Source: Deltaproteobacteria bacterium (GTDB lineage Bacteria; Bdellovibrionota_C; UBA2361; OMII01). Taken from it: DNA of 33,198 nt. The notes under the pieces were generated by a model. The model saw only the letters and a list, made by a program, of their open reading frames with translations. It was not told the DNA's origin and did no database searches. Where the stretch lies: contig CANIHJ010000015.1 of the NCBI GenBank assembly GCA_947467385.1, forward strand, positions 1 through 33,198. Reading direction: 5' to 3'. Position numbers and translations under genes: made by a program. This document shows positions 1-33,198 of this stretch, in pieces; positions within the stretch are counted from its first letter, which is position 1, and each line of letters begins with the position of its first letter.

Positions 1-338
1 TCTTCGTGGCCGTCGTTATCCCCATCTCGGTTGTTCTCATACCCATCATCGCCGTCATCAACGCCGTCTCCGTCGGAATCCGAGTTGCATGAGTTGCTTC
101 CGATAGAGTCCTCAATGAAATCAGGAACCCCATCTTCGTCTGAGTCCGTCCCACGAATCGCCGCCTTTAACTCATTCTTCTGAGATACGCTTAAGCGCTT
201 GACCTTCCGCTTCAGGTCCTTGAGGTCCTTCTGAACCTTTCGGGCTGCGGACCTCGCCGCACCAACCTTTGATTCTGCCTGCGCAAACGATGTGACGCAC
301 AGGGCCGCCGCGATAAGGGCTACTATGAACCGTGACAT
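1..338 (-). CDS. secreted protein with calcium-binding (thrombospondin type 3-like) repeats, partial
   Basis: The gene starts with ATG at 338 on the minus strand and runs off the left window edge, so its C-terminus is unseen. An AGGAG ribosome site lies about 6 nt upstream. The visible 112 residues begin with a signal peptide (MSRFIVALIAAALC, cleavage likely after SFAQA). A Lys-rich helical stretch follows (residues about 25-60), then Asp-rich repeats such as DSDEDGVPD, NSDSDGDGVDD and NRDGDND. These DxDxDGxxD loops are typical of calcium-binding thrombospondin type 3 or dockerin-like repeats in extracellular proteins. A secreted or cell-surface role is inferred from the signal peptide and the repeats. 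The enzymatic or adhesive function, if any, would be in the missing part. Confidence 0.8.
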   Translation of the reverse strand, partial: MSRFIVALIAAALCVTSFAQAESKVGAARSAARKVQKDLKDLKRKVKRLSVSQKNELKAAIRGTDSDEDGVPDFIEDSIGSNSCNSDSDGDGVDDGDDGYENNRDGDNDGHE

Positions 339-368
339 ATGCTCTCCTGTAGGTTGACTATCTCAAAC

Positions 369-397
369 ATGATAGGCACCGCCTTGGGCCGCCACAA
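369..397 (-). promoter_or_regulatory. candidate sigma70 promoter for the calcium-repeat protein gene
   Basis: Read on the minus strand, TTGTGG (397-392) is followed after exactly 17 nt by TATCAT (374-369). The -10 matches consensus at 5 of 6 positions and the -35 at about 3 of 6. It lies about 31 nt upstream of the ATG at 338, leaving a short leader that contains the AGGAG site. Prediction from sequence only. Confidence 0.45.
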
Positions 398-640
398 GGA
401 TTAAATGAGGGTCCGGGGGCTGAAATCAGGGTGACGTATGGCACAGCCTGTGGCTCTGCTCTTCCAATACATGTGCGCCCGCAGCAGGTTAGGTGTCATG
501 CCTCGCGCTACGGGAACCGCATCGTGCTACGCCCATCGTGCTCAACCGCAGCAGGTGGAGAACGGCCACAGTAGCGCCTGCTTTGGTATCACTTCAAAAC
601 CGAGCTCAACACCTTGTAAGCCGCATCCTCTCGCACCTCA
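398..640. other. intergenic stretch, no gene recognised
   Basis: Together with the promoter region this makes about 300 bp between two minus-strand genes. The plus-strand reading frame that crosses it (438-731) has no family signal, no good ribosome site and runs into the FG-GAP gene, so it is not accepted. Short direct repeats are visible (CCGCAGCAGGT twice, near 482 and 548; CATCGTGCT twice near 520-540). No terminator hairpin with a U-tract was found after the FG-GAP gene. Confidence 0.5.
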
Positions 641-2458
641 TCAGCGCCGGATTGTGAAATCGACTGGAGGGCTGTTTCTGGTCTGCCCAAGGCTGAACGG
701 CGGGTTCTGTGTTGAGATGTCAACCTGGTAGGACGTAGCATACTGTCCAGGAGAAAGGTTTCGCAGCGAGATGCGGTTGTTTCGGCTGCGAACAATGGAC
801 GAAACCCCAGATAGCTGGGCGTCGTCCGACATAATCGCCGCTCCTTTTGTGCCAGGTTTCTTTTGGTAGCGAAACACGTAGGTGACGCGAAGTTTCTTGA
901 GCGCCTTCCGGGCAACTGCCGGCGAGAGCCCCTTCTTGAGCAGGAACGCTAGCGCCTTCTGTGCGGCGCTGCTTGAGAGCGTTGGCTTGACGCGCGCGGC
1001 CGTAATCGTGGCCGTTTTCCCCGCGACCTGTACCGTTGGCTTTGGTAGGTTCCCGCTGCCCGGCTGAACCGGAATCGCAGTAGGCGTGGAGGTTGCCGTC
1101 GGAGTTGGCGTTGGATTACCCGCCCCGCATACAACGGGCGCGGCTCGATCTGACAGCTCCGAAACGATATCGATCCTTCCACGATTGCTTCCGTAGCCCG
1201 GAGATCCAACGATAATGACCGGATGAACCCCGAAGTTAGAGCCGCCCGGCGCTATCTGCCCGGTGCATGTTACGCCCCCCCCGAGCACCGAGCCTTGCTC
1301 CTGGTTGGGGTCCTGAACGCAGTTATTGTACTGGTACGCCTCCGTGCAGAGGTTTTGAGCCTGAAAGAATATTCCAACGGATCCACCTGTGGCGCTCTCG
1401 GATCGGTAGCTAGCGAAAACCGCATCGGCCCCCGTGAAGAGGTTCGGAAAAGATGAGTTCTTGAGGTGCCGAAGGGTCTTGCCGAAATCAGTCGAGGTCC
1501 CGTCTCCCGTGCGGGTAACTTCGCACATCAGCGCCGGCGATGCCGACATCGAGTAAATGCTGATAGCTCCAGCACCCGAACTCGCGCCGGGACGTCCCAT
1601 GGCCCAATAGACAGAGTTTAATTCCGTCGCCAACGCCGCCCCCGCCTGCTCGGTACCCGAGCCGGAGACGTAGGCGCCCGAACCTCCTCCAGTGATAGCC
1701 ACATAGCCGTCGCTGTTGTTTAGGCTTGGAGCTCCGATCAAAATGTCGCTCTCGCCATCGCTGTCAACATCAGATGAGGCCTCCGCGAGCGAGGCGGCCC
1801 AGGTGCCTGTTCCGAAATGCGAGTGAGCAGAAACATTGGCAAAACTACACACGCCGGGAGCGGCGAGGACCATCACAAGCGCCCTCGTCTCATTCGAATC
1901 TGGAAGCCCGGCGATCACGTGGGATAGGGTCGTCCCAGTCAAGACCCGCTGGCCGAGAAGCACCTTTCCTACACCAGGCGAAGCCCATTGGTAGGACCCG
2001 CACTGCAAGTACGTCCCATTTGGCTGGCTGAAGAAAGCCCACAACACGTGGTTTATCCCGATTTCTGTCGTCTCGCCGATGACAAGGTCGTCCTTGCCAT
2101 CGCCGTTTATGTCGGAGACGAAGGCGATGGATGTTCCGAAGTTGTAATTATTGGCGGGGGACGGCGAGCTCAATGTCTGGATGAGGTTGGGAGACTCGCC
2201 TACGGAGTAAATGTATACGCGCCCCTGGCCATTCTCCGCCTCTGGCGCACCTATCGCAAAGTGAGAGACGTCGCCCGTATTTGCCCCGTCGCTGCATGCC
2301 ATTGCCGCGCCGAATCTTCCGCCCGCAACGGGCCCGGTTACCGAGGCCAAGGTGTCGAAGTATGTTTGGGGACCTGCATGCGAGGATCTCGGACATGCCA
2401 AGAGCCACGCTACGCTGAGCAATACAAGGCTACAGCTTGGCCGGAAGAGGGACCCCAT
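641..2458 (-). CDS. secreted FG-GAP repeat (beta-propeller) protein
   Basis: 605 residues. An N-terminal signal peptide (residues 1-28, cleavage likely after PRSSHA) is followed by about six or seven FG-GAP/integrin-alpha-type repeats between residues 40 and 440. These are recognisable by phrases such as GGRFGAAMAC, DINGDGKDDLVIGE, DVDSDGESDILIGAPS and VIIVGSPGYG. The DxDxDGxxD loops bind calcium in this family, and the repeats fold into a beta-propeller. A Thr/Pro linker (NPTPTPTATSTPT, about 446-465) leads to a basic C-terminal domain of about 135 residues that I do not recognise. Expected to be extracellular or surface-bound, probably in adhesion or binding; that role is family inference. 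No convincing ribosome site precedes the ATG, but the signal peptide supports this start. Confidence 0.85.
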   Translation of the reverse strand: MGSLFRPSCSLVLLSVAWLLACPRSSHAGPQTYFDTLASVTGPVAGGRFGAAMACSDGANTGDVSHFAIGAPEAENGQGRVYIYSVGESPNLIQTLSSPSPANNYNFGTSIAFVSDINGDGKDDLVIGETTEIGINHVLWAFFSQPNGTYLQCGSYQWASPGVGKVLLGQRVLTGTTLSHVIAGLPDSNETRALVMVLAAPGVCSFANVSAHSHFGTGTWAASLAEASSDVDSDGESDILIGAPSLNNSDGYVAITGGGSGAYVSGSGTEQAGAALATELNSVYWAMGRPGASSGAGAISIYSMSASPALMCEVTRTGDGTSTDFGKTLRHLKNSSFPNLFTGADAVFASYRSESATGGSVGIFFQAQNLCTEAYQYNNCVQDPNQEQGSVLGGGVTCTGQIAPGGSNFGVHPVIIVGSPGYGSNRGRIDIVSELSDRAAPVVCGAGNPTPTPTATSTPTAIPVQPGSGNLPKPTVQVAGKTATITAARVKPTLSSSAAQKALAFLLKKGLSPAVARKALKKLRVTYVFRYQKKPGTKGAAIMSDDAQLSGVSSIVRSRNNRISLRNLSPGQYATSYQVDISTQNPPFSLGQTRNSPPVDFTIRR

Positions 2459-2564
2459 AGTGTGAGAGGTCGGCCAGATAGCTGAATATCTTGAGGCATA
2501 AAAGGGGAAGAGTCGCAGCCTTCGCGCGAAATTCGGGCAGAATCCGTCAACTTATCTGCGAAAC

Positions 2565-2954
2565 TCATGAGAATTCAACGAGGACGGCGCCGCCTTGGAC
2601 CTCCTGACCCTTCGCTACCTTGACCGCAGACACGATAGCCGAGCGGGGCGCACGGATGGGATTCTCCATCTTCATCGCCTCTATAACAACGATGGTATCA
2701 CCGAGTTCCACCTGCTGTCCTTCTCGCACCTTCACCTCAGAGATAATCCCCGGCATCGGTGCCCGAAGCTCAGGCGAAAGAGACGCGCTGGCTGGCGCGT
2801 CTCTTTGGCTCCGCGCCAGAGATGTGGCAGTGACCGGAGTAACTACGACGGAGTGTTGGCGGCCGTTAACAGAGAACACAATCGTGTTTCCTGCCCGCGA
2901 CACAACCTGTACGGAATAGGGCTTGCCATCAACTGTTATAGAGTAAGAGCTCAT
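2565..2954 (-). CDS. biotin carboxyl carrier protein of an acyl-CoA carboxylase
   Basis: 129 residues. The C-terminal half is a biotinyl/lipoyl domain beginning at [10 protein letters not shown] and carrying the biotinylation motif EAMKMEN, with the acceptor lysine at about residue 95. It carries the carboxyl group from biotin carboxylase to the carboxyltransferase encoded two genes upstream. A longer reading is open to 3002, but the ATG at 2954 is chosen. It overlaps the stop of the 86-aa gene as ATGA, which is typical of translational coupling, and gives a natural N-terminus ([13 protein letters not shown]). No biotin carboxylase gene is in the window, so that subunit must be encoded elsewhere. 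Confidence 0.9.
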
Positions 2955-3211
2955 CGTTCGGACGCGCGCTCCATCGCCTGAAGAAGCCCCGCCTGATACC
3001 ACAGTGACTCAGCGCCGGAGGCGTGGAATACCAGCCTTCCATCCGCCGATGCCGCGAAGTCGCCCGGGGGTAGCATAGATGCGAGTGCCGCAGCGATAGC
3101 TGAGATAACCGCCTCTGGGGGCGATGCACTAAGAATCTTGGGCATCACAAACGTGATACCATCGTGCGAGAGGGGCGGTGGCAGCGGGGGGCGAAGTTCA
3201 ACAGCGCTCAT
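2951..3211 (-). CDS. small protein between carboxyltransferase and biotin carrier genes
   Basis: 86 residues, family not recognised with certainty. It starts 6 nt after the carboxyltransferase stop and its own stop overlaps the carrier start (ATGA), so it is tightly embedded in the carboxylase operon. A Pro-rich N-terminus is followed by a predicted helix ([16 protein letters not shown], about residues 31-46). The C-terminus, [13 protein letters not shown], contains a Trp. Acyl-CoA carboxylase epsilon subunits are also small proteins with a helix and a Trp/Arg-containing tail encoded beside the carboxyltransferase. This protein may be a structural counterpart, but the similarity is only in length, position and general pattern. 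No transmembrane segment is present, so it is not an OadG-type membrane subunit. Confidence 0.7.
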
Positions 3212-3217
3212 GATTGC

Positions 3218-4768
3218 TCACAGGGGGATGTTTCCGTGCTTCTTCTTTGGGCTCGCCTGCCGCTTCGTTGACAGGAACGAAAAGGCCTCTATCACCTTTG
3301 CGCGCGTCTGGTGGGGGCGAATCACCGCATCGATGAAGCCGAGCTCAGCCGCCTCCCACGGGTTGGCAAATTTTTTGCGGTACTCCCTGACGAGCTGCTC
3401 TCGTCGCTCCCTCTCCGAACCGCCCCGCGTAGCGTCATCAAGCTCCTTGCGGAAGATTATGTTCACAGCTCCTTCTGAGCCCATAACCGCGATCTCTGCA
3501 CCCGGAAACGCAAAGTTAACGTCAGCGCGAATGTGCTTTGAGGCCATAACGTCATAGGCGCCCCCGTATGCCTTGCGGGTAATAACTGTAACCTTTGGAA
3601 CGGTGGCCTCCGCAAAAGCATAGAGCAGCTTGGCGCCGTGGCGAATGATGCCGCCATGCTCTTGCTGCAGGCCTGGCAGGAAGCCTGGCACGTCGACGAG
3701 GGTCAGAAGCGGAATGTTGAAGGCGTCGCAGAACCGGACGAACCGGGCGGCTTTTGTGCTGGCGTTGATGTCGAGGCACCCCGCCAGGACTGAGGGCTGG
3801 TTGGCTACCACGCCCACAGAGCGGCCGTTGAGCCGAATGAATCCGACCACGATGTTCTGGGCGAAGGAGGGCTGAATCTCGAAGAAGTCACGCGAGTCAG
3901 CAACCGCCAGGATGAGCTCCTTAATATCATAAGGGAGATTGGGCTGCGGCGGAATGAGCGCATCGAGCGCCAGGTCCTCTCGAGTCGCGATATCGCCCGA
4001 CATGACAACTGGAGCAGGGTCAAGATTGTTCTGCGGCAAAAAGGAGAGCAGCTGTTTGCACAGGTCGATGCATGCCTGGTCGTTCTCGGATTCAAGGTGC
4101 GCGACCCCGCTCACTGAGGCGTGCGTGTGCGCCCCGCCCAGAACCTCCTTGGACACATCCTCCTTCGTGACGGTCTTGATGACATCCGGCCCGGTGATGA
4201 ACATGTGGCTCGTTCCACGAACCATGAGGATAAAGTCCGTGATAGCGGGGGAATACACAGCCCCGCCGGCGCAGGGGCCCATGATGAGCGATATCTGCGG
4301 CACAACGCCCGACAGCAGTGTGTTCCGCAAAAAAATGTCGGCGTACCCGCCGAGGCTCTCTACTCCCTCCTGAATTCGCGCTCCGCCAGAGTCGTTCACC
4401 CCAATGATGGGGCAGCCGATGCGCTCGGCGAGATCCATGATTTTGACGATTTTCTTTGCGTGCATCGCCGCGAGCGATCCGCCGAACACGGTAAAGTCCT
4501 GGGCGAACACGCACACCGTACGGCCGTGTATCCGACCCGTTCCGGTCACGACGCCATCGCCGGGATAGCGCTTCTCTGCCAGCCCAAAATTGCTCGAGCG
4601 GTGCGTTACCAGCTTATCGACCTCGGTGAATGAACCGGGGTCGAGCAAATGCTCTATGCGCTCCCGGGCCGTGAGCTTCCCGGCCTTGTGCTGCTTGGCT
4701 ATCCGCTCTGCGCCACCTGCAATCTCTGCCTGGCGCTCCCTTTGTGCTAATTCGTCGAGTACGGTCAT
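3218..4768 (-). CDS. pccB: propionyl-CoA (acyl-CoA) carboxylase, carboxyltransferase subunit
   Basis: 516 residues from the ATG at 4768, the usual length of propionyl/methylmalonyl-CoA carboxyltransferases (about 510-540). The frame is open further upstream but that part looks like non-coding sequence. It begins [20 protein letters not shown] and shows the family signatures [49 protein letters not shown] and [16 protein letters not shown]. The C-terminal half has [22 protein letters not shown] and PGAEIAVMG. With the carrier protein and an unlinked biotin carboxylase it would carboxylate propionyl-CoA to methylmalonyl-CoA, feeding the mutase encoded divergently nearby. Substrate choice (propionyl versus another acyl-CoA) is inferred from that neighbourhood. 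Confidence 0.93.
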
Positions 4769-4922
4769 AGTGATTACCGCTAGGGATGTTACCACGGGAG
4801 GCGGGCTGCGAAAGGGGGGATATCGCTCCAGCTCTCGGTCACTGATCCCCGTCTGCAGCGACGCGACCCTGGGCGCAATTCTCGGCTTTACTAACCCAAA
4901 GCCGGGGGAGTATCTTCGACAA

Positions 4923-5744
4923 ATGACGCTCCGAGACCGGATTTTCGCCCCCTTTCTTAAGGCCGCACCCCTCGTGCTCCTGGTGGCTGGGTGCGCTCGC
5001 GAGCCGGCGTCCCCGGTCCGTCCTCCTGAGGAGTTTGAGAAGGAGACCTTCCAGGCGATATCCACATTTTATTGCGAGTACAAGCGCTGGCCAAACGACT
5101 GGAAGGAGTTTAAGGACTTCCTCGATTCTATCGGCAAAGGCGACTCGCTGGGGGAGGATTACAGAGGTGCAACACTCGAGTCACCCCGTGCCATTCTCGT
5201 AACGCTCAACTATGACACGCTTCTCGGCTCGCCGAGTCGGGTTTCGTTCATCGCGCCGCCGCAGTGCGAGCCTCCGGCGAATCCCAAGGACACCCTGATG
5301 TGCGGAGGGCGCATTAGCCTTCGACTGCCCCCCGAGTTCTCGGTCATGGGCGGGGTTGCCGTGAAGGAGCGCTGGCGAGCGCCCCCATACCCCGACGCCG
5401 CGTGGCGATCGAAGAGCGGCGGATACGTCGTCGCGCTGCGCTTCTGGGAGGTCATGGTAGAGCCGGGCGCCATAGAGCAGTTTAAGGAGACTTGGGAGGC
5501 ATCCTACGAGACCTCGATTCCTGGGCTCACTTGGGTGGTCCGAGAGGTCGTTGAGCAAGACGGCAGGACCTTCCTCGCGCACGAATTTGAGAGCGACACG
5601 AGCCGCGGCAGGACCGTCACCGTGGTGGTTTCCACCTCGTTTGACGGCAAGCTCTTCTCGGTCAATATCGCCGGTCCGATCGAGGGCCGCACGCAAGTCG
5701 AGGCGTACGCACGAGAGATCATGCATTCGCTCAAGCTTCGGTAG
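4923..5744 (+). CDS. lipoprotein of unknown function
   Basis: 273 residues from the ATG at 4923. Upstream frame extension to 4590 is antisense to the carboxyltransferase gene and is rejected. The N-terminus ([24 protein letters not shown]) is a lipoprotein signal with lipobox LVAGC, so the mature protein would be lipid-anchored at Cys 24. The remainder is soluble. Its last 110 residues (from about [10 protein letters not shown], through [11 protein letters not shown] and [17 protein letters not shown]) look like a mixed beta fold of the kind seen in small envelope proteins, but no family is recognised. A purine-rich GGGGGAG lies about 12 nt upstream. The stop is 5 nt before the methylmalonyl-CoA mutase start, suggesting co-transcription without a clear functional link. 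Confidence 0.8.
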
Positions 5745-5749
5745 GCCGC

Positions 5750-7318
5750 ATGAAGAAGCAGCTCCGTACCACGTCAGGCATCGAAATCAAGGAGGTCTAC
5801 ACGGAGTCGGATGCGACCGCTCGCGATGCCTCCAAACCCGGCGAGTACCCCTACACACGCGGCGTGCACCCATCGATGTACAGGGGCAAGGTGTGGACGA
5901 TGCGCCAGTACGCCGGCTTCGGCTCGGCGCGCGACACCAACGAGCGCTATCACTTCCTTCTCAAGCAGGGGATCACAGGCCTGAGCGTAGCCTTTGACCT
6001 TCCAACCCAGATGGGCCGCGACCCGGACCACCCGCTGTCGCGCGGCGAGGTTGGGCGCGTTGGCGTGTCGATCGCCACGGCGGACGACATGTCGCAGCTC
6101 CTTGAGGGCATCCCGCTTGCGGACGTGTCGATATCGATGACGATCAACTCTACCGCCGCTATCCTTCTCTCTTTTCTGCTCGTTGTTGCCGAGCGGCAGG
6201 GCGTTCCATGGAGCGCGCTGAGAGGAACGACGCAGAACGACATCCTCAAGGAGTACATCGCCCGCGGCACCTACATCTATCCGCCGCGCCCGGCTATGCG
6301 GCTCGTGACCGACCTCTTCGCTTTCTGCGCCAAGAGCGTGCCCCAATGGAACACTATAAGCGTGTCGGGCTACCATATTCGCGAAGCAGGCAGCACGGCG
6401 GTCGAAGAAGTTGCGTTCACGCTCGCAGATGGCATCGCCTATCTTGAGGCTGCGCGATCCCGCGGTCTTGCGATTGACAATGTGGCACCCCGTGTGGCGT
6501 TTTTCTTCAACTGTCACAATAATTTCCTGGAAGAGATCGCGAAGTTCCGCGCGGCGCGCCGATTGTGGGCGTCGATCGTCAACGAACGTTTCCATGCTAA
6601 GGATCCGCGGTCCATGATGCTCCGATTCCACACGCAGACGGCAGGGAGCTCGCTTACGGCACAGCAGCCGCACAATAATATTATGCGCACGACCCTTCAG
6701 GCGCTAGCGGCGGTGCTCGGCGGAACTCAGTCGCTTCACACCAACGGATTTGATGAGGCGCTCGGGTTGCCAACTGAGGAGAGCGCCCGTTTGGCGCTCA
6801 GGACGCAGCAGGTCATTGCAGAAGAGTCGGGGGTAGCGCTTTCGGCTGATCCACTTGGCGGGAGCTACCTGATTGAATCATGGACCGACACGATCGAGGA
6901 GGAAGCCCGCCGGCGAATCGAGAAGATCGACGCCCTGGGCGGCATGCTCGCTGCAATTGAGCAGCGCTACCCGCAGGGCGAGATCGAGTCCTCGGCATTC
7001 GCGGCGCAGAAGGCAATAGAGAGCGGCGAGGCCCACGTGGTGGGGGTCAACATCCACGAGGATGGAGAGGAGACTGCTCCCAGAATTCAGGCCATCGATC
7101 CTGCGGTGGAGCGGGATCAGGTGCTTCGAGTATCTGAGGCCCGGCGGCGGCGGGATGCTGCGCGGGCAACGGCGGCCCTGGCGGCTCTCTCTCAGGCGGG
7201 AGCCGCGCCGTCGGCAGACCTACTGCCGTGCATCCTGGAGTGTGCGCGCGCGATGTGCACAGTCGGTGAAATCTCTGACGCGCTGCGCTCCGTGTTTGGT
7301 GAATTCCACGGCGCCTAA
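5750..7318 (+). CDS. mcmA1: methylmalonyl-CoA mutase, catalytic (large) chain of the split type
   Basis: 522 residues, covering the substrate-binding TIM barrel but not the C-terminal B12-binding domain, as in heterodimeric split mutases. Signatures: [49 protein letters not shown] and [14 protein letters not shown]. The two residues that separate mutase types are readable. Tyr 54 (WTMRQYAGF) and Arg 172 (EYIARGTY) match methylmalonyl-CoA mutase; isobutyryl- and hydroxyisobutyryl-CoA mutases have Phe/Ile and Gln there. His 209 (SGYHIRE) is the catalytic histidine. It converts methylmalonyl-CoA to succinyl-CoA, downstream of the carboxylase encoded nearby. The B12-binding chain and the MeaB chaperone are not in the window. 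GGTAGG lies 5 nt before the ATG. Confidence 0.93.
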
Positions 7319-7613
7319 AACCCTAAGGTCGGGGATAAGGCGTTGATTAAAGTCTTGTTTTGCCTCTCCCGCGCCTTTGTATGGCCAACTCTTCAGCCAA
7401 AAAATCAAGTAATGAGGCGACAATAATGCTTGTACCTAGGGTATCGGTCGACTAACCTAAGGGGCTGCTCGAAACGCGAGCACTGCAGCCCTAACTCCCG
7501 CAAAAATGCCGTATCGACTGACGGCGGTGTTGTGGATGATCATAGGGCTCGACAGGCGCTCTGCAGTAGAGTGTGCAGGGGCACATAATTCGGCCCCCGA
7601 AGGAAAATAAGTT
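7319..7613. other. intergenic leader upstream of the DksA/TraR gene, with a hairpin
   Basis: About 295 bp without a credible gene. The main structure is an inverted repeat: GGGCTGC at 7462-7468 pairs with GCAGCCC at 7485-7491. A competing inner pairing GCTCG (7467-7471) with CGAGC (7477-7481) exists. No U-tract follows, so it is not an obvious terminator and could be a leader structure of the downstream gene. No convincing promoter pair was found. Confidence 0.4.
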
Positions 7614-8030
7614 ATGAAGAAGAAAGAGCTTGATACGCTAAAGGCGATTCTAGAGGAGGAGAAGAAACGCATTCAGCGGCACCTCGACGATATCAGCGAC
7701 ACCTCCGTGGCGGACCTTGAGACGGCGACCGGAGACTCGGTTGATATTGCCGCGCTGGAGATTAACCAGAATTCCCTTCTCAAGATCGGAAAGCGCGAGC
7801 TTAACCACCTCAAGAAGATCGATGCCGCCCTCGCAAAGTGCGAGGACGGAACGTACGGCGAATGCGAGCAGTGCGGTGAGCAGATCGCCGTGGCCCGCCT
7901 CATGGCGCGTCCGGTTGCCCAGCTATGCATCGACTGCAAAACGGCTCAAGAGAATGAAGAGCGCCGCTATACTGACCGCTCCGAAGAGGAAGAGGGCGAC
8001 GGATTTCCAGATGAGGGCGACGACCTGTAG
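7614..8030 (+). CDS. DksA/TraR-type C4 zinc-finger transcription regulator
   Basis: 138 residues. An N-terminal coiled coil (residues 1-75) carries at its tip the D-x-x-D-x-A signature (DSVDIA, residues 41-46). DksA uses this motif in the RNA polymerase secondary channel to affect initiation, together with ppGpp. A C4 zinc finger follows: Cys 84 and 87 (CEQC) and Cys 105 and 108 (CIDC). The tail is strongly acidic (DRSEEEEGDGFPDEGDDL). Length and domain order are those of DksA-like proteins. Whether it is the genuine stringent-response DksA or a paralogue cannot be told from one copy. AAGGA about 9 nt upstream supports the ATG. Confidence 0.9.
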   Translation: MKKKELDTLKAILEEEKKRIQRHLDDISDTSVADLETATGDSVDIAALEINQNSLLKIGKRELNHLKKIDAALAKCEDGTYGECEQCGEQIAVARLMARPVAQLCIDCKTAQENEERRYTDRSEEEEGDGFPDEGDDL

Positions 8031-8031
8031 T

Positions 8032-8046
8032 AACCCGCTGAGGGTT
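8032..8046. terminator. small inverted repeat between convergent genes
   Basis: AACCC (8032-8036) pairs with GGGTT (8042-8046) around a GCTGA loop. It sits in the 24-bp gap between the DksA-like and the phosphatase genes, which converge here. It could act as a bidirectional terminator hairpin, but the stem is only 5 bp and no U-tract follows on the plus strand. Confidence 0.3.
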
Positions 8047-8054
8047 GCCAGCCG

Positions 8055-8921
8055 TCACGCCTGTTTTGGAGCAGATTTTCCAACGCATGAGGCGAGAGCC
8101 TCCGCGATGTCGTTGTAGCACCCCGGAGCAGACACAATTAGATTGTCGGCGAAAAGGTCGCCACTGTACTGGTGCGCGACCTTTTGGCTTTCGCAGTCGT
8201 ACGGAAAGTGTCCCATTCGCGCCCCGGCCTCGCGCGCGATGAGGCCACCGGCCGCGATGTCCCACGGATTGAGAGTCTCCTCGTAGAAGGCATCAAGCCT
8301 GCCGCACGCTACCCAGCAGATGTCGAGCGAGGCGGCACCGAGGCGCCTGACATCCCGGCAACGCTCCAGTATGCGCTCAAGGCGCGCGCAGATATTTGCT
8401 ATATTCCCGCGCTTATAGGGAAATCCTGTGCATACCAGGGCATCGTCAATGCTTGCCGCCTGAGAAACGGTTATCGGGCGCCCATTGCAAAACGCTCCTC
8501 GCCCCTTGATGGCCGTAAAGGTCTCGCCGAGAAAGGGGGCAACTACAACACCGGCCTGAACGACGGAGTCCACAGCAAATCCGATTGAGATCCCGACCTG
8601 GTAGTGGCCGTGGGCGTAGTTGGTCGTGCCGTCAATTGGATCGATCACCCACACTGGCCCAGAGCTGCACGCCTCGGGCGTGGTCAAGCCTACCGACTCC
8701 TCAGCCAGAATCATGTGGCTCGGGAATCGCTCCTGAATCGTCTCAATAATGGCCTTCTCACAGGCGAGATCTGCCGTAGTAACGAGGTTGCGGTCAGCCT
8801 TGAATGAAACCGAAACGGCCAGGGAATCGCGCTGCTGCCGCGCAATAACCGCGGCGCGCTCGGCGGCCTCGATAGCAGTCTTCAGGATCTCATCAAGGTC
8901 GATAGCTGGGGAAAGAGACAT
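8055..8921 (-). CDS. inositol-monophosphatase-family phosphatase
   Basis: 288 residues, slightly longer than typical bacterial family members (about 265). The metal-dependent phosphatase motifs are complete: LAEES (Glu 74/75), WVIDPIDGTTNYAHG with Asp 94, Asp 97 and GTT 98-100, and WDIAAGGLIAREAG with Asp 221. These coordinate the Mg ions that hydrolyse inositol-1-phosphate or related sugar phosphates; the exact substrate is not deducible (SuhB-like, CysQ-like or NADP phosphatase are alternatives). It is divergent from ispE, with about 100 bp between the starts. AAGG lies about 8 nt before the ATG. Confidence 0.9.
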   Translation of the reverse strand: MSLSPAIDLDEILKTAIEAAERAAVIARQQRDSLAVSVSFKADRNLVTTADLACEKAIIETIQERFPSHMILAEESVGLTTPEACSSGPVWVIDPIDGTTNYAHGHYQVGISIGFAVDSVVQAGVVVAPFLGETFTAIKGRGAFCNGRPITVSQAASIDDALVCTGFPYKRGNIANICARLERILERCRDVRRLGAASLDICWVACGRLDAFYEETLNPWDIAAGGLIAREAGARMGHFPYDCESQKVAHQYSGDLFADNLIVSAPGCYNDIAEALASCVGKSAPKQA

Positions 8922-9019
8922 GTTGCAGCCTTGGCACGAGCCTAGCCCTAGAGATAAAACAATAAGCTAGGTATAGTTTGGGAGGTGGCGCACGGGGCGC
9001 CGACCGCTTGCGCAGAAGT

Positions 9020-10018
9020 ATGTCAGGTCACGCACGCATGGGCAAATTGCTTGCTGGGCAGATCCAGGAGCTTACACGAGGGGATGTCACGGCTCCTGCG
9101 CTTGAGCAGGCTCTCGCCAAGATCAACATTCGGCTGAAGGTAGTCGGGCGGCGGGCCGATGGCTACCACCTGCTGAGCATGCTCAATTGCACGACCGATC
9201 TCGCCGACGACATTGAGCTAGCCTTTTCAGACTCAGCTGAGGTGCGGCTGCGGCTTGAGCCGGCGGGGATTCTCAACGAGCCGCCAGAGCGCAACCTTGC
9301 GGTTCGTGCCTATCACGCGTTCTGGCGCGCCTTCGACCTTCCGGAAACACCGGTGGGATGCGATATCCTGCTGCGCAAACGCATACCGATTGGGGCTGGC
9401 CTGGGTGGCGGAAGCAGTGATGCCGGCGCCGTGCTGCGCATTCTGGCGCGAACCTTCAAAACCTTCCTGCAGGTAGAGCTTGGGCTCTCTGACGAAAGTT
9501 TTGATCACGCCATCGTTCAAGCAGCCCTCTCCTGCGGAGCCGATGTTCCGTATGCGTACAGCGGAGGTATGTGTATCGTGTCCGGAATCGGGGAGGAAGT
9601 AACGCCTCTGCCGAGCGCCGAACTTTGGCGAGGGGATGTTGGAATCATCGTGCCGTCAACGCCCGTACCCACCGCGGCTTTCTATGCCCTCTACCGGGCC
9701 AACCATCCCAACGTGCCAGCAACTCAGGATCGCAATGTTCGGGACCTTAAGCACAAGGGGCGCATCAACCTGCTGCGGCTTATTGAGAACGACTTTGAGC
9801 CGGATGTGCTGCAGATGGCGCCCGAGGTCGGCCGGGCGCTGGCGATGGCTAGAGAGGTGTTTCCGAACAGTGCTGGCCTGACCGGGTGCGGCAGCGCCCT
9901 ATTTGTTCTCGCCTCGCCCAGTGAGGAGGGGGGTCTGAGCGACCTCGAGCGCAGCGTGTCTGTCGCGGGTATGGGGTTTTATCGCTGCTCGATGTCCGCC
10001 CCAAGCCCGGAAGCATAG
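9020..10018 (+). CDS. ispE: 4-diphosphocytidyl-2-C-methyl-D-erythritol kinase
   Basis: 332 residues from the ATG at 9020. It phosphorylates CDP-methylerythritol in the non-mevalonate isoprenoid pathway. The start region shows the IspE signature LAKINIRLKVVGRRADGYHLL. The GHMP-kinase ATP loop IPIGAGLGGGSSDAG is at about residues 122-137, and the C-terminal glycine motif LTGCGSALF is present. It is longer than usual (about 280-300) because of an N-terminal extension and inserts. The start is uncertain: the frame is open to a TTG at 8978, a strong GGGAGG (8980-8985) lies too far from 9020, and a start at 9038 is also possible. Next downstream is tRNA-Gln and then prs, the conserved neighbourhood for this gene. 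Confidence 0.93.
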   Translation: MSGHARMGKLLAGQIQELTRGDVTAPALEQALAKINIRLKVVGRRADGYHLLSMLNCTTDLADDIELAFSDSAEVRLRLEPAGILNEPPERNLAVRAYHAFWRAFDLPETPVGCDILLRKRIPIGAGLGGGSSDAGAVLRILARTFKTFLQVELGLSDESFDHAIVQAALSCGADVPYAYSGGMCIVSGIGEEVTPLPSAELWRGDVGIIVPSTPVPTAAFYALYRANHPNVPATQDRNVRDLKHKGRINLLRLIENDFEPDVLQMAPEVGRALAMAREVFPNSAGLTGCGSALFVLASPSEEGGLSDLERSVSVAGMGFYRCSMSAPSPEA

Positions 10019-10110
10019 GGCCTCGGAAGGGTCGCTAGAAGGGGTCCTTTAAGCGCCAACCTGCACTTGCCAAACCCCTGTAGTTGTTCTACTCAACAAG
10101 CCTAGTGTGA

Positions 10111-10185
10111 TGCCCGGTAGCCAAGTGGTAAGGCAGCGGATTTTGATTCCGCCATACGCAGGTTCGACCCCTGCCCGGGCAACCA
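10111..10185 (+). tRNA. tRNA-Gln (anticodon TTG)
   Basis: 75-nt cloverleaf including an encoded CCA end. Acceptor stem TGCCCGG (10111-10117) pairs with CCGGGCA (10175-10181), discriminator A 10182, CCA 10183-10185. The anticodon stem is GCGGA/TCCGC with loop TTTTGAT, anticodon TTG at 10143-10145. The T arm is GCAGG-TTCGACC-CCTGC. The U1-A72 pair is characteristic of bacterial glutamine tRNAs. Its place between ispE and prs is a known conserved arrangement. Confidence 0.97.
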
Positions 10186-10339
10186 TCGTGTGCTCATGGC
10201 GGCGTTCTTTTGGCGTGAACCCTTTACGTCCTGCTGCCTGAGTGGGGACCTGCGGCGGTCGCGCCTCCGCCGCTCACTCGGCGAGGATGTACTCGCGTGG
10301 GTTCCAAAAAAGGGGAACGGTTATCTCCAAGGAGCTCCC

Positions 10340-11284
10340 ATGTCCCGACCTCTTCTCGTGTTCTCCGGTCGTTCAAATGCAAGCTTCTCTGAGTCAGTGG
10401 CGTCGACTCTGGGCGTTTCTCTCGGCGCGCTCGAGGTGGTTCAGTTCGCCGACGGCGAGCTCTCGGTCGAGATCGGGGACAACGTGCGGGGAGGGGACGT
10501 CTTTGTCCTGCAGAGCACGAGCACTCCGGGCAATGACCACCTCATGGAGCTCCTGATCATTATAGACGCTCTCAAGCGATCTTCGGCGGGGCGGATCACG
10601 GCCGCGATTCCGTATTTCGGCTATGCCCGCCAAGACAGGAAGATAAAGCCCCGCGTTCCGATCACCGCCAAGCTCATATCTGACATGATCACAACAGCCG
10701 GGGCAGATCGCGTTCTTACGATGGACCTTCACGCCGGCCAGATGATGGGCTTCTTCGACATTCCAGTAGACAATTTATACGCGCTCCCGATCATGGTCCC
10801 GTACCTCAAGTCAAAGTACGGCACCAATGGGGTCACGATCGTGTCTCCGGACGTGGGCGGCCTTGAGCGCGCCAGGTATCTTGCGACGCGCCTCGACAAC
10901 GCACCTCTTGCCGTCATCGACAAGCGCCGCGGCGGCCCGAACAAGGTGGACTCCATGACAGTCGTGGGCGAGGTCGAGGGTGACATCTGTATCATCGTCG
11001 ACGACATGGCTGACACGGGAGGAACGCTCCTTAAGGCTGCCGAGACCCTTATGAAGGCCGGGGCCAAGAAGGTCATAGCCTGCTGCGTTCACGCCGTTCT
11101 CTCGGGAGACTCGCGCAAGAGGCTCAACGAGTCTCTGATAGAAGAAGTAATCGTGACCGACACGATCGCCCACGCCAAGGGCTCGCTGGGTGACAGGATC
11201 ACGACTCTCTCGGTGGCGCCGCTCTTTGCGGAGGCCATCCGGCGCATCCACTCGGACGACTCGGTTAGCAGCCTATTCCGCTAA
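10340..11284 (+). CDS. prs: ribose-phosphate pyrophosphokinase (PRPP synthetase)
   Basis: 314 residues from the ATG at 10340, the standard length. AAGGAG lies 5 nt upstream; an open frame back to 10190 overlaps the leader and is not used. It makes PRPP from ribose-5-phosphate and ATP for nucleotide, His and Trp synthesis. Visible motifs are AAIPYFGYARQDRK, the divalent-cation and ATP region MDLHAGQMMGFF, SPDVGGLERAR, and the PRPP-binding loop IIVDDMADTGGTL. All catalytic motifs are intact. It is followed by rplY after 143 bp that contain two short inverted repeats. Confidence 0.97.
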   Translation: MSRPLLVFSGRSNASFSESVASTLGVSLGALEVVQFADGELSVEIGDNVRGGDVFVLQSTSTPGNDHLMELLIIIDALKRSSAGRITAAIPYFGYARQDRKIKPRVPITAKLISDMITTAGADRVLTMDLHAGQMMGFFDIPVDNLYALPIMVPYLKSKYGTNGVTIVSPDVGGLERARYLATRLDNAPLAVIDKRRGGPNKVDSMTVVGEVEGDICIIVDDMADTGGTLLKAAETLMKAGAKKVIACCVHAVLSGDSRKRLNESLIEEVIVTDTIAHAKGSLGDRITTLSVAPLFAEAIRRIHSDDSVSSLFR

Positions 11285-11340
11285 CCACTTGGTTTTGCTG
11301 AGCTTTCAGTAGAACCACAAGTTCTCTGAGAGTTCGTGGT
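11283..11340 (+). other. inverted repeats in the prs-rplY gap
   Basis: Directly at the prs stop, AACCA-CT-TGGTT (11283-11294) could form a small hairpin followed by TT. Further on, ACCAC (11314-11318) pairs with GTGGT (11336-11340), with a second CTCTGAGAG dyad inside. These could be a weak prs terminator and a leader structure for rplY. Stems are short, so this is a low-confidence call. Confidence 0.3.
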
Positions 11341-11427
11341 GGGCGGTAAACGTAAGGATGGCGGCTCTTTACCTTGGGCGGGGCTTCTGGTACGTTTCCC
11401 GCTCGTTTTTACTAAGGAAGTACAGCC

Positions 11428-12135
11428 GTGGAACAGTTCACAATTGAAGTTACCGAGAGAGTTAACACCGGAAAGGGCTCAGCTAACAGGAGCCGCAAGC
11501 AGGGCTTGATACCGGGAGTAGCATACCATCGCCACGACGAGCCGACGCCGATCGAGATGCCGTCGAAGGAGTTTACGCTCCTGGCGCGCAAGGCGCGTCG
11601 CTCTCAGGTATTCACATTCAAGAGCTCTTCGGATTCTCTCAACGGCAGGGCGGCGATCGTTAAGGAGATCCAGCAGGACTACCTTAGGGGCGTGGTAACG
11701 CACGTTGACTTCCAGACTCTCAAGGACGACGAGCAGATCACGGTCGACGTACCGGTCAAGATCGTCGGCGAAGCGCCGGGCGTGAAAGTTGAGAAGGGCA
11801 TTCTCACGATCGTCACCCACGAGGTATCGGTGCGCTGCCTTCCGAAGAACATTCCAGTTGTCATCGAGGTTGATGTCACCTCTCTCAACCTGGGTGAGTC
11901 ACTTCACGCCGACCAGCTCAAGCTTGGTGCGGGCGTTGTCCTTGCCGACGATGCGCAGGAGACGATCGTAAGCGTGGTCATTCCGCGTGCGGTTGAGGAG
12001 GAGGTCAAGGCAGGTGCGGAAGCTGGTGCTGAAGGCGCGGCAGCTCCGGCTGCGGGCGCGGCTCCGGCTGCGGCTGGAAAAGCTGCGGCTGCGGCTGGAA
12101 AAGCTCCAGCGGCGGGCAAGGCACCAGGAAAGTAA
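11428..12135 (+). CDS. rplY: 50S ribosomal protein L25 / general stress protein Ctc
   Basis: 235 residues from a GTG start at 11428, with AAGGA about 9 nt upstream. The N-terminal L25 domain (residues about 1-95, with GSANRSRKQGLIPGVAYH) binds 5S rRNA. It is followed by the C-terminal TL5/CTC beta domain (about 100-190, with VPVKIVGEAPGVK and GILTIVTHEVSVRCLP). The last 45 residues are an Ala/Gly/Pro/Lys low-complexity tail encoded partly by a 21-bp tandem repeat. Such tails are common in long Ctc forms and are probably flexible. The position between prs and pth is the conserved one. Confidence 0.95.
   Translation: MEQFTIEVTERVNTGKGSANRSRKQGLIPGVAYHRHDEPTPIEMPSKEFTLLARKARRSQVFTFKSSSDSLNGRAAIVKEIQQDYLRGVVTHVDFQTLKDDEQITVDVPVKIVGEAPGVKVEKGILTIVTHEVSVRCLPKNIPVVIEVDVTSLNLGESLHADQLKLGAGVVLADDAQETIVSVVIPRAVEEEVKAGAEAGAEGAAAPAAGAAPAAAGKAAAAAGKAPAAGKAPGK
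12065..12106 (+). repeat. two 21-bp tandem repeats inside the rplY tail
   Basis: Two copies of a 21-bp unit beginning CGGCTGCGGCTGG, at 12065-12085 and 12086-12106, are identical at 20 of 21 positions. Each encodes an Ala-rich heptad ending in Gly-Lys-Ala. The copy number could vary between strains without breaking the frame. Confidence 0.85.
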
Positions 12136-12155
12136 CCTAAAAGCACCAGGTTCGT

Positions 12156-12821
12156 GTGAGCGTTGAGTATCGCACAGTGGTGGGGCTTGGAAATCCAGGC
12201 TCGCGCTACGCTGCAACACGCCACAACATCGGATATGCGGCAGCAGATCTGCTGCGCTCGGTATCAGGTGCATCAAGCGACGACGAGCTTCAGTCAAGGC
12301 TCAAACGTGACGCCGCAGCAGCCCTCCGGGGCGACCTAGACCGTTCCGGATGGCAAGAGCGGGATGGACGGCTTGAGTCTTCAGTGTCGATTAACAACTG
12401 GAGCGGAACGCTCATCAAGCCCCAAACGTTCATGAACAGAAGCGGAGAGCCGCTTCAGAGCTTCCTGTCTTTCAAGAAGATCCCCATAGATCACGTGATC
12501 GTTGTTCATGACGAGATAGACCTCCCGCTTGGAGCCGTTCGAATTAAGGTGGACGGAGGAGAGGGCGGACACAACGGACTTCGGTCGATATCTCAGTGCT
12601 GCGGCGGGCGGGGCTATGTCCGCGTCCGAGTGGGGATCGGCAAGCCTGCGCCCGGAAGCCCCCTGGCAGGCACGGAGGACGGCATCGCCACCTGGGTCTT
12701 GAGCCGATTTTCTACGGAGGAGCAGCCGTTCGTGGAGGAGTTGGTTGTTCGCGCTTCTCTGGCAGTGGTGGCCGTCGCCCGAGAAGGACTGAGGGCGGCT
12801 CAAAACCGATTCAACCGCTAG
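12156..12821 (+). CDS. pth: peptidyl-tRNA hydrolase
   Basis: 221 residues from a GTG start at 12156. It releases tRNA from stalled peptidyl-tRNA. Active-site residues are all present: Asn 13 (GLGNPG), His 23 (TRHNIGY), Asn 94 (QTFMNRSG), Asp 119 (VVHDEIDLPLG) and Asn 140 (GGHNGLRSI). It is about 25 residues longer than E. coli Pth, mainly from an insert at about residues 37-85 between the first helix and the QTFMN strand. The ribosome site is weak (AGG a few nt upstream). It is the third protein gene of the prs-rplY-pth series, 20 bp after rplY. Confidence 0.95.
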   Translation: MSVEYRTVVGLGNPGSRYAATRHNIGYAAADLLRSVSGASSDDELQSRLKRDAAAALRGDLDRSGWQERDGRLESSVSINNWSGTLIKPQTFMNRSGEPLQSFLSFKKIPIDHVIVVHDEIDLPLGAVRIKVDGGEGGHNGLRSISQCCGGRGYVRVRVGIGKPAPGSPLAGTEDGIATWVLSRFSTEEQPFVEELVVRASLAVVAVAREGLRAAQNRFNR

Positions 12822-13068
12822 AATCCCTAACTACTTGATATCTGTGCCGCACGGACTGTATCGCCGCCCCAGCTTTTTCCCCCAAGCGCCCTGGATTAGT
12901 TGTCTTTTTGGCTCGATCTGTTAGACTCCCCCGGCTTTTGCGTCTGCGCCATCGCTGCTTGCAGGATCGCCTGTTTTTGCTGCATGGCTCCGTTTTCCCG
13001 GAGGGTTTGCGCAGGTCGGGCGTGAGGCGCGTAAGGCTAGTTTAGGAAACAAGAAGAAGGACAAGGCC

Positions 13069-13455
13069 ATGGAAGTTCGCCGTTACGAGTCGGTCGTAGT
13101 TTTTAATCCCCGCTTGAACGACTCTCAGCTTAAGGATGAGATAAAGAAGGTAGAGACAATTCTAACCTCGAACAAGGCCACGATCAGTGGAGTTGATCAG
13201 TGGGGAAAGAAAGAGATGTCCTTCGCTTTCCAGAAGCAGAAGTTCGGTGTCTTCGTCTCGTTCAATTATGAGTCGGCCAACCACGATGCCCCGAATGCGC
13301 TTCAGTCGATCCTACGCATCACTGACTCTGTCCACAAGTTTCAGACTCACCTGATCAGGACCAAGACCCGAAAGTTCAAGGGCAATCCGAAGCGCCTCAC
13401 GCAGCCTCGCGGAGAGGGCGATGAGTTTGATTTCGGCGCAGAGTCTTTCGAGTAA
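13069..13455 (+). CDS. rpsF: 30S ribosomal protein S6
   Basis: 128 residues. The start MEVRRYESVVVFNPRLND and the motifs WGKKEMSFAFQKQKFGVFVSF and LRITDSVHKF are those of S6, which binds 16S rRNA together with S18 in the platform of the small subunit. AAGGA about 10 nt upstream supports the ATG. About 250 bp separate it from pth; that gap is pyrimidine-rich and probably holds the promoter, although no clear -35/-10 pair was found. The next gene is rplI rather than rpsR, which is unusual. Confidence 0.96.
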   Translation: MEVRRYESVVVFNPRLNDSQLKDEIKKVETILTSNKATISGVDQWGKKEMSFAFQKQKFGVFVSFNYESANHDAPNALQSILRITDSVHKFQTHLIRTKTRKFKGNPKRLTQPRGEGDEFDFGAESFE

Positions 13456-13500
13456 GCAGAGCCCAACGGAATAGGGAAAGGAATTTAGAAGGAGTTAGCC

Positions 13501-14094
13501 ATGGAAGTTATTTTGCGTGAAGATTACCTGTCGCTCGGCTACGTCGGGGACACGGTTCGTGTGAGGCGCGGCTACGCGCGGAATTTCCTCATCCCACGCG
13601 GCATCGCAGTAGAGTCTTCGGCCTCGAACGACCGAGTCCTCAAGCACAAGCTCTCGGCCATCGTGGCAAAGCGCCTCAAGAAAAAGGCTGAGGCGGAGCA
13701 GTTTGGTAAGATCCTTGAGCAGGTCATCGTCGAACTTACGCTTAAGATCGGCGCGAAGGGCAAGAGCTTCGGCTCAGTAACGACCAAGGACATCGAAGCC
13801 GCTCTCAAGGCGCTCGGGTACGAGGTTGATCGCCGCCAGATCCGCATACCTGACGCTATCCGGGCTGCCGGCGCGCACAAGGTGGAGGTTAAGCTCCACT
13901 CCGAGGTAGCGGTGCCTCTTCAGGTTAAGGTAATCGCCCAGCAGGCTGCACCCGTTGCGGCATCAGAGGGCGAAGCAGACGCCAAGGGCAAGCGCAAGAG
14001 CCGCAAGAAGGTGGCCGCTGAGGGACAGGCTGACGAAGGTGATCAGTCGGCGTCCGAGGAAGGAGCAGCTGCGGCAGAGGCTACCGAAGAGTAG
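13501..14094 (+). CDS. rplI: 50S ribosomal protein L9
   Basis: 197 residues. The L9 signature occupies the N-terminus (MEVILREDYLSLGYVGDTV, then RRGYARNFLIPRGIA). It is followed by the long central helix (about 45-75) and the C-terminal RNA-binding domain ending near residue 145 (VPLQVKVIAQ). A tail of about 48 residues follows: first basic (KGKRKSRKK), then acidic and Ala-rich. The usual length is about 148, so the tail is an extension. AGAAGGAG just upstream gives a strong ribosome site. It lies 45 bp after rpsF. Confidence 0.96.
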   Translation: MEVILREDYLSLGYVGDTVRVRRGYARNFLIPRGIAVESSASNDRVLKHKLSAIVAKRLKKKAEAEQFGKILEQVIVELTLKIGAKGKSFGSVTTKDIEAALKALGYEVDRRQIRIPDAIRAAGAHKVEVKLHSEVAVPLQVKVIAQQAAPVAASEGEADAKGKRKSRKKVAAEGQADEGDQSASEEGAAAAEATEE

Positions 14095-14174
14095 TCGTCC
14101 AGCAGCCCGGCCAACGCGGGATGTGGCGGAGTGCCAACGGCGTCGCTCGAGTGCTTGTCGTTAGGACGTTCCGC

Positions 14175-15110
14175 ATGGAAAAGACAGACGCAAAGGCAGA
14201 CGCGAAGGCAGGCACACCCATGCGGCGGCTCCAAAGCCCGATTGTGGGGCGGCCTGGCTTCTCGCGCTCGCGGCTCGTTCTTGTACTAAGCTTCGCTGCC
14301 TCTTTTATAGCTGCGTATTTCGCGTTCACGTTTATAGCCTCGTTCTGGGCAGCACGGCCCGGCTCTTCATTCTCGATTGCCACCGATCACGACGGTGATG
14401 AGGTGTTTTCGGATGCACTTGTTCTCAAGGGGGCGTCGAATGCGGTCCGGATTGCAGACGCGCCAGGCCTCAGCCCGGTCGCAGACACGGACTTTATCTT
14501 TTTCTTGTGGTTCAAGATGCGTGAGCAGCTTGCCAAGGAGGAGCGGGTATATTTAATGGGCAAGTTTGACCCCGAGTCGAAGGAGCGCATCGGCTACGGC
14601 CTCGCGCTCGCAAGCGGCCCTGATGGCATCCGTCCTCAGGTGTACTGGCAGCCCTCCTCGGGCACCGGCAAATGGTACACCTTTGCGGCGGCGCCCCTGC
14701 GTCCGCAGCAGTGGTACCTCATGACCCTTTCTTTTCGTGATCATAAGTACCTCGGCGTTCACCTGGTTCCTCTCGGGGCCGGGGGCGATCCACTGGTTCT
14801 CGGCGGCTACGGCGTTGACTCGCCTAACCTTCCCGCCTCGCCGGCCGACCTGGTCGTTGGCGCGTTTGGGCAAACAACCTTCAAGGGCAGGATTGGTCCC
14901 TTCGGAGTCATCCAGTCGAAGGCATTTTCGGATGATATACCGGCATTTCTCAGGCTGATTGCAGCCGAGCCCCTGACCCTTCCGGAAGCGATTGACCCCA
15001 AGGAAGTGGCGCTGTGGGCCTCTCCCCGCAAGGACCGGGGGCCTCAAGCCCTTAAGATCCTCAGCGCGCGCACCGGGCGCGAAATACCCTCCAAGCGAGC
15101 GGAAGAATAG
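14175..15110 (+). CDS. membrane-anchored LamG/concanavalin-like domain protein
   Basis: 311 residues from the ATG at 14175 (AGGA 8 nt upstream); an earlier in-frame ATG at 14121 has no ribosome site. A charged cytoplasmic start (KTDAKADAKA) precedes one transmembrane segment (about residues 35-58, LVLVLSFAASFIAAYFAFTF). The external part (about 75-260) looks like a laminin-G / concanavalin-like jelly-roll domain. Its strands include ALVLKGASNAVRI, DFIFFLWFKMRE, QQWYLMTLSFRD, and the closing ADLVVGAFGQTTFKGRIGPF. Such domains bind carbohydrate or protein ligands in the envelope. It is a single-gene unit convergent with the SDR gene; function beyond ligand binding is unknown. Confidence 0.78.
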   Translation: MEKTDAKADAKAGTPMRRLQSPIVGRPGFSRSRLVLVLSFAASFIAAYFAFTFIASFWAARPGSSFSIATDHDGDEVFSDALVLKGASNAVRIADAPGLSPVADTDFIFFLWFKMREQLAKEERVYLMGKFDPESKERIGYGLALASGPDGIRPQVYWQPSSGTGKWYTFAAAPLRPQQWYLMTLSFRDHKYLGVHLVPLGAGGDPLVLGGYGVDSPNLPASPADLVVGAFGQTTFKGRIGPFGVIQSKAFSDDIPAFLRLIAAEPLTLPEAIDPKEVALWASPRKDRGPQALKILSARTGREIPSKRAEE

Positions 15111-15121
15111 GTCAGACCACC

Positions 15122-15727
15122 TTAGCGGGCTGCAGCAACCACGTCGAGAACTTGGCCGCTAAAGCCCGACTCAACGGCATACACATACGTCTGGGCGACA
15201 ATGTCCGCCGGAGTTCCGCTGGAGGGATCCATGTTCAGCGCGAGCAGCGTCTCTCTGACCCAGCCGGGCGCCACTAGGTTGATTCGGATGTGCCGTGGCA
15301 GCTCAATCGCAGCCGCGCGCACGAAGCCCTCCAGGGCCGCGTTAACCATGCTTACCGCAGCGCCACCAGGCATTGGGGCGCGGCTCAGGATCCCCCCGGA
15401 TAGTGTAAATGACCCGCGATCGTTCACGAAGTTGATGCCATGCCGAACCAGGTTGACCTGGCCCATGAGCTTGCTCTTCAGGCTCAAACTATAGTCCTCG
15501 TCTGACAGCGATACGAGCGGACGAAAGGTTGCATGCCCGGCCACGCTCACAACGGCGTCGACCTTCCCGACCTTTTTGAATAGCTGCTCAATCGATGCAG
15601 GATCTGAGATGTCCACCTTGAGCTGGGCGCGCGAATGGCTCGCCTTGATAACTTCATACTTATCCTCAAGCGCGTGGGTAACTGGAGTTCCGATCGTTCC
15701 GGTTGAACCGATAACTAGTACCTTCAT
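15122..15727 (-). CDS. short-chain dehydrogenase/reductase-like protein lacking the catalytic Tyr/Lys
   Basis: 201 residues. A Rossmann nucleotide-binding start (MKVLVIGSTGTIG) and the SDR core VSVAGHATFRPL are present, as is a C-terminal INLVAPGWVRETLL. The usual YxxxK catalytic pair falls in GGAAVSMVNAALEGF, where Tyr is Val 125 and Lys is Asn 129. It belongs with the short NAD(P)-binding SDR proteins of about 200 residues that lack these residues, so a classical oxidoreductase activity is doubtful. A ribosome site GGAG lies about 6 nt before the ATG. It is divergent from comEC. Confidence 0.85.
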   Translation of the reverse strand: MKVLVIGSTGTIGTPVTHALEDKYEVIKASHSRAQLKVDISDPASIEQLFKKVGKVDAVVSVAGHATFRPLVSLSDEDYSLSLKSKLMGQVNLVRHGINFVNDRGSFTLSGGILSRAPMPGGAAVSMVNAALEGFVRAAAIELPRHIRINLVAPGWVRETLLALNMDPSSGTPADIVAQTYVYAVESGFSGQVLDVVAAAR

Positions 15728-15858
15728 GGTTGCTCCGCATCACATACAGCCGTTGCTCTGGAGCTTACACAGAAGGTCCCACCCAAGCCATCCATTTTGT
15801 GGCCCCTCGTCCCGCAACATCGGTTGGCCACCTCCGAACTCACGCAGGGGGCAGGCGC

Positions 15859-17346
15859 ATGGCTCAGGGGAAAAAATCACTGGCGATACTTCGTGTGCAT
15901 GCCCCGGCGGTGCCCTATGCCGCCTGCATCGCATGCGGACAGCTGGCGGCTTGGGCAGCCGGTTCACACATCTCCCTCGCTATCGTGGTGGTGCTGGCGT
16001 TCCTGCTCGCCGTGCGCGAACGAGGGCGCGTCGCGCCACATGCCGCGCTGCTCGTCGGGGTCGTCTCGTGTCTGCCAGCTCTCTTCCGGCCCCTTCCTGG
16101 CAATTCAACCGAGGACCGCAGCACGCTCGTGCTCGTGAGCGGCGACATCCGGCGCAGTCAGCCGGGTCAGGTCACGTTTGAGGCGGTAGACATGCTGGGG
16201 CAACATCGGCTGAGGCTCACCTGCAGGGCGGTTGAGCTGCCGTGGCGCAACGCCGGCAACCTGCAGCCCGGTGACATGGTGTGGGTGCGCGGACGATTTG
16301 AGCCTGTCGAGCGACAGCTAAGCCCATGGGCGTGGGAGAGCTGGCTGTGGAGGAGGGGCATCTCCTGGCAGGTGAAAGCGCGATTCATCTCTCGTCCCGT
16401 TGCACACACCCATCCGGGATCCTTGAGCGAGGCGCGCGCGTGGCTCAAGGAGCGCGTTGAGCGGCTGGCCCCCAACCGGCGCGGCGCAGCGGTCTTGCTT
16501 TCGATGGCGCTGGGGTATCGCGATGTCCTGAGCGAGCCGGTCGAACGGGCTTTCACAAGCCTCGGCCTGACCCACCTGCTTGTCGTTTCCGGATATCAGG
16601 TGAGCATGGTCTTCGCGGCTGTGTACGGGATGCTGGTGCTCGTAGGCGCCAAAAGCCTGCGCGTCAGAGGGCTGCGCGCCGCCGTTGCCGCCGTGTCCCT
16701 CTCCGCTGCGCTTGCATACGTGCTCTTTATCGGCGCAGAGATGTCCGCGACTCGGGCCATCATCGCCGCGACATGCGCCTGCCTTGAGGTGCTGTGCGAA
16801 GGCGGAAGGCGCTTCGCGCAGCGGTGGGGCGTCGCCCTGCTTATCATGCAGATACTGTGGCCATGGGCGATCCTTGAGGTTGGCGTGCAGCTCACCTTCG
16901 CCGCGCTGGCTGGCATAGGACTCGGCGCCGTCCTCGGCTTCGGGAGCGCCACGAGAACCTTCTTATGGGTGCAGCTATCAGTATGGCTGCTGACCTCAAC
17001 TATAGTCGCGGCGTGGTCGGGAACGGTCTCGTTGAGCGGGCTGCTGCTCAACGTCCTGGCTGCGTCAGCGTGGTCTGCCTTTAACTGTACCGTAGGGCTG
17101 CTGGCGCTTACGGTGGCGATGATTCACGGCCCCTTCGGGCTTCCCCTGCTTGAGGGGGTCATGCGGGCGAATGAGGCACTCACTGCTACTATCCTAGTGG
17201 TAACCGAGTGGACGGTATCCCGCTGGGAGCTAGTCGGGACGTCACGTTGGCTGGCGACAGGGCTTCTGTTTTGGGCGTCGGCCGCCGTCGCCCGGCTCGC
17301 CCACTTGCGGCACCGGGCTGCGATGATTGTCGCCCGTGCGCACTAG
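15859..17346 (+). CDS. comEC: ComEC/Rec2-type DNA-uptake channel protein, short form
   Basis: 495 residues from the ATG at 15859; the frame is open to 15730 but that part has no membrane character and overlaps the divergent promoter region. An N-terminal membrane pair is followed by an OB-fold-like region (about 85-190, with NLQPGDMVWVRGRFEPV). The competence domain comes next, with its signature FTSLGLTHLLVVSGYQVSM and about seven or eight membrane segments to the end. ComEC forms the inner-membrane channel for single-stranded DNA in natural transformation. The C-terminal metallo-beta-lactamase domain of long forms is missing. Its stop overlaps the mreB stop by 4 bp on the opposite strand. 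Confidence 0.9.
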   Translation: MAQGKKSLAILRVHAPAVPYAACIACGQLAAWAAGSHISLAIVVVLAFLLAVRERGRVAPHAALLVGVVSCLPALFRPLPGNSTEDRSTLVLVSGDIRRSQPGQVTFEAVDMLGQHRLRLTCRAVELPWRNAGNLQPGDMVWVRGRFEPVERQLSPWAWESWLWRRGISWQVKARFISRPVAHTHPGSLSEARAWLKERVERLAPNRRGAAVLLSMALGYRDVLSEPVERAFTSLGLTHLLVVSGYQVSMVFAAVYGMLVLVGAKSLRVRGLRAAVAAVSLSAALAYVLFIGAEMSATRAIIAATCACLEVLCEGGRRFAQRWGVALLIMQILWPWAILEVGVQLTFAALAGIGLGAVLGFGSATRTFLWVQLSVWLLTSTIVAAWSGTVSLSGLLLNVLAASAWSAFNCTVGLLALTVAMIHGPFGLPLLEGVMRANEALTATILVVTEWTVSRWELVGTSRWLATGLLFWASAAVARLAHLRHRAAMIVARAH

Positions 17347-18410
17347 GCAGCGAGACAGACGCGCTTGAGGCTGTCGATGTTCTCAACGACCCTTCCGACA
17401 CCGCGCACCACGCAGGTAAGCGGGTCAGAGTCGCGCACGAAGTTAATGCCGGTCTTTTCGGTAAGCTTTTCTGCAAGGCCGCGCAGCAGCGCCCCACCGC
17501 CGGCCAGGTGCACGCCGTTGGCGAGGATGTCCTGAGCCACCTCTGGATTGACGTTCTCAAGCGCTGTGTAGATCGCACCAACGATCGCGCACAGCGGCTC
17601 CTGAAGCGCCACGCGCACAACCTCATTTGTGAGCTCCATCGAGCGTGGCATGCCGGTCGACACATCGCGCCCGAACACGGTCATGACGAGGGGAGGGGTG
17701 TGATGCAGAAGCGAGCCGATCGTGACTTTGACCCTCTCGGCCTCGAAGATGCTGATTTCAAGACCGCAACGCTGGCGGACGTAGCGCTGAATCGCCTCGT
17801 CCATCTCATCGCCAGCGACGCGAATCGCATACGAGTAGACGGTGCCGCCGAGGCTTAGAATCGCTATCTCCGTGGTTCCACCGCCGATGTCGACAACCAT
17901 GCTGCCGATTGGCTGGTCGATAGGGAGACCGCTCCCAACTGCAGCGGCCATCGACTCCTCTACGAGGAATACTTGGCGAACCCCGGAAGAGAGCGCCGCA
18001 TCGAGCACGGCACGCTTCTCAACCTGGGTAATGTCGGAGGGAACCCCGATAACGGCCCGCGGACGCACAATCGACCAGCGGCGACGCACCACCTTGAGCA
18101 TGTGGCGAATCATCTCGGTCGTCACGCCAAAATCAGCGATAACGCCATCCTTTATCGGGCGGACGCACTTAATGCGGCGCGAGGTCTTTCCGTACATCTG
18201 CTTGGCGGCAAGGCCGACTGCGAGGAGCTCATTCGTGTCCGCATCAAGCGCAACAACCGACGGCTCATTGAGCACAAGCCCCTCTCCTTTAACGTACACC
18301 AGGGTGTTTGCTGTCCCGAGGTCGATGGCGATATCAGCGCTTAGGAACGCCGAGAGACGCTTCCATAACGCGGAGCCTTTAAGCGAAGCTTTTTCCGGTA
18401 GCTTAAGCAC
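17343..18410 (-). CDS. mreB: rod-shape-determining actin homologue MreB
   Basis: 355 residues from a GTG at 18410 with GGAGG 5 nt upstream; a TTG five codons earlier is open but has no ribosome site. Actin-fold nucleotide motifs: DIAIDLGTANTLVYVKG (phosphate 1), VVDIGGGTTEIAILSLGG (phosphate 2) and LAGGGALLRGL (adenosine). It forms membrane-associated filaments that guide cell-wall synthesis. The start lies inside the 3' end of the GAF-domain gene (8-bp overlap), so the two are probably translationally coupled. mreC and mreD, the usual partners, do not follow; the convergent comEC gene does. Confidence 0.95.
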   Translation of the reverse strand: MLKLPEKASLKGSALWKRLSAFLSADIAIDLGTANTLVYVKGEGLVLNEPSVVALDADTNELLAVGLAAKQMYGKTSRRIKCVRPIKDGVIADFGVTTEMIRHMLKVVRRRWSIVRPRAVIGVPSDITQVEKRAVLDAALSSGVRQVFLVEESMAAAVGSGLPIDQPIGSMVVDIGGGTTEIAILSLGGTVYSYAIRVAGDEMDEAIQRYVRQRCGLEISIFEAERVKVTIGSLLHHTPPLVMTVFGRDVSTGMPRSMELTNEVVRVALQEPLCAIVGAIYTALENVNPEVAQDILANGVHLAGGGALLRGLAEKLTEKTGINFVRDSDPLTCVVRGVGRVVENIDSLKRVCLAA

Positions 18411-19398
18411 GATTACCTCCAACAACCACAGACGGGGCGGCTTTTGTTGACGTTGCAGCAGCGCTGGGGCGCTGCTGAAGTATCAGATCGAGATCGAACC
18501 CTTGGGCACGGGCCAATCGGGCCGGGAAGCCCTGCAGGGAAACTGAGAACGGGCGAGCCCCCGAGTTTAGGTGGTTCGCCAGCGTCTTGAGCTTATGCTG
18601 AAAAAAAGCGCTCATCATGTTGTCGAGCGCGATGAGGATGTCCCCGTTCGGAAGCCTGACGAGGGGGAAGTGTGGGGGAAGGGCCTGTTGAACGAGGCGC
18701 ATAAACTGCTCGCTCTGCTGAACCGCGGCAGACACGCCGCACTCCCGCTCAACCTGCGCGAACGTCGCCACGGAGATGCGAATAATCTCGATCGACTGGG
18801 CGCCGATAGCATCAGCCAGCTGGTCCAGCTTCAGCCGGAAACTCTCCCACGAGGATTCAACCGAGGTCGTATCACGCTTAACGAGCGCCCAGAAAAGGAG
18901 GCGCGACACTTGTACCGCCAGATCCTCCAGGTGCTTTATCTGCACCTTGGTAAAGGAGACCGCCCTGCGGCTGTCACACATGAGCACTCCGGCTGGAGTC
19001 GGGGACGAAATGCGGCCCTCAGACTCGCCTGAGGGCATCGGAATGGGAACGGCTACAAGGCTCTTAATCGCCTCAGCATCGGAGTAAAGGCCGAGTGTAG
19101 AGCTGTCGAGGTCAAAGGGGGCTACGTGGATCGACCTGCCGTGCTGAGCTACCCAGCCGAGAAGGCCGCCACCGACCTGGATGCGGCAGTCACGCGAGAG
19201 CCCCTGCGAAAGCGACTGAACCGCGACGAGCTCGATGCTCTTTGTAGCTTCGCCATCACCCGACGACCCGGCGCTCGGTGCGCTTCTGTCAATGAGCCCA
19301 GTCGGAAGAAATATGGCACTCGTGTGAGCTTCGGAGATGTTGGCACCCAACCTGGCGAGTTTTTTGAGATCTTCGCGTATCTGGTTGATGTACATCAT
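18403..19398 (-). CDS. GAF-domain protein with degenerate GGDEF-like C-terminus
   Basis: 331 residues from the ATG at 19398; a TTG at 19425 is possible, and neither has a clear ribosome site. The N-terminal half fits a GAF fold: VGGGLLGWVAQHGRSIHV, a SLVAVPIPM strand, then GVLMCDSRRAVSFTK and a helix LEDLAVQVSRLL. The C-terminal half has the rhythm of a diguanylate-cyclase fold. IIRISVATF is followed by helices and LVRLPNGDILIAL, where RLPNGDI stands in place of the GGDEF loop; active-site residues are lost. It probably senses a small ligand or relays a signal. The overlap with mreB suggests that it acts with or on cell-shape control. Confidence 0.75.
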   Translation of the reverse strand: MMYINQIREDLKKLARLGANISEAHTSAIFLPTGLIDRSAPSAGSSGDGEATKSIELVAVQSLSQGLSRDCRIQVGGGLLGWVAQHGRSIHVAPFDLDSSTLGLYSDAEAIKSLVAVPIPMPSGESEGRISSPTPAGVLMCDSRRAVSFTKVQIKHLEDLAVQVSRLLFWALVKRDTTSVESSWESFRLKLDQLADAIGAQSIEIIRISVATFAQVERECGVSAAVQQSEQFMRLVQQALPPHFPLVRLPNGDILIALDNMMSAFFQHKLKTLANHLNSGARPFSVSLQGFPARLARAQGFDLDLILQQRPSAAATSTKAAPSVVVGGNRA

Positions 19399-19543
19399 GA
19401 AAGTGGCCCAGCACAGCTCGCGCAAACCGCCGCGAGCCCCGTTACTTTAAGCAGGCTAAAGCTAACAGAGAGCCCTCGAGAGGGCAACCGGGATAGTGCC
19501 GATCCATCCCCGTTGCATGGAGTTTTTTTTCTTACCGAATGCT

Positions 19544-21133
19544 TTACTTTGCCGAAGCTGTTTGCTCGTCCGAGGTCTCGGCCTGCTTACCTCGATCCCC
19601 TTTTCCTCGCGAAGAGGTGGAAGGGGGTTCGGGCGGAACCTCGCGAGCCGCGGCGTGAGAACGCGTGCCCTCCATCTCGAAGGCATATTCATCCGGGCGC
19701 AAGCGCCCATCGGGAAGAATCAGTATCTGAACCCCGTGCTCAGCCTCAAGCTGCGCGATCTCGGCGCGCTTGTTGTTAAGCAGGAAAAACGCCGGCATGG
19801 AGCTCAGGCGCGTCTTTACCTTGGCGACGTGACCCACTACGACCGCAGCCTGAATCTTGCGCAGTGCCTCAAGTGCCACAAGCTCCGGGTTCTTGATGCT
19901 GCCCGTGCCATGACAGTGGTCACATTTAATGTGGCTGTGGCTCGTAAGCGAGGACCGAAGGCGCTGCCGAGACATCTCAAGGAGCCCAAACTGGGAGAGT
20001 CGCCCAAGCTCGATACGGGCCTTATCCTCCGAGAGCGAGTCCTGGAGCCGGCGCTCAACGGCGCTGCGGTGCCGCTTGTCGATCATGTCGATGAAATCGA
20101 TAACGACCAGGCCCCCAAGATCGCGCAGGCGCAACTGGCGGGCGATCTCCTCAGCCGCCTCAAGGTTGGTCTTGTAGGCCGTTTCCTCGATGTTTTGGCT
20201 GTCCGTGGCTTTGCCTGAGTTAACGTCGATCGCCACGAGCGCTTCAAGCTGCTCGATGACGATGGCGCCGCCCGAGCGGAGCTTCACCTCGCGGGCGAGG
20301 GCATCATGAACCGCCTGGTCCATTCCGAAGTGTGTGAAGATCGGCTGCTTCTCCTCGTAGAGGCGGATGCGCGAGCGGTAGCGCGGCATCACCTGGCTGA
20401 CGAACTCCTTCACGTTGCGGAAGGTCTTGACGTCGTCAATGATGATCTCGCGCACGTCCGGCGTAAAATAGTCTCGAATAACGCGGGTCGTGAGATTGTT
20501 GTCCTTGAATAGAAGGCAGGGGGCCTGGGCAGTCTGGTTGGCGCTCAGGATGCTCTCCCAAAGCTTGAGTTGGAGGGTGAGATCCCGCGAGAGCTCACTC
20601 TGTGAGCGGTCGAGGCCTGCTGTCCTGATAATCATGCCGATGCCGGCCGGCATCTCAAGCTCCCGTGACAGCCTGCGCAAACGCACCCGCTGCTCGTTGT
20701 CGTTAATCTTTCGCGATATGCCGCCCCGATCGCTGCCCGGCATAATGACTAGGTATCGTCCAGGCAAGGAGAGATAGGTCGTAAGGGTCGCGCCCTTGAG
20801 ATCCCGCTCCTCCTTAACGATCTGCACCACGAGCTCTTGGCCTGGCTCAAGGACGTCTTGGATTCGCACTTTGCCGGACCGGCCAGGGGCGTTCTTGAAA
20901 CACGAGGGATGAACGTCGTTAATCTGGAGGAAACCGTTTCTGTCGGTGCCGATGTCGACGAAGGCCGCCTGCAGGCTGGGCTCAATCCGCGAAATCCGCC
21001 CGCGGTAAATGTTCCCCTTGGCTTTCTTGCCTACGTTCGACTCAAGCTCGAGCTCAGCTAGCTGCGAGCCCTCGATAATAGCGATGCGGCACTCCTCGGG
21101 GTGCACCGCATTGATAACCATTCTCCGGTCCAT
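19544..21133 (-). CDS. rng: ribonuclease E/G family endoribonuclease
   Basis: 529 residues. An S1 domain (about 38-120, with GNIYRGRISRIEPSLQAAFVD) leads to the catalytic region. The DNase I-like subdomain holds the Mg ligands Asp 303 (VAIDVNSGK) and Asp 346 (VVIDFIDM), and the Zn-link cysteines are 404 and 407 (CDHCHGTG). These positions match E. coli RNase E numbering. It cleaves single-stranded, 5'-monophosphate RNA in mRNA decay and rRNA maturation. Only a short disordered tail (about 35 residues) follows, so there is no RNase E-type scaffold arm; length is closer to RNase G. GGAGAGG before the ATG at 21133 supports this start. Confidence 0.95.
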   Translation of the reverse strand: MDRRMVINAVHPEECRIAIIEGSQLAELELESNVGKKAKGNIYRGRISRIEPSLQAAFVDIGTDRNGFLQINDVHPSCFKNAPGRSGKVRIQDVLEPGQELVVQIVKEERDLKGATLTTYLSLPGRYLVIMPGSDRGGISRKINDNEQRVRLRRLSRELEMPAGIGMIIRTAGLDRSQSELSRDLTLQLKLWESILSANQTAQAPCLLFKDNNLTTRVIRDYFTPDVREIIIDDVKTFRNVKEFVSQVMPRYRSRIRLYEEKQPIFTHFGMDQAVHDALAREVKLRSGGAIVIEQLEALVAIDVNSGKATDSQNIEETAYKTNLEAAEEIARQLRLRDLGGLVVIDFIDMIDKRHRSAVERRLQDSLSEDKARIELGRLSQFGLLEMSRQRLRSSLTSHSHIKCDHCHGTGSIKNPELVALEALRKIQAAVVVGHVAKVKTRLSSMPAFFLLNNKRAEIAQLEAEHGVQILILPDGRLRPDEYAFEMEGTRSHAAAREVPPEPPSTSSRGKGDRGKQAETSDEQTASAK

Positions 21134-21462
21134 GAATCCTCTCCGTTAAGGGAGGCGCTTCGAGCGACGCAGCTCCTGACACACGTCCGGCAGAACGCGC
21201 GAGCGCGCCTCCGCATAGCACAGCCGAAGGGCAGAGCCTTCGTCCTGTTATCGTGCCGTCAGATGGGTAATTCATATCACTCATTGGAACGCTGCAGTCT
21301 CAAGGAGCTATCGCTCCGTCTCGTCTCAGTCGCTTAGGGCAAGTCGCCACCAAACACCTGCGATTTGAGCACCTTCCGTACTTTTAAAAATCTGTTGTTG
21401 GATAACCCCAACTAGCCTCGGACGGTAACACACTTCCGAAGTCAGGGGTACATTTAACTACG
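21134..21462 (-). other. long leader region of the RNase E/G gene with hairpins
   Basis: About 330 bp between the rng start and the receiver gene stop, with no credible gene. It contains two clean inverted repeats: CGAAGG/CCTTCG (21225-21242, loop 6) and GGAGC/GCTCC (21304-21317, loop TATC). There is also a GC-rich GCGCGAGCGCGC element near 21197-21208. E. coli rne is autoregulated through hairpins in a long 5' untranslated region. The same could apply here, but that is inference. No strong promoter pair was recognised. Confidence 0.4.
21397..21412 (-). terminator. possible terminator after the receiver-domain gene
   Basis: On the minus strand GTTGG and CCAAC form a 5-bp stem around GGTTAT, followed within 6 nt by a TTTTT run (forward positions 21386-21390). 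It lies about 50 nt after the stop of the receiver gene. The short stem keeps confidence low. Confidence 0.35.
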
Positions 21463-21840
21463 TTACTCCGTTTGCTCCTTTTCAAAAACCAAGGCTTCGA
21501 TCTGACAAACCAAGTCATTGAATTTACAAGGCTTTACAATCACTTTCGTGCATCCTGCCTGCTCTGCCTCCTGGTGCGCATGGGGATCATCGAGGGCTGT
21601 AAACGCCACAATCGGCACGGTAACACCGCGATTGCGCATCTCCCTGACGCACGCCTGACCCGTCATCGCCGGCATCATCAGATCGATGATAATAACGTCC
21701 GGCCGCGATGACCCTAATTCGCGCAGGGCGGAGACTCCATCGCAGTGACGGATAACCTCAAATCCGCGCCCTTCGAATATAGTGTTTACTATGTCGAGGG
21801 CCGACGCGTCGTCGTCGATGACAAGGATGCGGCTACTCAT
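21463..21840 (-). CDS. stand-alone response-regulator receiver protein
   Basis: 125 residues, a single CheY-like receiver with no output domain. The phosphorylation site is Asp 53 (VIIIDLMMP), the acidic pocket Asp 9-11 (VIDDD), the switch Thr 81 (AFTALDD) and Lys 103 (VIVKPC). All are intact, so it should be phosphorylated by a histidine kinase encoded elsewhere and act through protein contacts. It is transcribed away from the FHA/T3SS operon, and the 288-bp divergent region holds two DNA dyads. A role in regulating the secretion genes is possible but unproven. No clear ribosome site precedes the ATG. Confidence 0.92.
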   Translation of the reverse strand: MSSRILVIDDDASALDIVNTIFEGRGFEVIRHCDGVSALRELGSSRPDVIIIDLMMPAMTGQACVREMRNRGVTVPIVAFTALDDPHAHQEAEQAGCTKVIVKPCKFNDLVCQIEALVFEKEQTE

Positions 21841-21876
21841 GGCAAGACCAGATGGCGAAAGACAGCAGTCGCCCAG

Positions 21877-21916
21877 ATTGTAACTATTACTCCCAATAGA
21901 GATGCATCTCTCGGGA
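21877..21916 (-). promoter_or_regulatory. candidate promoter and overlapping dyad for the receiver gene
   Basis: On the minus strand a TACAAT -10 (21882-21877) lies 37 nt before the ATG. The hexamer 17 nt upstream of it is a poor -35 and falls inside a perfect 14-bp palindrome (21898-21911, centre ATGCAT). That palindrome is flanked by TCCC (21891-21894) and GGGA (21913-21916), extending the dyad imperfectly. A dyad on a weak -35 suggests an activator or repressor site. Confidence 0.4.
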
Positions 21917-22050
21917 TCCAGGATACAAATTACTCCAGGCAGTTGAGCCTTTTAGCAATTTTATAAATATGTTTGACGCTATCTTCTTGAAAACTATGGA
22001 CCGTTAGCCGATATGACCCCTTAGGAAGAAGTACTAGGGATTTCCCACTC

Positions 22051-22056
22051 TATAAG
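22051..22056 (+). promoter_or_regulatory. candidate -10 element for the FHA/T3SS operon
   Basis: TATAAG lies 73 nt upstream of the preferred FHA gene start. No matching -35 hexamer is found 16-18 nt upstream, so an activator may be needed, or this is chance. If used, the perfect palindrome at 22074-22097 would lie just after the transcription start. Confidence 0.3.
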
Positions 22057-22073
22057 TGCCCGAAACGGTTGTG

Positions 22074-22097
22074 TTCATTGCAGACGTCTGCAATGAA
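22074..22097. promoter_or_regulatory. 24-bp perfect palindrome (operator or leader hairpin)
   Basis: A perfect, uninterrupted 24-bp inverted repeat centred on GACGTC (22083-22088), with arms beginning TTCATTG and ending CAATGAA. It sits about 32 nt before the preferred ATG (22129) of the first FHA gene and overlaps an alternative ATG (22093). It could be an operator for a dimeric regulator. Confidence 0.75.
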
Positions 22098-22128
22098 GCG
22101 AAGCCCCTGGGCAAAGCGGATTGCGTGC

Positions 22129-23478
22129 ATGTTTGCGCTTGAGATCACTTTTAAGGGCGAAAAGCCCTCCACGGAGACGGTTTTCATCCGTCGTCCGTTG
22201 GCTGTTATCGGCGCAGATGAGGCGGCGCACGTGATCGTCGATGAGATGCGCTCTCTCGGATACAACCTGCTTATTAGTCGCGATGTAGGGAGAAAGTTCA
22301 CCCTCACGCCGATCAACACCTCAAGCGACGGCGCCCAACCCTCCTTTCTTGACGGCGTCTACGAGGGGGAATCGAGTGTCGACCTCGGCCCGGTCAAGTT
22401 TCACTTCGTGGCGATCGATGGCGACCTGATGCTTCGTGAGACTGAGGCTCCTGATAGGGCTGGGGCGAGAATTCTGCGCCAGGCAGCAACGAGCAAGGCC
22501 CCCCTGTACCCGGCGCTCATCGTCACCTCCCAGCCGCGCGTTGTTGTGTCGTTCTCTCCAGATCAGCCGGTGCTCGTTGGGCGATCGCGCCAATGCTCGC
22601 TCCGGCTCGATAATGCTGCTATCTCTTCGCGCCACGCCCGCGTCGGCTACGAGGGCGGAAAGTTTTGGGTGGAGGACCTTGGCTCAAGCAACGGAACCTT
22701 CGTCAACAACCAGCAGATCAGCGGCCGCGTTAACATAGACCCAGGCGCTCACATCTCGTTTGGCAAGGAGGTCACCGCGCGCGGAGTCGTATCCTCAGAG
22801 CAGGCCTCGGACGTCTCTGCAGGCGTAAGCCTCTCAAGCCCCAAGGCGGTCAGCAAGGAGAAGCGCTACCCGATTCTGGTCTCGCTCTCAGAGAGCGCCC
22901 GGCCGGCCAAGATTGTGCTCAATGCAGGTGCGGTCATCTCGCTTGGGCGGGATCCGTCGAGCGACATGTGGCTCGGGGCTCCTCACGTGTCTCGGCGCCA
23001 CTGTGCCGTCGAGGTGACGAAGAGCGGCGTCGTTCGAATCACGGACTGCAGCACTAACGGCACGGCTTACGACGGCGGCATGCTGCGCCGCGACCAAACT
23101 TTCGAAAGCTCCGACAAGCCAATCGTGCTCGATTTCGGGGGCAATGTGACTGTGGCCCTGTGCTTCTCGGAGAAGGACGAACAGGCGTTCACCAATGCGG
23201 GCGGCTCAAGCGCGACCTTCCGATTGCCACAGGGTGCGGAAGCAGCATCTTTCGGCAAACGTGCGGCGAACACCCGCTCGCGGCGGACAACCGCCTGGCT
23301 TCAGACCCCGGCGGAGCTCCTCGCCTTGGGAGAAGACACCGGCAAGCGTGGGGGCTTACGGCAGCTCTACGCGCGACTGTCCTGGCAGGGAAGGCTCGTG
23401 CTCGGACTGGCCGCCGTAGGATTAATAGGGGTGTTCGCCCTCGTAGTGGCTATTTTAGTTTTGGGATTTCAGAGGTGA
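22129..23478 (+). CDS. membrane-anchored protein with two canonical FHA domains (SctD-like cytoplasmic region)
   Basis: 449 residues from the ATG at 22129; ATG 22093 and TTG 22069 are also in frame and none has a good ribosome site. An N-terminal region (about 5-100) looks like a degenerate FHA fold. FHA domain 1 (about 135-215) has VGRSRQCSLRL, SSRHARV and SSNGTFV. FHA domain 2 (about 255-345) has LGRDPSSDMWL, VSRRHCAV and STNGTAY. Both keep the Arg, Ser, His and Asn-Gly residues used to bind phosphothreonine. A basic linker leads to one membrane segment (about 422-446) at the extreme C-terminus. SctD of type III systems also has cytoplasmic FHA folds before its membrane segment, but its periplasmic ring domains are absent here. 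It precedes sctJ by two genes. Confidence 0.8.
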   Translation: MFALEITFKGEKPSTETVFIRRPLAVIGADEAAHVIVDEMRSLGYNLLISRDVGRKFTLTPINTSSDGAQPSFLDGVYEGESSVDLGPVKFHFVAIDGDLMLRETEAPDRAGARILRQAATSKAPLYPALIVTSQPRVVVSFSPDQPVLVGRSRQCSLRLDNAAISSRHARVGYEGGKFWVEDLGSSNGTFVNNQQISGRVNIDPGAHISFGKEVTARGVVSSEQASDVSAGVSLSSPKAVSKEKRYPILVSLSESARPAKIVLNAGAVISLGRDPSSDMWLGAPHVSRRHCAVEVTKSGVVRITDCSTNGTAYDGGMLRRDQTFESSDKPIVLDFGGNVTVALCFSEKDEQAFTNAGGSSATFRLPQGAEAASFGKRAANTRSRRTTAWLQTPAELLALGEDTGKRGGLRQLYARLSWQGRLVLGLAAVGLIGVFALVVAILVLGFQR

Positions 23479-23498
23479 CGTGCGGTTTTTGGCTAAGG

Positions 23499-23517
23499 GC
23501 TGTTCGTAAGGAACAGC
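23499..23517 (+). other. 7-bp perfect stem-loop between the two FHA genes
   Basis: GCTGTTC (23499-23505) and GAACAGC (23511-23517) pair perfectly around GTAAG. The element lies in the 74-bp gap between the FHA genes and ends about 36 nt before the second start. No U-run follows directly. It may be an mRNA processing, stability or attenuation element that sets the level of the downstream secretion genes. Confidence 0.5.
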
Positions 23518-23552
23518 TACCGGTTTGTGTGATACTGAGTGAAAGGTGAACT

Positions 23553-24794
23553 ATGGCGAGCGAAACGAGCGATCTGACATTTGTGCGATGCCCCTCATGC
23601 AGGAGCCTCGTGCCCGCGAGCGCAACCCGCTGTCGCATCTGCAACAACCCGCTCGACGCCCTCAACAAGGATGAGGGCGAAAGTGAGGCGCCCAAGCCAA
23701 GCGGCGGCCGAGTGCGCCAAAAGACGATCACCGCCTCTCCGCAGGAGGTTGAAGCGGCGATTCAGTCCGCGCAGGCCGCGCGCCCAGCGCCGCCACCACC
23801 CCCTGCGCCTCAGCGGACGGCAGCAGCTCCGGCGCAGGATGCTGTCGATGATCTGGACCCGCTTGGGGCTTACCTTCAGGAGATGGAGACTGGAGCTCCC
23901 GCAGAGGCTCCCGTCAGGGAGCCCGCTCAGGCGGCATCACCGATGCCCGCGGCGGACGATGATGACGACCTATTCGACCTCGACATCTTCGACGACCCCA
24001 TAGGCGAGGGGCCGGCACCCATCCTGAAAACGACGCGAGAAGAGGATCCCTTCCGGGCGGAGCTTCCGCTCGACGAGCCTCCCGCTGCACCGGAGCCGCC
24101 AGCGCGCAAGCCGGTCGAGGCGACTCCGCGTCCCGCCGAGCGACCGCGCCCTGCTGCGCCGCCGCAGCAGGCCAAGCCAGCAAATAACGAGCCTCGCCGA
24201 AACGAAGGCCGGCCACAGCACGATTCCCAGCAGGGGCAAAACCGCAGCGACCGAATGCAGGATCAGCGGCAGACAAAGCCATCCTCCGCACCGCAGCAGC
24301 GCTCACCTGAGCCGAACAGGCCTCGCCGGGATGACAGGGACAATCGCCGGCCAGAGCGGCCACCTCGTCAGGATCCGCCGAGGCGGGAGCCTGAGCGCCG
24401 GGAGGAGATGAGCGACCGCGCCGCAGTGACTGGTCCGAAGACTGGCAAGATGCGCCCAGGCCGCCTCTTCGGCTGGCTCGTGAGCTACGAAAACCCCGAC
24501 GGCCGTGCCATCGAGCTGCGCGAGGGCAAGTTCTTTGTTACTGCCTCGAGCATCAAGGGCTCCGACCTCGTGCTTGAGGATCCTAGCATCTCCACCCCGC
24601 ACGCCCTCATGTCGATCAGCGAATCGGGTCTGCTAGTGCAGGACCTCATGAGCGACAACGGCGTGTTCGTGCGGGTCCACGGCGACGGCGACTACCGCAG
24701 GGAGGACGGCATCATTCGGGTGGCGCACGGCGACTGGATTCGTTTCGGCGACGTCGATTTCCTGGTTATCGTCGTTCCGTCGTCTGCGAAGTAG
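23553..24794 (+). CDS. zinc-ribbon / disordered / FHA-domain protein
   Basis: 413 residues. The N-terminus has a four-cysteine zinc ribbon (CPSC at 13-16, CRIC at 27-30). Residues about 45-305 are low-complexity: Pro/Ala-rich, an acidic patch (DDDDDLFDLDIFDD), then Arg/Pro/Gln-rich. The C-terminus (about 312-408) is an FHA-like domain (IKGSDLVLEDPS, STPHALMSI, SDNGVFV). The usual Gly-Arg motif of the phosphothreonine loop is replaced by Lys-Gly, so binding may be altered. It has no membrane segment. AAAGGTGA just upstream gives a good start. It lies 14 bp before sctJ and is likely co-transcribed with it, so a scaffold or sorting-platform role in the secretion system is inferred. Confidence 0.8.
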   Translation: MASETSDLTFVRCPSCRSLVPASATRCRICNNPLDALNKDEGESEAPKPSGGRVRQKTITASPQEVEAAIQSAQAARPAPPPPPAPQRTAAAPAQDAVDDLDPLGAYLQEMETGAPAEAPVREPAQAASPMPAADDDDDLFDLDIFDDPIGEGPAPILKTTREEDPFRAELPLDEPPAAPEPPARKPVEATPRPAERPRPAAPPQQAKPANNEPRRNEGRPQHDSQQGQNRSDRMQDQRQTKPSSAPQQRSPEPNRPRRDDRDNRRPERPPRQDPPRREPERREEMSDRAAVTGPKTGKMRPGRLFGWLVSYENPDGRAIELREGKFFVTASSIKGSDLVLEDPSISTPHALMSISESGLLVQDLMSDNGVFVRVHGDGDYRREDGIIRVAHGDWIRFGDVDFLVIVVPSSAK

Positions 24795-24808
24795 GTTATA
24801 AGGATCTC

Positions 24809-25663
24809 ATGCGTCCAGCGCGTTTTCTCCTGACTTGTCTTCTCACCGCATCTGTTCTGGGATGCAGTGAGTCTCAGGTTGCGGACGACCTGGCGCAGCG
24901 AGACGCAAACCGCATCGTGGCCGAGCTCCGCTCGCGAGGAATCGAAGCCGTCACCTCGAAGGAAAGGGGAGCCAAGGGCCGATACTCAGTGTCTGTGCCC
25001 AGCTCACGCTTCGGTGATGCGGCGATGATCCTCAACGATCTAGGACTCCCTGGCGAGGCGAAGCCCTCATTCGCAGACCTCGTTGCAGCCTCGGGAATAC
25101 TACCCAGCTCCCGCGAGGTCGAGGCGATGCGCCTCGACCGGGCGTCAGCCGCGGAGGTGGAGAGCCTTCTCGCAGAGCACCCGGCAGTCGTTTCGGTGGG
25201 GGCTATAGTCCGCATGCGGTCCCTTCAGGGCAGCGACGCCCCGTCGGTCTCGGTCATCATCCAGAAGCGCGAGGGATCGGCGCTTGACGAGCTGGCAGTT
25301 CGCGATATTGTCCTGCGCTCCGTTCCGGGGATGAAGCCGGAAGCGCTTATGGTGACGATCGCAGAGCAGCGCCCGGCGCCGACGTTAGTGGGAATTCCGG
25401 CGGCGGACTCGCTTGTCCCATTCCTTGTTTTTTGGCGGGTGCCCCAAGAGGACTACGGGGGACTCTCGATCCTGCTGCTCGGCCTGCTCGCCGCGATATC
25501 TGGCTTGGCAGCTCTCGGGGGCTACATATTCGGGCAATATAACCTGAGCCGGCATACGGACGCGCTGCGGCTCGAGGCGATCGAGGCCACGAAGGGCGAT
25601 CCTGAGTTTAGATATATCGACTCTCGCGGAGAGAGGAATGAAGATGAGGAGGACGAGCCATGA
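24809..25663 (+). CDS. sctJ: type III secretion inner-membrane ring lipoprotein SctJ
   Basis: 284 residues. The lipoprotein signal MRPARFLLTCLLTASVLGC puts the lipid on Cys 19. The two ring-building domains carry family phrases: ANRIVAELRSRGIEAV, FGDAAMILNDLGLPG, GILPSSREVEAMRLDRASAAEVESLL and VVSVGAIVRM. One membrane segment (about 219-241, LSILLLGLLAAISGLAALGGY) precedes a cytoplasmic tail. A lipidated N-terminus with one C-terminal membrane span is characteristic of the injectisome SctJ (YscJ/PrgK), not flagellar FliF. It forms the 24-fold inner ring around the export gate. AAGGA lies 5-6 nt upstream. Its stop overlaps the next start (ATGA). Confidence 0.92.
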   Translation: MRPARFLLTCLLTASVLGCSESQVADDLAQRDANRIVAELRSRGIEAVTSKERGAKGRYSVSVPSSRFGDAAMILNDLGLPGEAKPSFADLVAASGILPSSREVEAMRLDRASAAEVESLLAEHPAVVSVGAIVRMRSLQGSDAPSVSVIIQKREGSALDELAVRDIVLRSVPGMKPEALMVTIAEQRPAPTLVGIPAADSLVPFLVFWRVPQEDYGGLSILLLGLLAAISGLAALGGYIFGQYNLSRHTDALRLEAIEATKGDPEFRYIDSRGERNEDEEDEP

Positions 25664-25884
25664 GCGCATCGGCCTGGGAGCAACTGAATCCGATCGAGCG
25701 CGCCCTTGTGGCGGTTGCCGTGCTGATTGACGGCGCGGACGCGGGCAGCATACTGCTGCTCGACTCAAAGCGCGGCGAGCTGCTCAGGGAAGCGGCGCTG
25801 TACTTCGGCGGCTTGGATCTCGACGCGCGACTGCCATATATGGGAACGCTCCTGCGCCGGGCTGTTGAGGACCAGGAGGGATAG
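25660..25884 (+). CDS. 74-aa protein between sctJ and the sctO-like gene, unknown
   Basis: 74 residues, no recognised family. The ATG overlaps the sctJ stop (ATGA), implying translational coupling, and the stop is 4 bp before the next start. The sequence is predicted mostly helical (LNPIERALVAVAVLIDGADAG, ELLREAALYFGG), acidic, without signal peptide or membrane span. In other type III loci the position after sctJ is often taken by sctK or sctL, sorting-platform proteins that are much longer. This could be a reduced equivalent; that is inference from position only. Confidence 0.7.
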   Translation: MSASAWEQLNPIERALVAVAVLIDGADAGSILLLDSKRGELLREAALYFGGLDLDARLPYMGTLLRRAVEDQEG

Positions 25885-25888
25885 GGAT

Positions 25889-26245
25889 GTGGCCAACGAG
25901 CGGGACGATCTCGAATCCTACCGTGCACAGGTCGTCGCGGAGCTTGAGTGCCGCGTCGATCGGGTCAGGCGCATCGATGGCGAGATCGCAGCTGCTGATT
26001 TTCGCCTTGAGTCGCTTCGGGCAGGAGCCAGAATTCCCTCCGGCAACACTGGCAGGTTGCTTACCCAGGTGGCGCTGCGCGACAAGATCAGGCGCGAGAG
26101 GCTGCAACTGGAGCGCGAGCGCACGGAGGCTGTGGAGGACGTCAAGCGCGCCCAAGAGAGGCTTGAGCAGGTGGATGGTGAGATTGAACAGGGGGACGGC
26201 GGCTCGCATGAGCTCGACGATGCCCCAGAGGGAGACGAGGACTAA
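25889..26245 (+). CDS. coiled-coil protein, SctO (YscO/FliJ)-like
   Basis: 118 residues from the GTG at 25889 (GGAGG about 9 nt upstream); longer readings of this frame overlap the 74-aa gene. It is almost wholly charged heptad-like helix (ERDDLESYRAQVVAELE, then LRDKIRRERLQLERERTEA and KRAQERLEQVDGEIE) with a kink near PSGNTG at about 50-55. This two-helix coiled coil of about 120-150 residues is the SctO/FliJ pattern. Those proteins are stalks that insert into the secretion ATPase and contact SctV. Assignment rests on shape and its place directly before sctQ; there is no distinctive motif. The tail is acidic. Confidence 0.6.
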   Translation: MANERDDLESYRAQVVAELECRVDRVRRIDGEIAAADFRLESLRAGARIPSGNTGRLLTQVALRDKIRRERLQLERERTEAVEDVKRAQERLEQVDGEIEQGDGGSHELDDAPEGDED

Positions 26246-27283
26246 GTGAGCGGGCAAGAGCCGATAGAGAGCGGAGAGGCACAAGAGGTTCAGCCCTGGG
26301 AGCCCCAGCGCATGCTGAGGCGTATCTCAGAGCTGGAGGCGGCGCTGTCGCGTGGCTTCCTCAGGTGCCGGCCGGAGAAGTGGTTCCCGGGGCTCTCCAC
26401 CCAATGGATGCCGGTGGCGCACGCCTTCGGCTGCGAGATCGCCGTGACGGACATAAAGCCGGTGCTGGCGGAGCCGCCGAGCAGTGATGCCGCTTTTGTT
26501 GGCGTTGTGTCGGGCGAGGAGATGACGCTCGTGCTCGACGCGGACTCCTCATCGGCAATGCTCGGCGAGGCGCTTCCGGGCACTGACGGCTTCGCGGCAT
26601 CGGTGGCACAGGAGTACCTCATGCGGAGGCTGTTCTACTCGCTCGTGACCTCTTGGACGGGCCCTGAGATCTCATCCGTTTCGTTCCGGGGAAGGCTTGC
26701 CTCGCAGCCTGTTAGGACGGCAGGAAGCGTTAAAGTCACGTGCTCGCTTAACACCTCGCAGGTGGTTATCTGGTTCGGGCTAGGAGAACGGATGCTCGCA
26801 ACCCTCGACGGGCTGTGGCGACGCCAGGTTCAGTCGACTGCCCGCGCCGGCGCCGGCAGCTCGCAGATTCGGCTTGAGGTGGCGCAGCTCGGGGTTCCGC
26901 CGCAGATGCTCTCGGACTACCTAAAACCGGGAACCGTCATCGATCTAGAGGTACGGGCGAGCGACATGCTTACGGTTCGCGCAGGCGGCAAGGCCTGGAT
27001 GCCTGGCCGCATGGTCAACGTGAACGGCAAGCTCGGATGCGAGATAGTGCCCGGTGCGGTCGCGGCGCCCAGTGTAGCAGAGGGAACTACCCGCCTTTCG
27101 ATCGAGCTGGGCAACCTGCCCGTCGAGGGTAGCCAGATAGCTGAGTTCGGCCAGGTGGGTGCCGTAATCGTTACAGGAACCCCGATTGGGCAGGAGGTTG
27201 TGCTCTCAATAAACCAGGAGCCGGTGGGTCGCGCTCGGCTGTGCGTATACGAAGGCCGTTTCGCCATCGAAGTTATCCCGTAA
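26246..27283 (+). CDS. sctQ: type III secretion sorting-platform protein SctQ
   Basis: 345 residues from a GTG immediately after the preceding stop (0-bp gap, GAGG 6 nt upstream). The C-terminal part holds two SpoA domains. The first (about 205-270) runs from IRLEVAQLGVPPQML through LKPGTVIDLEV to NGKLGCEIV. The second (about 280-345) runs from LSIELGNLPVEGSQI through IGQEVVLSINQEPVG to YEGRFAIEVIP. SpoA domains are shared by SctQ, FliM and FliN, and form the cytoplasmic ring or pods that sort substrates. A divergent N-terminal domain (about 1-200) precedes them, as in full-length SctQ (about 300-350). This is good evidence that the locus is a secretion system. Confidence 0.88.
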   Translation: MSGQEPIESGEAQEVQPWEPQRMLRRISELEAALSRGFLRCRPEKWFPGLSTQWMPVAHAFGCEIAVTDIKPVLAEPPSSDAAFVGVVSGEEMTLVLDADSSSAMLGEALPGTDGFAASVAQEYLMRRLFYSLVTSWTGPEISSVSFRGRLASQPVRTAGSVKVTCSLNTSQVVIWFGLGERMLATLDGLWRRQVQSTARAGAGSSQIRLEVAQLGVPPQMLSDYLKPGTVIDLEVRASDMLTVRAGGKAWMPGRMVNVNGKLGCEIVPGAVAAPSVAEGTTRLSIELGNLPVEGSQIAEFGQVGAVIVTGTPIGQEVVLSINQEPVGRARLCVYEGRFAIEVIP

Positions 27284-27443
27284 GCCTCGACAACAGATTG
27301 ATATAACAACACTATCGATCAAGACCCCCAGAACGACAGCGGGATGACCCTTCTCGGAGTGCTGCCTTTCGTGCTACCTAGAGGCATGCGGGGGAGGTAG
27401 ATGACTGCGCCCCCTATTCAGTATCTTTCATTCGGGAGGTGTG
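27284..27443 (+). other. gap between sctQ and the DUF3313-like gene
   Basis: 160 bp, the largest break inside the T3SS gene series. It begins with a TTGAT/ATCAA inverted repeat around a 15-nt spacer near 27298-27322. A GGGGAGG with a 5-nt spaced ATG (27401) is present, but the frame behind it overlaps the next gene out of frame and looks non-coding. A separate promoter for the lipoprotein and export-gate genes may lie here. Confidence 0.4.
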
Positions 27444-28166
27444 ATGGTACGCGCGTTCTTTTCAAGCTTCAGCTCACTGGTGTCGGTCTCTGCTGCCGTT
27501 GTAATTGGAACGGGGCTGGTGGGATGCCGGGCCTCAGCCGCTCCCGACGCGGGCTTCATCGATCAGCCTCAACTCATGCACCAGGACGACAAACTGCCTT
27601 TTGACGCGGTTTGGTTTAAGGACGGGGTTGATTACTCGAAGTTTAAGACGGTGTACATCGCTCCCATAGACACGACGCACCTTCTCCAGCAGGACTGGTG
27701 GGACAAGGCCAACTTTGGTGCGGGCAGCCAGGAACAGCAGGCCGAGGAACTCGCTGAGTACCTGCGGAATCAGGTAAAGCAGCAGTTCGTGGATGATGAT
27801 GAGAACCGCTACTCGGTGGTGGACACGCCAGACAAGGATAGCCTCATAGTTGAGCTGGCGATCGTAGAGGTCGTCCCGACCAAGGTATGGCTCAACACGA
27901 TCGGGTACATCGTCCTGGGCCCTCTTGATCAGGGCGTCACCGCGTTCGAGGGCCGCTTCCGGGATGGTGCAACCCAGGAGGTCATCGCCGAGTTTAAGGA
28001 CCGCGAGTTCGGGCAGATGGATATCGTCAGTATCGCCGACCTTCAGTGGAACAGGCACTCGCGCCATACCTGCGAAGCCTGGGGCGATCAGCTTGAGGAG
28101 GTTCTGTACCGCAAGCCTGACCAGACCGTCTCGCGCATGTCGACGGTAACGCTGCGCCCCTGGTAA
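27444..28166 (+). CDS. DUF3313-like lipoprotein inside the T3SS locus
   Basis: 240 residues from the ATG at 27444 (GGGAGG four nt before); a GTG one codon upstream is too close to that site. A lipoprotein signal ends in LVGC at about residues 25-28. The mature protein has the start typical of DUF3313: FKDGVDYSKFKTVYIAPIDT, then a helix AEELAEYLRNQVKQQF and strands RYSVVDTP and LIVELAIVEVVP. It would be anchored in the inner or outer membrane. DUF3313 function is not known. Its location between sctQ and sctR is odd; it might stabilise the basal body or replace a pilotin, but that is speculation. Confidence 0.78.
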   Translation: MVRAFFSSFSSLVSVSAAVVIGTGLVGCRASAAPDAGFIDQPQLMHQDDKLPFDAVWFKDGVDYSKFKTVYIAPIDTTHLLQQDWWDKANFGAGSQEQQAEELAEYLRNQVKQQFVDDDENRYSVVDTPDKDSLIVELAIVEVVPTKVWLNTIGYIVLGPLDQGVTAFEGRFRDGATQEVIAEFKDREFGQMDIVSIADLQWNRHSRHTCEAWGDQLEEVLYRKPDQTVSRMSTVTLRPW

Positions 28167-28229
28167 GCGGCGATCACGCCAGAACATTCCGTCTAGGCGG
28201 GGCGCTCCATCAGCTCTAGTATAGAGCGC

Positions 28230-28817
28230 ATGGACAGCTCCAATACATTCGCGCTGGTCGTCACGCTGCTTCTTTTCTCGTCCTTCGTCAAATACGCGAC
28301 GGTGCTCTCCGTGTTCCGTTTCGGCACGGGACTGGTCGGGCTTGAGTTCGGGTTTGTATGCCTGGTGGCCGCCTTTGGCCTGGCGGTTGTCACGATTCCG
28401 GCGGAGCTCAAGCAAACCGGCTTCCCGGGATCGTTCTTCTCTTCGGTCCCCGACCGCATCGATCTCTCTCAGGTTACTAAGGCGCTGGTTCCGCGCATGG
28501 CGGCAAGTGTTGACCCGGCGGTGGCAGAGGGCCTGTTCGGACAGCAGGGACGGGATCGTGCAAAGATTCAGGAAGACCTATCGCGACTGCTTCCCGCCTT
28601 CATATTCTCGGAGCTCAAGCTGGCGCTGACTCTTGGGCTTCTGCTTCTCATCCCCTTTGTGCTTGTGGACCTGCTTACGGCCCACGTTGTGGCGCTGGTG
28701 GGGATGCAGCAGCTGCCGGTGCCGGTTGTGTCGATGCCGCTCAAGATACTGCTCTTCCTGGCCGTCGACGGCTGGGGCATGCTGGCGGCGAAGATGATGG
28801 GCGGGGGAGGCCAGTAG
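28230..28817 (+). CDS. sctR: type III export gate protein SctR (FliP family)
   Basis: 195 residues, slightly shorter than the usual 215. The N-terminal membrane region (LVVTLLLFSSFVKYATVLSV) is followed by a loop. The highly conserved C-terminal block is present: RLLPAFIFSELKLALTLGLL, LIPFVLVDLLTAHVVALVGM, then MPLKILLFLAVDGWGML. SctR forms the pentameric core of the export gate with SctS and SctT in the inner membrane. The ATG has only a weak ribosome site. Its stop is 2 bp before the sctS start. Confidence 0.92.
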   Translation: MDSSNTFALVVTLLLFSSFVKYATVLSVFRFGTGLVGLEFGFVCLVAAFGLAVVTIPAELKQTGFPGSFFSSVPDRIDLSQVTKALVPRMAASVDPAVAEGLFGQQGRDRAKIQEDLSRLLPAFIFSELKLALTLGLLLLIPFVLVDLLTAHVVALVGMQQLPVPVVSMPLKILLFLAVDGWGMLAAKMMGGGGQ

Positions 28818-28819
28818 CC

Positions 28820-29062
28820 GTGGACCCAAAGCTTTTGTCGGTCGTCGATCAGAGCCTGCGCGTGCTGGTGCTTGTTATCGTGCCCACTCTCATCGTGCCG
28901 CTGGCCGGGCTGGTTATCTCTCTGCTTCAGGGCATGCTCGGAATTCGGGAGGAGGGCCTGCAGTACTCTGTGCGGACCCTCGCGATGGCAGGCGTTATAC
29001 TCGTTTTTGGCGCCTCGGCCGCGCGCTCGCTCGTTGAACTCATGCAGCTTGCGCTGAGGTAG
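28820..29062 (+). CDS. sctS: type III export gate protein SctS (FliQ family)
   Basis: 80 residues from a GTG, with GGGGGAGG about 10 nt upstream inside the end of sctR. It has two membrane hairpin helices (about 14-38 and 53-76). The loop contains ISLLQGMLGIREEGLQYSVRTLA, which matches the FliQ/SctS pattern of a glutamine-bearing loop between the helices. Four copies wrap around the SctR-SctT core. Length is near the usual 86-89. Confidence 0.9.
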   Translation: MDPKLLSVVDQSLRVLVLVIVPTLIVPLAGLVISLLQGMLGIREEGLQYSVRTLAMAGVILVFGASAARSLVELMQLALR

Positions 29063-29063
29063 C

Positions 29064-29642
29064 GTGACAGTTGCCATCCTGCTTCTCTCCACGATCGGCC
29101 CGGTGCTCCTAGCTTCAATAACCATCGCACTCGCCCTGCTGTGGAACGGAGGCGGCCCGATAGGGGCCGTGCCACTCCTTAGCCTGGCAGCCCTCGTTGC
29201 ATTGTGGCCTACAGTAACTGGAGCAAGTGTTGCGATCCTTTGCCGCTGGATCTGCCCGGGCGCTTGGGGCCGGGCAGCGGCGCTCGCTGCAGCGCTGTGG
29301 GGGCTTTTGTCGATGATAAGCTCGCCATCGGCGCTGGCAGCGATGGTGACGGTCTCTCGGGATATCTCGGCCGGGAGGCCCATGCCAGTCGATGCCCTAG
29401 CGCTCCTCAAGGAGCTTTCGCTGATCGGGGCGCTCTCAGCTCTCGTCGTAATGTCGGCCGTCCTTGTCTTTGAGGTCCCGCTGCGCATCGTTGTATCGCG
29501 GCGGTCCGCAGCGCTTGAAGACGGCCTATCACGTAGCATCCGCGGGGCGCTGACAGCCGTTATTATCCTCATCGGCTGGGTCGCAATCGAGGACGCCGCA
29601 GTCAGTCGCCTTGCGATGGTCCTTAGGATGCTGAGGGGCTGA
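29064..29642 (+). CDS. sctT: divergent, short SctT (FliR family) candidate
   Basis: 192 residues from a GTG 1 bp after the sctS stop (GAGG close upstream). It is almost entirely hydrophobic, with about five or six membrane helices. The SctT family usually has 250-265 residues, so it is about a quarter shorter. The core family phrases are only faintly recognisable (MPVDALALLKELSLIGALSALVVMSAVL). Assignment therefore rests on the fixed R-S-T-U gene order and membrane topology. SctT caps the export-gate helix and contacts the inner rod. Either it has diverged strongly or the gate has been reduced. Confidence 0.6.
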   Translation: MTVAILLLSTIGPVLLASITIALALLWNGGGPIGAVPLLSLAALVALWPTVTGASVAILCRWICPGAWGRAAALAAALWGLLSMISSPSALAAMVTVSRDISAGRPMPVDALALLKELSLIGALSALVVMSAVLVFEVPLRIVVSRRSAALEDGLSRSIRGALTAVIILIGWVAIEDAAVSRLAMVLRMLRG

Positions 29643-29643
29643 G

Positions 29644-30240
29644 ATGAGTGACGCCCTGGAGATCCCCAACGCGGAAAATCTGCGCGCCCTTAAGGAGCAG
29701 GGGATTATTTTCAGCAGCCCGCTGGCGATCCGCCTCACAACCGTTGCCGTGCTTCTTTTGACGGGTGTCGCCCTGGCTCGCAACCCGGTTGGTCCCCTCG
29801 TCCCACCTGACCTGGCAACGGCACAGGAGCTCGGGCTGCACGCCCTTAAGGCAGCGGCGGCAGCTTCTACGGCGTGCGCTGGCACGATCCTGCTCCTGTC
29901 GCTCATTTTCAATGGCTTCTTCCTCTCGGCGGGACTCCTTTCTCCTCGAAAAAGGGGGCCGGATAAAATAAACCCACTAGTGCGCCTAGGGCAGGGAGCA
30001 TTGGGGGCTGCGCTCGGGCTCGGGGCGCTCTTCGGCTGCTCAAAATCCCTCTTTGGGGCCCTGTACCTGGGATCGCAGGAAGCAGGGGGGCAGCCTGCAG
30101 GCCTGGCTTTGCTGCGGGCTTCGTTAGGAGCCCCATTCACTGCCGTCATTGTTGGAACTGTAATTTTGGCTATACTGGTGGCTGGAATCGCTCGGGCCCG
30201 ATTCGTGTTGCGGAACCGGGTTGCGAAGTCATCATCATAG
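29644..30240 (+). CDS. sctU: SctU (FlhB family) candidate lacking the autocleavage domain
   Basis: 198 residues; the family normally has about 350. The start (IPNAENLRALKEQGIIFSS) matches the family N-terminus, a Pro, Leu-Arg, Lys-x-Gly pattern before the first membrane helix. Four membrane segments follow (about 28-46, 68-95, 119-140 and 163-184). The second-to-third loop has SPRKRGPDKINPLVRLGQG, matching the K-x-NP region of FlhB/SctU. The protein ends 14 residues after the fourth helix (RARFVLRNRVAKSSS). The whole cytoplasmic domain with the Asn-Pro-Thr-His self-cleavage site is absent, and no reading frame nearby encodes it. The start overlaps no gene but follows sctT by 1 bp. Confidence 0.65.
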   Translation: MSDALEIPNAENLRALKEQGIIFSSPLAIRLTTVAVLLLTGVALARNPVGPLVPPDLATAQELGLHALKAAAAASTACAGTILLLSLIFNGFFLSAGLLSPRKRGPDKINPLVRLGQGALGAALGLGALFGCSKSLFGALYLGSQEAGGQPAGLALLRASLGAPFTAVIVGTVILAILVAGIARARFVLRNRVAKSSS

Positions 30241-30258
30241 CGGCGAATAGGGCCTTGT

Positions 30259-30507
30259 ATGTCTCAAACGATCGGCGGTCCGCCGGATCCATTTTCTCTC
30301 TCCCCGTTGCTCTCTCTGCTTCCGTCACTGGGGAAGATCAGCCGGCTTGAGGCGCTTGTCTCATCGCTCTTCGCCCGAAGCGAGAAAGTCTCCGCCCTGA
30401 GGGCTCAGGCGGAGAGCAGGGAGCAGGAGCGCAGGTTTGCGGCCGAGGAGGCCATGCTTCGCCAGATACTCGATTGGCTGGCGGTGAAGCCCGGAGGTGC
30501 CGAGTAA
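30259..30507 (+). CDS. 82-aa helical protein after sctU, unknown
   Basis: 82 residues; no family recognised. A Pro/Ser/Leu-rich start (PPDPFSLSPLLSLLPSLG) is followed by an amphipathic charged helix (VSALRAQAESREQERRFAAEEAMLRQ). No signal peptide is present. Its stop and the next start share one base (TAATG). Type III loci often have a small needle protein or needle-chaperone gene (sctF, sctE, each about 65-90 aa) next to a TPR chaperone gene (sctG). This pair has that shape, but the sequence carries no decisive motif. Confidence 0.65.
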   Translation: MSQTIGGPPDPFSLSPLLSLLPSLGKISRLEALVSSLFARSEKVSALRAQAESREQERRFAAEEAMLRQILDWLAVKPGGAE

Positions 30508-30941
30508 TGGATATGCCGGCAAAAAATGGCGCAGAGCTGCCGCGCCGAAGCTATTCTGCAGACGAGGTTGCGGACATCTATGAGCTGGGGAAGCTTTGGC
30601 TTGAGTCCGGCCAGCTTAAGCGGGCCGAGGCGCTGATGACTGGCCTAAACGAGGTCGCCCCCGACTTTGCCCCGGCCTGGCTCGGAACGGCATTTCTGCG
30701 TTCAGTGTCGGGCGACTACGAGGGCGTTGCGGCAGCGGCGAAACGCGCTCTCAAGGTGAGCCCCGACTGTGTTGAGGCGATGATGTTCATGGCGGTGGCG
30801 GCTCTCGCCCTCAAGGACGTAACGATGGCGGGCACCTACCTCGGCGAGGTAGGCGACCGCATCGAGCAAGGGGTAGTCTCTAATCCCAGCGTCTCAAGGC
30901 TGTACAAGATGCAGCTAGCGCGGTATCAAAACCGCGAGTAG
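30507..30941 (+). CDS. TPR protein, type III chaperone-like
   Basis: 144 residues from the ATG at 30507, with GGAGG 9 nt upstream and a one-base overlap with the preceding stop. It contains about three tetratricopeptide-like repeats: ADIYELGKLWLESGQLKRAEAL (about 19-40), then AWLGTAFLRSVSGDYEGVAAAAKRAL and AMMFMAVAALALKDVTMAGTYL. Soluble TPR proteins of this size are class II translocator chaperones (LcrH/SycD) or needle chaperones (SctG) in type III systems. Position after the export-gate genes and the coupled 82-aa gene supports that role; partner identity is unknown. Confidence 0.72.
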   Translation: MDMPAKNGAELPRRSYSADEVADIYELGKLWLESGQLKRAEALMTGLNEVAPDFAPAWLGTAFLRSVSGDYEGVAAAAKRALKVSPDCVEAMMFMAVAALALKDVTMAGTYLGEVGDRIEQGVVSNPSVSRLYKMQLARYQNRE

Positions 30942-30980
30942 CTTCGGGGGAAATACGCCATGGAAGCTGGCAATTTTGGT

Positions 30981-30996
30981 GCATGCAACGGCATGC
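30981..30996. other. GCATGC / AACG / GCATGC inverted repeat
   Basis: Two GCATGC hexamers (30981-30986 and 30991-30996) separated by AACG can form a 6-bp stem with a tetraloop. The element sits in the 98-bp gap after the TPR gene, about 44 nt before the next ATG. No U-tract follows, so it may be an operator or leader element rather than a terminator. Confidence 0.4.
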
Positions 30997-31039
30997 GCTT
31001 GCGACCATCAAATAGTTATTCTTGACCAGAGGGCTCCTT

Positions 31040-31648
31040 ATGAACAGCTTGCGTTGCCTCAGTCGACTAGCCTGCGCCGCGTTATTCGCCATCTTCTGCG
31101 CGTCGCTCCCAGCAGCGGCAGAGGACATCAATGAGGTGTTCAAAAAAGTTAACGAGTACGTTCAGCAGAAGAACTACCCGAAGGCGATGGAGGAGCTGCA
31201 GTGGGCGCAGAAGGAGCTTGAAAAGCTTAACCAGCAGCGGCTCTCAGAGCTGCTTCCCAAGACGATAGAGGGGTTCGTCGGCGAGGAGACTGAGGTCCAG
31301 TCGGCCATGGGATTCACCTCAATCGAGCGCCAGTACAACAAGGGGGATCAGGGAATTCACCTCTCAATCGCAGGCGCCGGGTCAGCCGGCGGAGGTCTTG
31401 CCGGACTGGCAAAGATGGGAATGATGATGGAAGGCTCCCAGAGTGGCAAGGACCAGTTCCGGGTCGACGGGCGCACCGCGAGCCTCGAGACCTCAGGCGC
31501 TCCTGAGCTGACGGTTTTCCTTGAGAGCGGCTCGATGCTTCAGCTGCGCTCAAGTGATGAGTCGGTCGATAGCGCAACGCTAAAAAAGTTCGCGCAGGGT
31601 CTCAAAATCGGCGAGCTCGATGATTACCTGAAGGGCTCAAAGGGCTAG
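31040..31648 (+). CDS. periplasmic protein of unknown function
   Basis: 202 residues from the ATG at 31040 (AGAGGG 7 nt upstream); a TTG six codons earlier is not needed. It has a clear signal peptide (LSRLACAALFAIFCASLPAAA, cleavage before EDINE). The mature part begins with a helical, TPR-like hairpin (VFKKVNEYVQQKNYPKAMEE, then LQWAQKELEKLNQQRLSELLP). A beta-rich domain follows, with a Gly/Met-rich loop (about 118-135, GLAGLAKMGMMMEG). Similar small periplasmic proteins with an N-terminal helical pair and a Gly-rich loop occur in proteobacteria, but I know of no assigned function. It may be a free-standing gene or the last member of the secretion locus. Confidence 0.75.
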   Translation: MNSLRCLSRLACAALFAIFCASLPAAAEDINEVFKKVNEYVQQKNYPKAMEELQWAQKELEKLNQQRLSELLPKTIEGFVGEETEVQSAMGFTSIERQYNKGDQGIHLSIAGAGSAGGGLAGLAKMGMMMEGSQSGKDQFRVDGRTASLETSGAPELTVFLESGSMLQLRSSDESVDSATLKKFAQGLKIGELDDYLKGSKG

Positions 31649-31714
31649 AGCGGCCCGAACGCACAAAAACCGTTTGGAGCAGCCGCGGGGGTGGTGTACC
31701 GTTAGGGGCCCTGT

Positions 31715-32716
31715 ATGGACACCTCACCGGCCCATCAACACCTTGCTTCCTCGGTAGCTATCGTCGCTCCACACGGCAATCTGCCCCCGGACTGGGCGGT
31801 TGCGATGGCATCGCCCCAGGAAACAGCAGCATTTTCAGTGTCTCGCCACACGGAGCAGCCACTGGAGGAGCCGCATCTGGCCCACCTGTCGATGCCGGCA
31901 TGCCCGGAGTCTCCGAACGACGCCTTCGCTGCCGTCTTTGGCACGGCGATTGGACGGGCCAGTGACGAGGAGCTCAAGTCTCTCGGTGATATTTTGGAAC
32001 ACCTGCGTGACGTTAGCAGCCTTCCATCGGCCCTCGGTTCCCGGCTCGATGCTGAAAGCGAACCCAAGATAGAGATGCTGCTGGGGCCCTTGGTTGAGGC
32101 GGAGGACGGCGTTCGGGCGACGTGGATAGAGGTTAACAACGTGGCCACAGGCGAATCGATCTGTCCGGATATACCCTGGCTCATCGACAAGCTGCCCCCA
32201 ACGGTGTTCCAGAAGCGGGATGTGCCGCCATGCGAGCGCTTTCACGGCGGCACGGTGAGGCTGCTGGTTGAGCTGGGTCCACACGGAAGCGGCGACCTCG
32301 TCGTTATTCCTTGGGTTTCACCGGAGTGCCAAGAGGAGGCTCTTAGTCATTTTATACTCTCGGTCCGGACCGCCGGTTCCTTGGGCCCATCGTACCTCCA
32401 TTCCGCGGTGCTGAGCGCCCTCTGCAGTGAGCTCGCCGAAGACGATATAATCCCCGAAACCGCCTCGCTCTCAAAGCTCTACGAGGAGGTGGGTCTCTCC
32501 TTGGCCTCCCTAAGCCAATCGAGCGACGGGGAGGTTTCCTTTGAACTTCATTTCACAGGTGCAGGGGATATAAGCGCCAGCCTCTTGGCATCAGGCTTTG
32601 CAGGTTTCTCGGCTCGGTTCGGGATAGGAGATCGTGGCGACTTCAACCTACTTGATATCATCCTCCACCGTCTGAGCCCTTGGCTGAACCAACCCGAAGG
32701 CCCATCTTCGAGCTAG
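31715..32716 (+). CDS. hypothetical protein, cytoplasmic
   Basis: 333 residues, family not recognised. It has no signal peptide or membrane segment and is acidic. Segments with predicted structure include a helix DEELKSLGDILEHLRDV (about 88-104), strands GVRATWIEVNNVATGE and GGTVRLLVELG, and a C-terminal alpha/beta stretch ending in a helix FNLLDIILHRLSPWL. AGGGG about 8 nt before the ATG supports the start. It follows the periplasmic protein gene by 66 bp on the same strand. Codon use looks like its neighbours. A link to the secretion system is possible only by proximity. Confidence 0.7.
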   Translation: MDTSPAHQHLASSVAIVAPHGNLPPDWAVAMASPQETAAFSVSRHTEQPLEEPHLAHLSMPACPESPNDAFAAVFGTAIGRASDEELKSLGDILEHLRDVSSLPSALGSRLDAESEPKIEMLLGPLVEAEDGVRATWIEVNNVATGESICPDIPWLIDKLPPTVFQKRDVPPCERFHGGTVRLLVELGPHGSGDLVVIPWVSPECQEEALSHFILSVRTAGSLGPSYLHSAVLSALCSELAEDDIIPETASLSKLYEEVGLSLASLSQSSDGEVSFELHFTGAGDISASLLASGFAGFSARFGIGDRGDFNLLDIILHRLSPWLNQPEGPSSS

Positions 32717-32720
32717 GCAA

Positions 32721-32747
32721 CCAGGGCTCCTAGGGGCAAAGCCCTGG
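32721..32747. terminator. 8-bp perfect inverted repeat between convergent genes
   Basis: CCAGGGCT (32721-32728) pairs with AGCCCTGG (32740-32747) around an 11-nt loop. It fills most of the 46-bp gap between two genes that converge here. A flanking CAACC/GGTTG match may lengthen the stem. No U-tract is present on either strand, so termination would rely on the hairpin alone. Confidence 0.45.
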
Positions 32748-32762
32748 GCCTGCGGTTGGATG

Positions 32763-33198
32763 CTAGACCTGCAGGGAGGCTCCGTGCTCCTCAAGCTCGA
32801 CATCCACAATTATCTCGGACTCAACCAGATAGCGGTACAGATGTTGGTTTACATGAGACATCTTGAGGTTGGCCGCGCGCACCATGCCACTGCGGGGAAA
32901 TGAGATGTGGGACGTGTCGTAATTTACGAAGTGCAGGTACGACTCGAAGATCTTCGCCTCAACAGGATAGACCAGGAGGTGCACCTGCTGCTGGAAGAGC
33001 CGGGCCGAAGCCTCAAGCACACCTCCCTTAAGCAGCCCATAGCGCTCATCCTCCAGCAGAAGGGGCAACAGGGCAGCACTCACGACAAATCCGATGGGAG
33101 AGGTCGAGTAGCGCCGCAGGTAGCGGGTCAGGTGGAAGAACTCAGAGTAATTGCTCACTAGGATGTTGTTGTTGGCCTTGCACAGCAGCTCCACAACA
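32763..33198 (-). CDS. C-terminal part of an unrecognised protein, cut by the window edge
   Basis: 145 codons are visible and the frame stays open through the right edge, so this is the 3' end of a longer gene on the minus strand; a GTG at 33194 is not necessarily the start. Visible features: VSNYSEFFHLTRYLRRYST, a hydrophobic stretch SPIGFVVSAALLPLLL, then GGVLEASARLFQQQVHLLVYPVEAK. The end contains VRAANLKMSHVNQHLYRYLVES and a short acidic tail. The GGxLEAxxxLF and HLYRYL phrases look family-like rather than random, but I cannot name the family with confidence. Confidence 0.7.
   Translation of the reverse strand, partial: VVELLCKANNNILVSNYSEFFHLTRYLRRYSTSPIGFVVSAALLPLLLEDERYGLLKGGVLEASARLFQQQVHLLVYPVEAKIFESYLHFVNYDTSHISFPRSGMVRAANLKMSHVNQHLYRYLVESEIIVDVELEEHGASLQV

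What the first reader, a model, noticed from the sequence alone, without database searches (positions are those of the whole stretch)
22129..30941. Compact, divergent type III secretion-like locus led by two FHA proteins
Seen: a plus-strand gene series with FHA, zinc-ribbon/FHA, SctJ, 74 aa, SctO-like, SctQ, DUF3313-like lipoprotein, SctR, SctS, SctT-like, SctU-like, 82 aa and TPR. Known: these families build the inner ring, sorting platform and export gate of injectisomes, and SctJ's lipoprotein form excludes a flagellum. Inference: several members are reduced (SctT, SctU) or replaced (SctD), and SctN, SctV, SctL, secretin and needle are not here. It may be a reduced export machine of a kind not yet described, or one locus of a split system.
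Basis: partly seen in the sequence, partly recalled or inferred. Interest (0 to 1): 0.88.

Follow-up and report, generated by a model that had tools for sequence, protein, structure and literature searches.

The report
Tad pilus fused to type III base
The window holds half of a composite bacterial machine in which parts of a protein-injection system (type III secretion) belong, by gene order across a whole uncultured class, with a Tad pilus; its protein-export gate is shrinking and in some relatives has been lost altogether.

Summary
The observed genes are real and intact, and form an operon conserved across a class of uncultured 'Deltaproteobacteria/Bdellovibrionales' MAGs: the lead protein is in 44 of 46 genomes held, 20 of 20 good ones. 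The missing parts are not those of an injectisome. In outgroup orders the same genes continue a Tad pilus operon: Flp-CpaB-CpaF-TadB-TadC-SctV-HEAT pseudokinase-FHA1-FHA2-SctJ-74aa-SctO-SctQ-SctR-S-T-U-82aa-TPR, contiguous in about ten genomes. In the window's order this unit is split; the Tad-SctV half lies on contig C4 of the same genome. W-type SctV and SctR each form one clade apart from the flagella, second T3SS, Myxococcota and injectisome sequences sampled. No dedicated secretin was found: each of 11 genomes has two, GspD- and PilQ-like. A third SctN/SctL pair occurs only outside the window's order. SctU lacks its autocleavage domain, SctT/SctU evolve fastest, and some relatives lack SctRSTU while keeping the rest. 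Best reading: a composite Tad-T3SS machine with an eroding export gate. Closest known: the separately encoded Kil pilus and needleless T3SS* of Myxococcus.

The parts
22129..23478 (+). FHA1: 449 aa, FHA domains plus one C-terminal transmembrane helix and no periplasmic domain; occupies the place of SctD
23553..24794 (+). FHA2: weak zinc-ribbon N-terminus, low-complexity middle, C-terminal FHA/YscD_cpl domain
24809..25663 (+). SctJ: inner-ring lipoprotein (lipobox VLGC), YscJ_FliF domain, transmembrane helix, acidic cytoplasmic tail
25660..25884 (+). 74-aa all-helical protein, conserved class-wide; AlphaFold2 pLDDT 95.5; no significant fold match (pieces of FliG among hits at E 4-10)
25886..26245 (+). 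SctO/FliJ-like coiled coil, about 119 aa in this frame (the open frame begins at 25727); orthologue in L084 hits FliJ 1.6e-10
26246..27283 (+). SctQ: cytoplasmic ring / sorting-platform protein, two FliMN_C stretches
27441..28166 (+). DUF3313 lipoprotein; present in only part of the genus at this place, so probably accessory
28230..28817 (+). SctR: export-gate subunit of the W clade (bootstrap 98 / SH-aLRT 96)
28820..29062 (+). SctS: export-gate subunit
29064..29642 (+). SctT, reduced (192 aa; 251-308 aa in outgroup orthologues)
29644..30240 (+). SctU, transmembrane part only (198 aa); no linker and no FlhB_C autocleavage domain
30259..30507 (+). 82-aa protein (b82), predicted helical hairpin; kept even where SctR-U are lost
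30504..30941 (+). TPR protein, weak match to SctY/SycD-type chaperones; kept even where SctR-U are lost
31034..31648 (+). conserved neighbour with a signal-like N-terminus (found in several genomes of the genus), possible accessory gene
21463..21840 (-). single-domain response regulator, divergent from FHA1; its sequence cluster includes genes next to FHA1 in relatives; possible regulator

Best explanation
The window operon is the type III half of a composite Tad pilus-type III machine that is general in this bacterial class. The other half, on contig C4 of the same genome, encodes CpaB, the CpaF ATPase, TadB, TadC, SctV and a HEAT pseudokinase; relatives add Flp pilin, TadZ, a Ser/Thr kinase, a PP2C phosphatase and an FHA protein. 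Shown: shared operon, order, distribution, intact CpaF Walker A and Flp pilin motifs, losses. Inferred: SctJ forms a ring in the inner membrane, and SctQ, SctO and the 74-aa protein form a cytoplasmic platform under it; FHA1/FHA2 tie the platform to phosphorylation signals from the kinase/phosphatase set; CpaF with TadB/TadC drives Flp pilus assembly at this base. Where SctR-S-T-U survive they may pass cargo, docked by SctV, toward the pilus base using the proton gradient, since no SctN of this system is seen in the window's order; in this lineage that export gate is degenerating and is optional. The likely role is contact-dependent surface action resembling the Kil pilus plus T3SS* of predatory myxobacteria.
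For: Single contiguous operon joining Tad, SctV and window-type genes in outgroup genomes: L082/L175/L188, L083/L176/L189, L084, L086, L115, L116, L118/L177, L120, L124/L178, L190, L191. Same families in two loci in the window's order, including C4 of the own genome. FHA1 in 44/46 class genomes, 20/20 of high quality. Three SctV and usually three SctR per well-assembled genome: flagellar, a second T3SS, and W. W-type SctV one clade (SH-aLRT 99), W-type SctR one clade (98/96). CpaF Walker A GETGTGKT in all 12 examined, Flp pilins with a GASxxEY-type motif, active-type kinase motifs. Gate loss with the rest retained: G009/L186, G004/L291, G039/L124+L279+L182. SctT/SctU identity 28-39% against 42-78% for most other genes within the genus. 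SctN-W with SctL in 12 outgroup genomes and none of the 29 genomes of the window's order.
Against: No biochemical or imaging data; operon fusion does not prove one physical complex. No outer-membrane channel of its own was found, so how a pilus would leave the cell is unexplained. In the window's own order the halves are unlinked. The assignment of the third SctN/SctL cassette to this system rests on co-occurrence only. Nearly all genomes are MAGs, and the own genome is 61% complete. The functional comparison with Kil/T3SS* is by analogy.
Confidence: 0.7

Rival explanations
1. The type III parts act only as a structural and signalling base for the Tad pilus. SctJ/SctQ/SctV form a ring and platform that positions or gates pilus assembly; no protein is exported through SctR-S-T-U, which are vestigial.
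For: SctRSTU absent in G009, G004, G039 and not seen for G029 while FHA1, SctQ and neighbours stay; SctU without autocleavage domain in all W members examined, SctT/SctU fastest evolving; no W-type SctN/SctL in the window's order.
Against: SctR and SctS remain well conserved (38-62% identity) and intact in most genomes of the genus; outgroups keep longer gates plus SctN-W, SctL and a FliJ-like SctO, which argues for ancestral export.
Confidence: 0.4
2. A non-flagellar T3SS split over loci that exports proteins by itself; the Tad genes next to SctV are a neighbouring, independent pilus operon.
For: SctV, SctJ, SctQ, SctR, S, T, U homologues are all encoded; outgroups have an unlinked SctN/SctL.
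Against: The TadC-SctV junction and the joined order recur in about ten genomes of different families; no secretin beyond GspD and PilQ types; no SctD periplasmic domain; gate lost while the SctV-Tad unit is kept (L187 with L186).
Confidence: 0.15
3. A decaying relic of a T3SS with little function.
For: Reduced SctT/SctU, lost SctN and gate in some lineages.
Against: Intact frames, conserved order and strong conservation of FHA1, SctQ, b82 and TPR; FHA1 in 20/20 good genomes.
Confidence: 0.04
4. Same machine as the best explanation, but the pilus leaves through the type II (GspD) or type IVa (PilQ) secretin, so the system borrows another envelope channel.
For: Exactly two secretins in each of 11 genomes, in gsp-like and pil-like loci where inspected; CpaB, the usual periplasmic partner of a Tad secretin, is present.
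Against: No direct link; a very divergent Tad secretin could escape the PF00263 search.
Confidence: 0.25

Closest known systems
Kil Tad-like pilus plus needleless T3SS* of Myxococcus xanthus (PMC8460266, PMC12075869; Thiery et al. 2022 as cited there)
   Same: A Tad pilus and a needle-less, secretin-less T3SS working together; many FHA proteins; PMC12075869 reports simultaneous co-localisation and T3SS* recruitment that depends on Kil.
   Different: In M. xanthus they are separate gene clusters, the T3SS* has SctN, and Kil has its own secretin KilC. Here Tad genes and SctV/J/Q/R/S/T/U are one operon in outgroups, no third secretin was found, no W-type SctN is seen in the window's order, and W-type SctV is not inside the Myxococcota sequences sampled. 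No Tad gene was recognised near the non-flagellar SctV loci examined in Myxococcota genomes.
Non-flagellar T3SS 'Myxo' group (PMC3459982)
   Same: Lacks secretin, needle, tip and translocon; divergent from pathogen injectisomes.
   Different: The Tad genes in the operon, SctU without its C-terminal domain, and loss of the whole gate in some members.
Tad/Flp pilus (type IVc)
   Same: Flp pilin, CpaB, CpaF, TadB, TadC and TadZ-like genes in an operon.
   Different: No dedicated CpaC/RcpA secretin found; SctV directly follows TadC and T3SS genes follow it.
Injectisome (for example the Mycetohabitans SctJ-V locus)
   Same: SctJ, Q, R, S, T, U, V homologues.
   Different: No W-type SctN/SctL in the window's order, no SctC, no SctD with periplasmic domain, SctU without autocleavage domain.

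Membership tests
Injectisome (non-flagellar T3SS) | SctJ lipoprotein inner ring | tested here: met
   TIGR02544 1.4e-21 (below its curated cut-off), lipobox VLGC
Injectisome (non-flagellar T3SS) | export gate SctR, S, T, U, V | tested here: inconclusive
   R, S direct; T, U via relatives; V on contig C4; T and U reduced, and the gate is missing in some members
Injectisome (non-flagellar T3SS) | SctU with autocleaving cytoplasmic domain | tested here: not met
   all 19 W-type SctU aligned end at or before the linker. Separate FlhB_C proteins exist in these genomes near the other T3SS or elsewhere
Injectisome (non-flagellar T3SS) | ATPase SctN with stator SctL | tested here: not met
   no W-type SctN in 29 genomes of the window's order; a candidate unlinked SctL-SctN in 12 outgroup genomes
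Injectisome (non-flagellar T3SS) | secretin SctC | tested here: not met
   only two secretins in each of 11 genomes, GspD-like and PilQ-like where inspected
Injectisome (non-flagellar T3SS) | SctD with periplasmic ring domains | tested here: not met
   FHA1 ends right after its transmembrane helix; FHA2 has no such helix
Injectisome (non-flagellar T3SS) | needle SctF | tested here: inconclusive
   no hit at the locus; genome-wide search not run
Flagellum | SctR/SctV inside the flagellar clade | tested here: not met
   separate flagellar genes and clade in the same genomes
Tad/Flp pilus | CpaF ATPase, TadB, TadC, CpaB, Flp pilin | tested here: met
   PF00437, PF00482 twice, PF16976 on C4; Flp PF04964 1.2e-12 in a relative; motifs intact. 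Flp itself not seen in the own incomplete genome
Tad/Flp pilus | dedicated secretin CpaC/RcpA | tested here: not met
Kil + T3SS* of myxobacteria | SctV within the Myxococcota T3SS clade | tested here: not met
Kil + T3SS* of myxobacteria | joint function at prey contact sites | not testable with these tools
   needs live cells

The most novel reading that the evidence does not exclude
A Tad pilus machine built on a type III ring, SctV and SctQ platform as its base, in which the protein-export gate is optional and being lost: type III parts reused as scaffold and signal receiver rather than as an exporter.
Probability: 0.4. Interest if true: 0.93.

Novelty: new variant of a known kind. Interest (0 to 1): 0.82.

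Why it matters
In Myxococcus a Tad pilus and a needleless T3SS act together, but how, and whether physically, is open (PMC12075869). Here a whole class encodes the two as one operon or as its two halves, which is strong genetic evidence that they form one machine. Its natural series (full gate with candidate SctN, reduced gate without it, no gate) shows which type III parts the pilus partnership keeps (FHA1, FHA2, SctQ, the 74-aa protein, mostly SctV, SctJ, TPR) and which it can lose (SctN, SctL, SctRSTU). That makes the Kil/T3SS* question testable by structure prediction and mutants, and adds a case of type III parts recombined with another machine.

Tried and rejected
A plain reduced injectisome: rejected because the missing partner genes are Tad genes in the same operon. 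Shared parts with the flagellum: these genomes have separate flagellar FlhA/FliP/FlhB. Pairing W with the C40-type SctV (suggested by G024, where both lie on one contig): rejected after outgroup operons showed the C4-type SctV inside the W operon. The 74-aa protein as a FliG N-domain: fold search not significant. b82 as needle or YscE: low-confidence model, non-significant match to YscE, and b82 persists where the gate is lost. Hybrid operon in Myxococcota: in 96 genomes searched with SctV (49 with a match), no TadC/CpaF was recognised beside SctV in the best-match loci, nor in ten wider regions. Genome-contig scan with FHA1: near full-length relatives in 30 records, then a cliff from E 2e-59 to 7e-16. 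Seven searches of the paper library found no description of a Tad-SctV operon.

Full report
OBSERVATION. Pfam and NCBIfam support FHA1, FHA2, SctJ, SctQ, DUF3313, SctR, SctS and the TPR protein directly. SctT, SctU and SctO are supported through orthologues in the same position: PF01311 29.4 bits (L082), PF01312 6.7e-23 and FliJ 1.6e-10 (L084), and a PF01312 genome search that reaches the window-type loci of several relatives.

CONTEXT. The window is a whole contig (C15) of a 1.33 Mb, 61% complete MAG. That genome has three SctV/FlhA genes: on C7 with flagellar genes, on C4, and on C40 with another SctJ and SctQ. Relatives show the same three-system pattern: a flagellum, a second T3SS ('B'), and the window type ('W'). 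In B, SctU is split into a transmembrane part and a separate FlhB_C protein with a GAF/PAS histidine kinase gene between them.

THE OTHER HALF. On C4 the SctV gene follows genes for CpaB/RcpC, a CpaF-type T2SSE ATPase and two T2SSF proteins (TadB, TadC), and is followed by a HEAT-repeat protein. In outgroup orders of the same class the window genes are part of that operon: PP2C, FHA, Ser/Thr kinase, TadZ, Flp, CpaB, CpaF, TadB, TadC, SctV, HEAT pseudokinase, FHA1, FHA2, SctJ, 74 aa, SctO, SctQ, SctR, SctS, SctT, SctU, 82 aa, TPR. The join between the Tad-SctV part and FHA1 was read in L082, L083, L084, L086, L115, L116, L118, L120, L124, L190 and L191; shorter contigs L111, L119, L121, L122, L123, L289 and L290 show the HEAT-FHA1 join. 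Inside the window's order the unit is generally split in two loci; in G014 both lie on one contig about 60 kb apart.

DISTRIBUTION AND DESCENT. FHA1 is in 44 of 46 genomes of the class held, 20 of 20 of high quality. A scan of GTDB genome contigs found near full-length relatives in 30 records, labelled Deltaproteobacteria, Bdellovibrionales, Oligoflexia, Dadabacteria and unnamed bacteria, then a sharp drop. W-type SctV is one clade (SH-aLRT 99), apart from flagellar FlhA, B-type SctV, Myxococcota SctV and three reference injectisomes. W-type SctR is one clade (98/96), with the window inside it. The SctV tree contains some long branches, and its rooting is arbitrary.

WHAT IS MISSING. Secretins: 11 genomes each have two; in the inspected loci these are GspD and PilQ types, judged by reading the flanking proteins (pseudopilins, GspE/F-like; PilM/N/O-like). 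ATPase: besides flagellar and B-type, a third SctN with a FliH/SctL protein and two unknown proteins occurs in 12 genomes outside the window's order (54-91% identity to the L252 query, which is one of them) and in none of the 29 genomes inside it. Its link to W is by co-occurrence only. SctU: in every aligned W member it stops at or before the linker that precedes the autocleavage domain. SctD: FHA1 ends after its membrane helix.

THE GATE IS OPTIONAL. In G009 (91% complete; L186 with L187) and G004 (L291) SctR-S-T-U are cleanly missing between the DUF3313 gene and b82, while FHA1, FHA2, SctJ, the 74-aa gene, SctO, SctQ, b82 and TPR remain; G009 also keeps the Tad-SctV locus. G039 (94%) has only flagellar and B-type SctR (L279, L182) but keeps Tad-SctV through SctQ (L124, L178). 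G029 has FHA1, FHA2, the 74-aa gene and SctQ, with only flagellar and B-type SctR. In other genomes the gate has merely moved: L181 and L281 carry SctR-S-T-U-b82-TPR as a separate locus. Within the window's genus SctT and SctU are 28-39% identical, against 42-78% for most other genes.

HOW IT PROBABLY WORKS. Shown: shared operon, conserved order, intact CpaF Walker A and Flp prepilin motifs, active-type kinase motifs with an adjacent HEAT protein lacking them. Inferred: SctJ ring and SctQ/SctO/74-aa platform at the base of a Tad pilus, regulated by Ser/Thr phosphorylation through the FHA proteins, with SctV bridging to the Tad platform. Whether cargo is exported where the gate survives is open. 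The comparison to the predation apparatus of Myxococcus is functional analogy: there Kil and T3SS* co-localise at prey contact and T3SS* recruitment depends on Kil (PMC12075869), but they are encoded apart, with a secretin KilC and an SctN.

LIMITS. Nearly all related genomes are MAGs; gene calls outside the window come from a simple ORF caller; absence in incomplete genomes is weak evidence one by one; the Myxococcota check looked at neighbourhoods of best SctV matches only; the paper library lacks most subscription journals.

Noticed in passing
L087, L088, L089 (G014, G010, G032); G000:C40 = L040: A second non-flagellar T3SS ('B') in most genomes of the class has SctU split into a transmembrane protein and a separate FlhB_C protein, with a roughly 1000-aa GAF/PAS histidine kinase gene between them; its SctV/SctJ/SctQ lie elsewhere beside a sigma-70-family factor.
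   Followed up: partly
L251, L252, L253, L254: Four-gene cassette FliH/SctL - SctN - about 370 aa - about 300-330 aa, unlinked to any export gate, in outgroup genomes only; the last two proteins have no clear family.
   Followed up: partly
L192, L193 (G029, G031): Minimal version of the locus: FHA1, FHA2, 74-aa protein and SctQ with no SctJ found beside them.
   Followed up: partly
window 27441-28166; L043:12367-13797: Between SctQ and SctR the operon carries variable inserts: DUF3313 lipoprotein in part of the genus, an extra 476-aa HTTM-like membrane protein in G010, several unrelated genes in G015 (L053).
   Followed up: no
L180:8598-9122 (G013): SctR of only 174 aa with SctS, a 153-aa protein, b82 and TPR, away from FHA1: a possible intermediate stage of gate reduction.
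   Followed up: no
L175:10441-13902, L177:15944-19899, L184:14186-16731: Upstream of the PP2C gene lie large sensor/response-regulator proteins and a small partner protein sharing an 'SLSQLRAxVGGRFQ' motif.
   Followed up: no
L081:15017-16516: 499-aa protein with a TadE-like N-terminus (weak, E 0.006) downstream of the Tad-SctV locus in G021, a candidate pilus tip protein.
   Followed up: no
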